This document shows positions 1 through 64,000 of a DNA stretch of 64,000 nt, piece after piece. A program made the translations under genes and the position numbers. The notes under the pieces are model-generated. The model did no database searches. It was not told where the DNA came from and worked only from the letters and a program-made list of their open reading frames with translations. The first letter of the stretch is position 1, and every line of letters begins with the position of its first letter. The DNA comes from Gimesia algae (GTDB lineage: Bacteria; Planctomycetota; Planctomycetia; Planctomycetales; Planctomycetaceae), in NCBI RefSeq assembly GCF_007746795.1, contig NZ_CP036343.1, positions 5,307,357 through 5,371,356 on the forward strand, in the 5' to 3' direction.

Positions 1-31
1 AGTCGCGACGATTCTGTTTGTGATTACTCAC
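1..31 (-). CDS. 5' end of an unidentified gene leaving the window
   Basis: On the minus strand an AAGGAG ribosome-binding site (38-43) lies 6 bp before a GTG codon (31-29) that opens a reading frame running off the left edge. Only ten codons are visible (MSNHKQNRRD), too few to identify a product. The RBS and spacing are the whole case for a real start. If real, it is transcribed divergently from dinB. Confidence 0.45.
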   Translation of the reverse strand, partial: MSNHKQNRRD

Positions 32-353
32 TGAAGACTCCTTATTGACTAAGAATTGAAACAACAATTCACATCTGTGAATCGTGTTCAGGCAGGAACA
101 GGACTGATAATCTGCAATTATAAGGCACAGGGAAACAGCTTTGCAAAGATCAAGCTGTGTTTATATCTGATTTGACTTTATTCTTTTCTGTACGTCTCGC
201 AGGAAATTCTTGCTAAAATGAAAGTCGGCAAATCAAGTACACTTGGATATGAAGGTGACGGTGAATCCAGTTGAAACGGCGTAAAGCAGGATTGAACTGG
301 ATGCGATCTGTTTATAAGCGACATTAAGAAATAGAACAGCAGTAATTTCCAGC
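32..353. other. Intergenic region upstream of dinB
   Basis: No convincing gene. An imperfect stem-loop at 133-162 (arms AAACAGCTT and AAGCTGTGTTT) is followed by a T-rich stretch. No sigma70-type promoter or LexA-like operator was recognised before dinB. Confidence 0.5.
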
Positions 354-1544
354 ATGCGAACAATCCTACACGTAGACATGGACGCGTTTTACGCGTCGAT
401 TGAGGAACGGGACCACTCGGAACTGCAGGGGCAGCCCATCATCGTCGGGGGTCGAGCTGAACACCGGGGCGTCGTTTCGGCTGCCAATTATCCGGCCCGA
501 AAATTCGGAGTGCATAGTGCCATGCCAATGAAAACGGCCAGGCAACTTTGCCCCCAGGCGCATTTTTTTCCGGTTCGCATGAGCGACTATGCCGAGGTAT
601 CTCAAGCATTACAGAAGATCTTTCGTAAATACACTCCACTGGTGGAGCCACTTTCTTTAGATGAAGCGTTTCTGGATGTGAGTGGCAGTCAACTCCTCTT
701 CGGGAATGGGAGAGAAATTGCTTCTGCAATCAGACTGGAAGTCAGACAGAGTTTACAGTTAATTGCCTCGGTCGGTGTCGCCCCCAATAAATTTCTAGCC
801 AAAATCGCCAGCGATGCTGATAAACCTGATGGACTGGTCGTTGTCGAACCAGATAAAATCCAGGAGTTTCTCGACCCACTGCCTGTTTCCCGCGTCTGGG
901 GGATTGGAAAAGTGGCTACCCAGCGTTTTAACCGACTGGGGATTCAGACCATTGCGCAATTGAGAGTATTAGAACCCAAAATCTTGACGGAACTGTTCGG
1001 CGAACAGGGCCTTCACTTGAAGAATCTTTCCCAGGGAGTAGATGATCGGGCTGTGGTTCCCGAAAGGCAGGCCAAATCAATTTCGCGTGAAACGACATTC
1101 ACCAGTGACGTCACTGATCCGGAGATACTGAGAACCATTCTGACAGGCCTGGTAGAAGATGTGGCACGTCGATTGCGCAAAAATAATCTGCGTGGTAAAA
1201 CCATCCAGTTGAAAATTCGTTATGATGACTTCTCAACATTTACGAGATCAATCACAGTATCTCAACCGACAGACCTCACCAGAGAAATTGAACAGTCAGC
1301 CTTGCAAATGCTGGATCAGAAATTACCGGAGCGGCCTCTCTCCATCAGGTTAATTGGTGTCGGTGTGACAGGATTTCAAAGTGGTTCGCAGCACCAGAAA
1401 TCATTATTCGATGAAGAAGATCAACAGAAATTCTCTCGTCTGGATCAGGTCAAGGATCAGATAGCCAGTCGCTTTGGAAGCAATTCTATTACCCGGGGCA
1501 ATCGAATTTCAAGCGAGGACTCGCAAGAAGAAACGTCGTCTTAA
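354..1544 (+). CDS. dinB: DNA polymerase IV (Y-family translesion polymerase)
   Basis: Error-prone DNA polymerase that copies past damaged bases. The N-terminal HVDMDAFYASIE motif supplies metal-binding D8 and aromatic gate residues F12/Y13. SLDEAFLDVS at 101-110 supplies the catalytic D103/E104 pair. A helix-hairpin-helix stretch (VWGIGKVATQRFNRLGI, about 181-197) and a little-finger domain follow. QKSLF at 348-352 fits the sliding-clamp binding consensus, although about 44 residues follow it. At 396 residues it is slightly longer than E. coli DinB because of this tail. The ATG at 354 is preferred because the first catalytic motif begins only a few residues later; no strong Shine-Dalgarno precedes it. 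Confidence 0.95.
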   Translation: MRTILHVDMDAFYASIEERDHSELQGQPIIVGGRAEHRGVVSAANYPARKFGVHSAMPMKTARQLCPQAHFFPVRMSDYAEVSQALQKIFRKYTPLVEPLSLDEAFLDVSGSQLLFGNGREIASAIRLEVRQSLQLIASVGVAPNKFLAKIASDADKPDGLVVVEPDKIQEFLDPLPVSRVWGIGKVATQRFNRLGIQTIAQLRVLEPKILTELFGEQGLHLKNLSQGVDDRAVVPERQAKSISRETTFTSDVTDPEILRTILTGLVEDVARRLRKNNLRGKTIQLKIRYDDFSTFTRSITVSQPTDLTREIEQSALQMLDQKLPERPLSIRLIGVGVTGFQSGSQHQKSLFDEEDQQKFSRLDQVKDQIASRFGSNSITRGNRISSEDSQEETSS

Positions 1545-1557
1545 CCTCGCAATATCA

Positions 1558-3114
1558 TCAGTCTTTCAATGCTGGTGCCCAGCGTTGTTTCTGAGTGATA
1601 TCGAACCGAACCCGTGTATCATTTGCGGCTTTCTGTCCTGACCGACTGCTGCCCTGCTCTATTAATTGGGTAAATTCAGTGGTCATCCGACTCACTGTTT
1701 CAGGATGCTTCTCTGCCAGATCCTGTTCTTCACCAATATCGGTTTCCAGATTGTAAAGTTCGACTATCGTCGGCTTACCCCGCGACTGTTCCAGATTTCG
1801 ACCGCTCAATTTAAAGACCAGTTTCCAGGAACCATCACGATAAGCAAATTCTCCATGATTAGAATGGCTGACCAGAGTTTGGCGCGATTCCGGATTTGCT
1901 TCTCCCAGTAGAACAGGGAGAAAACTGAGACTGTCTTCAGCTCCACTCTGCGGAAGATCCGTTCTCGCAATTTCGGCGCAGGTCGCCAGTATATCTGTCA
2001 GACAGACCATCTGCTGACTGCTGCTGCCCGCCTGAATATGGTCTGGCCAGCGTACTACCAGAGGCACACGATGCCCCCCTTCCCAGATATCTCCCTTATG
2101 GCCGCGATAGGGACCGCTCGGTTGATGACCGGCTTCTACCAGATCATTCCAACCAGTGTAGTGAGAGTGTCCGTTGTCTGCTGTGAAGATTACAATCGTA
2201 TTGTCTTTAATACCTGCCCGATCAATCGCCTGAATGACCTGTCCTGCGGACCAATCCGTTTCCATAACGAAGTCAGCAATCGGAGCGATTCCACTTTTGC
2301 CTTGGAATTTTATTGAAGGAACCACGGGTTCATGCGGCGAAGTCATAGAGAAATAGAGAAAGAAGGAAGTTTTTTTTTGAGACTGTTGCTCAATATAGTT
2401 TACAGCGCGATTTGTAATTTCGGGCAGAATATTCTGCATACGCCAGTCAGGCGCAGTCGGAGCCCCAATGAATCCCCGCGGTAAAACGATGCCTTCACTG
2501 GCATCCAATTTAAATTTGGCTGTCGGTTGTTCCAGCACATGATCATTTTCAATGAAGGTAAACGGAGGCAGGTTGGGAAGATCGACTCCAAAAAAATAAT
2601 CAAATCCCCGACTATTGGGACCTCCTTTAATCGGTTTCGTAAAATCCCATTTATATTTCCACTGTCCGTTTTTCTGCTCCCGCATCTGACTTGTCTGTGG
2701 TCCTGGCCAGTTCCATCCCAGATGCCACTTCCCGATACATGCTGTCTGGTATCCTCTTGATTTCAGCAAACCAGGCAGAGTGAGTCGATTCTCAGAAATA
2801 AGAGGAGGTTCATAAGCTGCGATTACCCATTCCTGCAATCGGGTTCGCCAGCTGTACCGACCGGTCAATAACCCATAGCGTGTAGGAGAACAGACGGCCG
2901 ACCCGCTATGCGCGTCTGTAAAACTCATTCCCTCTTTGACCAGTTGATCCAGATAAGGGGTTGGAATCTTATTGTCAGGGTAATGAGCTTGAATATCACC
3001 CACACCGAAATCATCTGCCAGAATCACAACAATATTTGGTTGAGACTGCGGTGCGGCAAACACGATACCAGGAGTAAAGCTCAACAGAAAGAACAGGACC
3101 GATTTCGAAACCAT
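1558..3114 (-). CDS. Secreted sulfatase (arylsulfatase A type)
   Basis: Type I sulfatase that hydrolyses sulfate esters, probably of algal or animal polysaccharides, outside the cytoplasm. A signal peptide of about 20 residues ends at an AxA-like site. Metal ligands D34/D35 (ILADDFG) come next, then the formylglycine signature CSPTR at 75-79, where C75 needs activation by a formylglycine-generating enzyme. GKWHLG (about 128-133), H261 and ADNG (312-315) complete the active site. The 518-residue length is normal. It converges on dinB with 13 bp between stops. A second sulfatase lies at 33433-34941. The substrate cannot be read from the sequence. Confidence 0.93.
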   Translation of the reverse strand: MVSKSVLFFLLSFTPGIVFAAPQSQPNIVVILADDFGVGDIQAHYPDNKIPTPYLDQLVKEGMSFTDAHSGSAVCSPTRYGLLTGRYSWRTRLQEWVIAAYEPPLISENRLTLPGLLKSRGYQTACIGKWHLGWNWPGPQTSQMREQKNGQWKYKWDFTKPIKGGPNSRGFDYFFGVDLPNLPPFTFIENDHVLEQPTAKFKLDASEGIVLPRGFIGAPTAPDWRMQNILPEITNRAVNYIEQQSQKKTSFFLYFSMTSPHEPVVPSIKFQGKSGIAPIADFVMETDWSAGQVIQAIDRAGIKDNTIVIFTADNGHSHYTGWNDLVEAGHQPSGPYRGHKGDIWEGGHRVPLVVRWPDHIQAGSSSQQMVCLTDILATCAEIARTDLPQSGAEDSLSFLPVLLGEANPESRQTLVSHSNHGEFAYRDGSWKLVFKLSGRNLEQSRGKPTIVELYNLETDIGEEQDLAEKHPETVSRMTTEFTQLIEQGSSRSGQKAANDTRVRFDITQKQRWAPALKD

Positions 3115-3259
3115 TTATCTCTCCAGGTTGGGGATGAATCCATATTTCTTCAAAGGAATTCAATAGATTCAGGAATGAAATATACTTTTCAATCCTAAAC
3201 AGTTTCAGACTGGAATAAAACTGACCATTCAGAATTTTGAACTGACAAGCGGTATCAAT

Positions 3260-5497
3260 TCAGCCAGCAGCCATCTCTGCAGCGGGAGTGTCTGCAGCAG
3301 GCGGTAATGGCTTTCCTGAGCTGAGACGCACCAAAGCGAATCCGATGACCACAGCCAGAAAAGAACCAACCAACCAGCTGACAGGCAGGTGCTTTTGATT
3401 CTCGATATTGATTTCCCAGTCAGCAAAGTAATTCTGAAAACTGGCAATAGTGATTAACAGACCATTGTGAATCATATGCAACAGGATACCAGGGATGACA
3501 CTGCGAGACCGTACATTCACATACGCCAGGCATAACCCCATAAAAAAGCTGGGGAAAAAGCGTTCAATAAACAGAGAATCGCGAACGATAACATGGAATA
3601 ACGCAAACAGGAGTGAAGAAGTCAGTATCGCCCACCAATTGGAGAAGCGATGGAGAAGTGAACTTAACAGGTACCCGCGAAAGAAAAGTTCTTCGCAGAC
3701 AGCCGGCATAACAGCCAGCGACATCAACTTGACCCATAAAGGAACGGCAGCGAGTTCGATTTTCATTGATTCAAACAGGCGGGAAAGTGTCTCAATTCTC
3801 GCATCGGTTAATGCGAAGATTTCTATTTCATAGGCGAAGGGCCATAAAGTACATCCCAGCAGTACGGCGCCCAGGCAGGAGATCACACGTGGTTTAAACC
3901 AGCGAAAACCAGTCTTAAAATTTACACCGCCCAGCCACGCAAACAGCAGAGGGATCAATAGAAACAGACAAAAAGTCAATGCTCCTGAAACCAGCAGTCG
4001 CTGAGAAATTGTCAGCTCCCTGAGCCGTCCAACAAAAGCGGCGGACAGAATAAATACGGGGAACATCACCGCCAGACAAAGCATGGAATTGTTCAAAGCG
4101 GGAGACTGGTGAGTCTTGCGGGATCGCTTAAAAAAATCAGACCACGAAGTTTCACTCTGATACAGAATGGTATCTGTTCCGAAAATCCGTGCAGCAAGAC
4201 TGAGCGCGAGGATGCCATAGAATAAAGTAGAAAACACAGATATAAAGAACAAGAGTGGTTCAGCTTCATGCAATAGAAAGTCGCGGCTTAACAACACGAT
4301 GTTCGCTAGTGGGATTACTGCCCACAGGGGAGTCATTTTCAGATCCGGTACCATCCCCAGTATTCCGGGCGCCATTGAAATCAACATTAACGGAATCAGA
4401 TAGGCTTGCGCTTCCTTAAAACTGCGGGCAAAACTCGTGATACACAACAGCACTGCGGAAAAGAAAGCAGCAAAGATTACCAGTAACAATAATATTTCCA
4501 TCAGCACAAACAGGGTCATGCCTTCACCGAAGAGCACTGTTTCCAGGCCGTTGGCATAGGCAGTTGCCAGCATGGCTGTCATATTGACCAGCGCTGTCAT
4601 GACAGCAACAACCAGCACCGAAATAAACTTGGCGCACAAGATCCACATCCGGGGCAGTGGCGCTGAAATAAGAGTTTCCAATGTACCCCGCTCACGTTCC
4701 CCCGCAGTCAAATCGATGGCGGGATAGACTGCTCCCGTCATTGTCATCAAAATTAATATTAAGGGAACAATGGTGACCAGCGAGTACGCCTGCACCATTT
4801 CTGATTTCACCGAGGAGACTGACGTGATAAAAGGAACGGTCTGACTCTCCCCCAGGTTCGTCAGCAACTGGTCCCGGTAGTTCCAGCGAACGGCCTGTAA
4901 ACGCTCTTCCACATATTCTGCAGCGCGACGACTATGATTGGATTGTGCTCCATAAATTATCTGAAATCGACCACTGTGCTCTTTCTGTCCGAGTTTCACA
5001 TGCGTGTTTTCGATCGGAAAATATCGAACGCCGACATCTACAACACCTTCGCGAACCAATTTTAGAATATTGTGATTCTCGCCGGTTGATTCGGCAATCA
5101 TGAATTTCATAACCGGTTTGACTTCCTGAAATGCTGCCAGTGCATTATCAGGATTGGGGTCTTCCACAGCTTTCAGTCTAGTGAGCGACTGGTTTCTCTC
5201 TTCATAGATTTTATCCCCCTGCTCAAACAGTGCGCGAAATAACTGCCCTTCCGATTCATTGGGTAGAACAATTCGATATTCAATTTCGTTTAGCTGCGAT
5301 GCCTGACTCAGAAAAAATTTCTGCAGCATTAAACCCAGTAAAGGATAGACCAGCAATGGCATCAGAATTAATGTAATGACAGTCCGTCGATCCCGAAGGA
5401 TTTCGCGAAGTTCTTTTCGCAACAGTCCTGAGAACCGGAAAGATCTGGTAGGTGTGTAAATGCGGTCGTCAGAATCCTGATCGTAGGGAGACGCCAT
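3260..5497 (-). CDS. ABC-2 permease fused to a CPBP intramembrane protease
   Basis: Two families in one chain of about 745 residues. The first 430 or so are a NatB/ABC-2 permease: cytoplasmic N-terminus, one membrane helix (about 41-62), a large extracytoplasmic domain, then a helical bundle from about 240 with a GERERGTLETL loop typical of these permeases. The C-terminal part has all three CPBP (Abi/Rce1-like) motifs: EELFFR near 603-608, FALFH near 632-636, and H and N near 675/679, so the protease looks intact. The start is the ATG at 5497, which shares its A with the TGA of the ATPase gene (TGATG), implying translational coupling. Likely an exporter; the cargo is unknown. Confidence 0.88.
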   Translation of the reverse strand: MASPYDQDSDDRIYTPTRSFRFSGLLRKELREILRDRRTVITLILMPLLVYPLLGLMLQKFFLSQASQLNEIEYRIVLPNESEGQLFRALFEQGDKIYEERNQSLTRLKAVEDPNPDNALAAFQEVKPVMKFMIAESTGENHNILKLVREGVVDVGVRYFPIENTHVKLGQKEHSGRFQIIYGAQSNHSRRAAEYVEERLQAVRWNYRDQLLTNLGESQTVPFITSVSSVKSEMVQAYSLVTIVPLILILMTMTGAVYPAIDLTAGERERGTLETLISAPLPRMWILCAKFISVLVVAVMTALVNMTAMLATAYANGLETVLFGEGMTLFVLMEILLLLVIFAAFFSAVLLCITSFARSFKEAQAYLIPLMLISMAPGILGMVPDLKMTPLWAVIPLANIVLLSRDFLLHEAEPLLFFISVFSTLFYGILALSLAARIFGTDTILYQSETSWSDFFKRSRKTHQSPALNNSMLCLAVMFPVFILSAAFVGRLRELTISQRLLVSGALTFCLFLLIPLLFAWLGGVNFKTGFRWFKPRVISCLGAVLLGCTLWPFAYEIEIFALTDARIETLSRLFESMKIELAAVPLWVKLMSLAVMPAVCEELFFRGYLLSSLLHRFSNWWAILTSSLLFALFHVIVRDSLFIERFFPSFFMGLCLAYVNVRSRSVIPGILLHMIHNGLLITIASFQNYFADWEINIENQKHLPVSWLVGSFLAVVIGFALVRLSSGKPLPPAADTPAAEMAAG

Positions 5498-6273
5498 CAA
5501 ATAAGTTCCCTTTGCGCGGCGGGTATGTTTTTTGCATTCTCAACGGGCGCATCGAGTAATTGCAGAAATATTTGTGTCAGGGTCTGACAGGAAGTGCACT
5601 GCTGCAGTTCTGCCAGAGTGCCTTCGTAATCGATTTTTCCATTGTGCAACAGACCAAATCTGTCGCAGAGCTGTTCGGCCTCATCCAGTCGATGTGTGCT
5701 GACTATCACAGCTTTTCCCTCATCACGGAGCAGGTCAATATAATCGAAAATCACCTTACTCCCGACGACATCAAGCCCTCGTGTCGGCTCGTCCATCAGC
5801 ATTACTGGAGGATCATGAATCAGAGAACGTGCCAGATTCACTCGCTGTTTTTGTCCGGTACTCAACGTCGCTGAGCGGCGATCCATAAATGAAGAAAGCC
5901 CAAACAGACGGGAGAGTTTTTCCACCTGATCTGCGGCCTGCATCGCCGGTACACCATACACGTCCGCAAAAAAAGTCAGAATCTCGCGCGGAGTCAACCA
6001 TTGATACAAGCCGGCACTGGTAGAGACCAGACCTACACGGCGTTTGATTTCATCGGGGTGAGTGGAAACCAGAAACCCTTCCACTTCCGCATCGCCCCTG
6101 GTTGGTTTCAACAGCCCCAGGATCATTCGGAGTGTCGTCGTTTTACCAGCCCCATTCGGACCCAGTAAACCATAGACTTCACCTGGTCTCACATGGAACG
6201 AAACCTGATCAACGGCAAGAATATCCTGGTTTCCAGATTCGAAAACCCGCGTAAGCTCTCTGACAAAAATCAT
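5497..6273 (-). CDS. ABC transporter ATP-binding protein (NatA type)
   Basis: Nucleotide-binding subunit powering the adjacent ABC-2 permease. It has Walker A (GPNGAGKTT), a Q-loop region, signature LSTGQ, Walker B ([12 protein letters not shown]) and an H-loop (STH), in the order and spacing of NatA/CcmA-like ATPases. A GTG-initiated form could start at 6291, but the ATG at 6273 (MIFVRELTR) is preferred because GAGGGCCAGG lies directly before it and the core fold begins there. First gene of a two-gene unit with the permease, overlapping it by 1 nt. Confidence 0.93.
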
Positions 6274-6698
6274 CCTGGCCCTCACTTCCACTTTCTGTAG
6301 ACATAACGGGCGCGTACAGCCCGTTCTGATATTCCATTAGAAATACCAGGTACGTCACAACGTTTCTTCAGCTTTGATTTGATTGCCTTGCTTAATTAGC
6401 GTTGATACCACAGGACTGTGATTGGAAATGCTGGCGCATACTCAACGCGTTTTTGAACAGATTTATTCTAACAAAGTCAAAGTCAATCTGTCACGTACTA
6501 AATAAAAATGTCACTTGGATGCTAAGAACGATTGCTCCTGCAACGATTGTATATTTTGTGCCAGACTCTCTTTTTTCAGGAGTCAAAGAAGACGATTGAA
6601 TCGCCTTGCACCTCGTCGTCAGCTCGACCACAATAAACAGATACAATTATTAATCCTCCCGCAGCTCGACGATATTTCCTGGAATCAAAGGGCATACG
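6274..6698. other. Divergent intergenic region
   Basis: About 425 bp between the ABC operon (minus) and the PQQ-like gene (plus). No convincing ORF, RNA gene or terminator. It presumably holds both promoters, but none was clear enough to place. Confidence 0.5.
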
Positions 6699-7955
6699 AT
6701 GTCTTTTCCGCCCCCCACGCACTGGTTATTCTGTATTCTGATCCTCTGTTTGACCACTGACTTAGCGGCCGCAGATAATGACTGGCGTGCCTGGCGGGGT
6801 CCAAATGCGAACAATATCGCAGCCGAGGGGGAAAACCCTCCCGTTAAATGGAGCGAATCACAACACATCCGCTGGAAGGTGGCCCTGCCCGGTCGGGGAC
6901 ATAGCTCGCCGATTGTGGTGAATGACCGTGTCCTGATTTCCACTGCAGACGAAGCAAAACAAGTTCAATCGGTACTCTGCTTTGAGCGTGCCTCGGGGCA
7001 ACAGCTTTGGAAAACCGATATCAGTCTAGGAGATTTTGCCCCAAAAATTCACCAGAAGAATACACATGCTTCACCAACATTGGCCTCGAATGGAGAAACT
7101 GTGTTCGCAGTCTTTCCGCAGTTCGACCAGATTCAACTGACGGCCCTCGACCTGGAGGGCAAACAAAAATGGCAGATTAAAGCCGGCGGCTATCTGCCCC
7201 TGGCATATCAGTTTGGCTATGCCCCTTCTCCCCTGTTGTATCAAGGGACCGTGATCGTCACATCAGAATACGAGAAGAATGGTTTTATCGCCGCCTTTGA
7301 TCAACAAACGGGCCGCGAAGTCTGGCGGATCAAACGGCCGGAGAAAATGAATTTTTCAACCCCGATTGTGGCGCAGATCGCGGGTCGCGATCAGATGCTG
7401 CTCAGCGGCAATGCCAAAGTCGCCAGTTTTGATCCCCGGACCGGACGCGATCTCTGGTCGGCCCCTGCGATGTGGATCGTCAGTTGTGGCACAATGGTCT
7501 GGGACAAGGATCTGGTCTTCACCAGTGGCGGTTTCCCGTTGAAAGGGACGATGGCCGTCAAAGCCGACGGTTCAGGCAAAATTGTTTGGACTAATCGAGT
7601 GAAATGTTATGAACAATCGATGCTGGCCTACAAGGGTTATCTTTACGCAGTCGACGACAACGGCATTGCCTACTGCTGGAACGCACAAACAGGGAAGGAA
7701 CAGTGGAAAAGCCGCCTGGGTGGGAAAGTCTCTTCTTCACCGGTTCTGGCCAACGATCAGATCTACCTCACGAATGAGCAAGGCAAAACATTCGTCTTCC
7801 GGGCCAACCCTGAAAAATTTGAACTGCTGGCAGAAAACCAACTTGGCGACGAAGGCTTCGCAACTCCGGCGATCTGCGGTGATCAAATTTTCCATCGCGC
7901 CGCCAGTCGCGCGTCCGGCAAACGTCAGGAGTTCCTGTACTGCATTGGGGAGTGA
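6699..7955 (+). CDS. Secreted PQQ-type beta-propeller protein
   Basis: An N-terminal hydrophobic signal (about 8-25, ending LAAA) is followed by a chain of 418 residues made of PQQ/quinoprotein-like repeats. Recurrent patterns include GKQKWQIK, GREVWRIK, GRDLWSAP and GKEQWKSR, each preceded by a beta-hairpin of the form DRVLIST or ILYQGTVIV. The opening DWRAWRGPNANN is characteristic of the large planctomycete PQQ-like family. Most such proteins lack proof of cofactor binding and may only be structural or sugar-binding propellers. AAGGG upstream of the ATG supports the start. Confidence 0.85.
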   Translation: MSFPPPTHWLFCILILCLTTDLAAADNDWRAWRGPNANNIAAEGENPPVKWSESQHIRWKVALPGRGHSSPIVVNDRVLISTADEAKQVQSVLCFERASGQQLWKTDISLGDFAPKIHQKNTHASPTLASNGETVFAVFPQFDQIQLTALDLEGKQKWQIKAGGYLPLAYQFGYAPSPLLYQGTVIVTSEYEKNGFIAAFDQQTGREVWRIKRPEKMNFSTPIVAQIAGRDQMLLSGNAKVASFDPRTGRDLWSAPAMWIVSCGTMVWDKDLVFTSGGFPLKGTMAVKADGSGKIVWTNRVKCYEQSMLAYKGYLYAVDDNGIAYCWNAQTGKEQWKSRLGGKVSSSPVLANDQIYLTNEQGKTFVFRANPEKFELLAENQLGDEGFATPAICGDQIFHRAASRASGKRQEFLYCIGE

Positions 7956-7996
7956 GCATCGAAACAGATCGGCTGCGGAATCATTGAGGGGAAGTC

Positions 7997-9406
7997 ATGG
8001 CTGTTTATTATTTACTGTCAATACTTGCTGTTTTTGCACCCGGTGAAGCTGATCTCTCCGTCGATGAACTGTTCACAATCTATCAGCAGAATCGAGAGTC
8101 CTTTGTTGCAATGGAACTCGATTGTTTCTATCACTGGAGCCATTCCGAAGAACTCGCCATCAGTATTGATGCAGAGATCGAAAACCTAAGAATACAGCTG
8201 AAGAGAGATGACCTACCGGGTGAAGTGATTCGTCAGATCAAAGCCAATGCCTCTCCCAACGCCAGTTTTGAGAAAGCAAAGCTGGAATTTATTGCGCACC
8301 GAGAGATGCTGAGAAAGCTGGAGTTAAGAGCCATCCTCCAATATGAGCATATTTTCTACCGTATGACGCCCGAACTGTGGGATCTGCACCTCTATCTCCA
8401 TGAAAATATGAAAGATCCTCGCGAAAAATCGGCAATCTCTCGCGACTTGACCTCATTCACCGGCGGCAATTTTCAGCACGTCCAACGAAAAATAGAGGGA
8501 GAATGGCTTTGCCTGGAACCTTATCCTTTTGTGAATCGCACATCTCCGGTTGCGAATTCGAAAACCATCTGGGACACCCGGCATTCACCACTCCCCCTGT
8601 TCTTCGAATCAGGATTACTCAAATCGGAATCGACAACGCATTGGAATACATTCTGGGACGAGCCAGAAAAAATCAAGACATTCGGAAACTGGTCCCCCAA
8701 GACTGGCGGTCCACTCCAGTTATTGATCAAGCCGATCGACGACATGCAATTTCAGTTCGTCGCACTGGATGTCGCTCAAGGTGCGATGCCTCGTTGGTGT
8801 GCGACCATGTGCTGCATCGATAATCGCAGGGTTGATGATTTGACACCTGAAATGGCGGCGAATCTGGCAGGGCAAATCGCATTCTTTCAGAACCATTCGA
8901 CAACCGACGTTCGCTATGCAGCCGTCCCACTGACTATAATTTACTATGAAGATTACCAGAAATACGATTCTGCCGGCTGGTATCCGCTCAGGATCACTCA
9001 CAAAAACTTAGCTCTGCATTCGACCGCTGAAACAGTTCGGAAAAAACGAGATTGGCGCCAAACGCCATTTGGTATCGGCAGCATTAGAACACTTCAAATC
9101 AAATCGATCGCGGTGAATGATTCTGTCACAAAACCCGAGTCACTAAAATTACCCGCCAATACCATCATCCTGGATCTCGATACTGAGAATAATACAAACT
9201 CGGATGATACTCCCGTCAAAGTGACGGATCGCTTTATGAGCCGTCTAATCGGTGCCCGTCGCTGGAACTCGCTCAAAGTTAATGCCGTCATCATCTTGGG
9301 AATCCTGACGATTTTCACCTTGTTTGGTTTTCTGGTATGGAAACGACTGACTAAACCACCTATCCAGGCGAGTGAGCTTCAAACTGATGATTGTCGAGCA
9401 GGTTGA
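7997..9406 (+). CDS. Membrane-anchored protein of unknown function
   Basis: Unrecognised 469-residue protein. An N-terminal hydrophobic segment (about 3-16) looks like a signal peptide. A long mixed alpha/beta domain follows, rich in aromatic residues and with a predicted helical stretch around 45-120. Near the C-terminus a single membrane helix (about 430-450, KVNAVIILGILTIFTLFGF) precedes a positively charged tail, so the bulk is probably extracytoplasmic. GAGGGGAAGTC before the ATG is a strong ribosome-binding site. It lies 41 bp after the PQQ-like gene on the same strand and may share its transcript. Confidence 0.7.
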   Translation: MAVYYLLSILAVFAPGEADLSVDELFTIYQQNRESFVAMELDCFYHWSHSEELAISIDAEIENLRIQLKRDDLPGEVIRQIKANASPNASFEKAKLEFIAHREMLRKLELRAILQYEHIFYRMTPELWDLHLYLHENMKDPREKSAISRDLTSFTGGNFQHVQRKIEGEWLCLEPYPFVNRTSPVANSKTIWDTRHSPLPLFFESGLLKSESTTHWNTFWDEPEKIKTFGNWSPKTGGPLQLLIKPIDDMQFQFVALDVAQGAMPRWCATMCCIDNRRVDDLTPEMAANLAGQIAFFQNHSTTDVRYAAVPLTIIYYEDYQKYDSAGWYPLRITHKNLALHSTAETVRKKRDWRQTPFGIGSIRTLQIKSIAVNDSVTKPESLKLPANTIILDLDTENNTNSDDTPVKVTDRFMSRLIGARRWNSLKVNAVIILGILTIFTLFGFLVWKRLTKPPIQASELQTDDCRAG

Positions 9407-9435
9407 TTCTGGAACATTTCAACAGAGATGCATTC

Positions 9436-9642
9436 ATGAAAACAAGTAAACGGCTATTTCGAACCTGGGTGCTTTGCATCACAATACTCGTGTCCCTGTT
9501 GATGCTTGGGACTGCTCTTTACGAGACTTTCAATGTATCAGATAAATCTTCCTCCCGAGGTATCAAGTTTCTCGTTTTCTTTCTTGGCGGGGTTGCGTTA
9601 CCCATCATCATTGTTACTGTCTTACCCGGCGAGGATGAATGA
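9436..9642 (+). CDS. Small membrane protein, unknown
   Basis: A 68-residue protein starting MKTSKRLFRTW, with two hydrophobic segments (about 8-28 and 45-62) and an acidic end (GEDE): a positively charged N-terminus, then probably a two-helix hairpin in the membrane. An upstream in-frame start at 9391 overlaps the previous gene but adds 15 residues with no hydrophobic or conserved character, so the ATG at 9436 is preferred. No family recognised. Confidence 0.5.
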   Translation: MKTSKRLFRTWVLCITILVSLLMLGTALYETFNVSDKSSSRGIKFLVFFLGGVALPIIIVTVLPGEDE

Positions 9643-9708
9643 AACTCGATTTTTCTCTCGACCTTAGTCATGCTCTATCCCATATCTTGAATCATTTTAA
9701 CGTGCCAC

Positions 9709-10770
9709 ATGCCCCAGCAAACAGAATTTGATTTGATCCTTGTGGGACAAGGTCTGGCAGGCACGGCGTTGGGCTGGACGTTACAACGGCGTGGTTATCG
9801 CGTGCTGGTGATCGATCGTTGTGAACCGATCACATCTTCAAAGATCGCAGCGGGGCTGATCACGCCGATTACCGGACTGCGACTCGTTGTTTCCTGGCGG
9901 CTTGACGAATTTCTGCCGTTCGCGACTGAATTCTATCGTCGCATAGAACAAGAAACAGACGCACGCTTTTTTGAATTGAAGCCGATGCTGCGGCTGTTTT
10001 CTTCAGAACAGGAGCAGGAACAATATCGACAACGTTCGCAAACACACTTCCCAAAACTGGTTTCGGTACCGCAGCCACTCGCCGACAAGAGTACGTTTGA
10101 GATGAGTCAAGGCGGCTTTGAGATGACCGGCGGCGGACAACTGGATGTGCCGACGTATCTTCGTCACTCCCGCGCGCACTTCATAAAACAGGATTGTTTT
10201 CTGGAAGCAAACCTCGACCCGGCTAACGATCTTGAATTTGAACCCAACCTTGTGATTCTACCGCGTTGGAACGTTTCTGCTGACAAAATCATTTTTTGTG
10301 AAGGCATTCACAGCCAACAGAATCCCTGGTTTCAAACGGTGCCCTTTGAAGGAGCCAAAGGGGAAATACTCACTCTTAAAATACCAGGGTTGAATGAACA
10401 ACGCGTGGTCCATCGAGGGATCTGGTTAGCCCACTGGAAAGAGGATCTTTACCGTGCCGGTTCGACCTATGATCGCGAACACCTTGATTGTGAACCGACT
10501 CCCGCCGGACGAGAAGAAATCTGCTCGCGCCTGGCAGAATTTCTGAAACTCCCGGTAGAAGTCATAAAACATCGCGCTGCCGTCCGGCCTGTCATCCGGG
10601 GCCGCTTACCCATTATGGGTCTGCATCCTCAGCAGCCTCAAATTGGATTTTTTAACGGTTTTGCCTCAAAAGGAAGTCTGCAGACGCCCTGGATGGCAAA
10701 TCATTTTGCAGATATTCTGGAAGGCAAGACGACTCCTGATAAATCAATAGATCTCGCTCACAAACTTTAA
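9709..10770 (+). CDS. FAD-dependent oxidoreductase (DAO fold, MnmC(o)/YurR-like)
   Basis: FAD-binding Rossmann motif LILVGQGLAGTALGW (about 9-23) with the acidic residue of the second strand in VLVIDR, followed by a D-amino-acid-oxidase-type substrate domain. SSKIAAGLITPITG at about 43-56 matches the conserved flavin-contact region of this family. The gene ends 14 bp before an MnmM/YtqB-type methyltransferase. In E. coli the bifunctional MnmC removes the carboxymethyl group from cmnm5(s2)U34 with its FAD domain and then methylates. This pair could do the two steps as separate proteins. The tRNA role is inferred from neighbourhood and fold; a generic amine oxidase is the alternative. Confidence 0.8.
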   Translation: MPQQTEFDLILVGQGLAGTALGWTLQRRGYRVLVIDRCEPITSSKIAAGLITPITGLRLVVSWRLDEFLPFATEFYRRIEQETDARFFELKPMLRLFSSEQEQEQYRQRSQTHFPKLVSVPQPLADKSTFEMSQGGFEMTGGGQLDVPTYLRHSRAHFIKQDCFLEANLDPANDLEFEPNLVILPRWNVSADKIIFCEGIHSQQNPWFQTVPFEGAKGEILTLKIPGLNEQRVVHRGIWLAHWKEDLYRAGSTYDREHLDCEPTPAGREEICSRLAEFLKLPVEVIKHRAAVRPVIRGRLPIMGLHPQQPQIGFFNGFASKGSLQTPWMANHFADILEGKTTPDKSIDLAHKL

Positions 10771-10784
10771 TGTAAAGCTTCCCT

Positions 10785-11351
10785 ATGATGCGCCTCACAG
10801 ATCAAGCCCATGCTCTGATCGCCCAAGTGTTCCAGCCAGGCGAGACTGCGGTCGACGCCACCGCTGGTAACGGACATGATACACGTTTTCTCTGCCGGTT
10901 GGCTGGCCAGTCCGGTAAAGTTTTTGCCATCGATATTCAACAGCAGGCTCTGGACCAGACCGCAGCGATGCTCCAGAATTGTGAATATTACAACTTCGAA
11001 CTGATCTGTGATGATCATCGACTACTCGCAGGATTGATTCCCCCCGAACATCGAGACCGAATCCGCACGGTCATGTTTAACCTGGGCTATCTGCCTGGAG
11101 GAGACCATTCCAAAATTACGCAGGAGACCTCGACACTTTCTGCCATTGAAGCTGCCCTCGCATTGATCAGGCCAGGTGGAATCATCACTATTCTGGCTTA
11201 TCCGGGTCATTCAGGAGGCGCTGCAGAGACCAGTGCTGTTGCCGCTTTACTGGATCAGTTGGACAACACGCAGTTCAAAACGCAACTGATTCATTCCCAG
11301 TCCGAATCGACGAAGGCCCCTCGCTTGTTTGCAGTGACCAGGCTGAAGTAA
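10785..11351 (+). CDS. mnmM: tRNA 5-aminomethyl-2-thiouridine methyltransferase-like protein (MnmM/YtqB family)
   Basis: A small (188-residue) class I SAM methyltransferase of the former rRNA_methylase family. Motif I is DATAGNGHDT, then AIDIQ for the ribose-binding acidic strand. MFNLGYLPGGDH matches the NLGYLPGGDK-type catalytic loop of YtqB proteins, and a late GGIITILAYPGHSGG loop follows. In Bacillus subtilis YtqB (MnmM) methylates nm5s2U34 of tRNA. The preceding gene encodes an FAD oxidoreductase that could supply that substrate. ATG ATG is duplicated at the start (10785/10788). Confidence 0.82.
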   Translation: MMRLTDQAHALIAQVFQPGETAVDATAGNGHDTRFLCRLAGQSGKVFAIDIQQQALDQTAAMLQNCEYYNFELICDDHRLLAGLIPPEHRDRIRTVMFNLGYLPGGDHSKITQETSTLSAIEAALALIRPGGIITILAYPGHSGGAAETSAVAALLDQLDNTQFKTQLIHSQSESTKAPRLFAVTRLK

Positions 11352-11439
11352 GCAACCGCGTCGTCCGTCAATCAGGATTCCTGACGACTTAAAAAACATA
11401 AAACCCGGGGCTTTGAGCCATTTGAAAACAGGAATGGGA

Positions 11440-11685
11440 TCACTCTTCTTCAGATGAATCCTCATCCGACTCAGATGACTCACGAATTTCATCAATGATT
11501 TGCCGGGCACGATCGACGTTTGAACTCATGACGTCAACTTTGATTTCAAAGATTCCTGTGAGTCCGGCCTGTAGTTCATTTTCTAGCAGACAGCGGATCC
11601 CTTCGCCTTCCAATGTCATTTTAATAAATTCCGCTTCCATTGCATTCGTTGTCGAATACACTGTTTCCAAACTATCACTCATCAT
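11440..11685 (-). CDS. DUF2007-type small protein with acidic tail
   Basis: About 81 residues. The fold ETVYSTTNAMEAEFIKMTLEGEGIRCLLENE resembles DUF2007 (putative signal-transducing, ferredoxin-like alpha/beta) proteins. These often show this pattern, where a short helix selects between paired sequences. VDRARQIIDEI forms the last helix and a Ser/Asp/Glu-only tail closes the protein. The start at 11685 (MMSDSLE) is chosen because TGAGGA lies at the right distance; an upstream start at 11706 would include that RBS. Converges with mnmM. Molecular role unknown. Confidence 0.75.
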   Translation of the reverse strand: MMSDSLETVYSTTNAMEAEFIKMTLEGEGIRCLLENELQAGLTGIFEIKVDVMSSNVDRARQIIDEIRESSESDEDSSEEE

Positions 11686-11939
11686 TATAATCCTCAGACA
11701 AACCATCTATGCAGTGGTAACCCCCTGCATAGAGCGCTCAATAGTCAGTCACAAGTGAATCTTGCACCGGTTCAAGCTAACCGGAATCGGTTTTAACATC
11801 AATATCAATTCTGATTTTCACAGGAGAAGCTCTGATCGTCAGACTGTGAATCATGTATTCTATGATTGAGTCTGTCTCTAGCTGAGATGCGATCCTGGAA
11901 ATCTACTGTGTTTCGTCTTCACATACTGGAATCTATTTA

Positions 11940-13202
11940 ATGGGAATCAACCTTAGACTGTTTAAGCAGATTAACCGGGGATTACTGTCGGCGCTGACCT
12001 TCCTATGCTTTGGTCAGACTTTTCTGGTTGCCGAACAGCAAGTTCGCAAACCGGTCATCCTGACAGACCGGGCTCGAAAGTTACATCAGCAATGCCTGGT
12101 AATTGACGGGCATAACGATCTCCCCTGGGCCCTGCGGGAAAAAGCAGCGTCTTCATTCAAGCAGGCTGACATCGCTGAACCTCAACCTCAGTTTCATACC
12201 GATATTCCACGTCTCAAACAAGGAAACGTGGGTGCGCAATTCTGGTCTGCCTATGTCCCCTCGGAAACACGAAAAGAACGGAGATCAGCGCACTATACTC
12301 TGGAACAAATCGATTTGATCCACCGAATGATCAAGCGTTACCCCGAAACGTTCGAGATGGCAGCTACGGCCGACGACATCGAACGGATTCACCAATCGGG
12401 CAAAATTGCGTCCATGATTGGTGTGGAAGGCGGACATTCCATTGAAAATTCTTTGTCACTACTGCGTGTTTTCTATGGTCTGGGTGTTCGCTACATGACA
12501 TTGACCCATTCCGACTCGCTCGACTGGGCAGATTCTGCCACAGACACCGCGATCAGTGACGGGCTGTCTCCTTTCGGAGAGGAAGTCGTCAGGACTATGA
12601 ATCAGCTGGGAATGCTGGTAGATATTTCACATGTCTCTCCAGCGACGATGGATGATGTTCTACGGGTGAGTAAAGCCCCCATTATCGCGTCGCACTCCTC
12701 AGCGCGCGCCATCGCCGATCATCCGCGCAATGTTCCCGATGAAATCCTTGTTAAACTGAAAGAGAATGGCGGCGTGGTGATGGTCAATTACTTTTCGGGT
12801 TTCGTCGTTCCAGAATCTGCCAAACAGATGACCGAAATGTTTAATGTCAGGCGGGAACTGAAACAGAAATATCCAAATGAAACCGATTACAATCGGGAAT
12901 ACAATCGCTGGAAAAGCAGCCATAAAATGAAACCAGGGACAATCCATGATGTTGTTGATCATATCGATCACATCGTAAAAATTGCCGGAGTGGATCACAT
13001 TGGTATCGGCTCTGACTTCGATGGCGTTTCTACCCTGCCCGCTCAACTCGAAGATGTCTCCACTTATCCCCTCGTTACACAGGCCCTCCTGGATCGGGGA
13101 TACACGGAACAGCAGATCAAACAGATCATGGGTCAGAATCTGATGCGCGTGCTGCGCAAAGCGGAACAGGTTGCGAAACAACTTCAACCGACTACAGACT
13201 GA
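11940..13202 (+). CDS. Membrane dipeptidase, peptidase family M19
   Basis: Zinc dipeptidase of the renal-dipeptidase family, 420 residues, exported by an N-terminal hydrophobic segment (about 14-30). Zinc ligands are visible in order: H and D in VIDGHNDLPW (HxD), the bridging acid in GVEGGHSIE, H in DISHVSP, and H in IASHSSAR. IGIGSDFDG supplies the substrate-side aspartate. Likely hydrolyses dipeptides, possibly including D-residues, in the periplasm. It ends at a shared convergent terminator (13257-13294). No operon partner. Confidence 0.93.
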   Translation: MGINLRLFKQINRGLLSALTFLCFGQTFLVAEQQVRKPVILTDRARKLHQQCLVIDGHNDLPWALREKAASSFKQADIAEPQPQFHTDIPRLKQGNVGAQFWSAYVPSETRKERRSAHYTLEQIDLIHRMIKRYPETFEMAATADDIERIHQSGKIASMIGVEGGHSIENSLSLLRVFYGLGVRYMTLTHSDSLDWADSATDTAISDGLSPFGEEVVRTMNQLGMLVDISHVSPATMDDVLRVSKAPIIASHSSARAIADHPRNVPDEILVKLKENGGVVMVNYFSGFVVPESAKQMTEMFNVRRELKQKYPNETDYNREYNRWKSSHKMKPGTIHDVVDHIDHIVKIAGVDHIGIGSDFDGVSTLPAQLEDVSTYPLVTQALLDRGYTEQQIKQIMGQNLMRVLRKAEQVAKQLQPTTD

Positions 13203-13256
13203 TCTATCCCGGTCCCTCTGCACGCTATTACCGTGAAAGAGTACCCGGACTTTCAA

Positions 13257-13294
13257 TTAAGAAAAACGTCCTGTTACCAGGACGTCTTTCTTAA
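13257..13294. terminator. Bidirectional terminator
   Basis: A 17-bp inverted repeat (TTAAGAAAAACGTCCTG / CAGGACGTCTTTCTTAA, one mismatch) with a 4-nt loop, A-rich on the left arm and T-rich on the right. It sits between two convergent genes and can stop transcription from both sides. Confidence 0.85.
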
Positions 13295-13317
13295 GGTTTG
13301 ATCTACCAGATACAGAA

Positions 13318-15183
13318 TTACTGGACGGGCTGAGCCGGCTCAAGCGGTTTAGGAGCTTCCAGTACAGAAGGTGCTATCACTGTCGGAGCCCCCTGTGGAG
13401 GTGCCGGCAGTTTTTTCTGCACATTATTCTGCACTTCATTTTTCTGTTGCTCTTTCAGGCTTTTCACATAATCGGTGAGTAACTGATACGTCGTTTGAAA
13501 TTCCTGACGACTGGTAATTACCTGATACTTGGAATCCAACTGGATCTGCTGGTAATTTTTCACAATCGTTTCCAGTTCTGCTACTGAGGGATTCGGCTCC
13601 GTTGCAGAGAAGTTTTCCGGAAGTGCGAGATAGTCTTTCCAGGCATCGTCCAAGACCTGTTCCAGTTCCTGAAATGAACCCAATAGCTCATACTTTAAAT
13701 CGTCAACCTGAAGTTCCTGTTGAGCGAGCTTCGCAGTCTGCTCATCAATTCTCAGCATGTCCCAGACTTCAGACGCCCCTCCCGTGAAATAGATAATTAC
13801 TGTCGACTTATCTTTGGTCAGACTATCCAGTCCGGTTTCCATCGTGACCGAATCTTCTTCACCCACTTTCCAGGCAACACGCTGTTTTGATTTATCGATG
13901 GCTCCTTGCAGAGGTAAAGTTATATTCCCATCCTTATTGAAATAGGTACCAGCGACCGCACCATTTTTGCCAACAGCAAGCTGCACGGTCACATTCACCT
14001 CAGTCGTCCCCTGGGGAACAATGGCAAAGATCCCTACCGGCATCCAATCGGTTGCATCGTCTGGCGGAGGCACACTATCTGCGATTTGATCAGCCTGAGA
14101 CTCATATGCGGTGACCGGTGCCATCTGCACGCCATCACTGTAAATGTAACCATCATTGAGTGAGTAATCATATATCACTGGATTCAAGCTGTTATAGCCA
14201 ATCCAGGTCGACAGTCCCCCAAACGTGCTCCAGACCCAGGGACGATAGCCGTATCGGCGATAGTGGTAATAAGGATAATTGCCATATCCGTAGCCCGAGC
14301 CAAACCCATAACCTAACGCATAGCGAGATCGGTATCCTGACCAGTAACCAGGTCGGTAATTGTATCTGTTGTTACCATGCCGCGCGTGGTTCCCACCATT
14401 TCGATTGATCCCGCCGGGTCGTAATCCCGGACTGTGAGTTACATGATGATTGCCATTTCCATGCCGACTTCCCCCCGGTCTCAGACCAGGACTCCCGGAG
14501 TGACGGTCCCCGAATCCCTGATGATTTCGACTGGAACTGAAACCGGAACTTCTATTGGTGTGATGGCTTCCAATACGGTTTTGGTTACCGGAATTAAACC
14601 GACTGCTTCCAGGTCGTAATCCCGGATTGTTTCCCCGTTGATTTGAACCACTGTTGACTCGATTATGAGAACCACTATTGAGATGGGAAAATCCAGAACT
14701 GCCTCGACTTCTACCTCCAGCGCTAAGTCCGGGGTTACCACTCCTATTTCCCTGGCGGGGCGTGATGGAACCAGAACGCCGTGATGTACCCGACCGACTT
14801 CCTCTTGAGAAATCAAATGATTGACCGGGTTTCATTGCCGATCTGGAAGTACGATTCGAGGGTGAATTCAAAGATCGCGAAGGTGTACTCTGTCGCGGTG
14901 CAGAAGAACCACGTTGAGAAAAAGAATGACTACGTGAAGGAACTGAGCGTGAAGAACTGCCAAAATGTGAATTCCCTCTTGAACTGCTGCCCCGAGAGGA
15001 ACTCCCCCGCGACATTCCACCATGGTGTCCGCTGCTTCCACGAGACATTCCACCCCCGTGTCCGCCGCCCCTGTGTCCACCACCTCCATGACCGCCCCGT
15101 TGAGCAAAACTATCAGCCTGCGTAAAAGCCAGGACTGCCAGAAAAGCAAATATTACACCCGTCCGCTTTATATATTTATTCAT
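13318..15183 (-). CDS. Exported Gly/Ser/Arg-rich surface protein
   Basis: About 621 residues from the ATG at 15183 (MNKYIKRTGVIFAFLA), preferred over an upstream start because the signal peptide begins there and AGGTG precedes it. Residues about 28-300 are low-complexity, rich in Gly, Ser, Arg, His and Asn, with repeated units built on PGLRPGG followed by a short basic/Asn segment. A Tyr-rich patch (YGYGNYPYYHYRRYGYRPWVW) follows. The last 270 residues are more normal: a beta-rich domain with TEVNVTVQLAVGKNGAVAG, then a helical, partly coiled-coil C-terminus ending in Pro-rich sequence. Such proteins are frequent in planctomycetes and often misannotated as protocadherins. Probably cell-surface; function unknown. 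Confidence 0.8.
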   Translation of the reverse strand: MNKYIKRTGVIFAFLAVLAFTQADSFAQRGGHGGGGHRGGGHGGGMSRGSSGHHGGMSRGSSSRGSSSRGNSHFGSSSRSVPSRSHSFSQRGSSAPRQSTPSRSLNSPSNRTSRSAMKPGQSFDFSRGSRSGTSRRSGSITPRQGNRSGNPGLSAGGRSRGSSGFSHLNSGSHNRVNSGSNQRGNNPGLRPGSSRFNSGNQNRIGSHHTNRSSGFSSSRNHQGFGDRHSGSPGLRPGGSRHGNGNHHVTHSPGLRPGGINRNGGNHARHGNNRYNYRPGYWSGYRSRYALGYGFGSGYGYGNYPYYHYRRYGYRPWVWSTFGGLSTWIGYNSLNPVIYDYSLNDGYIYSDGVQMAPVTAYESQADQIADSVPPPDDATDWMPVGIFAIVPQGTTEVNVTVQLAVGKNGAVAGTYFNKDGNITLPLQGAIDKSKQRVAWKVGEEDSVTMETGLDSLTKDKSTVIIYFTGGASEVWDMLRIDEQTAKLAQQELQVDDLKYELLGSFQELEQVLDDAWKDYLALPENFSATEPNPSVAELETIVKNYQQIQLDSKYQVITSRQEFQTTYQLLTDYVKSLKEQQKNEVQNNVQKKLPAPPQGAPTVIAPSVLEAPKPLEPAQPVQ

Positions 15184-15987
15184 CGCTAACACCTGTTCGA
15201 TCAAAAAAACAGCGACCTTCTGATCGATCTCATACACGGGATCGCAGGGACATAACAACTTGTCCGCTCCTGGTCGATCTCGTTTTGGTTAAATTGAAAA
15301 AACAATTCTACTTCTGATAAAGAATTGTCAAATGAGATTCTAACTCAGTAATGCCTGAAACAATCCTCGACAATACATCATTTGATTTCGCCATTATAAA
15401 GGACTCATGTCCCGACAATGGCTAACAGCAGAGCCTTCCAGGTAAATGGTGGAAGGCGACATATTCAGAGGGCTGTAAAAACACCGAAAAAGATTGAGGC
15501 CCGATCAATCACAAATTTATCTCGTGGATCATAGGGATCGAACTGACATTGCCCGCAACTGAGTCTGTTAATCGTGAGAGATTTGGAGGCAGGTGAAAAA
15601 GAGACCAGCAGTTTCCAAAATCCAGACTTTTTAAATCGATTGAGCCTCAACCGAGACCACTCACGGTCTCCTCTCTAAAGCCATGAGTCACTTACCGAGT
15701 TCTCATGAACAATTCTTGTTCGTTCCAACATTCACGATAGGTCTGACCAATCTGAAAGTCAATGAATGACATTTTGTCCCTGCAATCTGAAAACTTTTTG
15801 GAATTTTCATAATTTCGGGGAATAAACCTGCAACAGCCAGTCTCTTATTTTTAACAGGGGGGCTTGTTTGAATAGTGAAAACCGGCCTGATTACAGGGTT
15901 TCCTTCAATATGTTGCTGAATTAAACCCGATTTGTGAGATTCTCAGTCTTACAGATCAGATTACTAATCGAGAATTGGAGAACAGAG
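15184..15987. other. Long intergenic region with small hairpins
   Basis: About 800 bp between divergent genes, AT-rich. A GCCTTCCA/TGGAAGGC stem-loop (15433-15457) lies just inside a 12-codon ORF (ATG at 15407, MSRQWLTAEPSR) that has AAGGA upstream. Another stem, GAGACC/GGTCTC, lies near 15653-15672. A 61-codon minus ORF at 15465-15650 is not convincing. No RNA family recognised. Confidence 0.4.
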
Positions 15988-16248
15988 ATGAAATTGCTTT
16001 CGACACTCTTTACGTTGCTGGGCCTGACATTATTCGCTGTTGGATGTGGTGATAAACCTGCCCCAACAACCGAGCCAGCACCTGCTGAAACACCAGCCGA
16101 AGATCCAGCAATGCCAGCTGATGACGCTGCTGCACCTGCAGAAGATCCAGCCACACCAGCTGAAGATCCCGCTAAACCAGCCGCTGAAGAACCAAAGACT
16201 GATGCGCCTAAGACCGACGCAAAACCAGCTGACCCTAAGACTCCTTAA
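15988..16248 (+). CDS. Small Ala/Pro/Glu-rich lipoprotein
   Basis: An 86-residue protein. A signal peptide with lipobox LFAVGC is followed by a mature part composed almost only of Ala, Pro, Glu, Asp, Thr and Lys, with PAEDPA-type repeats and a Lys/Asp/Pro tail. The ATG at 15988 has TTGGAG upstream; an earlier in-frame start at 15934 would bury the signal peptide. Likely an extended, disordered lipoprotein tethered to a membrane. Function unknown. An 88-bp dispersed repeat begins 7 bp after the stop. Confidence 0.75.
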   Translation: MKLLSTLFTLLGLTLFAVGCGDKPAPTTEPAPAETPAEDPAMPADDAAAPAEDPATPAEDPAKPAAEEPKTDAPKTDAKPADPKTP

Positions 16249-16255
16249 TAAAGTC

Positions 16256-16343
16256 TAGACTGTGTCCAGTTTTACTGTCGCGTCTCCAGGGCCATTTGGA
16301 CCGAGTATAATAGATTGTGAGACGCTATGGTTAAATGTGATGC
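16256..16343 (-). repeat. Dispersed 88-bp repeat, copy A
   Basis: The reverse complement of this stretch aligns without gaps to 38339-38426 with 74 of 88 positions identical. In the last 34 bases, ending at the GTCTA side, 33 match. It starts 7 bp after the small lipoprotein gene and ends before a terminator. No ORF. Could be an insertion-sequence end, a small-RNA family or an intergenic repeat. Confidence 0.8.
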
Positions 16344-16378
16344 GCTCTAGCAGTTACGACAAGTAGCTGAAGTAAAAC

Positions 16379-16412
16379 AAAAAAGCTCTCCCTATTCGGG
16401 GAGAGCTTTTTT
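16379..16412. terminator. Bidirectional terminator
   Basis: Perfect stem GCTCTCCC / GGGAGAGC (16385-16392 with 16399-16406), flanked by six A on the left and six T on the right. It serves the plus-strand lipoprotein unit and also folD from the other side. Confidence 0.92.
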
Positions 16413-16466
16413 CATTGCACATAATAGAAAACTTATTGCCTATCATAAACAAAACAACAGGTATGA

Positions 16467-17336
16467 TTACTGACAGCCAGACTGGATACCGGCAGCAGTC
16501 AGCGTATTCTTTAAAAGCATGGCTATTGTCATCGGGCCTACACCACCGGGAACGGGAGTAATCGCAGACGCGACCTTTTTGACCCCCTCAAAATCAACAT
16601 CCCCCACCAGCCTGTCATTGACTCGATTGATGCCGACATCAATTACAACAGCCCCGGGCTTCACCATGTCTGCAGTTACAAACTCAGGCTTTCCAATCGC
16701 TGCAATGATGATATCTGCGGTTTTCACGATCTCGTTCAGATTCTGTGTTCGGCTGTGACAGATAGTTACGGTCGCATCTGCGCCCTGGCCTCGTTGAATT
16801 AACAGCATGGCCATGGGCTTCCCCACAATTTCACTCCGACCCAAAATCACAGCATGTTTTCCAGCCGTTTCCATTTTCGTCGAGAGAATCATCTGCTGTA
16901 TTCCATAGGGAGTACAGGGTAGATAACGGGGGCGTCCCTGTACGATCAATCCCACATTCTCAGGATGAAAAGCATCCACATCTTTCAACGGATTGACCAC
17001 ATCCAGAATTGCAGTCTCATTGATTTGTTTTGGTAAAGGAAGCTGAACAAGAATGCCATGCACTCCAGAATCTGTATTCAGTGATTCTACAATCGAGATC
17101 AATTCGGCCTCGGATGTTTCAGCTGGCAATCGCTGCAGAGTACTCTGAATACCTGCTTTTTCGCATGACCGCTGTTTATTACGGACATAAACGGCACTGG
17201 CGGGATCATCCCCAACCAGAACGGCCGTTAAATGAGGTACGACATTTGTTTGTGTTTTGAATTGATTGACTTCATCAGCAATTTGTCCGCGAAATGTTGC
17301 GGCAAGTGCTTTTCCATCGATAATCTCTGCGGACAC
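16467..17336 (-). CDS. folD: Bifunctional methylenetetrahydrofolate dehydrogenase / cyclohydrolase
   Basis: Interconverts 5,10-methylene-THF and 10-formyl-THF in one-carbon metabolism. Signatures are all present: AVYVRNKQRSCEKAG with the catalytic lysine (YxxxK), GILVQLPLPKQI, a KDVDAFHPENVG loop (often KDVDGFHP), GRSEIVGKPMAMLL of the NAD(P) Rossmann fold, and PVPGGVGPMTIAML. The length of 289 residues is standard. It lies 67 bp downstream of pgpA on the same strand and may be co-transcribed with it. Confidence 0.97.
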   Translation of the reverse strand: MSAEIIDGKALAATFRGQIADEVNQFKTQTNVVPHLTAVLVGDDPASAVYVRNKQRSCEKAGIQSTLQRLPAETSEAELISIVESLNTDSGVHGILVQLPLPKQINETAILDVVNPLKDVDAFHPENVGLIVQGRPRYLPCTPYGIQQMILSTKMETAGKHAVILGRSEIVGKPMAMLLIQRGQGADATVTICHSRTQNLNEIVKTADIIIAAIGKPEFVTADMVKPGAVVIDVGINRVNDRLVGDVDFEGVKKVASAITPVPGGVGPMTIAMLLKNTLTAAGIQSGCQ

Positions 17337-17403
17337 TCTGACAATTCCTTCAAAATAAGGGACATTCCTGATTGACTCACAAGATAACGCATCAAAAGGA
17401 AAT

Positions 17404-17895
17404 CTAAAACCACCCCAAAAGAATTAATGTCACGTAAAGACAAATCGCGGCATAAATCGCGGCAACATAGTCATCGGTCATGATCCCCCAGCCTCCATGG
17501 ATCCGATCAAAAATTCGAACCGGCCACGGCTTCCAGATGTCAAATAGACGGAACCAGAGAAACCCGATCAAAGAGATCCAGAAGAACTGTAGATTGAGGT
17601 CTAAGTGGAATGCGGGTAACAGCACCACTGTGAAAGCACCAATTTCATCGAAGACAATACACCCTGGATCATCAAGTCCCAGAATTTTAGCCCCCTGATC
17701 ACACAAATAGACCCCCAGCAGAAAGAGGATCACGGAAATCAGCAAATAGACAGGCCAAGAAGGATGAAAGCAGAGCAGACCGGCAACCAGAGGCGGCCCC
17801 AGCAGACTGCCAAAAGTTCCTGGAGCGCGAGGAATCCAGCCGATCCCCAGACCCGTGGCACACAAGAGAATTGATTGCTGCTTGATGTTTCTCAT
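17404..17895 (-). CDS. pgpA: Phosphatidylglycerophosphatase A
   Basis: Integral membrane phosphatase making phosphatidylglycerol from its phosphate. The 163-residue protein has the family opening GLGIGWIPRAPGTFGSLLG, the internal DEIGAF motif and the C-terminal GGWGIMTDDYVAAIYA block, which supplies the acidic catalytic/metal residues. Membrane helices lie at about 25-45, 46-66, 85-110 and 140-160. First gene of the minus-strand unit continuing into folD. Confidence 0.93.
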   Translation of the reverse strand: MRNIKQQSILLCATGLGIGWIPRAPGTFGSLLGPPLVAGLLCFHPSWPVYLLISVILFLLGVYLCDQGAKILGLDDPGCIVFDEIGAFTVVLLPAFHLDLNLQFFWISLIGFLWFRLFDIWKPWPVRIFDRIHGGWGIMTDDYVAAIYAAICLYVTLILLGWF

Positions 17896-18219
17896 TTATG
17901 GTAAATATCTGGTCAGCAAATTCTCTGCTGAGAAGGACACGGAAAAGTCACTATTCAAGATTATGGAAGTCGTTTATACTTCAGAAAGCTACGACCCATC
18001 CTGCAGAAAATGAACAGGCGAACACATCCCCTGAGTCTTATTTTCCAGGAATACCTGCATCAATCTATGTGATCTTGTGTTTTGATTTCCTAGATACTAC
18101 CTGTTAATTCTCGAATTTTCCAATTGGATTCCAATAAAACCTACCCAGTCATTCAGAAAAGCTTCCCGTGAAGTGCGGCTCTGAATGTCGTTTTGAAAAA
18201 ATCAATCAGGATTGATCTT
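17896..18219. other. Divergent promoter region, pgpA / sulfite reductase
   Basis: About 320 bp with no convincing ORF. It must hold the promoters of both divergent units; no clear -35/-10 pair or riboswitch was identified. Confidence 0.45.
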
Positions 18220-19941
18220 ATGACATCCCAAGAAGGCCCCAAGCTTTCCAAAATGGAGTTTATCAAAGAAGGCAGTCATCAGCTGCGTGGTACCATCGCT
18301 GAAGAACTACAGAACGACAGCGATGAATTCTCCGGCGATTCAACACAACTCTTAAAACATCATGGCACTTATCAACAAGACGACCGTGACCTCAGAAAAG
18401 CCAAAAATCCGGATGGAACCCCCAAAGGAAAATCATACAGCTGTATGATCCGTACTCGCGTGCCGGGCGGTAAAGTGACCGCAGATCAATTTCTGGCAGA
18501 ACTTGACCTGTGTGACAAATATGGGGATGGGACGGTCAGGCTGACCACCCGCCAGGGCTTTCAATTACATGGCGTGATCAAAGGAAATCTGAAAGCAGCC
18601 ATTAAAGGGATCAACGATACCAAACTGACTACACTGGCAGCCTGTGGCGATGTGAACCGTAACGTAATGGCCTGCCCTGCCCCCTACAAAAATAACGCCA
18701 TTTTCGACTCCATGCAGGAGATGGCATATGCTCTGGCAGAGCATCTTCGTCCCAAAACGACCGCTTACTTTGACCTGTGGATTACAGACGAAGCAGGCAA
18801 TAAAACCAATGAAGCCGGCTTCCAGCCAGTTGTGGAACCCATCTACGGGAAAACATACCTTCCCCGTAAGTTTAAAATCGGTATCGCCCTGCCCGAAGAC
18901 AATTGTGTGGATATCTACACGCAGGATATTGGCCTGCTGGGCATTGTCGAAAACGACGCCATCATTGGATACAACTTTTATGTCGGTGGCGGGATGGGAG
19001 TGACTCCCAGTAATAAAAAAACCTACCCCGCATTGGGTAAGCCACTGGGCTTCGTCGAAAACGATCAGGTACTGGCGGTTGCAGAAGCCGTTGTTAAAGT
19101 ACAACGCGACCTCGGTAATCGCGAAGATCGTAAGCTGGCCCGTATGAAGTATCTGGTCGACAACCTCGGTATCGAAACCTTTCGTGAAAAAGTCGCGGAA
19201 CACTATGGTTCCACGATCACTGCGCCTCGTGACGTTGAAGTCACAGGTATCGAAGATCATATGGGCTGGCATGAACAGGGAGACGGCAAGCTGTTTCTTG
19301 GTGTGAATATCGAAAATGGTCGCATCAAGGATGAAGGTGACCTTAGAATCAAATCCGGGCTGCGTAAGATCTTGGAAACATACAAATTTAATTCTCGAAT
19401 CACTGCGAAACAAAGTGTTATTTTCTGCGATATAGACCCGGTACTGCGTGATGAAATCGATCAGGTCCTGACCGATCATGGCATGAAAAAAGCGGATGAA
19501 CTTACTTTGATCCGTCGATTTTCCATGTCCTGTCCTGCACTTCCGATGTGCGGCTTATCCATCACGGAATCGGAACGAGTAATGCCTGCTTTAATTACCG
19601 AATTTGAGGAGGAGCTGGCTCGCCTGGGACTGGAAAACGAAAAAATCTCTGTCAACACAACAGGTTGTCCCAACGGTTGTGCCCGCCCTTATGTTCCCGA
19701 TATCGGACTTGTCGGAAGGGCTGTGGGTAAATACACGCTCTATCTGGGCGGAAATTCGCTCGGAAACCGGTTGGCTTTCATATATGACGACATGGTCCCC
19801 TTAGCTGAAATCACCAGCAGAATTTCGCCACTCCTGGAGTCCTTTAAAGAAGAACGCCAGCCCGGGGAAACCTTTGGTGATTTTTGCCACCGAATGGGCA
19901 AAGAAGCATTACAGGAGAAAGCGGGACTCGCTGCAAAATAA
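18220..19941 (+). CDS. cysI: Assimilatory sulfite reductase, siroheme/4Fe-4S subunit
   Basis: Six-electron reduction of sulfite to sulfide. Siroheme and 4Fe-4S cysteines are C438, C444, C483 and C487 (CPALPMC and GCPNGC), a spacing of 6, 39 and 4 as in E. coli CysI. RLTTRQGFQLHG and CGDVNRNVMACPAP are siroheme/anion-binding signatures. The SiR-type TGCPNGCARPY context favours sulfite over nitrite, though ferredoxin-nitrite reductases are close relatives. The ATG at 18220 has AGGA upstream; an in-frame TTG at 18193 is the alternative. No flavoprotein CysJ lies beside it, so ferredoxin is a likely donor. cysH is at 36011. Confidence 0.9.
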   Translation: MTSQEGPKLSKMEFIKEGSHQLRGTIAEELQNDSDEFSGDSTQLLKHHGTYQQDDRDLRKAKNPDGTPKGKSYSCMIRTRVPGGKVTADQFLAELDLCDKYGDGTVRLTTRQGFQLHGVIKGNLKAAIKGINDTKLTTLAACGDVNRNVMACPAPYKNNAIFDSMQEMAYALAEHLRPKTTAYFDLWITDEAGNKTNEAGFQPVVEPIYGKTYLPRKFKIGIALPEDNCVDIYTQDIGLLGIVENDAIIGYNFYVGGGMGVTPSNKKTYPALGKPLGFVENDQVLAVAEAVVKVQRDLGNREDRKLARMKYLVDNLGIETFREKVAEHYGSTITAPRDVEVTGIEDHMGWHEQGDGKLFLGVNIENGRIKDEGDLRIKSGLRKILETYKFNSRITAKQSVIFCDIDPVLRDEIDQVLTDHGMKKADELTLIRRFSMSCPALPMCGLSITESERVMPALITEFEEELARLGLENEKISVNTTGCPNGCARPYVPDIGLVGRAVGKYTLYLGGNSLGNRLAFIYDDMVPLAEITSRISPLLESFKEERQPGETFGDFCHRMGKEALQEKAGLAAK

Positions 19942-20204
19942 TGCAAGATATCCAGATCCGGACATTTTTCACCGAACCCTCCATCGCCAGACCTGTCTTT
20001 GATTTTGGCAAATTCAATCGACAACGGGTTGACCATGGCCAACTGAGCAGGTAAATTGTCAGTGAAATCAGGCGGTCCGGACCGTCCAATTCAAGCCAGA
20101 TGAAGATTCAAAAAATAATGCAAATTCACAATCTACTAAACCTGAGCCTGCTACGAAACCTGCTTCTACAAGCCAGGTCTTAGGTTCTTTGTACGATTGT
20201 TAAT
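19941..20204 (+). pseudogene. Possible decayed small gene after cysI
   Basis: An ATG overlaps the cysI stop (TAATG). It opens 37 codons (MQDIQIRTFFTEPSIARP...) ending at TAA at about 20054. Protein-like sequence then continues in a second frame (AGKLSVKSGGPDRPIQAR). It resumes in a third frame (VQFKPDEDSKNNANSQ...), which ends in a Thr/Pro/Lys-rich tail and a stop near 20203. Three consecutive plausible segments in three frames suggest a frameshifted gene, but chance cannot be excluded. Confidence 0.3.
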
Positions 20205-20214
20205 CAAAAACAGC

Positions 20215-20252
20215 GAAACCCTGAGACCAGATCGGCCTCAGGGTTTTTTATT
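20215..20252 (+). terminator. Rho-independent terminator after cysI
   Basis: Stem ACCCTGAG / CTCAGGGT (20218-20225 with 20237-20244) with an 11-nt loop, followed by a run of T. It separates the cysI unit from leuA. Confidence 0.85.
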
Positions 20253-20326
20253 TTGCCTGCTGGTACTATTCTGGTCTCTCATTAGCCCCCTGATCGGGAG
20301 CGGAAATTGACTCATGGAGAAAACCA

Positions 20327-21850
20327 ATGTCCAATGACACAGTAAAGATATTCGACACCACCTTGAGAGACGGTGAACAGTCGCCTGGCTGCAGTATGAC
20401 TACCTCGGAAAAGATGAAAGTCGCCCGGGAACTTGTCAAACTGGGGGTCGATATCATTGAGGCAGGCTTCCCGATTGCCTCTCCCGGCGATTTTGAAGCT
20501 GTTCAGAAAATTGCCAATGAATTTGGCGATCAGACGACCATCTGTGCTCTCGCCCGCTGCCGAAAAGATGACATTGACCGGGCCTGGGAAGCGTTAAAAG
20601 AAGCACAGCACTCACGGATTCATGTCTTCCTCGCCACGAGTTCCATCCACCGTGAACACAAACTGAAAATGAATAAAGAACAGATCGTGGAAACGGCTGT
20701 CGAAATGGTCAAACGCGCCCGGGACTACTGCCCGGATATTGAATTTTCTCCAGAAGATGCTGCCCGTACCGAGAAAGATTTTCTCTGCGAAGTCGTAGAA
20801 CGAGCCATCGAAGCCGGAGCCACCACGGTCAATATTCCCGATACCGTTGGCTATGCGACTCCCGCCCATTTCCATGATGTCATCACCACGTTAAAAAAGA
20901 ATGTCTCAAACATTGATCAGGCCATTATCAGCACCCACTGTCACAACGATCTGGGACTCGCTGTCGCTAACAGCCTCGCCGCTGTGGAAGCGGGCGCCCG
21001 ACAGGTGGAATGCACCATCAATGGCTTAGGCGAAAGGGCTGGTAACTGCGCACTGGAAGAAGTCGTGATGGCATTAAAAACCCGTGCAGACTATTATGGC
21101 GTGCACACCAACATTAATACAAAACGTCTGTATCCAATCAGCCATCTTGTTTCGACAGTGACCGGCATGTCGGTACAACGCAACAAAGCCATCGTGGGGA
21201 AAAACGCTTTTGCACACGAAGCCGGGATTCATCAGCACGGCATGTTGCAGGAACGCACGACTTATGAAATCATGTCCCCCGACGATGTTGGATACGTCGG
21301 CACGAATCTGGTGCTCGGAAAACACAGTGGCCGCCACGCATTCCGCGATCGTATCCAGTCGCTGGGACATACGTTGGACGAAGAAACATTTGAACGGATC
21401 TTCAATGAGTTCATCGTGCTGGCTGACAAGAAAAAGGAAATCTACGATTCCGACATAGTCGCCTTGATCGAAAACCAGGCTTCCGATACACCGGAAAAAT
21501 GGAAAATCGCCCGCTTCCATACCTCCGCCGGGACTGGAACGATCGCAACCGCCACCATTGAACTGGCAGACGAAACTGGAAAAATTCACTGTGACGCTGC
21601 CACCGGTGACGGCCCTGTTGATGCCGTCTTCCGGGCCTTGGAACGCATTTCGGGCATCACGGCAGTTCTCGATCAATACCACGTTGGCAGTGTTTCCAGC
21701 GGCAAGGATGCACAAGGTGAGGTGCGGGTAGAAGTTCGTATTAACGGCGAATTATTTACCGGCCGCAGCGTCAGTACGGATATCATCGAATCCAGTGCCA
21801 AAGCCTATCTGCAGGCTATCAACAAAGCAGCCGCAAAACTGGAAAACTGA
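20327..21850 (+). CDS. leuA: 2-isopropylmalate synthase
   Basis: First committed step of leucine synthesis: acetyl-CoA plus 2-oxoisovalerate. DTTLRDGEQSPG at about 11-22 provides the metal aspartate and catalytic arginine. STHCHNDLGLAVANS gives the HxH metal ligands. The linker and C-terminal LeuA dimer/regulatory domain (from about 390, HTSAGTGTIATATIEL) are complete, so leucine feedback is plausible. 507 residues, as in LeuA type 1. Own transcription unit behind a terminator. Confidence 0.96.
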   Translation: MSNDTVKIFDTTLRDGEQSPGCSMTTSEKMKVARELVKLGVDIIEAGFPIASPGDFEAVQKIANEFGDQTTICALARCRKDDIDRAWEALKEAQHSRIHVFLATSSIHREHKLKMNKEQIVETAVEMVKRARDYCPDIEFSPEDAARTEKDFLCEVVERAIEAGATTVNIPDTVGYATPAHFHDVITTLKKNVSNIDQAIISTHCHNDLGLAVANSLAAVEAGARQVECTINGLGERAGNCALEEVVMALKTRADYYGVHTNINTKRLYPISHLVSTVTGMSVQRNKAIVGKNAFAHEAGIHQHGMLQERTTYEIMSPDDVGYVGTNLVLGKHSGRHAFRDRIQSLGHTLDEETFERIFNEFIVLADKKKEIYDSDIVALIENQASDTPEKWKIARFHTSAGTGTIATATIELADETGKIHCDAATGDGPVDAVFRALERISGITAVLDQYHVGSVSSGKDAQGEVRVEVRINGELFTGRSVSTDIIESSAKAYLQAINKAAAKLEN

Positions 21851-21878
21851 GTACACTCGGATACCAATTCAATTAAAT

Positions 21879-22319
21879 ATGACTACTCACGATCCTGAAT
21901 CAGTACCCCGGATATTCAAAGGCAGAACCATCGTTCTCGGCCTGTTGATCTTCGGATTATTGATGTCAGGATCGTTGTATGTTTTTCAGACGATTAACAC
22001 CTACCACTTCGCCGACACTCAAAATGCCCTGGCAAAGGAGTTCCCCCACTCACGCCCCCGCGTCGAAGGAGGACGACTTAAAGGCAAACAGCAGAACCCG
22101 CTTACCTTTCGCGTGACGATGGCGGTTCCCTTCAATCCCCACGAAAAGAACGCCGAAATTCAGCAGATGGCTGATCGCATTCTGGAAATTGCTTCAAAGA
22201 ATCTCAATCTTGAAGACTATGAACGGGCAGAAATGCACTTCTATCAGGCGGTTCCAGAACAGGAAATTATCATGCGTGACGTCACACGCGACATCAAAAC
22301 CTGGATCAATCAGAACTGA
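21879..22319 (+). CDS. Membrane-anchored protein of unknown function
   Basis: A 146-residue protein from the ATG at 21879. An earlier in-frame start at 21795 overlaps leuA and is unlikely. One membrane helix (about 18-38, VLGLLIFGLLMSGSLYVF) is followed by a soluble domain with LTFRVTMAVPFNPHEKNAEIQQMADRIL, compatible with a small alpha/beta fold. It follows leuA by 28 bp and is probably co-transcribed. No family recognised. Confidence 0.65.
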   Translation: MTTHDPESVPRIFKGRTIVLGLLIFGLLMSGSLYVFQTINTYHFADTQNALAKEFPHSRPRVEGGRLKGKQQNPLTFRVTMAVPFNPHEKNAEIQQMADRILEIASKNLNLEDYERAEMHFYQAVPEQEIIMRDVTRDIKTWINQN

Positions 22320-22766
22320 CTCCGCTTACATCTTCCCCTGTTGATGAAACAGACAGATCTGTCACTTATTTCGACTCGAGCCATTTTCTTTTATCTCCGA
22401 ACCAGGCGATTCAATCCCATTTCCTGACTCGAAAACAGCACATCTTGTGAATCGACAGAATTCTCAACGGTGGCACGGTCATTGCAATAGAATTAATTGC
22501 CTGTCGAATTGAAGACTCGATCAGGATTTTCTTTCGAGTCTCAATGTAAACTGAGGCTTCCCTCCAGCCAGAGTGATGACGCCCGTCTTAAATTGGCTGG
22601 AGGGTGAGCCACTTTCCTGCATCACATCTCATCCTGTTACGGATTCAAAAACTTACAGTCGACCACCTCTACTGTTGTGAAATCACTTCCGTATCGAAAC
22701 GGGTCAGGATATCATCGAACTTCCAGATAATCCAGGTATCCTTCTTATCTCAGCCTTCGGAAAGTT
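22320..22766 (+). other. Leader region with two stem-loops
   Basis: 447 bp before the glycosyltransferase gene. Stem 1 is GACTCGA/TCGAGTC (about 22513-22540). Stem 2 is CCCTCCAGCCA/TGGCTGGAGGG (22560-22570 with 22594-22604), perfect over 11 bp and extended past a small bulge by GGCT/AGCC. No T-tract follows, so a plain terminator is unlikely. It could be a structured 5' leader or small RNA. Confidence 0.5.
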
Positions 22767-24518
22767 ATGGCTTCACTACAGAAAGTAATACAACGCCCCC
22801 CAGTCTTCTGGTCCGTCGTCAGTTTTCTTCTGTTGATGCAATTCTGTCTGGGACTGTATTCCGCCAGGCAGTTGAGTGTCACACATGATGAGTATTGGCA
22901 TCTGCCAGTCGGGTTCCTGAGCCTGGAAACAGGCCGCTTTGACTATGATCGGCTCAACCCTCCCCTGATTCGTAGCTGGTCCGCTCTGCCACTACTGATG
23001 ACAGTTGCGCAGAGTGGATCTCCCGCCCTCTCATCTGATCCTGCCGATTACGGAGATGCCTTCCTGGAAGCCAATCCGGAAAGTTATCAGCATTACTATT
23101 TTCTTGGTCGCTGTATGATCCTGGTACTGGCCTACATTTCTGGACTGCTACTGGCACTCTGGACTCGCGACCTGTTTAGTTCTCAGGCAGCCTGCTTTGC
23201 GGTTTTCCTGTGGGTGATGAGTCCGAACATTCTGGCCAGTGCCGCGCTGGGGACTCAGGATCTGGCAATCACAGGCTTTTTTCTTGCCACGCTTTACTGC
23301 GGCTGGAAATTTGCCCATCTGCCCTCCTGGAAATGGGCTCTGCTGACAGGTATTGCTTTAGGCCTGGCACAACTCACAAAATATACAGCCATTCTGTTAA
23401 TTCCTGTTCTCGTGATCCAGTGGTTTCTGGTGAGATATAAGAATGCCGAAATCCAGGAACGACCGGCTAAAAAAACAGTCCTGATGCGTTGGGGAGTACT
23501 CGCACTATCCAGTCTATGCATCCTGAATGCCGGTTATCTGTTCCATGGTTCGATACAGCCTCTGAGCAGTTATCAGTTCCAAAGTTCCGAATTAAAAGTG
23601 CTGACAGCACTTCCAGAATTCCTGCAGATCATTCCGCTACCAATCCCCCGCGATTACCTCATGGGCTTTGATCTACAGCGTTTTATCATGCAACAATCCC
23701 ACCCCACTTTTCTGAATAATCAGTGGGAAGAACATGGGTTTCGGTCGTATTACCTCTATACGATGCTTTACAAATTGCCACACGGTTTTCAGTTTCTGAT
23801 CGTAATCGCAATTTACAGTTGGTTCAAGCAGCCCCACATGCTCCCACGACGAACGCTGGCCGTTCTGCTGACACCTGTTGTCCTATTGATAGTCATAGCC
23901 AGCCTGGCTAATAATCAGCTGGGCCTGCGCTACGTTCTGCCAATCTTTCCTTTCATCATTCTGGTGTGTGCTCCGTTGATAGATCAGCTCGATTTTGATC
24001 AGCATAAAATTCTCTCATACCTCATTATCATTGCTATCCTTTCACTCCCGCTCTCGCTTCGCTATGCACCAGATCATCTGGCATACTTTAATGAACTGGC
24101 GGGGGGACCAGAACTGGGGGACACCCATCTTGTCGACTCCAATATCGACTGGGGACAGGATTTGTATCGACTGCAGGACTATCTGAATCAGCATCCGATG
24201 GACGACTTGAAGCTGGCCTATTTTGGCACAATTCCCCCAGGTAAACTGGGGATCAAATATGAGTTACCTGCTGTATTTCGCCCGGTCCCCGGGAAATATG
24301 CCATCAGCGTCAGTATTCTTCAGGGGCGCCCGTATACACTCCGTAGACAGGATGGCAGCCGTTATAACCTGGAACATGATGCCTTAGGATTTTTCAGGTT
24401 TTTTGAACCAGAAGCGCAACTGGGATATTCCATCAATTTTTATGATTTAACTCCCGAGGACATCGCCCGCTGGCAGACTGCCGTCATGCAGGCTAATCGG
24501 AGTATGCTCTCCCCTTGA
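22767..24518 (+). CDS. GT39-type membrane glycosyltransferase
   Basis: A polytopic GT-C fold protein of 583 residues, transferring a sugar from a polyprenyl-phosphate donor to protein or lipid on the outer face of the membrane. After the first helix comes VTHDEYWHLPVG, with the DE pair expected in the first external loop. About ten hydrophobic helices follow to residue 440. The C-terminal HLVDSNIDWGQDLYRL motif is typical of the PMT-2/GT39 group. Acceptor and donor unknown. Stands alone behind a structured leader. Confidence 0.85.
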   Translation: MASLQKVIQRPPVFWSVVSFLLLMQFCLGLYSARQLSVTHDEYWHLPVGFLSLETGRFDYDRLNPPLIRSWSALPLLMTVAQSGSPALSSDPADYGDAFLEANPESYQHYYFLGRCMILVLAYISGLLLALWTRDLFSSQAACFAVFLWVMSPNILASAALGTQDLAITGFFLATLYCGWKFAHLPSWKWALLTGIALGLAQLTKYTAILLIPVLVIQWFLVRYKNAEIQERPAKKTVLMRWGVLALSSLCILNAGYLFHGSIQPLSSYQFQSSELKVLTALPEFLQIIPLPIPRDYLMGFDLQRFIMQQSHPTFLNNQWEEHGFRSYYLYTMLYKLPHGFQFLIVIAIYSWFKQPHMLPRRTLAVLLTPVVLLIVIASLANNQLGLRYVLPIFPFIILVCAPLIDQLDFDQHKILSYLIIIAILSLPLSLRYAPDHLAYFNELAGGPELGDTHLVDSNIDWGQDLYRLQDYLNQHPMDDLKLAYFGTIPPGKLGIKYELPAVFRPVPGKYAISVSILQGRPYTLRRQDGSRYNLEHDALGFFRFFEPEAQLGYSINFYDLTPEDIARWQTAVMQANRSMLSP

Positions 24519-24543
24519 GGTCCCTCATTGCATAATGAGAAAG

Positions 24544-25203
24544 TCAGGTTTGTTCCTCTTCAAAGGGAACTCGGGTAGTTGCTTCCAGTCCGGTTTCACG
24601 AAGTAGTTCAAAATACTGTTCACGGGTATTGATATTTCGTAAACCACATAACTGGGGATCAATACTTCTTAGCTCTTCGACATCCAGAAAAGCACTGTGA
24701 GCCCGCTCTGCCAGATCAATCGGTCGTTGAATGTTTGCAGCCAGCATTCCCTCTATCATTTCTACCAATGATGTACGGTACACAGCAGCAAGTGGGTGAT
24801 ACCATTGGTCTTCCCTGACCATGGCCAGATCATGATCCGGCAGTCTTGAGACAATGGCCTGAATCATGTCTTTTTGTATCAGAGGTGTATCACAGGCAGA
24901 TACAAAGGCAGCCTGACAATCGAGTTCCAGTTCACGGAGCCCCAGCGCAATCGCTGGAAGTGGCCCAACTCCTGGCTTTTCATCATAGACTACTCGAACC
25001 GAATCAGGAATTTCCGGCAATTCCTGGTCTCGGGATGCCACTACAATTACAGGAGACACAACTTCGGATACAATTCGAATGACGCGTTGCAACATCAGCT
25101 CTTGTCCCCATGGTAACAACGCTTTGGGATAATTCATCCTCAAGCTTTCACCCCCACAGAGAATAATCCCGCCGACTTTGATCTGGTTGTTTGTATTTGA
25201 CAT
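24544..25203 (-). CDS. mobA: Molybdenum cofactor guanylyltransferase
   Basis: Nucleotidyltransferase that attaches GMP to molybdopterin. GIILCGGESLRMNYPKALLPWG is the GTP-binding signature (LxGGxSxRMG...K; the usual Gly after RM is Asn here). FVSACDTPLI carries the metal-binding aspartate. Start taken at 25203 (MSNTNNQ); an in-frame start 5 codons earlier is possible. Because of the RMN variation, a related nucleotidyltransferase such as MocA is an alternative. Converges with the glycosyltransferase gene. Confidence 0.78.
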   Translation of the reverse strand: MSNTNNQIKVGGIILCGGESLRMNYPKALLPWGQELMLQRVIRIVSEVVSPVIVVASRDQELPEIPDSVRVVYDEKPGVGPLPAIALGLRELELDCQAAFVSACDTPLIQKDMIQAIVSRLPDHDLAMVREDQWYHPLAAVYRTSLVEMIEGMLAANIQRPIDLAERAHSAFLDVEELRSIDPQLCGLRNINTREQYFELLRETGLEATTRVPFEEEQT

Positions 25204-25276
25204 ACTCGTCCGAGTCACTTACAAAATGAACATCTTAGTTTCAGTTAAACAATTTAATCATGAAGTGATCTGAAAA

Positions 25277-25708
25277 ATGAGTGATCAAAATTCTGAACAG
25301 GAACCATGGTATCACGATGGGCTTCAATTTTCCTGTACTCAGTGTGGAAACTGTTGTACGGGTGCGCCTGGCGTTGTCTGGGTTGATGAATCAGAAATCA
25401 AAGAGATTGCAGAAGTAACGGGAAAATCGACTGGAGAAATCCTGTTGATGCATACCCGTCTGTATGGCGGGAGGCGTTCATTAACGGAATTTGCCAATGG
25501 GGATTGCACATTCTTTGATCCTGCAAAACGATGCTGTACAATCTATGAAGCACGTCCGGCTCAATGTCGAACCTGGCCATTCTGGAATTCAAATCTGGAA
25601 AGCCGAGAGAGCTGGGAGTCCCTTTCTCCAGACTGCCCTGGAGCAGGTAAAGGAAATTTTGTCAGTTTTGAGGACATCCAGATACAGGCTGCAAAAACAA
25701 ACTTATAA
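25277..25708 (+). CDS. YkgJ-type cysteine-cluster protein
   Basis: A 143-residue member of the CxxCxxCC family: CTQCGNCCTGAPG near residues 17-29, then CTFFDPAKRCCTIYEARPAQCRTWPFW, giving eight conserved cysteines expected to bind zinc or an iron-sulfur cluster. The exact biochemical role of the family is not settled. Divergent from mobA with a 73-bp gap. Confidence 0.88.
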   Translation: MSDQNSEQEPWYHDGLQFSCTQCGNCCTGAPGVVWVDESEIKEIAEVTGKSTGEILLMHTRLYGGRRSLTEFANGDCTFFDPAKRCCTIYEARPAQCRTWPFWNSNLESRESWESLSPDCPGAGKGNFVSFEDIQIQAAKTNL

Positions 25709-25784
25709 CACATATCATAAAATGGTTTTACAGAATACAAATCCCTCAGAATGATTTCAAAAAATTCCTCTACAAATCGAGTAG

Positions 25785-25822
25785 ACGTCTGAAGTTCAAT
25801 AATCAGACGTACGGTTTTCTTT
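25785..25822 (+). terminator. Terminator after the YkgJ-type gene
   Basis: Stem ACGTCTGA / TCAGACGT (25785-25792 with 25803-25810), 10-nt loop, followed by a T-rich stretch (TTTTCTTTC). Confidence 0.75.
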
Positions 25823-25880
25823 CTGCCTCTCTATCAAATGCCGTTTATTAAGTATGTAATTTTAAAGAGTTTGGAACACT

Positions 25881-25918
25881 AAACCTCGCAGATTCGAGGT
25901 TTCAGATCCTTTTTTTAC
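25881..25918 (+). terminator. Second terminator-like hairpin
   Basis: Stem AAACCTCG / CGAGGTTT (25881-25888 with 25895-25902) and, 8 nt later, seven T in a row (25911-25917). It lies about 60 bp beyond the terminator of the preceding gene and no ORF lies between, so it may end a small RNA or be a backup terminator. Confidence 0.55.
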
Positions 25919-26311
25919 AATTTCATCTGAAGATTGTGAAAAAAAATCCATGTTACTAATTGGGAACAATAACAAGTCTGCGAGTTTTCCATGACCACGC
26001 CGCGAGACGAACTAACTCTCATCTTAAGATACTACAACAATAAGACTTACATCTCATAAGCATCGACAGATATCGGGTAAAGTTCATTTTCAGCTACAGT
26101 TGAAGTTTTACCTCACTCTAGTGAATTCATGTCTAATAAGACTCTGTTTCAAAGCTGCGATCGAAGATCGGTCTTGACTTACTGTTCAATTGTGGGAAAT
26201 AATCTATTGTGACACTAAGTCGTGTAACCCATTACAGTTGAGACGGCTCTAGAGTGCCCAACGGAAGGGCGTAGCTGTCCGACGGCTTCTCAAAATTGGG
26301 AGAACCCAGTC
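25919..26311 (+). promoter_or_regulatory. Upstream region and structured leader of the HU-like gene
   Basis: AT-rich, no ORF. The last 65 bp can fold: GCCC/GGGC around 26258-26272, then TTCTC/GAGAA around 26286-26304. The second stem includes the ribosome-binding site GGGAG, so initiation of the HU-like protein may be structure-dependent. No known riboswitch family recognised. Confidence 0.4.
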
Positions 26312-26776
26312 GTGACGAAAAAAGAGATTGTCAAAGTGATTTCGGAAGAGATTGGTCTGACACAACTCAAAACAAAAGAGATTGTGCAAAAAACGTTCGA
26401 TGCGATTGTTGATACTCTTGTTACAGACAAGCGTATTGAACTCCGCAATTTTGGCGTCTTTGAAGTCAAAAAACGAGCAGCGCGGAAAGCCAGAAATCCT
26501 CGCACAGGTGATCGTGTGGACGTAGAAGAAAAATACGTCGTCACGTTCAAGCCTGGTAAGGAGATGGAAAAACGTGTACGCAATCTGGAGGAAGAAGCAG
26601 CCCGCTTAAATGCGGCCTCTTCTCAGCCTCCAGTGAGTCCTCCTCCTGCAGGTTCGGCACCACCACCGCACCAGTCACCACAGGCTCCTCCGAGCCCTGG
26701 TGCCACGCCAGGAGCGCCTTCGATGGGAACCTACAATAACGGTTCCTACAGTTCAGGATCTCAGCATACACCTTAG
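26312..26776 (+). CDS. HU/IHF-family DNA-binding protein with Pro-rich tail
   Basis: Nucleoid protein that bends DNA as a dimer. Residues 1-90 are a complete HU/IHF fold: N-terminal helices, then [22 protein letters not shown], the diagnostic arm sequence. About 60 extra residues, mostly Pro, Ala, Ser, Gly and Gln with Tyr/Asn near the end, form a presumably disordered tail not found in standard 90-100 residue HU. The start is GTG with GGGAG upstream. A strong terminator follows. Confidence 0.93.
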
Positions 26777-26828
26777 ACCTGCTCTTCAAAGACTTTATTG
26801 TTGAAAGAACTGGTATGAATTTCCTCAT

Positions 26829-26871
26829 AGCCGGTCTGTTTTGCGGTACACAAACAGACCGGCTTTTTCTT
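26829..26871 (+). terminator. Terminator after the HU-like gene
   Basis: Stem AGCCGGTCTGTTT / AAACAGACCGGCT (13 bp, perfect) followed by TTTTCTTT. Confidence 0.93.
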
Positions 26872-27213
26872 TGTACCCAGCTGGTCAACCGAAGTGAATA
26901 ATTGTCACCTGAAACCGGGGGCAAACTGGTCTGATAGATAATTGAAATCACCTGCTTCAACCGGAATACCAAAATAATTGGAATAATCCGCATTTTTTAC
27001 CAAAGTCTCCTGATCTGAATGTCGATAAAACGACCTAGAGGAAATTAAAAGCGGCATTTATAATACTGTCTCTCCAACCTCCTCTCTTCACAATTCAGCA
27101 CTTTAACCCCTTCGATATCGGTTTGATGCCTTTCATTCAATGGTTTGAATTAAGGGATCGTTGCCTGGGATCAAGACCAGCAAATATGGCACGACCATAT
27201 CATGGAGAAAAAA
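26872..27213. other. Intergenic region
   Basis: AT-rich, no ORF. A TATAAT hexamer at 27059-27064 has no good -35 at the right distance, so no promoter is called. Confidence 0.4.
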
Positions 27214-27432
27214 ATGCGTAAGTTCCTATTGGCCAGCACGTTAATTGCAGTGTCCCTCACTCAGGCGGGATGTGTGGTTCCTATCTACTCATCTTCACGA
27301 GATGATCGTGCCCGTCAATTGATTTTCCAATCAGAAAGTATGCGGCACATTCCTAAAATCTGGGAACGAATCTGGGGCCTTGATATGCCGGATGTGGCCA
27401 CTCCCTACCGTACCCACGGTGGTGTCATTTAG
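27214..27432 (+). CDS. Small lipoprotein of planctomycete type
   Basis: A 72-residue protein from the ATG at 27214, which has GGAG at the right distance; the ATG at 27202 overlaps that site. The signal peptide ends in lipobox LTQAGC, so a lipid-anchored mature peptide of about 50 residues is expected. Its part SMRHIPKIWERIWGLDMPD and the end ATPYRTHGGVI look strongly constrained. I associate such sequences with planctomycetes, from memory only. Function unknown. Single-gene unit with its own terminator. Confidence 0.8.
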   Translation: MRKFLLASTLIAVSLTQAGCVVPIYSSSRDDRARQLIFQSESMRHIPKIWERIWGLDMPDVATPYRTHGGVI

Positions 27433-27514
27433 TAGTTGTAGCACAGGGACTATTGTGCAAGTCGTCTGACTGGATCAACTCCATTCAGGCTGGCAGTTGC
27501 ATAGATCATATTTG

Positions 27515-27550
27515 AAGCTGCCTGGAATTCGTTCCCGGCAGCTTTTCTTG
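27515..27550 (+). terminator. Terminator after the small lipoprotein gene
   Basis: Stem AAGCTGCC / GGCAGCTT (27515-27522 with 27537-27544) followed by TTCTTG. Confidence 0.8.
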
Positions 27551-27755
27551 CTATTAAGGCAATTCATTTCCATGCCGCCCTAACTGGTCCTCATCTTCAG
27601 GGAACGCTAAGATGTGAATCGGTGAATTTCCCGCTCCAACGTGACAGTGTATGGATTTGAGAACAGCCATTAGAGCCAGATGGCTGGCCTGGCACACTTC
27701 AAAGTTTAATTAAATAGAATGATCACGTAGCCTTTAGCTACATGGACCAGATTTG
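27551..27755. other. Intergenic region upstream of pyrD
   Basis: No gene. Two small hairpins: AGCCAT/ATGGCT near 27667-27687 and GTAGC/GCTAC at 27727-27741. The second lies just before the pyrD start and might affect initiation. No PyrR-type or other known attenuator recognised. Confidence 0.4.
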
Positions 27756-28694
27756 ATGAATGTCCCAACCCAAACCGATCCCTTAGCGGTTTCCCTGAAC
27801 CGCCTGCATCTCAAAAACCCCATTCTCGTCGCTTCGGGAACTTTTGGTTATGCAAAAGAAATGTCAGCTTTCCTGGATTTTTCCCGCCTGGGGGGAATTA
27901 TCCCCAAGACGATTACCACGGAACCGCGGATTGGTAACCCGCCTCCCCGGACTGTGGAAACCAGTGCCGGCCTGCTCAATTCCATTGGTCTGGACAATGA
28001 TGGTATCGATCTCTTTCTGGAGAAGCATCTAAACTATCTCTCCTCACTTGAAACAGCATTGATCGTAAATATTGCGGGTCGCAGTATTGATGAAATGGCC
28101 GTTATGGCCTCCCGGCTGGATCAATATTCAGATCAGATCGCCGCCCTCGAATTGAATATCTCCTGCCCCAATGTCAGTGGAGGTGTCGATTATGGTACCC
28201 AACCAGAGATGACTGAAAAAATGCTCAAGCAGGTAACTGACAGTTGCCAGTTACCCATCATCGCGAAGCTGACACCAAACGTCACCAGCGTTGTTGAGAT
28301 CGCACAGGCTGCTAACGCAGGGGGAGCAGATGCGGTCTCCCTGATCAATACCGTACAGGGAACAGCAATCGACTGGCGCCGTCGAAAACCCATATTGGGA
28401 GGCATTTTTGGAGGCCTCAGCGGCCCTGCGATAAAACCGGTCGCCTTACGAGTCGTCTGTCAGGTGGCCCGCGCTGTTGATATCCCCATTATTGGGGTAG
28501 GTGGCATCACTAACATCGATGATGTTATGGAATTCATTGTTGCTGGTGCTTCTGCAGTTCAAATTGGTACCGCTAACTTCTACAATCCAGGTCTCGCGTC
28601 ACAACTGGTTGACGAACTGGAAAAGATACTGGTCTCTGAAAAATGCTCACATATCAGTGAACTTGTTGGTTCACTGGAGTATCCAGAACGTTAA
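27756..28694 (+). CDS. pyrD: Dihydroorotate dehydrogenase, class 1B-like catalytic subunit
   Basis: Oxidises dihydroorotate to orotate in pyrimidine synthesis with [17 protein letters not shown], then [11 protein letters not shown] with the catalytic cysteine typical of class 1 enzymes, [10 protein letters not shown], and the phosphate-binding [10 protein letters not shown] and [12 protein letters not shown]. The length of 312 residues and the cysteine base point to cytosolic class 1B, which usually pairs with PyrK; no pyrK is visible here. The ATG at 27756 is preferred over the TTG one codon earlier. Confidence 0.93.
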
Positions 28695-28775
28695 CCTCAC
28701 TTACTTTTCCGGCTCGGTGACAGTGCCGCATATCCAGTTACTCTCAGTTTCAAAGACAATATAGAAAATCCTCTT

Positions 28776-29756
28776 ATGCGAGTGTTATCAGGAATCCAAC
28801 CAACGGGCCGCTTCCATTGGGGAAACTACTTTGGTGCGATCAAACAATACATTGATCTTCAGGAGAATGAACAGGCTTTCTACTTCATTGCCGACTTACA
28901 CGCTCTGACCACACTCCGAGATGCCAAACGTTTACGTCAAAACACTCTGGAAGCGGCCATCGATCTCCTGGCACTGGGACTGGATCCCCAGAAAGCCACT
29001 TTGTTTCGACAGTCAGACGTCCCTGAGATTACCGATCTCACATGGATCCTGATGACGATTACGCAGATGAGTCTTCTGGAAAAATGCCACGCCTACAAAG
29101 ATAAGAAAGAAAAAGGAATCGCCGCTGATGCAGGACTGTTTACTTACCCTGTCTTGATGGCTGCCGATATTTTGCTGTATGACAGTGATCTCGTTCCCGT
29201 CGGACAGGATCAGATTCAACATGTTGAAGTCACGCGCGACCTGGCGCAACGCTTCAATTCTCTGTTTGGCGAAACACTGATTCTGCCTGAATCGCGAGTT
29301 CTTGACTCTTCCGCCAAAGTACCAGGTATTGATGGCGAAAAGATGTCCAAGAGTTATAAAAACGTAATTGAAATATTCGAGGATCCGAAAAAACAGCGTA
29401 AGAAAGTCATGTCGATCAAAACCGACTCCGCTACTCTGGAAGATCCTAAGGATCCGGATACCTGCGCAGTCTATGCCCTCTATCGGCTGTTTGCTGATGA
29501 GCCTCAGCAGGCGGAACTGGCGCAGCGTTATCGCGCAGGAGGCATGGGGTATGGAGAAGCAAAACAGGCTGTACATGAAGCCGCCCTCGAATATTTTGGC
29601 CCGGCCAGAGAACGGAGAGCACAACTCGCTGCTGATTCTGACACCCTGAATGATATTCTGGCTGAAGGTGCCCGCAAGGCCAGAGAAAAAGGGAAACAAG
29701 TACTGGACCGGGTTCAGGCCGCCTGTGGTCTGGGATCAAAACATTTATCAAAATGA
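28776..29756 (+). CDS. trpS: Tryptophan--tRNA ligase
   Basis: Class Ic aminoacyl-tRNA synthetase charging tRNA-Trp. The HIGH-equivalent is in [17 protein letters not shown] at the N-terminus, KMSKS is exact ([10 protein letters not shown]), and [19 protein letters not shown] is family-specific. The 326-residue length is normal. It follows pyrD by 81 bp on the same strand. Confidence 0.97.
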
Positions 29757-29766
29757 AACTGACTGA

Positions 29767-30393
29767 ATGATGGATCAGCCTGCAGTATCCCAGCCCGAGC
29801 CAACCAGTGCAAGGTCCGGATTTATACAATGGTTCTGTATCGGACTGGTCTTGGTAACGGCTCTCTCAATCCTCGCGGTTCATCTGCCAGAACGCCTGAA
29901 ATTATTGCTCGTCTTTTCCGTTGTTTACGGATTGATCACCGGTGCAGTCCTGACGACTCTGGCGTTCAAACTGGGAGTCTCCGTAAAACGGTCCCTGCTC
30001 GTCGCGATTCTCTGCCTGACTGTCTTCGGACAATCACTGGTCCTCTACCTGTCCCATCAGCGCTATAAAGAAGCGATACTGCAGCAATTCAAAATGGACA
30101 AGACATCGTTGATGCTGGAATACACGCTGACGAAAGTCGAACCGTCCTCTGATCCCGAATCCCGCAAGCAATATGATCTGCTCCTCGCGCAGATTCAGGA
30201 GGCCAAGCAGGAACGACAAGACAAAGAACAACAATTACCGTTAATTTCATCTTATATGCAGCATCGCATCTCCCCAATTGCACGCCTGGAAACACCCTGG
30301 CCTCAACTGTTCTGGTTGCTTGAACTCGTACTCTGCTGCCTGGCAGCAGTCTGGGCCAGTCTCCAGGTATCACGCCCGGATTCTCCCGCTTGA
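29767..30393 (+). CDS. Four-helix membrane protein, unknown
   Basis: 208 residues starting 10 bp after trpS, so probably co-transcribed. Hydrophobic helices at about 19-40, 46-70, 77-100 and 180-202. Between helices 3 and 4 lies a charged, Gln/Glu/Lys-rich stretch of about 65 residues likely to form a coiled coil. No family recognised. Confidence 0.65.
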   Translation: MMDQPAVSQPEPTSARSGFIQWFCIGLVLVTALSILAVHLPERLKLLLVFSVVYGLITGAVLTTLAFKLGVSVKRSLLVAILCLTVFGQSLVLYLSHQRYKEAILQQFKMDKTSLMLEYTLTKVEPSSDPESRKQYDLLLAQIQEAKQERQDKEQQLPLISSYMQHRISPIARLETPWPQLFWLLELVLCCLAAVWASLQVSRPDSPA

Positions 30394-30515
30394 TCTGCCG
30401 AAGCTCCCCTGCTGAATGAGAGTTGAATCGGGCTGACACACCTGATAGTTTGGTACTCTGAGAGACGGCTTTCTCTACTTCTGCTTTCCCACTTTCCGGA
30501 AAAGGGTCTGGCTGA

Positions 30516-33416
30516 ATGCACTGTCCTGCTTTGAGAATATCTTTAACGCTGATACTTCTGATTTTTTTAATGGGGGGAACCGCCAGCGCCAACGACTGGC
30601 CGATGTGGCGTCTGGATCCAGCCCGCTCTGCACACATAGAACAGACACTTCCCGAGTCGCTTCAGTTGCAATGGGTACATCGACTCCCACAACTGCAACC
30701 GGCATTTAAGAATGAACGCCTGCAGTTTGACGCTGGTTATGAACCAGTTGTCAAAAATGGTATTTTGTTTTATGGCTCTTCCCAGAACGACAGTGTGACC
30801 GCCCTGGACCTTAAAACAGGTAAACAACTCTGGAAGTATATGACGGATGGACCGGTTCGCTTTGCCCCGGTCGCCTGGAAGGACTCTGTCTATTTTGGTT
30901 CCGATGATGGTTGTCTCTATGCAGTCGCCGCTCAGACCGGAAATCTACTCTGGAAGTTTCGAGCAGTGCCCTCCACACGTCTGATTCTGGGTAATCGCCG
31001 CCTGATTTCTGTCTGGCCCGTACGGGGAGGCCCCGTCATTGAAAATGACACGGTCTATTTTGCAGCAGGAGTCTGGCCTTTCGAGGGAGTTTTTGTTTAT
31101 GCTCTCGACACGGCAACGGGCAAAGTCAAATGGGTGAATGACCGCCTCGGGTTCCTGTATGGACAGCACCCCCATGCAGCAGAAGCCTTGGGAGGCGTGA
31201 CTCCACAAGGCTATTTAGTCATCTCGGACAACGAGTTGATTGTTCCCTGTGGCACCGCTTTCCCGGCCCGCCTGAATAAACAGACGGGAAAACTGATTGA
31301 GTTTGAACTCCCCAAACCGGGCCGTACTCCAGGAGGCTGGTTTACAGCAGCCGGCAAGGCAGCAAGACGAGGGGAAACGGAAGTCGCCCCCACCACTCTG
31401 CAATTCGATCGCGATGTGAATTCAGCCCGTCATGAAAATGGTCAGAATTACGGCCCTGATGGAAAACGCGGGCTTCGACAACAGATTCGGCTTGGTGACC
31501 AAAGTCTTAAATACCAAACCCCTATCCCGAAGGTTGACGGGACCATCCATTCTTTGCTCGTTGCTTCGGATTATCTGATCGCAGTCACTCTCGAAGGCAG
31601 CATTTATTGTCTGGGGCCAAATAAAACGACACCCATCACTTATGAATCTCCCTTACTGAAAGAGGAAACGGTACGATCCGGGCAGCCTCAGAATGCTCAG
31701 TTACCGGCAATATTTTCTGACCAGCTTCAGGCGGGCGGTTATGTTTTTCTGGCAGGTATCCCAGATGCAAAACTACTAAACACATTACTGGCTAAGCCGC
31801 AGCTGCAAATGATTTATCTTCAGAATCATACAGGACAGATCAAATCCTTGCGTCAATTATATCACGATCGGGGATACCCCAGTTCAAAACTGGCGTTTCT
31901 CTCTGATCCTCTGAATGAAGTGGAACTCCCCGCTTACTTTGCACAAACGATTATCACAGCAGAACCCATTCATTCCGGAATGAATACCTACTCAGAACTG
32001 ATTTCCCTGCTATACCCGTCACTCAGACCCTATGGCGGCAGATTACTCGTGAAATGCTCAGAAGCGGATCATCAAAAACTGGCTGTCGAGTTTAAGACTC
32101 TCTCTCAGGTCAAAATTTCACGCGTTGACGGTTATTCGGTGTTTGAAAAATCAGGTGCCATCCCCGGATCATCCAACTATACCGGGGGCTGGTCCAGCCC
32201 GGATGAACTTGTGAAAGCCCCCGTGGGAGTGCTCTGGTATGACGACAGCGTGGGAAATTTTAAACGGGCACCTCAACCGCTGTTTGTAGACGGGGTCATG
32301 ATTTCACATTCAAAATTCTGGCAGGGTTACCCCGCCGGAATTCGTCCTCCTTACAAATTACTCGACCCCCAATTTGCCGATGTCTACACCGGAAGAAAAC
32401 TGGATGCCACACAGGCTGAAATGCTGACCACAGAATTACCAACGCTGGATCAAACCGAAAAACAACCCAGTCAGTATCGCCCCCCCTATCAAAAAAATGA
32501 CTGGAGCCCAGCCCCTCCCGTTATTGGCGAACGCACCAACCCACTCACTGGCAAAACAGAACCACGCGCCTTCCCTAAGAGCTATGGGTGTGATGGTGGG
32601 GTCGACTACAACTACCTTTACACGATGCGTTCCGGAACAGCGGCGTTTTACGATAAGAGAGTCGAAAGCGGAACAATTCATATCAGCGGGCCCCGTTCAG
32701 GCTGCACAAACAGCATTGTACCTGCCAATGGGTTACTCAATGTACCCTATTATTTTCAGGGGTGTACCTGCAGCTATCCCCTGCCAGTCGGACTCTCCAT
32801 GATTTCAATGCCCGAAACACACGAGCAATGGATGGTCTGGGGAAAAAGTGATGTGCAACAGGTTCAACGTGTCGGTTTGAATTTCGGTGCTCCCGGCGAT
32901 CGTATGACCGATAAAGGCACACTCTGGCTGGATACTCCCAGTGTAGGTGGTCCTTCTCCGAAACTTGATCTGCAAATCATCCCGAAGTCAGTGGAATCTT
33001 TCTACCAACATTCTCTCTGGATCGAAGGAGGCCGCGGCTGGCCATGGGTGGGTGCATCCGGAATCACTGGCGTCCGAGAGATCAGATTGAATCAAATGAA
33101 AGCGGGAAACTATACAATGCGGCTCTATTTCAGAGAGCCTGAGTTTTCCAGCCCCGGGCAGCGGGTCTTCGACATCTCGCTCAATGGAAAGCCCCTCATC
33201 AGCCAGCTCGATATTTATCAGGAGACTCAATCCAACCAGAAGATCCTGGTGCGCGAGTTTTCACAAATCCACCTGGATAATCAATTGAACCTGACCTTAA
33301 CCGCTCAGACGGGAGAGCCATTGCTTTGTGGCCTGGAACTGATTGAGCAGAGCCTGCCTGTCGATATTCTTGTAGAACTACCTTCTCAAAAACAGGAACT
33401 GCTCACAAAACCCTGA
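30516..33416 (+). CDS. Large secreted PQQ-type propeller with methyltransferase-like insert and malectin-like end
   Basis: 966 residues with a signal peptide (about 6-25). Residues 26-380 are PQQ-type repeats (GKQLWKYMTDGP, GNLLWKFRA, GKVKWVND). Residues about 405-545 read like a class I methyltransferase fold: GGYVFLAGIPDAKLLNTLL in place of motif I, IYLQNHTGQIKSLRQLY for strand 2, LSDPLNEVELPAYFAQTII for the acidic strand, and LRPYGGRLLVK. The glycine-rich SAM loop is lost. After more propeller sequence, about 820-955 resembles malectin (TMRLYFREPE, RVFDISLNGKPL). Possibly a carbohydrate-binding or envelope enzyme-like protein. Confidence 0.85.
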   Translation: MHCPALRISLTLILLIFLMGGTASANDWPMWRLDPARSAHIEQTLPESLQLQWVHRLPQLQPAFKNERLQFDAGYEPVVKNGILFYGSSQNDSVTALDLKTGKQLWKYMTDGPVRFAPVAWKDSVYFGSDDGCLYAVAAQTGNLLWKFRAVPSTRLILGNRRLISVWPVRGGPVIENDTVYFAAGVWPFEGVFVYALDTATGKVKWVNDRLGFLYGQHPHAAEALGGVTPQGYLVISDNELIVPCGTAFPARLNKQTGKLIEFELPKPGRTPGGWFTAAGKAARRGETEVAPTTLQFDRDVNSARHENGQNYGPDGKRGLRQQIRLGDQSLKYQTPIPKVDGTIHSLLVASDYLIAVTLEGSIYCLGPNKTTPITYESPLLKEETVRSGQPQNAQLPAIFSDQLQAGGYVFLAGIPDAKLLNTLLAKPQLQMIYLQNHTGQIKSLRQLYHDRGYPSSKLAFLSDPLNEVELPAYFAQTIITAEPIHSGMNTYSELISLLYPSLRPYGGRLLVKCSEADHQKLAVEFKTLSQVKISRVDGYSVFEKSGAIPGSSNYTGGWSSPDELVKAPVGVLWYDDSVGNFKRAPQPLFVDGVMISHSKFWQGYPAGIRPPYKLLDPQFADVYTGRKLDATQAEMLTTELPTLDQTEKQPSQYRPPYQKNDWSPAPPVIGERTNPLTGKTEPRAFPKSYGCDGGVDYNYLYTMRSGTAAFYDKRVESGTIHISGPRSGCTNSIVPANGLLNVPYYFQGCTCSYPLPVGLSMISMPETHEQWMVWGKSDVQQVQRVGLNFGAPGDRMTDKGTLWLDTPSVGGPSPKLDLQIIPKSVESFYQHSLWIEGGRGWPWVGASGITGVREIRLNQMKAGNYTMRLYFREPEFSSPGQRVFDISLNGKPLISQLDIYQETQSNQKILVREFSQIHLDNQLNLTLTAQTGEPLLCGLELIEQSLPVDILVELPSQKQELLTKP

Positions 33417-33432
33417 TGTGAACTCCCTGCAG

Positions 33433-34941
33433 TTAAAAATCACGGAACGGGCCCCGTGGTTCAGCATCGGCCATCTGTTTTTTCCAGTTTGCAAAATGGA
33501 CCTTCATTTCTTTCAATTTTTCAGGATGCGTAGGGGAGAGATCATGTTTCTCACCGATATCCTGTGACAGGTCAAACAGACCATTCCCCTTTTCCGACTC
33601 GACCCACTTCCAGTGCCCGACCCGCGCGGCTTTGTCCGCGCGGCGTTGCCAGTACATTTCGTTGCGGGGAGAGACTGTCTTACCCATCAGAACAGGCAGC
33701 ATATCGTAGCCATCAATCACGGTGTCTTCAGGCAAGGGAATCCCGGCTTCTTTGAGGAATGTCGGTACCAGTTCCAGAGATGTCAGCAGTTCATCATTTA
33801 CTGTTCCCGGTTTAATTTTTGCCGGGTAGCGCACCAGACAGGGGACGCGAATCCCCCCTTCGAACATCATCCCCTTTTTTCCTTTGAGAGGACTGTTATC
33901 AGCCCCACCGCCGCCCCCGTTGTCAGAAAAGAAGACTACGATGGTATTGTCGGCGATTTGATATTTATCCAGCAGTTCCAGTACTTCGCCAATCGCCTCG
34001 TCCATGCAAGTGATGGAGGCCACATACTCCAGTCGTCTTTTGCTGGCAGAGAGTCCCTGATTAATGACAGGACCATTTGGACTTTCCCTGAATTCATAGC
34101 GTCCCGTTTTCTTTTTCGTCACCAGGGTATCCTTCAAGTGCGGATACATTTTCTTGTATTTTTCCGGAGCCTGGGCACCGCCACGAATTCGAGGATCAAG
34201 ACTGGATGCACTGTGGGGTGCATTGAAGGGCAAATAAAGAAAAAAAGGTTTCTGATGATTCTCCTTGATAAAACGAACCGCTTCCCGCTGAAACAGATAC
34301 GTGCAATAAGTGCCTTTGTCTTCCTCTGTGGGTTGATTGTTGCGATACATGGAAGGCACTCCATACCGCTCGTGAGTGAAGTAATCGATGCCGGTATTTG
34401 TGAAGCCATAAAAATCGTCAAAGCCTCGGGCGAGAGGCAGGAAACGCTTGTGTATTCCCAGATCCCATTTCCCATAGATGGCACTGACATATCCTGCCGG
34501 CTTCAGCAACGCCGGCAGCAACTTTTCGCGTACATCCATTCCGCCGATCCGCTCGAAGGTCACTTCATAATCCGCAGACTTGTACTTGTGACCATAGTCT
34601 GGTGCTTCATTGCGAATCATATCATAGATCCCGTTTCGCTGCGGATAGCGACCAGTCAACAGGCTGGCCCGACTCGGAGTGCACGCGGGCCAGGTCACGT
34701 AGAAACTGGTCAACTTTGCTCCTTCTTTTGCCAGACGATCCAGATGGGGAGTAATCATATTCTCGCTGCCAAAGCTGCCCAGATCATGATATCCCTGATC
34801 GTCACTGACAATCATAATAATATTGGGAGGCGTTTTTTCGGCTGCATTAACACTGATTGTCGACGACAGACAAACCAGCAAAGCCAGACTGATGATACGA
34901 TAAATCAAACGATGGTTGTGCTGGATCAGATTCGGACGCAT
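33433..34941 (-). CDS. Secreted sulfatase
   Basis: Second type I sulfatase, 502 residues. A signal peptide (about 11-34) is followed by metal-binding SDDQG, the formylglycine motif CTPSR within WPACTPSRASLLTGRYP, GKWDLG, and SDNGGGGG for the remaining metal ligands. It differs from the 1558-3114 sulfatase in most of the sequence, so it is not a recent duplicate. GGAAGAACAG upstream supports the ATG. Converges with the large PQQ-type gene with 16 bp between stops. Confidence 0.93.
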   Translation of the reverse strand: MRPNLIQHNHRLIYRIISLALLVCLSSTISVNAAEKTPPNIIMIVSDDQGYHDLGSFGSENMITPHLDRLAKEGAKLTSFYVTWPACTPSRASLLTGRYPQRNGIYDMIRNEAPDYGHKYKSADYEVTFERIGGMDVREKLLPALLKPAGYVSAIYGKWDLGIHKRFLPLARGFDDFYGFTNTGIDYFTHERYGVPSMYRNNQPTEEDKGTYCTYLFQREAVRFIKENHQKPFFLYLPFNAPHSASSLDPRIRGGAQAPEKYKKMYPHLKDTLVTKKKTGRYEFRESPNGPVINQGLSASKRRLEYVASITCMDEAIGEVLELLDKYQIADNTIVVFFSDNGGGGGADNSPLKGKKGMMFEGGIRVPCLVRYPAKIKPGTVNDELLTSLELVPTFLKEAGIPLPEDTVIDGYDMLPVLMGKTVSPRNEMYWQRRADKAARVGHWKWVESEKGNGLFDLSQDIGEKHDLSPTHPEKLKEMKVHFANWKKQMADAEPRGPFRDF

Positions 34942-35053
34942 GGCTGTTCTTCCGGATTATTTCAACAAAGGATACTTTCGGTACAACTGATGGTTTATTT
35001 AGAATAACAGATGCCTTCAAGAAAATACAAACCACTGCTCTGGAAACGATACC

Positions 35054-36004
35054 ATGAATTTACGTTTGTCTCACAGCCTGCTCTTCGTTCTCTACCTGAT
35101 GGTGTCAGCGATTCAGCCTCTTTCAGCCACGGAGCGAAGTCGCTTCATACCGAAGGGTTTTCAACTCTACTATGGCAGCGATCCGAAGGTGTTAGTCCAG
35201 CTGCAGCAGCGTATCCAGCCGGGACAGGTGATTGTGATAGAACTTCGCGGACTGTCTACAGAACAGATTCAAAAGCTGGCTGCTCGAGCGCATCAGTTGA
35301 AAGCAAAAGTGATCGCGTATCTCAGTGTGGGAGAACTGGGTCAGATTGAACAGCAGAATTTCCAACAGTATTTAAAGCAACATGCTCCTCAGACTTCTCT
35401 GACAGATCTCACGCTCAGCAAAAACGAAACATTCCAATCATGGCATATGGATGTCGGTCAACCAGCCTGGCGTAATTTTCTGATTCAGCGAATCAAGCAG
35501 ATTTATCAACAGCCAGTCGATGGTCTATTTCTGGATACCATCGATTCGGTTGATTTATATATCTCAAACAAAGCCTGGCCAGTTCCACGTAGAGCACAAA
35601 GTGTGAAAGCAATGGTTTCCCTGATCCGGGAGATCAAATCGGTATCACCAGAAAAATTCGTCCTGCAAAATCGAGGGTTGAATCTGATCGGTAAGTCCGT
35701 CTTTGCAGGTGATGCCACTGGTGTCTTTGTTCCGGGGCTGAATCTGCAACAGGCACATCCTCATAACCCGGATGGATTACTCTGGGAATCTGCTTACATC
35801 CATACCGGTGACTGGATCGAATCAAAAGAACGCGAGATGATTCATATCCAGAAGCAGGGGTTCACAACAATATTCACGCTTGGCTATACAGACACGAAAG
35901 CTAATCGCAAACAGTTCTTTCAGAAAAGCCGCACTGCGGGTTTCATTCCTGCCTGGGGGAGTTCTACAACCCGATTACACCTGGAGCCGACCGAATCTAA
36001 CTGA
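35054..36004 (+). CDS. Secreted GH114-like (alpha-1,4-polygalactosaminidase fold) protein
   Basis: 316 residues with a signal peptide (about 7-25) and a TIM-barrel protein resembling GH114/PelA-hydrolase-like domains. VIAYLSVGELGQI is the strand containing the conserved glutamate. PVDGLFLDTIDSVD holds the likely catalytic acids, and FVLQNRGLNL and LWESAYIH are later conserved strands. Family members cleave galactosaminogalactan-type or PelA-related polymers; the substrate here is unknown. Divergent from the second sulfatase, with 112 bp between. Confidence 0.75.
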   Translation: MNLRLSHSLLFVLYLMVSAIQPLSATERSRFIPKGFQLYYGSDPKVLVQLQQRIQPGQVIVIELRGLSTEQIQKLAARAHQLKAKVIAYLSVGELGQIEQQNFQQYLKQHAPQTSLTDLTLSKNETFQSWHMDVGQPAWRNFLIQRIKQIYQQPVDGLFLDTIDSVDLYISNKAWPVPRRAQSVKAMVSLIREIKSVSPEKFVLQNRGLNLIGKSVFAGDATGVFVPGLNLQQAHPHNPDGLLWESAYIHTGDWIESKEREMIHIQKQGFTTIFTLGYTDTKANRKQFFQKSRTAGFIPAWGSSTTRLHLEPTESN

Positions 36005-36010
36005 CTTCAG

Positions 36011-36802
36011 TCAGATCATGAAATCGGTTTCACGTCCCAGAATTCGATCGACCAGATCTTGTGGAAGTTCAATCGAGGGCGCCTGCTTACCGGCAATATC
36101 GGTCGGATTGATTCCACAGTACTGTGACCAGGGGCCCAGATGTCGCCAGCGACCTGCTCGATTCGGTTCACTCTCCATCACGGGAGTGGTGCAGCGGTTA
36201 CAGCCAATCGTGGGGTACCCCTGCTGATGTAAAGAATTTGTGATGACCTGTTTCTCATTGAGATACGCCTGAAACTCTTCCTTGGAAAGACTTGCCAGGA
36301 TATTGACGCGTAGACAGTTCATCGCAGGATCAATGGCCAGGATCGGCACGTTAGTACGCTGCCCCCCATCAGCACGACGCAGGCTTCCAATGAGCGCATC
36401 GTACTGTTCTGCGACCTGAATCAATGGCTGAGTTTTACGTAAATCACAGCACTGCTCCTGCCCTTCGACTGAAAGATAGAGGATACCCAGTTCCTCGGTC
36501 TGTTCCTGCATTGTTTTCGCCGGTTCGAGCGTGACGATATTAACACCATACTCTTGAATCAGGCGATCTCTGGTATCGAGGGTTTCCTGAAACAGAACTC
36601 CGGTATCGACAAACAGAATGGGTATGTCAGCCTTCAGCTCGCTCAGCATATGAGCCACGACACAACCCGCACGCTGCATCGACGATAATGCCGCGAGTCG
36701 TGTGCCAAACATCTCCTGTGCCCAGTGAATCAGCTCAAGGGGAGTCCGTTCTTCAAACGACTCATTCAGATCTGTTAAATCGGCCTGTGTCAAACGTGCC
36801 AT
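36011..36802 (-). CDS. cysH: Phosphoadenylyl/adenylyl-sulfate reductase (4Fe-4S APS-reductase type)
   Basis: Reduces activated sulfate to sulfite, feeding the sulfite reductase at 18220. An N-type ATP-pyrophosphatase fold ([24 protein letters not shown]). CC at 118-119 and CNRC at 201-204 are the four ligands of the 4Fe-4S cluster that marks APS-using enzymes; PAPS-using enzymes lack them. The catalytic tail cysteine is C229 in YCGIN, where the usual sequence is ECGLH or similar. About 34 residues follow it. No sulfurylase or APS kinase gene is nearby. The unusual tail leaves some doubt about the exact reaction. Confidence 0.88.
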
Positions 36803-36890
36803 TCAAGTATTCCTGCTGCTGTTTTCTCTCGATAGATCGAAAACAGCAGATCATCGAAGTTCCTGCAAAATCCTGTCAATATAGTACGGA

Positions 36891-36906
36891 ATCACAATAT
36901 CGTGAT
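36891..36906. promoter_or_regulatory. Small palindrome upstream of cysH
   Basis: ATCAC and GTGAT separated by 6 bp. On the minus strand, TTGACA follows closely (about 36874-36879) without a convincing -10. It could be an operator of the cysH promoter. Confidence 0.25.
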
Positions 36907-37026
36907 ATTTTCAGGAATTGTAGCGAACCATCAGGAATACCTCAATGCGCGCATGAACGGGTTCTGAACCAATCAGAGTGAATTTCCCCTGTAATTATGG
37001 AGGAAAGTTCCACGACAGTTAGATTT

Positions 37027-37845
37027 TCAGGCCAGTAAGCGTTCCACCTTATGAAATCGAGTCTGATCGAACTGAAAGAATTCGTCATTGTTCAGATCGG
37101 CAATACTGTCCACCACCAGGTCTGGCTGATAAGCAAAATTCACCAGATCGGACAGCGAAGTTCCCCCAGACAGAACCAGTACAGAACGGTAACCCATCTC
37201 AACCCCTCCCAGGATATCAGTTTCCATCGTGTCACCAATCATTGTGGTCTGTGCAGAGGAAATGCCGAGCTCCTGTCGGGCACTGCGCATCATGACCGGG
37301 CTGGGCTTTCCAACACTGAAAGCCTGTTTCTTCGTCGCTGCTTCCAGCATGGCGACAATGGCGCCACAGCCTGGCCTCGGTCCATTCTGAGTCGGGCAGT
37401 TCGGGTCCATATTCGTAGCAATCAGCTTTGCACCATTTTCAATCATTCGAACAGCCGCTTCGATCATTTCGAAGTTCATCGAACGACCTTCGCCGACGAC
37501 CACATAATCGGGATCATGGTCAACAATTGAGTAGCCATTTCTATGCAACGCATGCAGCAGCCCCCCTTCTCCAATCACATAAGCAGTCCCATTTGGTTTA
37601 CTTTGTGCCAGGAAGCGAGCTGTCGCCATCGCACAAGTAAAAATATGCTCCTCTCCTACGGTAATTCCCATCCGGGACAATTTCGTAACAACATCACGGC
37701 GGGTTCTCTGGCTATTATTCGTTAAAAACATGAAAGGGAGATCACGTTTTTTCAATTCGTTGATAAATCCAACTGCCCCATCAATCAGTTCAGTTCCACG
37801 GTAAATCACACCATCCATGTCAATCAAAAATCCTGGTAACATCAC
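37027..37845 (-). CDS. HAD-IIA (NagD-type) phosphatase
   Basis: Haloacid-dehalogenase phosphatase of 272 residues. Motif I is IDMDGVIYRG (nucleophile Asp), motif II MFLTNNS, motif III VGKPSPVMM, motif IV IGDTMETDILGG, and the C2 cap lies between motifs II and III as in NagD/AraL. These dephosphorylate small phosphates such as UMP, p-nitrophenyl or sugar phosphates; the physiological substrate is not predictable. Separate unit. Confidence 0.9.
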   Translation of the reverse strand: MMLPGFLIDMDGVIYRGTELIDGAVGFINELKKRDLPFMFLTNNSQRTRRDVVTKLSRMGITVGEEHIFTCAMATARFLAQSKPNGTAYVIGEGGLLHALHRNGYSIVDHDPDYVVVGEGRSMNFEMIEAAVRMIENGAKLIATNMDPNCPTQNGPRPGCGAIVAMLEAATKKQAFSVGKPSPVMMRSARQELGISSAQTTMIGDTMETDILGGVEMGYRSVLVLSGGTSLSDLVNFAYQPDLVVDSIADLNNDEFFQFDQTRFHKVERLLA

Positions 37846-38338
37846 GTTCAGTCCTTGAATTAATAAAATGAGTTGAGGCTCATGTAGGAGATCTTCAGAT
37901 GCTGGAGCGCGCTCACTGAGAAATCAGTGTTTGAATCTGGTCTTGGAATGTTGCCTGCCGTTCACAGGCGGATTGACTTTTTAATTTTCAACTCCAAATT
38001 GACCATCAGAACAATTCATATCAGGTAGCATCTGCTGAAGAATTTTTGGCGCATTTCTAAGAAACATGATACAAGGGCTTCGCAATTGTCATGCCGTAGT
38101 CCGGGACGCAAAAGGAATCCCGACAGACATACATCGCCATAAACCCTTATTTACATAAAACATATAACGTGCATCATTTTGCAGGATTGATCTGAAAACC
38201 ACGAAATCTTTACCGAGACCTCATACTGAGCATCTGAGAGGGACTTAGCTTTTAAGCGACGCTGCTCAGGAAATAGTCAGATCAGGAAGAATTGACTGAG
38301 CCGATTTCGAGGCAGTTTCAGATACTGATTACGAGAGG

Positions 38339-38426
38339 GCATCACGTTTAATGATAGCATCACTCAATTTATTAAACTCGGTTTAATCGGCTCTGGAGAC
38401 GCTACAGTAAAACTGGACACAGTCTA
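38339..38426 (+). repeat. Dispersed 88-bp repeat, copy B
   Basis: Matches the reverse complement of 16256-16343 without gaps (74/88). The right end directly abuts the hsp20 terminator; the strongest identity is in that right half (33 of the last 34 bases). Confidence 0.8.
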
Positions 38427-38464
38427 ATAAAATACCCCGATCAACTTTAAGAAGTTGACCGGGG
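38425..38464 (-). terminator. Terminator of hsp20
   Basis: 13-bp stem CCCCGATCAACTT / AAGTTGACCGGGG (one G-T pair) with a TAAG loop. On the minus strand it is followed by TATTTTATTA. Confidence 0.9.
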
Positions 38465-38510
38465 CCGCGCAACCAACAATATCTTTCAAAATCTGATCCA
38501 GTATCACCTG

Positions 38511-38954
38511 TTACTCAGGTTTGACTACATCATGAATATCAATTTTTTTCGGCTGCATTTCCAGCTTTTTATCCAGCACGACCGTCAAAACTCCAGAATC
38601 AAGGGTCGCATTGACGGAGGCCGGATCGGCCCAGTCTGGCAACTGTATCACGCGTTTAAACTTGCCATAGCGGCGTTCATTATGCAGAAATTCACGTCCT
38701 TCAAGGGTTTTGCGCTCTCCCGTGAGAATTAGATGGCCATCCTGGATATCCAGTGACAACTCTTCCTTTTTCATACCCGGAACATCAAGGGCAATATGAT
38801 ACTTACTGTCTTCTTCCCAGACCGATAACGGTGAATAAGCCCCTTCCAGACCAGACAGGGACTTTCCAAACATCTGGCTGAACGCATCATCTAATTCGTT
38901 ACGGAGATTTGTTGAAAAGGGAAATCCTAATTTGTGAGTACGTGTGCTTAACAT
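38511..38954 (-). CDS. Small heat-shock protein (Hsp20 / alpha-crystallin)
   Basis: ATP-independent holdase of 147 residues. The alpha-crystallin domain spans about 40-135 (SVWEEDSKYHIALDVPGMKKEELSLDIQDGHLILTGERK, then VNATLDSGVLTVVLDKK). A C-terminal I-x-I oligomerisation motif is seen as KKIDIHD. AAAGGAG precedes the ATG. Upstream (38987-39002) is a palindrome AATTGA-ATTA-TCAATT; no CIRCE element was found. Confidence 0.95.
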   Translation of the reverse strand: MLSTRTHKLGFPFSTNLRNELDDAFSQMFGKSLSGLEGAYSPLSVWEEDSKYHIALDVPGMKKEELSLDIQDGHLILTGERKTLEGREFLHNERRYGKFKRVIQLPDWADPASVNATLDSGVLTVVLDKKLEMQPKKIDIHDVVKPE

Positions 38955-39230
38955 CTCTTTTGCTCCTTTAAAATAGAAACAACATTAATTGAATTATCAA
39001 TTCCCCAAAGGGCTTTCATCCATTTTTGGCTGAAACAACCAATCGCATAATCTGTGCCATTTCAGACATCGGCTATACAGTTTTTTCATATCCCATTTAT
39101 TGTTAAACACTTACAGATACAAGTTTCTCTATGAGCAAAGGACTGACATAATCCGACGACACACAGAGCATGCCTGTTTGGCAGCCACAACGCTCTCGCA
39201 TTAACTGCCATTTCGGCACCACGATTATCA
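38955..39230. other. hsp20 upstream region
   Basis: AT-rich intergenic sequence with the AATTGA/TCAATT palindrome (38987-39002) about 33 bp before the hsp20 start. No gene seen. Confidence 0.35.
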
Positions 39231-39272
39231 AAATAAAAAAACTCGCAGTAAATCAGACGACTTACTGCGAGT
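39231..39272 (-). terminator. Terminator of glnA
   Basis: 11-bp stem ACTCGCAGTAA / TTACTGCGAGT with a 10-nt loop, followed on the minus strand by seven T and further T-rich sequence. Confidence 0.92.
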
Positions 39273-39306
39273 CAAATTATTCCTTCAGGCTACAATTCCA
39301 TTCAGA

Positions 39307-40719
39307 TCAGGCATTGTAGTAGAGGTCGAACTCATAGGGATGTGGGCGTAATCGGATGGGATCCAACTCTTCAGTCCGTTTGAACTTGATGAATGCCTTA
39401 ATCAGGTCTTCACTGAAGACATCGCCAGCGGTCAGGAAGGCGCTATCTTCTTCCAGTGCGATTAATGCTTCGTCGAGAGATTTGGGAGCCACATTTGTCT
39501 CAGCCAGTTCTTCTGGTGTCATGTCATAGATATCACGATCCAGAGGTTCACCAGGATCGATCTTATTCTGCACACCATCAATCATGGCCATCATCAAAGC
39601 GGTAAAGCTCAGATAGCCATTGGCTGTGGGATCCGGACAACGAAACTCAACGCGTTTCGCTTTAGGACTACCGGAGTACATCGGGATACGACAGGATGCA
39701 GAACGGTTACGCTGACTCATTGCCAGCGTCACAGGAGCTTCGAAGCCAGGTACCAGTCGATGGAAGCTGTTGGCAGTCGGGTTCGACAGTGCGATCAGGG
39801 CTCGTCCGTGCTTCAGAATTCCACCGATCGCATGCAGCGCCAGTTCACTGAGCCCGGCATAGCCATCACCGGCCATCAATGTATTGCCATCTTTCCAGAG
39901 TGAGATATGTGTATGCATACCGGAACCATTATCATCAAAGACAGGTTTCGGCATGAACGTAACAGTTTTTCCATTACGCTTGGCGACATTCTTGATGATG
40001 TACTTGTACCACATGAACTGGTCAGCCATCTGCAGCAGAGGTGAAAATTCCATATCAATTTCACACTGCCCTGCAGTAGCAACTTCATGGTGGTGGGCTT
40101 CCACAACGATACCCACTTTCTGAAGCTCATCGACCATTTCAGCCCGCAAATCACCATAAGTATCAGTCGGAGCAACAGGGAAGTAGCCCCCTTTGTAACC
40201 AACTTTATGCCCCAGGTTGCCCTCTTCAGAACGTCCTGTATTCCAGGCGGCTTCAGAGGAATCGATCTCATACATGGCGCCTCTCTGATTGGAGAGATAA
40301 CGTACATCGTCAAATATGAAGAATTCCGGTTCGGGACCAATAAAACAGGAATCAGCAATCCCGGTCTGCTGCAGGTAGGCCAGACCCTTTTTAGCGACAT
40401 TGCGCGGATCTTTATTGTAGTCCTCTTTGGTAATCGGATCGACGATATCAGCCAGTACACTCACAGTAGGCGACTTGAAAAACGGATCAAGTTTGACAGA
40501 CGCCGGATCTGGCACAGCCAGCATGTCTGAACTGTCGATTGTCTGCCAGCCGCGAATAGATGATCCGTCGAAACCGACGCCATCTTCGAAAGTACCTTCA
40601 TCCCAGGTACTGATGGGGTAAGAACAGTGCTGCCAAGTACCAAAGATGTCGGTGAACTTCAGGTCGACCATCTTTGCGCCGTGTTTTTCTGCAAAAGCAA
40701 AAAAATCTTTGGGAGTCAT
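39307..40719 (-). CDS. glnA: Glutamine synthetase type I
   Basis: ATP-dependent ammonium assimilation; dodecameric cytosolic enzyme. 470 residues from the ATG at 40719, which has GAGGAG at ideal distance; a start at 40806 would add an unsupported 29 residues. [11 protein letters not shown], the glutamate-binding [17 protein letters not shown] loop, [10 protein letters not shown] and KMSK-like ATP residues are present. [11 protein letters not shown] resembles the adenylylation tyrosine site, so GlnE-type control is possible. No PII gene is adjacent. Confidence 0.97.
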
Positions 40720-41378
40720 CGTAATTTGCTCCTCTTTAAATTCTGAATAAACCAGCAGGTGAAGAGGCCGCCACACCCTGCCCTGCGTAGAACCGATCAT
40801 TTCCAAAAAAGTTCAAGCAAAGACCGCAGCCGGTAATGAATATCACCAGACAACATGAAAGCAATTCATTCAAAACCAAAACGATTCAGATATTGGAACG
40901 CTTTTCTCTTTACTCGTTTTTGCCATGAGTAGCGCACCAGACAATCTGTTTCAGGCTGCAGGAACAATACTCACATTTTCCGGGTTACTTCTATTCATCA
41001 TGAATGGAAGTAGATCGGCTGGGAAAACAGCGATTGCAGGAATTCGCAACCATACCGAAACCCTCAGGCACAAAACACACACTCGAAGTTGACGGAATCT
41101 TTCGGGCGATGTGTGATGCTAGTTTGAAAATCACCATAACGTATCAAGCGGTAGAAATCTACTGTCAGAAGTAAGTTCTCTGTCAAAACAGAACCTGTCA
41201 AAACGGCCACGACATGAGTTGAGGCATACAGCTTTGCGGTTCCTGAGGATTAGCAAAAACAGCGAAGCTGGAACGCTGTTGTAGAATTGAACAGGAGCGA
41301 TATTTAAATGACATTAATAAATAATGCCATTGATTTATTCTCTGAACAAGAGTCCCTTGTGGCGCACTTTCCTGAATT
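40720..41378. other. Intergenic region upstream of glnA
   Basis: 659 bp with no supported gene. A 25-bp near-palindrome (40987-41011: ACTTCTATTCAT-C-ATGAATGGAAGT) is a possible dimer-binding operator. An inverted repeat AATGACATT/AATGCCATT (41307-41331) may weakly terminate pdxJ. A 57-codon plus-strand frame from 41308 has GGAG upstream but runs over the pdxJ end, so it is not called. Confidence 0.45.
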
Positions 41379-42095
41379 TCAGACGTTCACAAGCGCCTTC
41401 ATTTCGCGTACCGCCTGTTCCATCCCCACCAGTACGGCCCGGGAAATAATACTGTGGCCGATATTCAATTCACTCACATGAGGTATTGCAGCGACGGGAG
41501 TCACATTTCTATATGTGAGTCCATGTCCCATATGTAATTTCAGTCCCTGCTCAATCGTGAATGCAGAGGCTTTCTGCAGGATATCCAATTCCTGTTGTTG
41601 CTCTCCCGCAGAGGTGGCGTCTGCATACCTCCCCGTATGCAGCTCAACAGCATGGACTCCTGCTTTTTTGGAAGCCGCAATCTGCGCCGGATCAGGATCA
41701 ATAAACAGACTCACTTCAATCCCTGCCTGCTGCAGCCGATGGACACACTGGCTCACACGTTCTGCATTCGCAATCACATCCACCCCCCCCTCTGTCGTCA
41801 GTTCTTCCCTTTTCTCTGGTACCAGAGAGACCTGATCAGGTCGGACTTCCAGAGCGATCTGAGTCATTTCTTCTTCGGCTGCCATCTCCAGATTCAGTTT
41901 GACTTGAACGGTCTTCTTCATCGTGTAGAGATCATGATCCTGGATATGGCGACGATCTTCTCTCAAGTGCAATGTGATTCCATCCGCCCCCCCCAGTTCC
42001 GCCAGGACGGCTGCCCACACCGGGTCCGGCTCAAAGGTTAAACGGGCCTGACGCACGGTCGCGACATGATCAATATTTACACCCAGACCCGGCAT
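41379..42095 (-). CDS. pdxJ: Pyridoxine 5'-phosphate synthase
   Basis: Condenses 1-deoxyxylulose 5-phosphate with 3-amino-2-oxopropyl phosphate to pyridoxine phosphate. [15 protein letters not shown] at the N-terminus, [30 protein letters not shown] and [11 protein letters not shown] near the end are PdxJ signatures. 238 residues, complete. No pdxA is nearby. Confidence 0.96.
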
Positions 42096-42539
42096 GATTC
42101 ACATTCTTTCTAATGGTTTTCTGAAAACTATCCTGACAGATTTATCTGAAAATGGTTCGCAGTCGTTGCTTAGTTCACAACTGCATCTTATTGATTTATC
42201 GCAGATTATCCAGAAAAGGAGTTCTGTATTTTGCGACAAAGGGACCTTTCATATCAAAAAATCAACTTTTTTGTCTCATTTCTGCCTGGGTTGTCGAATA
42301 CCTCATAGTCCAACCATTCCGCGATGTTTTTATTCAAATTCCGATTCACGATTCCAATTTTTTTGGAAGCAGGCAACCCCGGGGGGTTTTTCTGGTCGAT
42401 GTAGCAACTGCTGTAGTGCAGACGCTCATCCGCCAGAGCCCTTGGGGATTCTTTGCGCGCTCATACACTCTTCATTGCTGATAGTACGAAAGTGGTAAAT
42501 TGACGCGGTGACTTCCGTTAATAATTTCTTGATCGTATT
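42096..42539. other. Intergenic region
   Basis: 444 bp. Open frames of 109 and 134 codons exist on the plus strand but lack an RBS, hydrophobic or domain pattern. A CCCC/GGGGGG inverted run (42380-42389) is the only feature. Nothing is called. Confidence 0.4.
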
Positions 42540-43352
42540 TCAGTTTCCTGAATGATATCGACCAGTTGGAATCGGGATCACCGCTGACTGAGAATCAGGC
42601 CGTGCCCCCCCAAGATATTCGGTATCCCCCAGTTCAGCCAGTTTCCACATCATTAAAGTAGTTACCTCATCCAGGACTTCACGCGTCAGACGTTTATCAT
42701 GGTAATCCGAGAGATCAATGGGCTCTCCATAAATCAGCGATGTATCGGACCGTGTATAAAACGGTTCGATCATATTCTTGCCTCGAGGGGAATTGTTAAT
42801 ATAGACAGGATACACGGGAGCCTTTGATCGCAGAGCCAGAAACGCAATCCCGGAATTGGCATCAGCAATGGGTCGGCTTTCCTGGATTCCGCCTTCCGGA
42901 AAAACCCCAATCAAGCCTCCTTCTTTCAAACGCCTGAGAGCTTCCCGTACAGGCACGACATCCTGACCATTCCGGTCAACGGGAATGGAATGCATGGCGC
43001 GTGAAATCCAGCCTACCAGACCAGGCAGCTCATAATACTCCCTGGCCATTAAAAAACTGATACAGCGCATCTTCTTCTGCGGATTTCCCAGATGAGAATT
43101 ATACCAGAGGATGATCGGATCGGTTGGACTACGGTGATTGGCGATCACGATACCTGCGGAATCTCCCGGAAATGGGCAACGACGATTCCGCCGGACGCGC
43201 CACAGCCCAGGTGCATAGACACGCGTGATTGCAAATAAGATCCAGGCACGCCAGCCATCTGGAAGATGAACGGCCTGATATATCAGCAAAGCTGAAATAA
43301 ACAGCAGGTAGGACAGTAGTGTCAGGATGGAGGCAGCTTCAGTGTTCATCAT
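42540..43352 (-). CDS. plsC: 1-acyl-sn-glycerol-3-phosphate acyltransferase family protein
   Basis: Acyltransferase of phospholipid synthesis. An N-terminal membrane helix (about 8-28) is followed by NHRSPTDP (HX4D catalytic motif, preceded by IVIA) and GVFPEGGIQES (FPEGG acyl-acceptor site), in a normal 270-residue chain. Transfer to lysophosphatidic acid is the best guess; related lyso-lipid acceptors are possible. Confidence 0.88.
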   Translation of the reverse strand: MMNTEAASILTLLSYLLFISALLIYQAVHLPDGWRAWILFAITRVYAPGLWRVRRNRRCPFPGDSAGIVIANHRSPTDPIILWYNSHLGNPQKKMRCISFLMAREYYELPGLVGWISRAMHSIPVDRNGQDVVPVREALRRLKEGGLIGVFPEGGIQESRPIADANSGIAFLALRSKAPVYPVYINNSPRGKNMIEPFYTRSDTSLIYGEPIDLSDYHDKRLTREVLDEVTTLMMWKLAELGDTEYLGGARPDSQSAVIPIPTGRYHSGN

Positions 43353-43473
43353 GATTCAGACAAAACAAATCGTCAGATACGAACGATACAGACCAGGTCT
43401 CCTCTGCAGAGGGAGAGCATTATAATCCGATTGAAAAAGACAAGGCAACCTTACATCTTTTCCGCCAGTGTAT

Positions 43474-44595
43474 TCATGACTCAGGTTCTATGCAGGCGAT
43501 GATTCGATTTGTGATCCGGGCAAGATATCGTCCATGAGGTTCCTGTGGCACCGTCGTCAGAATCACCGCAGATGCATTCAGTTCCGGATCGACCCAGAAA
43601 ACGGTTCCCGTCGCTCCTCCATGGCCAAAAGCAGACCGGGAAAGTAAATCGCCATAATAATCACTGTTGGAGGCAGATACGATCTGCCAGCCCAGTCCCC
43701 AGCCCTTCCCCTGCCTGGCAGCAGCAGATAACCCGGAGAACGATGGTAACTGGTCTCGTGTTGCTTCACGGATTGTCTGGGGGGACAGGATCTGCTGATC
43801 CCGATATCGACCTCCCTGGCGCAGCATCCCGGCAAACTTCCCCAGATCTGCCGGTGTCGTCAATAGTCCCCCCCAGGGTGCACCAAACTGTCGCCAGTAC
43901 GAACTGTTCCAGTCCCAATGCGGCTCAACATCCAGCCCTTCCGGAATTCGGATTTCTGGAATTCGATCTACTCGGGGATGGTCCCCCTGTTTCCACTCCT
44001 CAGGCAGTCCCAGCGAAGTATCGCTCATCTCCAGCGGTTCAAACAGGGTCTGACGTAAATAGTCTGCACAGGATTGGCCTGCAATCCGCAGGATCACTTC
44101 GCTTAGGATCGCGATCCCTGTGCTCTGGTATTGCACGATTCTGCCGGGCGGTTCATCGGGAGCGAGTTCACAGATCTGTTTCACAAATTCAGAGAGCGGA
44201 GCATTGGCAGCTCGCAGCGCTCGATTGTCAGGAAGCATGTCGGGCAATCCGGAAGTATGTGTCATTAGATGCCGGATTGTGATCCCGTGCTTTCCAGCAC
44301 AGCCAAACTCCGGAATATAACGTTTGACACGATCTCCCAGTAATAACTCTCCCTCCTCCATCAACTTTAACGCACCCGAAACAACGATCGGCTTAGTGAT
44401 GGATGCGACCAGAAAAATGGCGTCATCAGGAAGTGTATCTGCCTGATCAGCGATTCGCTGACGTCCAGAGAAATAACTGCGGGACTCATCACCCACGGAC
44501 ACCTGCAGTGCAATTGCTGGAACCTGATCGGTGTGGCAGAACCCGTCAATCAGTTTTTCGACTTTTTGCCAGCGTTCGGAAATAATGCGAGACAT
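43474..44595 (-). CDS. Beta-lactamase-fold serine hydrolase
   Basis: 373 residues of the class C beta-lactamase/EstB/PBP-like family. SITK (SxxK) gives the nucleophile serine, QYQSTG is the YxN-equivalent with Ser in third position, and GHGGATG stands for KTG/HxG. There is no signal peptide, so a cytosolic esterase or peptidase-like role is more likely than penicillin recognition. Separate unit. Confidence 0.88.
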   Translation of the reverse strand: MSRIISERWQKVEKLIDGFCHTDQVPAIALQVSVGDESRSYFSGRQRIADQADTLPDDAIFLVASITKPIVVSGALKLMEEGELLLGDRVKRYIPEFGCAGKHGITIRHLMTHTSGLPDMLPDNRALRAANAPLSEFVKQICELAPDEPPGRIVQYQSTGIAILSEVILRIAGQSCADYLRQTLFEPLEMSDTSLGLPEEWKQGDHPRVDRIPEIRIPEGLDVEPHWDWNSSYWRQFGAPWGGLLTTPADLGKFAGMLRQGGRYRDQQILSPQTIREATRDQLPSFSGLSAAARQGKGWGLGWQIVSASNSDYYGDLLSRSAFGHGGATGTVFWVDPELNASAVILTTVPQEPHGRYLARITNRIIACIEPES

Positions 44596-44693
44596 CTTTT
44601 CAACCAGATTGAATCCACGACAGAATACAAGGACCGGGAATCCAGATTACTCGCTGGTCATCTTTTTGAAAAGGTGCCCTGCCGAGACGGCGC

Positions 44694-44731
44694 AAAAAAA
44701 ACGAAAGCCGATCAAAGTCAACTTTCGCTTT
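44694..44731 (-). terminator. Terminator of the STAS gene
   Basis: Stem CGAAAG / CTTTCG (44702-44707 with 44722-44727), preceded by an A-run that reads as eight T on the minus strand. Confidence 0.8.
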
Positions 44732-44754
44732 TAACCATGAATTGAAGGAATAGT

Positions 44755-45093
44755 TTAATAGGGAATTTCTACATCATGCAGATGCATTAACTGGTTCAGC
44801 CCGGTGATCTTGAGTACTTCCCGGATATCTTCGGAGGGGTTATAGAGATGAATCTCGACTCCGAGGTTAAGTACTGAGGAAAGCAGCCCCAACATTCCAC
44901 TGGGAATCAGCTTTACACCAGTCAGATCAAGCGCCAGTGTTTCGCACTGCTGCACTTTGACAAGCTCAAGTATTTCATCCCGGATTCCTTTCACACTGAA
45001 TGTATCCAGAACATCTCTACCACCGAAGCCAGCGACGCACAAAGGTCCTGAGTGATATACTTGGAGAATTCCTCCCTGTAGTTGCACCGTCAT
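44755..45093 (-). CDS. STAS-domain anti-sigma-factor antagonist-like protein
   Basis: 112 residues forming one STAS domain: LALDLTGVKLIPSGMLGLLSSVL includes the conserved helix where a Ser is phosphorylated in SpoIIAA-type proteins (S in LIPSG). Likely a partner-switching regulator, but no kinase or sigma factor is adjacent. AAGGAT precedes the ATG. Confidence 0.85.
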   Translation of the reverse strand: MTVQLQGGILQVYHSGPLCVAGFGGRDVLDTFSVKGIRDEILELVKVQQCETLALDLTGVKLIPSGMLGLLSSVLNLGVEIHLYNPSEDIREVLKITGLNQLMHLHDVEIPY

Positions 45094-45456
45094 CGAATTT
45101 TATCCTTTTAAAAAGAATACAGGACACGAAGTCAGCAAATTAAATAAAAGAAAAAGAACAACTGAGTTCCGCGTGAGACTTCGCTTCCCATTGACAAATT
45201 CCAGGTCTGAATATTCGCAATTCATGTGCCACTCGAAACACCTATTCATAATATGTATCGATTGAATCAACGGATTCGAGACATCGGCTGTTAAGTACCT
45301 GAAAATCAGCATTTTATAACCGAATCTTAATTTAACCCGACGTCACCTCTTCTGTATCACATCCAGATGGCTGCTGTAAAACACCTCAGCTTGTAGCATT
45401 TTACAACACTGTTCGAAGGCAGAGCTGCTAATTCTCAAGGCAACAGACAATCGAGT
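45094..45456. other. Region upstream of the STAS gene
   Basis: AT-rich, no ORF. Probably the STAS promoter region; no motif was confidently placed. Confidence 0.35.
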
Positions 45457-45496
45457 AAAAAAATGAGCCCGTCATGCGTGCTGCACAACGGGCTCA
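45457..45496 (-). terminator. Terminator of the DUF11-like gene
   Basis: Stem TGAGCCCGT / ACGGGCTCA (45464-45472 with 45488-45496); the left-side A-run is a seven-T tract on the minus strand. Confidence 0.9.
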
Positions 45497-45555
45497 GGAT
45501 TCGCGGGAATCCACAAAGTTTATTCTATGAAGTAAAATTCATCCTCGATTTCAGA

Positions 45556-46806
45556 TTAACGAACTCGTGCCTTGAAAGTAACGACACCTCCCTGGTGACC
45601 AAGAACGGTTTCATCCACTTCAAAGGTCAGAATCAGACTGCCTTCATGGTTGTCTTCGACAAGCAGACGTCCTTTGCGATCAGATGTGGCACTGTCCTGA
45701 ATGTATTCCAGCCGCGGTGTCAGGTTGTCCACAATCTTGATACCCTCGACATCGAAGTCACCTACGTTTTCGTATTTGATTGTGAAAGTGATGATATCAC
45801 CTGGTTCCGCGTTTTTCTTATCGGCCAGTTTCACCAGCTTCAGGTTACCTTCAGTTTTGCGTTTGTCTTCAATGCCAACGTATTCTTCAGGTTTAACTGC
45901 ACTTTTTGAAGAATGCGCTGACTGCTGGCGAATGGCAATGACAGGAAACTGAGTGCGTGACCAGATGGCGGCTGCCTGAATCTGATAGGCAATGCGTGCT
46001 TCATCAGATTGCTCAAACTGCCCCGTAGTTTCGGTAGCGGTATCCTGGAACAGATTGTTAAGTTTGGTATGCGAGCCCAGAAATGCAGTCTGACCAACGG
46101 CTCCCTGTTGCTGTTCCGTTTCCACTCCACTGGCTCGGGAACGCATACGTATCCCTTCCAGTTGCTCACGCTGTTTATGTTGAGTAATGACAGTCCGTGC
46201 ATCCAGACCCACACCGTGAACGGTATCTTCCGTCGTTGCCAGTGTATCGACTGAAGTACCAGATAAGGGCGAACTGGCGGAACGAATGGCCGCAAACCGG
46301 GGAGCATAGACTGCCACTCGATTTGATTTTTTCACTTCATGATTGCCTTTGTGTGTCTGGTATTCAACAATTGTATCTTCCGTATCCAGTCCCAGGCGAC
46401 TGTAATCGTCATAGTGAACCGGATTTTCTCGATCTCCGCCATCGAACAGATATTCGTCCGGATACATTTGGACCATGGCAGGATCAGTGCCGGCAGGCAC
46501 TGTATAATCTCGTTCTACAGCTGGGGAAAACTCACAGTAGGGAGGTCGCTCGCAGACTGGAGCCGGTTGATAGTAAGCTACCTGCTGGACTGCTGAGGCG
46601 GGAGCCACCTCTGGGACTGGGGCCGACAGTGTGACCGCTCCTTCACTGCTGTCAAAGTCAGCATGCTGAACTGCTGGAGCCGGCTCCTTGACCTGATTCA
46701 TCACTGACTTATTCCAAGGCATGGAAATTGAAACTGGCGATAAGCTGGAGCACCCGCTGCTGACAGACATCAGTAGGATCGCCGCCAGAGAGCAAACACG
46801 CTGCAT
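45556..46806 (-). CDS. DUF11-like envelope lipoprotein
   Basis: About 416 residues from the ATG at 46806, chosen because GAGGAG precedes it and the signal peptide (MQRVCSLAAILLMSVSSGC) then fits, with lipobox SVSSGC. A long middle part is rich in Ala, Val, Gln, Glu and Ser, with a few aromatic patches. The C-terminal 100 residues match a DUF11 beta-sandwich (PGDIITFTIKYENVGDFDV, IVDNLTPRLEYI), which is typical of surface proteins. Third of a minus-strand group with two paralogs. Confidence 0.8.
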   Translation of the reverse strand: MQRVCSLAAILLMSVSSGCSSLSPVSISMPWNKSVMNQVKEPAPAVQHADFDSSEGAVTLSAPVPEVAPASAVQQVAYYQPAPVCERPPYCEFSPAVERDYTVPAGTDPAMVQMYPDEYLFDGGDRENPVHYDDYSRLGLDTEDTIVEYQTHKGNHEVKKSNRVAVYAPRFAAIRSASSPLSGTSVDTLATTEDTVHGVGLDARTVITQHKQREQLEGIRMRSRASGVETEQQQGAVGQTAFLGSHTKLNNLFQDTATETTGQFEQSDEARIAYQIQAAAIWSRTQFPVIAIRQQSAHSSKSAVKPEEYVGIEDKRKTEGNLKLVKLADKKNAEPGDIITFTIKYENVGDFDVEGIKIVDNLTPRLEYIQDSATSDRKGRLLVEDNHEGSLILTFEVDETVLGHQGGVVTFKARVR

Positions 46807-46874
46807 ATGCGACGCTCCTCTTTGATTTCTAAACGACAATATTGACACGGAATTTCCTTTGGTTAATCGCAACA

Positions 46875-47621
46875 TCAGTTTTTGACCATCGGTGAATTTA
46901 CTTCAAGAACAGGTGCTCCATTCCCGAAAAAAGCAGGATCTTCACCACGTGTGGAAGGCAACCGGCCTCCCATTCTGAGAATCAGCATCGGACGTCCCAA
47001 CAGATCAGCCTCGGCAATCAGGTTTTTTTGAGCGGTGATGGTTTGTGTCGGTTGCCGATCAAACTGTGCTGGCACTGCCGTTTGAGGTCGTTCCAGATAA
47101 ACGACTTTTGTCACCATCCTTCCGGACAGCACCAGTTCAATGTCTTCTGCTGTAAAACTGACTGGAATCGGATACTGTTCGGCCAGTCCGGCAGGAGGAT
47201 GCAGACGATCAATTAACTCAATGGTAGGATATAATTCAACACCGGGAAATTCCGGCATCCCACTGATTTTAACTCGATACACATAACCGACTCCAAAACC
47301 GATGGAAGCTGGTGATGTTTTTTGAATTACCTGATCTGGACCGCCAGCATAGAACGTCAAAGTTCCCGTGGAAGGCAGACTGAATTTCATGGGTTGAATG
47401 TATCCGGGTTGTACCTGGCCAGACAAAGCCGCCCACTGACCGGCAACCCCTGGAGGAGTGCGTTGATTCAGTGGATGATAGAATTGATTCCCCGAATTGT
47501 ACTGGCGACCGCCGATCATCTCTTGAGACCAGGCAGCTGGTACATCCATGACAAAAACGATCACGGGCATTAACAGTAGCGTTAATAAGCATGATCGGTA
47601 TTGTCGTTTTGAATTCGTCAT
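46875..47621 (-). CDS. Secreted envelope protein, paralog of the 47778 gene
   Basis: 248 residues with a signal peptide (about 10-32). The core YRVKISGMPEFPGVELYPTIELIDRL, then PIPVSFTAEDIELVLSGRMVTKVVYL, aligns to the neighbour at 47778-48917 ([47 protein letters not shown]). The C-terminal LIAEADLLGRPMLILRMGGR also matches ([18 protein letters not shown]). Function unknown. Stop lies 68 bp before the DUF11-like gene start. Confidence 0.75.
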   Translation of the reverse strand: MTNSKRQYRSCLLTLLLMPVIVFVMDVPAAWSQEMIGGRQYNSGNQFYHPLNQRTPPGVAGQWAALSGQVQPGYIQPMKFSLPSTGTLTFYAGGPDQVIQKTSPASIGFGVGYVYRVKISGMPEFPGVELYPTIELIDRLHPPAGLAEQYPIPVSFTAEDIELVLSGRMVTKVVYLERPQTAVPAQFDRQPTQTITAQKNLIAEADLLGRPMLILRMGGRLPSTRGEDPAFFGNGAPVLEVNSPMVKN

Positions 47622-47723
47622 GACTAAGAGTTTCTACGATCAGTTGTCCAGAGAGATGACAGAAGAGATTTAGCCGTAAAAGATGAGATAGCAGAGCAGA
47701 GAGGAAACTTGAAAAGACAAGGG

Positions 47724-47758
47724 GTGACACTCCTGGTATGTGTTACCAGGAGTGTCAC
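47724..47758 (-). terminator. Hairpin between paralogous envelope genes
   Basis: 13-bp perfect stem GTGACACTCCTGG / CCAGGAGTGTCAC with a 9-nt loop; the minus strand continues with CCCTTGTCTTTTC. It ends the 47778-48917 unit or reduces read-through. Confidence 0.8.
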
Positions 47759-47777
47759 GTGGGTCCAGAGTCTTTTT

Positions 47778-48917
47778 TTAGTATCCAGAACCTGGTGCCA
47801 TGGTTCTTGGGTAAGAAACCTGACCAGGAGAGTGTACCGGATGACTTTCTGAGTATTGGACATACTTAACAGGTTTGGGCAAGCTTGGTGGTGGATTCTG
47901 TTTAACATCGATCAGGAAGTGATCCACTGGCTTCGGCAGATTCGTTTTCGATACGTTCCGAATCGTATGAGACTTCAAGCTGGCTGGTCCACCCAATGGA
48001 ATGTGGGGAGGGCCTGGCAGTCCGATAGGAGTCCCTGTCATGGGCATACCCCAGGCAGGTGTTGGTCCCATTCCAGCGATTGGATTGTAAGCTGGCTGAC
48101 CGGGAGCACCCATGCCCCCCATCATTGTGGGTACAGGGACACCTGAAGCGATACCAATTGCTTCACCGGGGATCGGCATGGGAGCCATGTGAGCTCCAGC
48201 GTCACCATCGTAGGAAACCTGAGAAACCACTTCATTTCCATCATCACCAGATGGCATTTCCAGATCCATGTTACCCATTCGCAGCACAGCCATGATTGTT
48301 CCACGACGATCTGCTTCAGCAACCGGATCAACACCAGGATCCAGACGGGTAGAAACCAGAGTTTCCACACCGGCGATTGCCAGTTCCTGAAACTTTTCAT
48401 CTGGAAGATAGATTACTTTGGTCACGAAGTTGTTGCTTTCCACCTGATCCAGATCTTCCGGAGTAATTTCCAGAGGAATACTGTTATGTGACAGGTAAGC
48501 ATCTGTTGTTGGATGTGCCGGATACACCTGCAATGAAGGATACAGAGCAGGAATTGAGCGTCCTGGAATGTGCGACATTTTTAACCGGTAGGTTGCCCCC
48601 TGGTTAAAGTTGTAGCGTCCCGGAGCTGTAATCTGATTTTCGGCATAGCCCTCCGCAACCTGCCAGCCAACCTTCATGCCTGCTGGCCCTACAAAGCGAA
48701 CCTGTGAGGTCCGCGCTGCATAGGCACTCATGGGTGGCGGTCCCAGCATTTGCAGAACGCCAGGCCCCGGCCCATCTACCATAGGCCCCGGTCGCTGCAT
48801 CATCGCAGCCGGTGGAGCATGGTACTCACCTTTTTTAATTACCTGTTGTCCGTCGGCTGCACAGCCAACACAGACAACTACCAATGTTCCTAAAGCCAGG
48901 AAGTAGTACTTCATCAT
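47778..48917 (-). CDS. Secreted envelope lipoprotein, paralog of the 46875 gene
   Basis: About 380 residues from the ATG at 48917, just after an AGGGG site; the next ATG at 48914 is also possible. The signal peptide ends in lipobox VVVCVGC. The Met/Pro/Gly-rich N-terminal and C-terminal parts flank the domain shared with 46875-47621. Unknown function, exposed at the envelope. First gene of this minus-strand set. Confidence 0.75.
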
Positions 48918-49242
48918 GACCCCTTGTTCGAATACCCACGACGAATAATGCGACTTGTGTAAGTGAAGAACCGTCCATCGCAAACTAAGACGTCGATCCC
49001 TGGGAATTTGGAACGGTCGACGTTCGGTTCAAAAAAGACTCAGTTTTCAGGTCGACCCAAAGCCCGAAATAACGTTAAAATGCGATCAGTCCCAAATTTC
49101 AACGTTCTTACACTGAGCTAAACGGTCTGCCAGCTGAAATACTCCAGCCAGCTAGAGGCACATAGATGGCCTCATACATCTGTTTTCGGACTAATGTGGT
49201 CCGATTCTTTGACAAATTCGTTTTTTTCCGAACAATTATAAC
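48918..49242. other. Divergent promoter region
   Basis: 325 bp between envelope genes (minus) and the LolA-like gene (plus). It has an inverted pair CGTCGA/TCGACG (48991-48996 and 49017-49022). TTGACA at 49209-49214 lies before the plus-strand ATG, but no good -10 sits at the right distance. No ORF. Confidence 0.4.
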
Positions 49243-50238
49243 ATGTTACGCATTTTAACCCTGACATCAGGCCTCCTGCTCGTCGCAGTGCTGAATCATT
49301 TTTTCTCGATCTCTTCCTGGGCTCAATTGCCGCAAAGCTTGAGCAGACAGGAGGATAGAAAGAGCCAGAATCAAAGACTTCTCGCTCAGGCAGATTCCCG
49401 GGAGAAGTCAGCAGCTGGAAATACTGCGTCTAATGAATCCGAAAAGAATTTGAAAAATAATCCGGTTTATGCGACAGCACTGCTAAATAAAGCCCGCGAA
49501 GAACTCCTCTCCTACCGTTCAATTCGAACTCACATTACCGAGAAAGTCGAAATTGGGCCAAAAACCTTCATCATCACCGGAAATTACTTACAGGCAAAAG
49601 ACCTGAAACAGGGTAAAGAACTGAAACTTCGACTCGAGTTTCAGGTTCAGAGTCAGAATCCAGATGGTAAACCGGTCGGTACCGTGCTCGAAATCTGTGA
49701 TGGCCAGGTATTGTGGACCGAGCATACAATTAAAGGAACTTCGCGGGTAACGCGTAGGGATGTACAGGCGATCCTACAACAGGCAGAGGTCAATCCACAG
49801 GCACAAACGAACATACTGGTTGCACAACTTGGCCTGGGAGGACTACCGGGATTACTGGCAGCCATTCAGAAAAATATGAATTTCGTCAGCGTGGCAGAAC
49901 GAACCATCAGTGGAAAGACTTTAACGGTCTTAAATGGTACCTGGAAAGAAGAATTTCTGGCACAATGGAAGGGGGGAGATCCTGCAGCTCCTGTCGAACT
50001 ACCTGCTTATGTCCCGGATGCAGTCAGAGTCTACCTGGACCAGGAAACGCTCTTCCCTCGTCGAATTGTCTACTTGAAAAAAACTGGTGATTCTCTGCAA
50101 AGTATGGTCTCACTTAATTTTAGCAAAGTGACACTGAATTCACCTATCCCCGAAACGGAATTTGCTTATGAGCCACCAGATGGCGTTTTTCCGGTGGATG
50201 TTACCAAACAATACCTTCAACAGTTGAATAAGGAATAA
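49243..50238 (+). CDS. Secreted LolA/LolB-fold-like protein (tentative)
   Basis: 331 residues, signal peptide about 1-27. After a charged linker, a beta-rich domain reads SYRSIRTHITEKVEIGPKTFIITGNY, LKLRLEFQVQ, VGTVLEICDGQVLW, then a late YLDQETLFPRRIVYLKK. This succession of antiparallel strands with an amphipathic helix resembles the lipoprotein-carrier (LolA/LolB/DUF1571-like) half-barrel. Identity is by pattern only. It opens a plus-strand gene set with lspA and ExbB/D. Confidence 0.55.
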   Translation: MLRILTLTSGLLLVAVLNHFFSISSWAQLPQSLSRQEDRKSQNQRLLAQADSREKSAAGNTASNESEKNLKNNPVYATALLNKAREELLSYRSIRTHITEKVEIGPKTFIITGNYLQAKDLKQGKELKLRLEFQVQSQNPDGKPVGTVLEICDGQVLWTEHTIKGTSRVTRRDVQAILQQAEVNPQAQTNILVAQLGLGGLPGLLAAIQKNMNFVSVAERTISGKTLTVLNGTWKEEFLAQWKGGDPAAPVELPAYVPDAVRVYLDQETLFPRRIVYLKKTGDSLQSMVSLNFSKVTLNSPIPETEFAYEPPDGVFPVDVTKQYLQQLNKE

Positions 50239-50408
50239 CGTAAGAGAAGTACTCCACTTTCATAAACTCTCATCTGGATGAGCATTGTCCGTTTCTCAAC
50301 ATTCCTCTTCTATGGAATCCAGACTGTTCGAGAATTGATAATCCACTACAATATAGAGACTTATGTTAGTATATACGGACTGAATTTATCTGCCATGGAT
50401 TTGAATTA

Positions 50409-51425
50409 ATGCCAGCAGCATTTACAGAGATGGAACAACGCACCGCACGATGGCAGACAAATTCCCCTCTGCTCGTTGTTCCCAGTTGGGCGGCTTCGCT
50501 GGCGATCCACTCCCTCATCCTGCTCATCCTGATTTCCAGTCTGAATCGCTGTGACAGCGGTCAGACTGGAGGCGATGAAGGAGAGCTCCGTAGTGTGGGT
50601 ATTTATGTCAAACCGTCCCCTGATGCCGAGCAGACTGAGGATTCCGACCAGGAACAGTTGGAATCTCCTGACAATCTGCAGGTTTCACAGGTCCAGGAAC
50701 AGATCAGTGAAGTAATGGACCAGCCGCCGGTCGCTCCTCTGCTTCCAGAATTGAATTCGAAATTGCTCGGAGCAGGCCCGACACAGGCCCCCAGCACTCC
50801 CACTGCCGACCTGACTGATAACCAGTTATTGTCCCCCAGCACAGCACTGGCACCTCCTGTTATGGGTGCCGGGAATGTCAATTTTTTCGACGCCGTCGAT
50901 TCTGGCAAGCGATTTGTCTTCGTGCTCGACTGCTCTGGAAGTATGGCCGCGCCACAGGGAGCCCCCATTCGCAAAGCCAGGTCAGAACTGATTTCCAGCC
51001 TGGCAGGATTAAATCACCATCAGCAATTTCAGATCATTTTTTACAATACCAACACTCGTGCCATGCAGCATCGGGGAAAGTCCGCGGAATTGCTTTATGC
51101 CACTGACATCAATCGAACCCTGGCCCGCCAGTTCATTCAGAGTGTCGAACCTGACGGTGGTACAGATCATCTGCCTGCGTTAAAAAGAGCTTTAAGTTTT
51201 AACCCGGATGTCATATTCTTCCTGACAGACGCAAAACATCCGCAGTTATCCAGTGCTGACCTCAATGAAATCCGTGCAGAAAATGGTGGTAGAGCGAAAA
51301 TTCACTGCATCGAATTTGGAGAGGGTTTCCCCGTCAAGGAAGGCAACTCACTCGATAAACTCGCCCGCCAGAATAAAGGCAGCTATCGATACTATAATGT
51401 CCGCAAATTTATCAAGCGCAACTAG
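50409..51425 (+). CDS. Membrane-anchored VWA-domain protein
   Basis: 338 residues. A single membrane helix at about 26-44 follows a short cytoplasmic N-terminus; then an acidic/Pro-rich linker, and a von Willebrand A domain from about 165. The MIDAS residues are DCSGS (174-178), the Thr in PDGGTDH and the Asp in FLTDAKHP, so metal binding is likely. Probably an extracytoplasmic scaffold working with the ExbB/ExbD set downstream. Confidence 0.88.
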   Translation: MPAAFTEMEQRTARWQTNSPLLVVPSWAASLAIHSLILLILISSLNRCDSGQTGGDEGELRSVGIYVKPSPDAEQTEDSDQEQLESPDNLQVSQVQEQISEVMDQPPVAPLLPELNSKLLGAGPTQAPSTPTADLTDNQLLSPSTALAPPVMGAGNVNFFDAVDSGKRFVFVLDCSGSMAAPQGAPIRKARSELISSLAGLNHHQQFQIIFYNTNTRAMQHRGKSAELLYATDINRTLARQFIQSVEPDGGTDHLPALKRALSFNPDVIFFLTDAKHPQLSSADLNEIRAENGGRAKIHCIEFGEGFPVKEGNSLDKLARQNKGSYRYYNVRKFIKRN

Positions 51426-51491
51426 GAGACTGCCAGAGCTGTCTGCGCATCAACAGAAATACAATTCACCCCCTCAGAAAGCCAGTGTTTA

Positions 51492-52049
51492 ATGTCCTCG
51501 TCCGTTTCCAAAGCGACTCGCTACACCCTGCTGTTGACCTGCCTGTTATTTTGCGTTGGCTGTGATCAGTACACCAAGAAGATCGCCGTCGAAAAACTCA
51601 AATTCGAACCACCGGTGACTTACTTGAATAATACTTTCCGCATGGAATATGCAGAGAATTCGGGCGCTTTTCTGAGTGTAGGCAGCCGTCTCTCGAAACC
51701 GGTCCGTTTTTTTCTGCTGGTTGTCGCGAATGCCGCATTTTTGATTCTTGTGTCGGGGATGCTGGTCTTTCGCTGGCAGATGCCACTGGTCCAGTTTATC
51801 GCGTTATCGTTATTGCTGGCAGGTGGGATCGGTAATTTAATTGATCGGGTTTTCCTGAATGGCATTGTCATCGATTTTCTCAACATCGGGTTTGGTCCTT
51901 TGAGAACCGGTATTTTCAATGTGGCGGATATGGCAATTACGGGAGGAGCGCTCTTAATGCTCTTTTCCTGGTTTTTCACCAAGGATCCAAGTGATCAGAA
52001 AAGTGAGCAACCTGATTCAGAACCGATCACTTCAGCACCTGCAGAGTAG
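51492..52049 (+). CDS. lspA: Lipoprotein signal peptidase (signal peptidase II)
   Basis: Aspartic protease cleaving lipoprotein signal peptides. DQYTKKIAVEKL after the first helix, NSGAFLS, GNLIDRVFLNGIVIDFL with the first catalytic Asp, and FNVADMAITGG with the second. Four helices; 185 residues including a charged tail. It lies between the VWA and TPR genes, so its product is presumably expressed with them, although it serves all lipoproteins including the several seen in this window. Confidence 0.95.
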   Translation: MSSSVSKATRYTLLLTCLLFCVGCDQYTKKIAVEKLKFEPPVTYLNNTFRMEYAENSGAFLSVGSRLSKPVRFFLLVVANAAFLILVSGMLVFRWQMPLVQFIALSLLLAGGIGNLIDRVFLNGIVIDFLNIGFGPLRTGIFNVADMAITGGALLMLFSWFFTKDPSDQKSEQPDSEPITSAPAE

Positions 52050-52075
52050 CTCCATTTCCCTGTTGAAAGAAGTCC

Positions 52076-53125
52076 ATGCGAACATTCCTGTTGATCAACC
52101 TGGTGATTGTATTCCTATTTCAGAATACAGACAGTACCTGCGCCCAGGATAAGATCGAAGTCCGCCCACATCACCATGTAGGTCAGGCCACACTTCCGTG
52201 TACGATTCTGGATTTCACTCATTCAGAGATCAAAGTGAAGCTGCTGCCCAGCGGGACTGTGAAAATTTATCCCAGTTCGGAAATCGTAAAGGTTCATACA
52301 CCGCAAACAGAACAGCACCAGCAGGGACTGGAACAGTTACAAAAGGGAGAATACGAAAAAGCCATTGATTCTTTCAATGAAGCTTTGAATATAGAAAACC
52401 GCCTCTGGGTCCGTCGTGAAATTCTGGCGTTGATGACCAAAGCCGCTTTAGCGCTCGGCGACAATCTGAAAGCAGCACATCGATTTCAAATCATGGTTGA
52501 AAACGAGCCTGATGCCCGTTCGTTCGATCTGATCCCGCTCGACTGGGGAATCAAAGAAACTTTGTCGCCTGTCCGGAATGCGGCTCAAAACTGGTTAACA
52601 GAACAGGATGAAGTCAAACAGCTGATAGGGGCCAGCATTCTGCTAACAGCGCCTGATTATCAGGCACAGGCAGAAGCAGCACTCCGATCGCTGGCCACAA
52701 GTCCCCGCGTGAATATCCAGCAACTGGCACGCAGTCAGCTCTGGCGACTCCGCCTGCGCACTGGTGATATCAGTCTCCTGGAACTGCAGCGCTGGGAACG
52801 CAATCTGAATCAGGTTCCGGAACACCTCAGAGCAGGACCACACTTTCTACTGGGTACCGGGTATGCCATGCTGGAACGACACGGACAGGCCGCTGCTTCA
52901 TTTCTCTGGATTCCACTTGCTGAAAATTCCAACCCCCAACTCTCAGCGGAAGCCAGCTTGAAAGCCGCCGATTCGATTCTGGCAATGGGACAGACCAATA
53001 ACGCGTTGCGACTGTACCAGGAAACCGCAGCACGATATTCAATATCACCTGCACGGCAAATGGCACTGCAGATGATTGATCAGATCACAAAAACGAGTTC
53101 GCAACCGAAAACACAAGATAATTGA
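52076..53125 (+). CDS. Exported TPR-repeat protein
   Basis: 349 residues with a signal peptide (about 1-24). A beta-rich N-terminal patch (about 35-80) precedes tetratricopeptide-like repeats (EQLQKGEYEKAIDSFNEALNIENR, LALGDNLKAAHRFQIM, TNNALRLYQETAARY). TPR scaffolds often serve ExbB/TolQ systems. It starts 26 bp after lspA and ends 22 bp before the ExbB gene. Confidence 0.8.
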   Translation: MRTFLLINLVIVFLFQNTDSTCAQDKIEVRPHHHVGQATLPCTILDFTHSEIKVKLLPSGTVKIYPSSEIVKVHTPQTEQHQQGLEQLQKGEYEKAIDSFNEALNIENRLWVRREILALMTKAALALGDNLKAAHRFQIMVENEPDARSFDLIPLDWGIKETLSPVRNAAQNWLTEQDEVKQLIGASILLTAPDYQAQAEAALRSLATSPRVNIQQLARSQLWRLRLRTGDISLLELQRWERNLNQVPEHLRAGPHFLLGTGYAMLERHGQAAASFLWIPLAENSNPQLSAEASLKAADSILAMGQTNNALRLYQETAARYSISPARQMALQMIDQITKTSSQPKTQDN

Positions 53126-53147
53126 ATAGCACGAATTTTTTCTGGAA

Positions 53148-54014
53148 ATGAATGATTTGATGGATCGAAATAAATCACTGAGTCAATACCTCTGGGCCAG
53201 TTTTATCTGTACCTGTCTCTCGCTGTCAACTCCCGCCTTCTGCCTCGCTGCAGAAGAGTCAGGGACGAGTGCGGGGACAGACATCTCAAAAATCGATTTC
53301 CGACAACTCGTTGATGATGCGGGTACGATTGGAATCATTATTGCGGTCCTGAGTATCGCCATGGTGGCTTTAATCGTGGAGCATATTATCAGTATTCGCA
53401 GAAATGCTCTGATGCCCCCCGGCCTGGCGGAAGAAGTTCACGGTTTGATCACACAGCAGCAATATCGCAGTGCGGATTCCGTCTGTAAGTCAAACCCCAG
53501 CTTTCTATCTTATCTACTGTCTGCCGGACTGGCTGAAGTTCAACTGGGGTACGGTGCCGTCGAAAAAGCGATGGAAGATGCAGCGATGCAACAGTCGGCA
53601 CGATTGAATCGGAAAATTGAATACTTGTCAGTCATTGGTACACTCTCTCCCATGCTGGGACTGCTGGGGACAGTTTGGGGAATGATCCTGGCCTTTTCGG
53701 AATTCACTGCCAAAGCCAACCCGGATGTGGCAGAACTGGCTCCCGGGATCTCCAAAGCGCTGATCACAACTCTATTCGGTCTGAGTGTCACCGTGCCCGC
53801 ACTCGCCAGTTTTGCTTTTTTTCGTAACAGGATTGATGAGCTCGTTGCTCAATCCTCACTATTAGCCGAACATGTTTTTGCTGACTTCAAACGCAGTATC
53901 GCTGTTCCAGCGAAACAGTCGGGTAAACCAGTCCGGAAACGACCGGAAGATGAACTTGCACAACGGCTCGCCGATCAACAGGGAACACGACCCTCACCAC
54001 CTCCCGAAGGATAA
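53148..54014 (+). CDS. MotA/TolQ/ExbB-type proton channel protein
   Basis: 288 residues. After a signal-like N-terminus come three membrane helices: IIIAVLSIAMVALIVEHI (about 62-80), VIGTLSPMLGLLGTVWGMILAF (about 160-182) and KALITTLFGLSVTVPALASFAFF (about 202-225). The two later helices form the family's conserved pore region. It works with the two ExbD-type proteins directly after it. The driven partner is not obvious; the VWA and TPR proteins are candidates. Confidence 0.9.
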   Translation: MNDLMDRNKSLSQYLWASFICTCLSLSTPAFCLAAEESGTSAGTDISKIDFRQLVDDAGTIGIIIAVLSIAMVALIVEHIISIRRNALMPPGLAEEVHGLITQQQYRSADSVCKSNPSFLSYLLSAGLAEVQLGYGAVEKAMEDAAMQQSARLNRKIEYLSVIGTLSPMLGLLGTVWGMILAFSEFTAKANPDVAELAPGISKALITTLFGLSVTVPALASFAFFRNRIDELVAQSSLLAEHVFADFKRSIAVPAKQSGKPVRKRPEDELAQRLADQQGTRPSPPPEG

Positions 54015-54019
54015 AACAG

Positions 54020-54436
54020 ATGAGAGTCCCTACACGTCCCCGCCAGCCTGGAATCCGATTTAACATCACTCCCCTGATCGATATTGTCTTTCTGCTGGTT
54101 GTCTTCTTTCTGGCCGCGACTCACCTCACTCAAAATGAGAAGCTGGAAGCGGTCGAACTGCCCGAGGCATCGCAAAACGAATCCGAGCCGGATGAAACGC
54201 CGCGACGGATGATAATCACAATCACCCTGGATGAAAATCTGCATCTACGCGGGAACGAAATCAGCCCGGAGGAACTGGAAGCACAACTTCTGGCACTGGA
54301 TGAAAGCAAACGACACGAAATGGAAATCCGCATCCGCGGAGACCGACGGATCCCGTACCAAATTGTTGAACCCGTGCTGATCAGCTGCGCCCGCGCAGGT
54401 ATTTCCAACGTTAAATTTCTTGTCTTGAATGAGTAA
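54020..54436 (+). CDS. ExbD/TolR-type protein 1
   Basis: 138 residues. A single N-terminal membrane helix carries FNITPLIDIVFLLVVFFLAAT, with the aspartate that carries protons in ExbD/TolR. A periplasmic domain follows. AAGGA precedes the ATG and the gap to ExbB is 5 bp, so it is co-translated. Confidence 0.93.
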   Translation: MRVPTRPRQPGIRFNITPLIDIVFLLVVFFLAATHLTQNEKLEAVELPEASQNESEPDETPRRMIITITLDENLHLRGNEISPEELEAQLLALDESKRHEMEIRIRGDRRIPYQIVEPVLISCARAGISNVKFLVLNE

Positions 54437-54448
54437 CTGCCCTTTGCC

Positions 54449-54916
54449 ATGAAAATCCCTTCTCATCATAACAGCCGCTCCGATATCCAGGACCAGGCTA
54501 CCATGACGCCGATGATTGACGTGGTATTTCTGCTGCTGATCTTCTTTATCAGCGCATCAGCAAACCAGGTTCGTGAATTTCTGCTGCCAACTGAACTCGC
54601 GACCGGCAGCATTGAATCATTTGAATCAACTCCGCAAGAACAGCCGCTGGGGGAAGTCTGGTTAAAACTCAAACGGCAGGATAATCAGACTATTGTAGAA
54701 TTAAATGAGCGCGAGTATGCTCAGTTCGATCAATTGAAACAGACATTGATGGAACTGGCAGAACTGGCACCAGAAATCCCTGTGATTCTGGACATTCAGG
54801 AAGAAGTCCCATTGGGTGAAATGATTCGCACCTACGATACTTGCCTGGCTGCTGGCTTCCAGTCAATCAATTTTGCTACCAACGCAAATAAAGTCGCTCC
54901 CAAAAAGAAACTGTGA
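54449..54916 (+). CDS. ExbD/TolR-type protein 2
   Basis: 155 residues. MTPMIDVVFLLLIFFISASA is the ExbD/TolR helix with its proton-path aspartate. The periplasmic part differs clearly from ExbD-1, so it is not a recent duplicate. Two ExbD beside one ExbB suggests a heteromeric stator, a common planctomycete arrangement. Confidence 0.93.
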   Translation: MKIPSHHNSRSDIQDQATMTPMIDVVFLLLIFFISASANQVREFLLPTELATGSIESFESTPQEQPLGEVWLKLKRQDNQTIVELNEREYAQFDQLKQTLMELAELAPEIPVILDIQEEVPLGEMIRTYDTCLAAGFQSINFATNANKVAPKKKL

Positions 54917-54946
54917 ACAACTCATAATTGAAATTCGATATTCTCC

Positions 54947-55720
54947 ATGAAGTTATTTGATACCCACGCCCACCTGGATGAAGAAGCCTTTCACCCCGAT
55001 CGCCCGGAAACTGTGCAAAACGCCATCGACGCAGGCGTTGAAACGATCCTGTCCATCGGCATTACCGCAGAAAGCAGTCAACGGGCCGTTGATCTGGCTG
55101 CGACCTTTCAGCATGTTTACGCAGTTGTGGGGATCCAGCCTAACTACGTCGCTCAAATGAAACCCAATGACTGGGAGCTGATTGAGGCACTCTCGACCGC
55201 TGATAAAGTCGTTGGCATTGGCGAGACGGGACTGGATCGCTACTGGGACTATGCCCCGATCGAATTGCAACAGGACTATTTCCGCAAACACATTCAGCTG
55301 TCCCGCAAACTGGACCTCCCTTTTGTGATTCACTGCCGTGAGGCTGAAGCGGATGTTGTAGAACTGTTACAGCAGGAAGCGGCAGGCGCACCATTGAAAG
55401 GAATCATGCATTCCTTCTGTGGCAGTCCGGAGACAGCTGCCGCCTGCCTGGAACTGGGGCTCCATATTTCTTTTGCAGGCATGCTGACCTTCAAGAAAAA
55501 TGACGAACTGCGGGAGACAGCAAAACAGATTCCACTGGATCGACTGCTGATCGAAACCGACTCCCCTTATCTGGCTCCGGTTCCCATGCGTGGCAAAAGG
55601 AATGAACCAGCGTTTGTAAAATACACCTGCGCCTGCCTGGCGGAACTCCATCAGAAAACTCCGGAAGAGATGGCGGAGATCACAACCGCCAATGCCGAAG
55701 CTCTCTTCAACATCACCTGA
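54947..55720 (+). CDS. tatD: TatD-family metal-dependent deoxyribonuclease/hydrolase
   Basis: 257-residue amidohydrolase-superfamily enzyme: DTHAHLDEEAF (HxH), GIGETGLDRYWD (metal Glu), VIHCREAEADV (His), MHSFCGS (His) and ETDSPYLAP (Asp). It acts as a 3'-5' DNase or D-aminoacyl-tRNA-related hydrolase in other bacteria; the real substrate is uncertain. It ends the ExbB/D gene set with a terminator. Confidence 0.95.
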   Translation: MKLFDTHAHLDEEAFHPDRPETVQNAIDAGVETILSIGITAESSQRAVDLAATFQHVYAVVGIQPNYVAQMKPNDWELIEALSTADKVVGIGETGLDRYWDYAPIELQQDYFRKHIQLSRKLDLPFVIHCREAEADVVELLQQEAAGAPLKGIMHSFCGSPETAAACLELGLHISFAGMLTFKKNDELRETAKQIPLDRLLIETDSPYLAPVPMRGKRNEPAFVKYTCACLAELHQKTPEEMAEITTANAEALFNIT

Positions 55721-55739
55721 AACAGAGGGCCGTTTTTTG

Positions 55740-55769
55740 AGGGATTCTTCAGAATCCCTATTTCTTTCA
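55740..55769 (+). terminator. Terminator after tatD
   Basis: Stem AGGGATTC / GAATCCCT with a TTCA loop, followed by ATTTCTTTC. Confidence 0.85.
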
Positions 55770-55958
55770 GATGGATACTTTCATTTTTATCCAATCCTGC
55801 TATTGTTAGACTTAGTGCAGCTATGGAAATAACTTGCGTCAATTGAAACCACAACAGAATTACATAAATGCGTTCATTTAACTCTCGCAGCTTACTCACA
55901 ACTATGATTGGGTGAAAGTAGCTCCGGAAACGCTCAGTATATCTGGATACAGGCTAGG

Positions 55959-56345
55959 ATGGTCATGATCAAAAAGTGGCTCGCGCACGCCTTCGCGGTA
56001 GAACGCCCGGAAGATTTTGTTCCCACCGTCGAGCAGCAGCAGATTGCAGATCGCATCTGCCAGGAAGTCATTCGCCGGGAGATGGTGACTCTGGCCATCC
56101 TCACCCTGGAAACCTGCCGCCCTCTGAACTACATCGGTTCACAGGCCATTCATTTCTTCACTCCATTACTGTCAATCCTGGTTGATCCACGGTCACAGAA
56201 AATCTTTGCTGACTTTCTTGAACAGCGAAGCTCCATTGAATGGCTGTGCCAGCGATTGGAATTCTTAAGCAATAAGCAGCCGGAAGATCAAAGTCCGCCT
56301 GTTGATCCTGCACCATTGCCTGTCTTGAAAAAAGATGATTCCTGA
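55959..56345 (+). CDS. Conserved-looking small helical protein, unknown
   Basis: About 128 residues; the start is ATG 55959 or ATG 55965 (both follow CTAGG; a TTG at 55908 is less likely). Mostly alpha-helical: EQQQIADRICQEVIRREMVTLAILTLETCRPLNYIGSQAIHFFTPLLSIL, then a Pro-rich tail. It has one marginal hydrophobic stretch, possibly membrane-associated. It lies 65 bp before the GlmL-like gene on the same strand and is plausibly the first gene of that operon. No family recognised. Confidence 0.6.
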   Translation: MVMIKKWLAHAFAVERPEDFVPTVEQQQIADRICQEVIRREMVTLAILTLETCRPLNYIGSQAIHFFTPLLSILVDPRSQKIFADFLEQRSSIEWLCQRLEFLSNKQPEDQSPPVDPAPLPVLKKDDS

Positions 56346-56410
56346 CAAAAGATATACGGCCTGAACGACACTTCAACTGCTCTCAGATTGACACGGATGG
56401 TGAGTCAGAT

Positions 56411-58249
56411 ATGAACTCAACGACAGCAAAACAACTTGACCCCGATCAGATCAACGTGATCCTGGCGACTGATTGCGGCAGTACCACCACCAAGGCGATT
56501 TTGATTGAAAAAATCAATGGTGAATACCGTCAGACATTTCGTGGTGAGGCCCCCACCACCGTAGAAGAACCTGCTGCAGATGTGACGGTAGGCGTTGTCA
56601 ATGCCGTTACCGAAGTCGGTGAGCTCGCAGGTCGCAAACTGATCGATGACAACGGTGAAATCATTCGGCCGGCACAGGGAGATACCGGTTGTGATATTTA
56701 TATTTCGACATCCAGCGCGGGTGGTGGTCTGCAAATGATGGTGGCTGGCGTGGTTCGTGAAATGTCTGCCGCCAGTGCAAAGCGCGCCGCTCTGGGAGCG
56801 GGTGCGATTGTCATGGACATGATCTGCTCCAACGATAAACGACTGCCTCACGAACAGATCCAGCGAATCCGCGAACTGCGCCCTGACATGATTCTGCTGG
56901 CTGGAGGCACGGACGGAGGAACACTGAAACACGTCGTTGAATTGGCGGAACTGATTGCTCCTGCGAAACCACAGCCTCGTTTTGGCGGTTCCTATAAAAT
57001 GCCAATCATCTACGCAGGGAACCAGGAAGCAGCCAAACTGGTTGAAGAAGCGTTTGACGATGATGTGAAACTGATGACGGTAGCGAATGTCCGACCGGTA
57101 CTGGAAATGGAAAACCTGGCGCCTGCACGCGATGCCATTCACGATCTGTTCCTGGAACATGTGATGGCGCATGCCCCGGGTTATAACAAACTGATCTCCT
57201 GGGCCGATGCCCCGATCATGCCAACCCCCGGTGCGGTCGGAAATATCTTACAGACAATCGCAGAACAACAGAATATCAATGCCCTCGGCGTCGACATTGG
57301 TGGTGCAACGACCGATGTCTTCAGTGTTTTTGATGGTACCTTTAACCGCACGGTGAGCGCCAACCTGGGGATGAGTTATTCAATTTCCAATGTGTGCGCT
57401 TCAGCAACCCTTCCGATGATCTTGCGCTGGGTCCACCTGGATATGGATCCACGTGAACTGCGTAATCATATCAAGAACAAAATGATCCGTCCGACGACCA
57501 TTCCGCAGACCCGGGAAGCGCTGGTCTTCGAACAGGCAGTCGCCCGTGAAGCATTACGCCTGGCTTACATTCAGCACAAAGAGTTCGCGACTACTTTAAA
57601 AGGTGTGCAACAGCAGCGAACAGTGGGGGATACCTTCAGCCAGAACTCCAGCGGCGCCTCAATCGTTGATAATATGAAACTCAATCTGCTGGTCGCCTCG
57701 GGCGGAGTTCTCTCACACGCCCCCAGCATGAACCAGACAGCCGGAATGATGATCGATGCATTTGAACCGGAAGGCATGACCGTCCTGGCCAAAGACAGCA
57801 TTTTCATGATGCCTCATTTAGGGGTACTCGCACAGGTTCATCCCCGCGCAGCGCTTGAGGTATTTGAACGTGATTGCCTGATTTATCTGGGAACCTGTAT
57901 TGCGCCACGAGGCTTATATCGTGCGGGTAAATCGTGCTTTCGTTATCACATCCGCAGCCATTCACTTAAAGAATCCGGGGAGATGCTCTGTGGCGAGATG
58001 AAGTTGTTTCCGCTGGATGAAGACGAACAGGCGACGGTCACGGTAGAACCCGGTCGAGGTTACGATTTTGGAGCCGGTTCTGGTAAACGGAAAGAGTTTC
58101 AAGCCCGAGGTGGTAAGGTGGGACTGATTCTGGACGCACGTGGCAGACCGCTGGTTGTCCCCACCAGTGAAAAAGACCATTTAACAGAATTAAACAGCTG
58201 GATCGAAGAACTGCAGCTGTATCCTGAACCGGCTCTTACTGAAGTATGA
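56411..58249 (+). CDS. GlmL/MutL-like ASKHA-fold ATPase
   Basis: 612 residues with an actin/HSP70-like nucleotide-binding pattern: phosphate-1 loop DCGSTTTKAI (21-30), STSSAGGG (100-106), adenosine/connect loop LLAGGTDGGT (162-171), and phosphate-2 loop GVDIGGATTD (293-302). It matches the glutamate-mutase-accessory GlmL/MutL family. The known role is to protect or reactivate a cobalamin-dependent mutase, but no mutase subunit lies here. The next genes are membrane proteins instead, so an ATPase role in that complex is more likely. GGTGAG supports the ATG. Confidence 0.85.
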   Translation: MNSTTAKQLDPDQINVILATDCGSTTTKAILIEKINGEYRQTFRGEAPTTVEEPAADVTVGVVNAVTEVGELAGRKLIDDNGEIIRPAQGDTGCDIYISTSSAGGGLQMMVAGVVREMSAASAKRAALGAGAIVMDMICSNDKRLPHEQIQRIRELRPDMILLAGGTDGGTLKHVVELAELIAPAKPQPRFGGSYKMPIIYAGNQEAAKLVEEAFDDDVKLMTVANVRPVLEMENLAPARDAIHDLFLEHVMAHAPGYNKLISWADAPIMPTPGAVGNILQTIAEQQNINALGVDIGGATTDVFSVFDGTFNRTVSANLGMSYSISNVCASATLPMILRWVHLDMDPRELRNHIKNKMIRPTTIPQTREALVFEQAVAREALRLAYIQHKEFATTLKGVQQQRTVGDTFSQNSSGASIVDNMKLNLLVASGGVLSHAPSMNQTAGMMIDAFEPEGMTVLAKDSIFMMPHLGVLAQVHPRAALEVFERDCLIYLGTCIAPRGLYRAGKSCFRYHIRSHSLKESGEMLCGEMKLFPLDEDEQATVTVEPGRGYDFGAGSGKRKEFQARGGKVGLILDARGRPLVVPTSEKDHLTELNSWIEELQLYPEPALTEV

Positions 58250-58274
58250 TTCAACCAAAAGAGATCTAAGAATT

Positions 58275-59405
58275 ATGGCGAAGGCATATTCCCCCGGGTT
58301 ACAGATCAGTCAGCGCGTCCTGCATTCCAGCAGGCGGATACTCCCTATTCCTGGTGATGTACTCGTTCAGGAAGGGGATCGGGTTACCGCAGACCAGATC
58401 GTGGCCCAGACATTCATGCCCGGTGATGTCACTCCGATTAATATTGCCAATCAGATTTCGGTAGCACCCTCTGAAGTCCCCCATTGCATGCTCATTGCTG
58501 CAGGGGACGAAGTCCACGTAGGAGACATACTGGCACGCAGTAACGGGATTTTCGGATTTTTCAAGTCGGAAACAAGAGCAAAAACCGCAGGGACGATTGA
58601 ATCAATCTCCCACGTGACTGGGCAGGTCATCTTACGGGGCGCCCCCATGCCGATTCAGGTTTGTGCCTACCAGGCGGGAAGGGTGAAAGAAGTCATCCCC
58701 CAACAGGGAGTGGTTATCGAATCAGAAGTCGCTTTCCTGCAGGGAATTCTCGGGATTGGTGGAGAAGCCTTTGGAACGATCACCTTCGCCTGCCAGAACA
58801 AACAGGAACCTCTGACAGCAGAACTGCTTGATGAATCGATGCGGGGAAAAATCGTTATTGGCGGTGCTCGTATGACCGGCAAAGCAGTGATGCGGGGAAT
58901 CGAAATTGGTGTCGCCGCGATGATTTCAGGGGGAATCGACGACGAGGACTTGAAAGAAATTCTCGGCTACGATCTGGGGGTAGCCGTCACCGGATCAGAA
59001 CATATTGGCACGACTCTGATCATCACAGAGGGCTTCGGTGATATCGCGATGGCAGATCGAACATTCAACCTGCTGAAAGAACAGGAAGGAGCGAAAGCCG
59101 CCGTCAATGGGACTACACAAATCCGTGCTGGCGTTCTGCGACCGGAAATCGTCATTCCCCTGGATGACAGGTCCTCTGCAGGCAAAGAAACCAGACAGGC
59201 TGTTTCAGCAGGAATTCTGGAATCGGGTGTCCCCGTGCGGATTATTCGCGACCCCTATTTTGGTCTGCTGGGACAAGTAGGTGAGATGCCTACGGAACTG
59301 CGAACACTCGAATCAGGATCTTTGTCACGCGTCTTGGAAGTCATTCTGGATTCTGGAGAAAACGTGATTGTTCCCCGTGCCAATGTGGAACTCATCGAAG
59401 GATAA
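58275..59405 (+). CDS. Soluble protein with barrel-sandwich-like N-terminus, unknown
   Basis: 376 residues, no signal peptide or membrane helix, hence cytosolic. The N-terminal 140 residues repeat short beta units with the turns PGDVLVQEGDRVTAD and AAGDEVHVGDILA, reminiscent of biotinyl/lipoyl or NqrA/RnfC-type barrel-sandwich hybrids. The middle (about 195-260) has an alternating alpha/beta pattern with GKIVIGGARMTGKAVMRG. The C-terminus (SRVLEVILDSGENVIVPRANVELIEG) looks like a small KOW/SH3-like barrel. It follows the GlmL-like gene by 25 bp. Confidence 0.7.
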   Translation: MAKAYSPGLQISQRVLHSSRRILPIPGDVLVQEGDRVTADQIVAQTFMPGDVTPINIANQISVAPSEVPHCMLIAAGDEVHVGDILARSNGIFGFFKSETRAKTAGTIESISHVTGQVILRGAPMPIQVCAYQAGRVKEVIPQQGVVIESEVAFLQGILGIGGEAFGTITFACQNKQEPLTAELLDESMRGKIVIGGARMTGKAVMRGIEIGVAAMISGGIDDEDLKEILGYDLGVAVTGSEHIGTTLIITEGFGDIAMADRTFNLLKEQEGAKAAVNGTTQIRAGVLRPEIVIPLDDRSSAGKETRQAVSAGILESGVPVRIIRDPYFGLLGQVGEMPTELRTLESGSLSRVLEVILDSGENVIVPRANVELIEG

Positions 59406-59411
59406 CCATTC

Positions 59412-60668
59412 ATGCAATACTGGATCAATAAGGTGTGTCTGAAAATACCACTGCTGCTACTGATCTTCGCTTACGGATTCTCAGTGGTTCGCGCTGCAGA
59501 ACCACCCGCGCCTCCTACGGATTTCCGGGCTGAGGATGTTCCGGGCGATGCAGGCACCGCTATCGATCTGTTCTGGACTCTCTCCCCCGATGACAAACCC
59601 GATCTCAAACCGCGTAAGGTCTTACGATATATCATCTCCCGTAAAGCAGTAGATGAGTCTGATGCCAAATTTGAAAATATCGGCGAACCCACCTATCGAG
59701 TCAATACATTTCGCGATTCAAACTGCGAGCCCGGTACCCCCTATCTCTATCGAATCGAAGCCGTCGGGCAGGAAAGCATGACATCCTCCCCTGTCGTCAT
59801 TAAAGAACCGATTATCGCGACGCTGCAATGGTTTAACCTGCAGCGCAGCTGGTTCGCGGTCTTTGTCGTATTAATCTGCGGCGCAGTCATCTTCTTTATC
59901 CGACTGGCGCGTAGCGGCAAAAAACTGAAAGTCAGAAAAATTGCAGGTCTGGAAGCGATTAACGATGCAGTGGGCCGTGCGACAGAGATGGGGCGTTCCT
60001 GCCTGTTCGTCCCCGGGATTCAGGATATCAATGACATTCAGACTGTCGCCGGAATTACCATCCTCGCTCAGGTGGCAGAAACGACGGCAGATTATCGCGC
60101 CCAACTGGAAGTCCCTACTTCTCGCTCACTCGTAATGACAACAGCCCGCGATACCGTGGAAGCCGCCTACCTGTCAGCGGGTAGACCCGATGAATACAAC
60201 GAAGACGATATCTATTACATCACCGACGAACAGTTCGGGTATGTTGCCAGTGTCACGGGTAAAATGGTCCGCGACAAACCGGCGGCCTGTTTTTACATGG
60301 GTGCATTTTACGCCGAATCATTGATTCTGGCAGAGACCGGTAATTCGGTTGGTGCCATTCAGATCGCCGGCACCGCGATGCCCACTCAGCTCCCCTTTTT
60401 CGTCGCCGCCTGTGATTTCACCCTGATTGGTGAAGAATTCTTTGCCGCCTCCGCATATCTGTCTGGTGAACCACAGCAGTTGGGTAGCTTGAAAGGACAA
60501 GATTTCGGAAAACTGATCGGGGGCCTGGTACTGATTGCCGGCTGTCTTCTCGTGACACTCTCCGCGATCCAGTCACGTGGAGTCGCTCTCGAAAACCAGG
60601 AACCGACCTTTTTCCAGACTGCATCGAACTACATCATAGAGAATATCCTCGGTAAAGGAGGTTTCTAA
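59412..60668 (+). CDS. FN3-containing membrane protein (DUF6754-like)
   Basis: 418 residues. A signal peptide (about 10-28), an FN3-like beta-sandwich about 33-130 (LRYIISRKAV, GTPYLYRIEAVG), then membrane helix at about 145-162. Cytosolic domain about 170-365 with KKLKVRKIAGLEAINDAVGRATEMGRSCLFVPGIQDINDIQTVAGITIL. A second helix at about 372-390 and an amphipathic end. I recognise this layout as DUF6754; that name is from memory. It follows the previous gene by 6 bp, with AAGGA. Confidence 0.75.
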   Translation: MQYWINKVCLKIPLLLLIFAYGFSVVRAAEPPAPPTDFRAEDVPGDAGTAIDLFWTLSPDDKPDLKPRKVLRYIISRKAVDESDAKFENIGEPTYRVNTFRDSNCEPGTPYLYRIEAVGQESMTSSPVVIKEPIIATLQWFNLQRSWFAVFVVLICGAVIFFIRLARSGKKLKVRKIAGLEAINDAVGRATEMGRSCLFVPGIQDINDIQTVAGITILAQVAETTADYRAQLEVPTSRSLVMTTARDTVEAAYLSAGRPDEYNEDDIYYITDEQFGYVASVTGKMVRDKPAACFYMGAFYAESLILAETGNSVGAIQIAGTAMPTQLPFFVAACDFTLIGEEFFAASAYLSGEPQQLGSLKGQDFGKLIGGLVLIAGCLLVTLSAIQSRGVALENQEPTFFQTASNYIIENILGKGGF

Positions 60669-60670
60669 TA

Positions 60671-61399
60671 ATGAAGCGAACCATCCCCCTGCTGATTTCC
60701 GCAATGACAGGATTCATATTGATAGGCACCGCATTTATCCCCCGGTTTGTCGACTGGGGAAACATTGCGATGGCCTGGTTCAATCTGCTCGCAGCATTCG
60801 CCTTTATTCTCGGTGGAGGCAATCTACTCAAAATGCAGTTGCAGAAAATCTCAGCACAACAACCAGGCTGGGGTTATGCTGCAGTTACCTTGATTGCATT
60901 TTTTATCACCCTCTTTGTGGGACTGGCAAAAGTCGGCGTGCACCCGAATGTCAATTTCCCGGAATTTACCTGGTCAGGAGATTATCTGCAGGAAGATGGT
61001 GCCTTCTGGTGGTTGTTTGAATATATTTTTACGCCGCTCTCTGCCACCATGTTTGCCTTGCTGGCGTTTTATATTTCTTCCGCCGCTTTTCGGGCCTTTC
61101 GTGCCAAAAATACGGAAGCCACGATTCTACTGATCATTGCCGTCATCATTTTACTGGGACGTACTTATGCCAGTGTCTGGCTGACAGGCTGGTTTCCGGA
61201 TGAATTTATTCTCGGCGAAAGTGGCATCAAATACAGTGATTTTAAACTGCAGAATTTATCGGAAATCATCATGGAAGACTTTATGACTCCGGGAATGCGG
61301 GCCATCAAGATTGGAATTGCACTTGGGGTGGCTTCCACTTCGCTGAAAGTTTTATTAGGCGTTGACCGTTCTTACCTTGGCTCAGATCAGGAGGCGTAA
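60671..61399 (+). CDS. Polytopic membrane protein of the GlmL-like operon
   Basis: 242 residues with about five to six membrane helices (roughly 5-25, 32-50, 65-85, 116-138, 150-170 and 215-232). The short C-terminal KVLLGVDRSYLGSD looks conserved. AAAGGAGG lies directly before the ATG, an unusually strong site. It begins 2 bp after the FN3 gene. Confidence 0.7.
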   Translation: MKRTIPLLISAMTGFILIGTAFIPRFVDWGNIAMAWFNLLAAFAFILGGGNLLKMQLQKISAQQPGWGYAAVTLIAFFITLFVGLAKVGVHPNVNFPEFTWSGDYLQEDGAFWWLFEYIFTPLSATMFALLAFYISSAAFRAFRAKNTEATILLIIAVIILLGRTYASVWLTGWFPDEFILGESGIKYSDFKLQNLSEIIMEDFMTPGMRAIKIGIALGVASTSLKVLLGVDRSYLGSDQEA

Positions 61400-61402
61400 T
61401 CA

Positions 61403-62266
61403 ATGCTGAACTTTCTACAACACCTGGATCGCCGCTGGATCTTTTTACTGATGTTTATCGCCGTTGCCGTCCCCCTCATCATGGGCACCACGTTTCCAGA
61501 AACACCTTCGCCGCAGGTACTGGCGGTCTTTGATGCAGTCGATAATCTGCCCGACGGTTCCAATGTCGTTATGGCATTAGACTATGACCCTGCCAGCCAG
61601 GGAGAGCTTCAGCCCATGGCTTCGGCCTTCGCACGTCACTGCGCCATCAAAAAACATAATATTTACTTTATGACACTCTGGCCTCAGGGAATTTCGATGA
61701 TCCAGAAGTCGATCGACATCCTGCAGGAAGAGTATCCGGAGACTTACAAAGGTAAATACGGAACAAAATACGTCAACCTCGGCTTCCGGGCCGGCAATGA
61801 AGGCGTCATAAAACTGGTCGTCGAAGATTTGAAAAAATCCTACTCCACTGACATTCATGGAACCAATCTTGATAATATCCCCCTCACGAAGAACCTCAAA
61901 AACATTCAGCAGGTCGATCTGTTATGCAATGTGAGTGCCGGATATCCCGGTTCACAGGAATGGGTACTTTACGGCTCTTCCCCCTTTGATATCCCCACCG
62001 TTGTCGGCTGCACCGGAGTTCAGGCCCCGACGATGTTGCCTTACATTCCCGACCAACTCACCGGCATGCTCGCTGCAATCAAAGGAGCCGCGGAATATGA
62101 ACAGGCCATTATCAATGTGTACCCACAACTGAAGAATAACCCGAACGCCAAAGAAGGTCTGATTCGCATGGGACCTCAACTGGTCGCACATATTCTGCTC
62201 ATCAGCTTGATATTCTTAGGTAATGTGATTTATTTCTGGGAACGAAAACAGGGACTGCATCAATGA
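61403..62266 (+). CDS. Membrane-anchored protein with large soluble domain
   Basis: 287 residues. One helix at about 14-30, a soluble domain of about 220 residues, then a second helix at about 258-276. The domain alternates strands and helices (SNVVMALDYDPASQGELQPMA, HNIYFMTLWPQG, KYVNLGFRAGNEGVIKLVVEDL, IPTVVGCTGVQAP), as in a Rossmann-like or periplasmic binding fold. AGGAGG precedes the ATG. Its TGA overlaps the next start (ATGA). Confidence 0.7.
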   Translation: MLNFLQHLDRRWIFLLMFIAVAVPLIMGTTFPETPSPQVLAVFDAVDNLPDGSNVVMALDYDPASQGELQPMASAFARHCAIKKHNIYFMTLWPQGISMIQKSIDILQEEYPETYKGKYGTKYVNLGFRAGNEGVIKLVVEDLKKSYSTDIHGTNLDNIPLTKNLKNIQQVDLLCNVSAGYPGSQEWVLYGSSPFDIPTVVGCTGVQAPTMLPYIPDQLTGMLAAIKGAAEYEQAIINVYPQLKNNPNAKEGLIRMGPQLVAHILLISLIFLGNVIYFWERKQGLHQ

Positions 62267-63156
62267 AGCAATCAACACTCATCTGGACAATCTTGATGGT
62301 CGCCGGTGGTGCATTTCTGCTGTTCCAGGCCAGTAAAGGAAACGGGCGCGTCTATGTGCGTGAAATTCCCGTTGATGCCCAGTCATCTCAGCCCGAGGGA
62401 GAGAAACAGGATTACCACTGGAACCGTTATCAACAGGTGACAGAGAGTGAAAAAGGGGAACCGGATGTTCGCTTCAGTTTTTCACGAACGCTGGGATTGT
62501 GGGTCGCCGCTTTTTGTACGTTGGCTATTTTCTCCTTTCTCTACGGCGACAACCCGATCTACAAATTTACCGAATCGGTTTTTGTTGGAGTTTCTGCCGC
62601 GTATGCGATGATCGTCTCCTTCTGGACGGAAATCATGACCAACCTGTACGCGAAACTTCTGCCAGACCTGGCACGCATTACGTTTTTCCCTGATATTGAT
62701 TCCACAGCCGAGCCAGACTATCTTTACCTGATCCCGCTCGTCTTGAGTATTTTACTTTTATGGCGTCTGTCTCCCAAAGGCAGCTGGATTGCCCGTTGGC
62801 CACTGGCGTTCTTTATCGGCGCGACAGCCGGCATCCGCTTGATCAGCTATCTGGAAACGGACTTTATTGGACAGTTGCAAAGTACCGTGATGCCCTTCCT
62901 TGTTTTTGCTTCCGATGGCTCGCTGCTGTGGATTAAATCATTACGAAACACCATATTCATCGTGGGCGTACTGTCCTGCATGATCTATTTCTTTTTCTCA
63001 GTCGAACATGAAGGCATCATCAAATATATCTCCCGTCTGGGAATCTGGTTTTTGATGGTCACCTTTGGTGCCAGCTTTGCGTATACCGTCATGGGTCGAA
63101 TTGCCCTGCTCAGTGGTCGACTTGTTTTCCTGTTTAATGACTGGCTGGGAATTTGA
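62263..63156 (+). CDS. Polytopic membrane protein of the GlmL-like operon
   Basis: 297 residues. A first helix (about 6-24), then a charged segment, and about six helices after residue 80 (LWVAAFCTLAIFSFLYG, SVFVGVSAAYAMIVSFW, LYLIPLVLSILLLWRL, WPLAFFIGATAGIRLI, TIFIVGVLSCMIYFFF, LGIWFLMVTFGASFAY). Conserved-looking YGDNPIYKFTESVFVGVSAAYAM. It overlaps the previous gene by 4 nt, closing the operon. Confidence 0.7.
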   Translation: MKQSTLIWTILMVAGGAFLLFQASKGNGRVYVREIPVDAQSSQPEGEKQDYHWNRYQQVTESEKGEPDVRFSFSRTLGLWVAAFCTLAIFSFLYGDNPIYKFTESVFVGVSAAYAMIVSFWTEIMTNLYAKLLPDLARITFFPDIDSTAEPDYLYLIPLVLSILLLWRLSPKGSWIARWPLAFFIGATAGIRLISYLETDFIGQLQSTVMPFLVFASDGSLLWIKSLRNTIFIVGVLSCMIYFFFSVEHEGIIKYISRLGIWFLMVTFGASFAYTVMGRIALLSGRLVFLFNDWLGI

Positions 63157-63417
63157 TTTTCAATACTAAGCCGAATGTCGCCAGATCCGCATTGAGAGGA
63201 TGAAACGATTTCCCCTCATAAAACTGAGTAAACCACGTTCATCAGATTACTTGTGGATTACCCTCCGCTGAAAATCTGATGAAGATCCGGATTTTGTGAA
63301 AAGCATTTACTTTCTACGCTACGCGATCATTTCTGCATCTGCTATATTTGAACTCAGCCCACCGGTCGCCCGCCCCGGGTTGATACCTCAACTATCCCAG
63401 GTAAGAAATAAATTGTA

Positions 63418-64000
63418 ATGAACTCGCAGCCGACTGCTGATGCAGAGCTGAATATAAACTCCCCCGAACTAGCTCTCACTACTTACAAATTTTTTCCCGG
63501 CTGGACCATGCTGGGAATCGCTGCAATGGCGCAGTTTTTATCGGCCCCCGGCCAGTCATTTTCCATAGCTGTTTTTAAAGATCCGATGCGGCTCTCTCTG
63601 GGGTTAACCGAGACTCAGTACTCACTCGCTTACGGGTTTGCCACGATTGTCAGTGCCTGTCTACTCCCTTTTGTCGGTAGCATCCTAGACCGCTGGGGGG
63701 CGCGTATCATTCTGCCCATCATCGCCGTGGGCCTCTCTGCCGCCTGTTATTTCATGTCACGAATCCACTCTCTGTCAGAACTTTATATTGGATTCAGTCT
63801 CGTCCGTAGCCTGGGACAAGGCGCTCTCACTTTGATCTCCGTCTGGATGGTGGGAGAATGGTTCGAGAAAAAACGGGGACGTGCCACGGCACTGGCGGGA
63901 TTTGGCAGCGCCTTTTCCGTGATGACGATCCCGCTGCTCAACAGCTGGTTGATTACTCATTATGGCTGGCAGACCGGTTGGGTATTTCATTCGATTACCG
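63418..64000 (+). CDS. MFS transporter, 5' part (truncated by the window end)
   Basis: About 194 codons from the ATG at 63418 to the edge. It has a short polar N-terminus, then at least six hydrophobic segments. GSILDRWGARIIL matches the major facilitator loop 2-3 motif, and EWFEKKRGRATALAGFG is typical of the region before helices 5-6 in oxalate/formate-antiporter-like or monocarboxylate transporters. Substrate unknown; the gene continues outside. Confidence 0.88.
   Translation, partial: MNSQPTADAELNINSPELALTTYKFFPGWTMLGIAAMAQFLSAPGQSFSIAVFKDPMRLSLGLTETQYSLAYGFATIVSACLLPFVGSILDRWGARIILPIIAVGLSAACYFMSRIHSLSELYIGFSLVRSLGQGALTLISVWMVGEWFEKKRGRATALAGFGSAFSVMTIPLLNSWLITHYGWQTGWVFHSIT

Follow-up and report, generated by a model that had tools for sequence, protein, structure and literature searches.

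The window, a stretch of 64,000 nucleotides from Gimesia algae, contains at 55959-63156 seven open plus-strand reading frames, P1 to P7 in order, which encode a probable ATPase-linked membrane system. Its predicted ATPase, P2, belongs to the Pfam family MutL, is coupled to P3 and to the DUF6754 protein P4, and is almost certainly not a mutase accessory protein in its own genome. No description of the system, and no work on DUF6754, PF20539, PF13941 or TIGR01319, was found in the literature covered, subscription journals and preprints lying outside that scope. The genes, with a group of neighbours named from a reading of their sequences, are as follows.

ExbB-like gene and two ExbD-like genes, 53148-54916, plus strand: upstream of P1.
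P1, 55959-56345, plus strand: 128 aa; soluble-looking, with no Pfam family (no cut-off reached in the window) and no transmembrane segment found.
P2, 56411-58249, plus strand: 612 aa; MutL/GlmL-like putative ASKHA ATPase with a PF13941 match.
P3, 58275-59405, plus strand: 376 aa; soluble-looking, with barrel-sandwich and KOW-like parts.
P4, 59412-60668, plus strand: 418 aa; signal-like start (from a reading of the sequence), FN3 domain, transmembrane segment, DUF6754 domain and C-terminal transmembrane helix.
P5, 60671-61399, plus strand: 242 aa; membrane protein with about six transmembrane segments.
P6, 61403-62266, plus strand: 287 aa; an alpha/beta domain between two transmembrane segments.
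P7, 62263-63156, plus strand: 297 aa; polytopic membrane protein.

These coordinates agree with the initial annotation, which had described seven plus-strand genes, the last five separated by 6, 2, 3 and -4 bp (P3/P4, P4/P5, P5/P6 and P6/P7); gaps of 65 and 25 bp precede P2 and P3, respectively. Chance does not explain the arrangement, which is seen again in further families and phyla.

P2 matches Pfam MutL (PF13941) over profile positions 1-450 and residues 17-489 (E 3.3e-127; 425.4 bits against a cut-off of 27), and about 120 aa of its C-terminus extend past the end of that match. The motifs DCGSTTTKA and GVDIGGATTD, which we take to be those of an ASKHA ATPase, are conserved over 38 rows of the family alignment. 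Judged from its sequence, P2 is an ASKHA ATPase of the MutL family, as first annotated, and is predicted to bind and hydrolyse ATP. Among PDB sequences it has no match at E<=1.

P4 is a full member of DUF6754 (PF20539; E 2.5e-123, 410.7 bits against a cut-off of 27), a family that has so far been only a catalogue entry. Profile matches to solved FN3 domains identify its N-terminal part as FN3, in keeping with the earlier description of P4 as an FN3/DUF6754-like membrane protein. The DUF6754 core has a mean column identity of 68% over 55 rows, with many invariant polar residues. Foldseek returned 474 matches at E<=0.001 for the whole P4 model (mean pLDDT 90.6), with FN3 domains making up almost all of the best 50. 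No relative among solved structures came from the core profile, whose one match had an E of 1.7; the secondary-structure string of the model suggests a Rossmann-like fold class. Charge bias predicts that the DUF6754 domain is cytosolic.

The three genes that follow encode membrane proteins, as had been claimed: family-averaged hydropathy shows P5 and P7 to be polytopic, and P6 holds its alpha/beta domain between transmembrane segments. None of the three reaches a Pfam cut-off in the window, P7 having sub-cut-off matches only. The profiles of P5 and P7 gave no PDB match at E<=10, and that of P6 no significant solved relative. As regards an ABC or other described transporter, some relatives of P5 match TMD0_ABC (5/31, best E 1e-4) or ABC2_membrane_5 (1/31), matches that we attribute to hydrophobic segments. 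In P7, residues D96, N97, Y100, E104, H249 and R279 are invariant over 26 rows. The P6 domain (model mean pLDDT 95.7) is predicted to be Rossmann-like and, from charge bias, periplasmic. The P4 and P6 models have one common order of Rossmann-like elements, and the two domains apparently lie on opposite faces of the membrane. This common order suggested paralogy of P4 and P6, but hhalign shows no similarity between them (probability 1.35%); P5 and P7 likewise show none (0.6%).

Across 99 loci with 145 P4 genes, P5, P6 and P7 follow P4 in 119 cases. Among the 26 exceptions, 21 have fewer than 2500 bases of sequence left downstream; in L068, L075 and L087 P5-P7 do not follow P4 despite 4.7-9.0 kb of downstream sequence, and in L098 only P5 does. 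The P4-P7 module is often present as old tandem copies, within which the members diverge in step. Mantel correlations among the four proteins are 0.75-0.90 (0 of 200 permutations), and r falls to 0.54-0.65 when partners are exchanged solely among the tandem modules at a locus, none of 300 swaps reaching the observed value. For each of the 52 tandem modules, some module elsewhere is closer than the adjacent one. Because of this linkage and the co-divergence of tandem-module members, P4, P5, P6 and P7 very probably form one complex, in which they would be in contact.

P1 and P3 resist a clean division of the operon, with P1-P2-P3 as its soluble part and P4-P7 as its membrane part. Such a split fits loci L146 and L051 but is too simple, because P3 often lies beside P4 with P2 elsewhere, and P1, which in relatives stands before P2 or before P4, directly precedes P4 in some loci. 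P3 is fused to P2 in 3/99 loci (L058, L067 and L069) and adjoins P4 without P2 in 11/99. In the window's own family, P2 lies elsewhere in 7 of the 24 genomes with P4, and by our reading P3 is next to P4 in 6 of these 7. Since P3 goes with either partner, we regard it as a candidate coupling piece.

The N-terminal part of P3 resembles the barrel-sandwich domain of RnfC/NqrA subunits. The signal for the barrel-sandwich-like protein of the initial annotation is weak: in the window it stays below cut-off (RnfC_N, 22.5 bits against 25.6; TIGR01945, 14.6 against 245.95), and members of the P3 family match Biotin_lipoyl (14/33), RnfC_N (14/33), NQRA_N (4/33) and KOW (3/33) at E<=0.01. Unlike RnfC and NqrA, P3 has a KOW-like C-terminus, and Pfam and NCBIfam detect no other Rnf/Nqr subunit among P1-P7. 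A role for P3 in an Rnf/Nqr electron transport complex was rejected on the sub-cut-off RnfC_N score and the absence of Rnf/Nqr families from P4-P7.

The genes also travel together across genomes, a point that the initial annotation had proposed to check. Among 244 planctomycete genomes, DUF6754 occurs in 83, P3 in 79 and MutL over cut-off in 82, with all three in 78; 159 have neither MutL over cut-off nor P4, and 3 of the 83 with DUF6754 (G027, G038 and G171) yielded no MutL. Of 30 genomes reached via a P4 locus, 29 carry MutL; in 24 of the 29, no P2 appears in the fetched locus. Orphan P2b-P3b pairs are also seen without P4-P7 in the fetched stretches. Elsewhere, DUF6754 was found in 132/132 Zixibacteria genomes and 140/147 WOR-3 genomes searched, so the system likely does something basic in these two phyla. 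MutL is present in 123/132 Zixibacteria genomes, all with DUF6754; the nine with DUF6754 and no MutL found include a chromosome record (G245). DUF6754 genes number 4-6 in 111 of the 132, most of which list a single MutL match.

The initial annotation had inferred an ATPase that drives or assembles a membrane complex. As the likeliest reading, though at a little short of an even chance, we tentatively propose an ATP-driven inner-membrane machine that acts on the cell envelope, with P3 coupling the ATPase to the membrane. P4, P5, P6 and P7 would form the membrane part, with P5 and P7 as its core; P4 would have FN3 on the outer side and the highly conserved DUF6754 domain on the cytosolic side, and P6 would contribute a periplasmic domain with the same alpha/beta element order as DUF6754. 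P3, helped by P1, would bring the soluble ATPase P2 to the cytosolic DUF6754 domain. The ASKHA cycle would be relayed across the membrane to the periplasmic parts, and these would move or restructure some component of the cell envelope. One ATPase may serve several paralogous membrane complexes in some phyla. We counted for this machine the co-occurrence of P2, P3 and P4, the co-divergence of P4-P7, the ATPase motifs, the charge bias and the ExbB-like neighbours. Counted against it were the MutL-less genomes, the loci lacking P5-P7, the orphan P2b-P3b pairs and the absence of hhalign similarity between P4 and P6. ASKHA ATPases are also known less as motors than as chaperone-like proteins or assembly factors, which speaks against a machine. 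The fullest version, in which the ATPase powers the machine through P3, DUF6754 and the periplasmic Rossmann-like domain, paralogous complexes share one ATPase, and the whole is a core and probably essential part of the envelope in Zixibacteria, WOR-3 and many planctomycetes, is on balance unlikely.

A possible though somewhat doubtful alternative makes P1-P2-P3 a factor for assembly or reactivation, the role proposed for GlmL towards glutamate mutase; it would use ATP to mature or repair P4-P7, which would itself work without ATP. A single ATPase commonly works with several membrane modules, as in Zixibacteria and as expected of an assembly factor. The nearest described relatives of P2 serve as accessory proteins of mutases, and a figure legend terms MutL/GlmL a chaperone for the reactivation of glutamate mutase (PMC4682846). 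P2 and P3 show strong conservation, however, and are almost always retained alongside DUF6754; more frequent loss might be expected of a dispensable repair factor.

P4-P7 might instead be a membrane enzyme whose Rossmann-like domains bind a nucleotide or nucleotide sugar and make or transfer an envelope glycan or lipid. The many invariant polar residues of the DUF6754 core would suit an enzyme, as would the Foldseek matches of the P6 model in the PDB: the best 50 of 1588 are largely Rossmann-like and, by our reading, about half are GT-B glycosyltransferases. These matches are weak, however, with 2/1588 at E<=0.001 and a TM-score of 0.31 for the best, and receptors are also among the best 50. 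With no glycosyltransferase family match, and with the P6 domain predicted to lie in the periplasm, where nucleotide sugars are normally absent, we consider such an enzyme improbable.

That P2 is the accessory of a cobalamin-dependent mutase, with the membrane genes as incidental neighbours, is nearly refuted for this genome: P2 shares the full MutL profile and the ASKHA-type motifs with GlmL/MutL proteins but differs in its longer C-terminus, in its coupling to P3 and DUF6754, and in scoring below the cut-offs of three GlmL-type models (NF040745, the GlmL equivalog, 231.1 bits against a curated 475; NF040744, Or-4, 203.1 against 600; TIGR01319, the GlmL family, 167.2 against 204.05). Its own genome (one contig, completeness 100), where P2 is the sole MutL gene, has no match to methylmalonyl-CoA mutase (PF01642) or GlmE (PF06368), the two families searched; within that range the earlier remark that no mutase is visible applies genome-wide. 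The genome does have four B12-binding domain matches, three over cut-off, which together with the PF13941 match and the sub-threshold GlmL-family matches favour an accessory. One of the four lies in an 803-aa protein that reads as a B12-binding sensor kinase; the other three fall in frames of 1242, 435 and 329 aa, of which the 329-aa frame scores below cut-off. No mutase operon with a P2-type gene was found in near relatives. The only planctomycete MutL lacking both DUF6754 and P3, at L145, differs greatly from P2, lies far from it on the tree and has GlmE- and GlmS-like genes beside it. The system runs counter to the expected tie between GlmL/MutL-family ATPases and cobalamin mutases, and annotating such MutL genes as mutase accessories would mislead in genomes of this type.

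Among better-known systems, PilM-PilN-PilO and FtsA attach a cytosolic actin-like ATPase to a membrane complex. Our proposal for P2 likewise joins an ASKHA ATPase to a membrane complex, whereas P1-P7 have no Pfam or NCBIfam match to the partners of PilM or FtsA. A search of PADLOC-DB for anti-phage defence gave no family for any of the seven proteins at E<=0.01. The genes upstream of P1 resemble those of Tol-Pal and ExbB-ExbD energisers, but P4-P7 are not members of these families by Pfam. An ExbB-like gene lies near the operon in 8/99 loci from about three lineages, sharing its strand with some or all of the operon genes; this is a raw count with no background rate, and ExbB/ExbD-like genes are a possible functional partner. 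Clustering of neighbours over the 99 loci also yielded a small bPH-like gene in 12, one tested example exceeding the Pfam bPH_6 cut-off, and families read as FabH-, PlsX-, FabD- and FabF-like in 7, 6, 6 and 5; no extra neighbour family (bPH-, Fab/PlsX- or ExbB-like) is general to the loci. The window's family includes strain records such as Thalassoglobus neptunius KOR42 (L068), so gene removal may be feasible.

The window's host genome is a single contig of 7.93 Mb, and its reading frames bear out the seven plus-strand genes that the initial annotation had described across 55959-63156 (P1 to P7), including their spacing. P2, an ASKHA ATPase with conserved motifs, matches Pfam MutL (PF13941) over the full profile, and P4 matches DUF6754 (PF20539), preceded by an FN3 domain. 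P3 gives a weak barrel-sandwich signal (RnfC_N, Biotin_lipoyl and NQRA_N in Pfam) and has a KOW-like C-terminal end. For the window copies of the small P1 and the membrane proteins P5 and P6, Pfam gives nothing at E<=1; for that of P7, also a membrane protein, it gives just two matches, both under their cut-offs. Among relatives, none of 56 P6 proteins matches a Pfam family, 26 P7 proteins give two single matches, and 31 P5 proteins match seven families, most commonly TMD0_ABC (5/31), these matches not being referred to cut-offs. Against solved structures, the P5 and P7 profiles find nothing at E<=10 and the P6 profile has two matches (E 1.7 and 2.3).

The initial annotation had proposed testing whether these genes travel together, and they do, both in planctomycetes and in recurring loci of other phyla. 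One draw of 244 planctomycete genomes, with the same handles throughout, was searched in turn for DUF6754 (present in 83), P3 (79) and MutL (85 at E<=0.001; 82 over the cut-off). All three occur together in 78 of the 244, and MutL is found in every P3-bearing genome; the Fisher p-values for co-occurrence, which ignore kinship, are below 1e-55. DUF6754 occurs without P3 in genomes G027, G038, G073, G104 and G171, and without MutL in G027, G038 and G171; G109 has MutL and P3 without DUF6754, and G029 has MutL without either. The five genomes with DUF6754 and no P3 are fragmented assemblies (110-660 contigs), and true loss of P3 from them is possible.

DUF6754 is present in all 132 genomes from the phylum of locus L087 (a Zixibacteria record), with four to six copies in 111. 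In the phylum represented by the WOR-3 record L124 it occurs in 140 of 147 genomes, and in that of the Acidobacteria record L060 in 3 of 149, centre genome counted; it is found in none of 14 well-known control genomes. MutL, some matches being fragments, occurs in 123 of the 132 Zixibacteria-phylum genomes, G245 (locus L107) being one of the nine where it was not found. It also occurs in 29 of 30 genomes reached via P4 loci, the exception again being G245; P2 lies in five of those 30 loci (L058, L060, L092, L098 and L127) and P3 alone in L091.

Ninety-nine loci, selected for having P4, were read using profiles grown from the window proteins. Twenty were hand-picked for diversity from the 83 DUF6754 planctomycete genomes, and 79 distinct loci came from a scan of species genomes (best 80 of 572 confirmed relatives), in which the best named relative is an uncultured Gimesia (P4 identity 82%); some loci share a genome (L035 with L076; L087 with L121). 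By record title, the groups covered are Planctomycetota, Zixibacteria, Neomarinimicrobiota, Acidobacteria, Gemmatimonadota, Latescibacterota, WOR-3/Stahlbacteria and Coatesbacteria, with a Deltaproteobacterium and a Caldithrix-named bin. A complete P4-P5-P6-P7 module is found in 89 of the 99 loci, and P5-P6-P7 follows 119 of the 145 P4 genes; 21 of the other 26 end less than 2500 bases from the downstream sequence end. L038 has the module with P6 split over two frames, and L098 has P5 alone downstream of P4. Loci L068, L075 and L087 (P4 frame, 795 aa) have P4 without P5-P7 despite 4.7-9.0 kb downstream.

P2 or P3 is seen in 60 of the 99 loci: both, separate or fused, in 46, P3 without P2 in 11, and P2 without P3 in three. 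The two form a single frame in three loci, all Neomarinimicrobiota-named. In the single-contig genome G135, P1-P2-P3 (L146) lies far from P4-P7 (L051). Among 24 P4 genomes of the window's own family, 17 have P2 close to P4; in the other seven (G018, G099, G124, G156, G164, G184 and G218) P2 lies elsewhere, and search coordinates place P3 still beside P4 in six of these seven. P3 can thus accompany either P2 or P4, and we therefore view it as a coupling piece. A diverged second P2-P3 pair (P2b-P3b) lies in four fetched stretches that contain no P4-P7 module:
L141:8275-10749, P2b-P3b in one frame
L142:8310-10817, P2b-P3b in one frame
L143:2001-5017, P2b-P3b; the locus has a weak FN3-type match to P4
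L144:8391-11332, P2b-P3b
Frames of ~870-980 aa in several Zixibacteria-phylum genomes may be of the same kind.

Two or three complete modules stand in tandem in 22 of the 99 loci. Across 119 complete modules, the pairwise distances of P4, P5, P6 and P7 correlate (Mantel r 0.75-0.90; 0/200 permutations). Because kinship alone could yield such a correlation, partner swapping was confined to the tandem modules of one locus; r then drops to 0.54-0.65, and in each of the six protein pairs all 300 swaps stay below the r actually observed. For all 52 tandem modules, the nearest P4 relative is in another locus rather than the tandem neighbour. This marks the modules as old paralogous quartets in which each protein keeps to its own partners, as in an obligate complex.

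AlphaFold2 gave confident models of P4 (mean pLDDT 90.6, pTM 0.73) and P6 (95.7, 0.91). After its FN3 domain and TM helix, P4 is modelled as a helix, six strands alternating with helices, and a long C-terminal helix; P6 has the same element order between its two TM helices, plus two extra short helices, a likeness drawn from comparison of DSSP strings without superposition. The sequence profiles of the two show no relation, and Foldseek gives P6 partial, largely Rossmann-like matches (best E 7.4e-4, TM-score 0.31). The DUF6754 core has a mean column identity of 68% (55 rows). In P4, mean K+R is 4.35 after TM1 versus 0.76 before it (55 rows), a charge bias that predicts the DUF6754 domain to be inside; in P6 it is 3.50 before the first TM and 3.57 after the last (119 rows), predicting the P6 domain to be outside.

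We tentatively propose that the gene set encodes an ATP-driven inner-membrane machine, whose parts would be in physical contact and adopt the predicted topology, with ATP-driven transmission passing through it to act on the cell envelope. The chief rival, only somewhat less likely, is that P1-P3 merely assembles or reactivates P4-P7; the two are ranked no more firmly because the evidence separates them poorly. P2 as a mutase accessory was rejected: it falls short of the curated cut-off in each of three models (GlmL, the Or-4 ornithine protein, the GlmL family), and is the only MutL-family match in its genome. Neither the methylmalonyl-CoA mutase family nor GlmE has a match anywhere in that genome; with these two families missing and these curated-model scores, a GlmL identity does not fit. 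Nor do Rnf/Nqr (Pfam, curated models) or PADLOC defence systems. A described transporter identity for P5 or P7 is a possibility to which the few weak P5 matches lend no support. A search of 5.39 million papers found no mention of DUF6754, PF20539, PF13941 or TIGR01319, and the papers listed by further searches include none on this gene set.

G029, the planctomycete with neither DUF6754 nor P3, served as an internal control. Its MutL (439-aa frame, E 3.1e-29) lies in an apparent true glutamate mutase operon with glmL-, glmE- and glmS-like genes (L145:7221-10300), the adjoining products looking like GlmE and GlmS. When a quick tree of 53 rows is rooted on this MutL, its branch measures 10 changes per column, and its residue composition is unusual; it is therefore very distant, its exact place being poorly given by the tree. 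The window's genome also encodes a B12-binding domain fused to an apparent sensor histidine kinase and receiver domain (L148:793-3204).

Upstream of the operon, on the same strand, are genes read as ExbB-, ExbD-, ExbD- and TatD-like. Eight of the 99 loci have an ExbB-like gene, likewise named from its reading, close to the operon and sharing a strand with at least part of it. One of them is a Gimesia locus; in three of Zixibacteria type the gene is beside P2/P3, and in four of WOR-3 type it is behind P4-P7. As these represent about three lineages, without a background rate, the association is a lead only. In Zixibacteria-type L097, an ExbB/TolQ-, ExbD/TolR-, TonB/TolA-, TolB- and Pal-like run beside P3 on the same strand (301-4111, minus) resembles a Tol-Pal operon. 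Five Zixibacteria-type loci have a gene between P2 and P3 (L097:5788-6558, L102:2541-3299, L086, L100 and L129), whose product begins like a signal sequence and carries a membrane segment at its C-terminal end; the L097 copy matches no Pfam family over cut-off. Five conserved genes, all on the strand of P4-P7, separate P7 from the ExbB-like gene in WOR-3-type loci (L124:12153-14998; also L115, L119 and L125). Downstream of P7 in Phycisphaerae-type L062, L063, L065, L066, L074 and L099 are genes read as PlsX- and FabD-like, joined in several of these loci by FabH-, FabG- or FabF-like genes.
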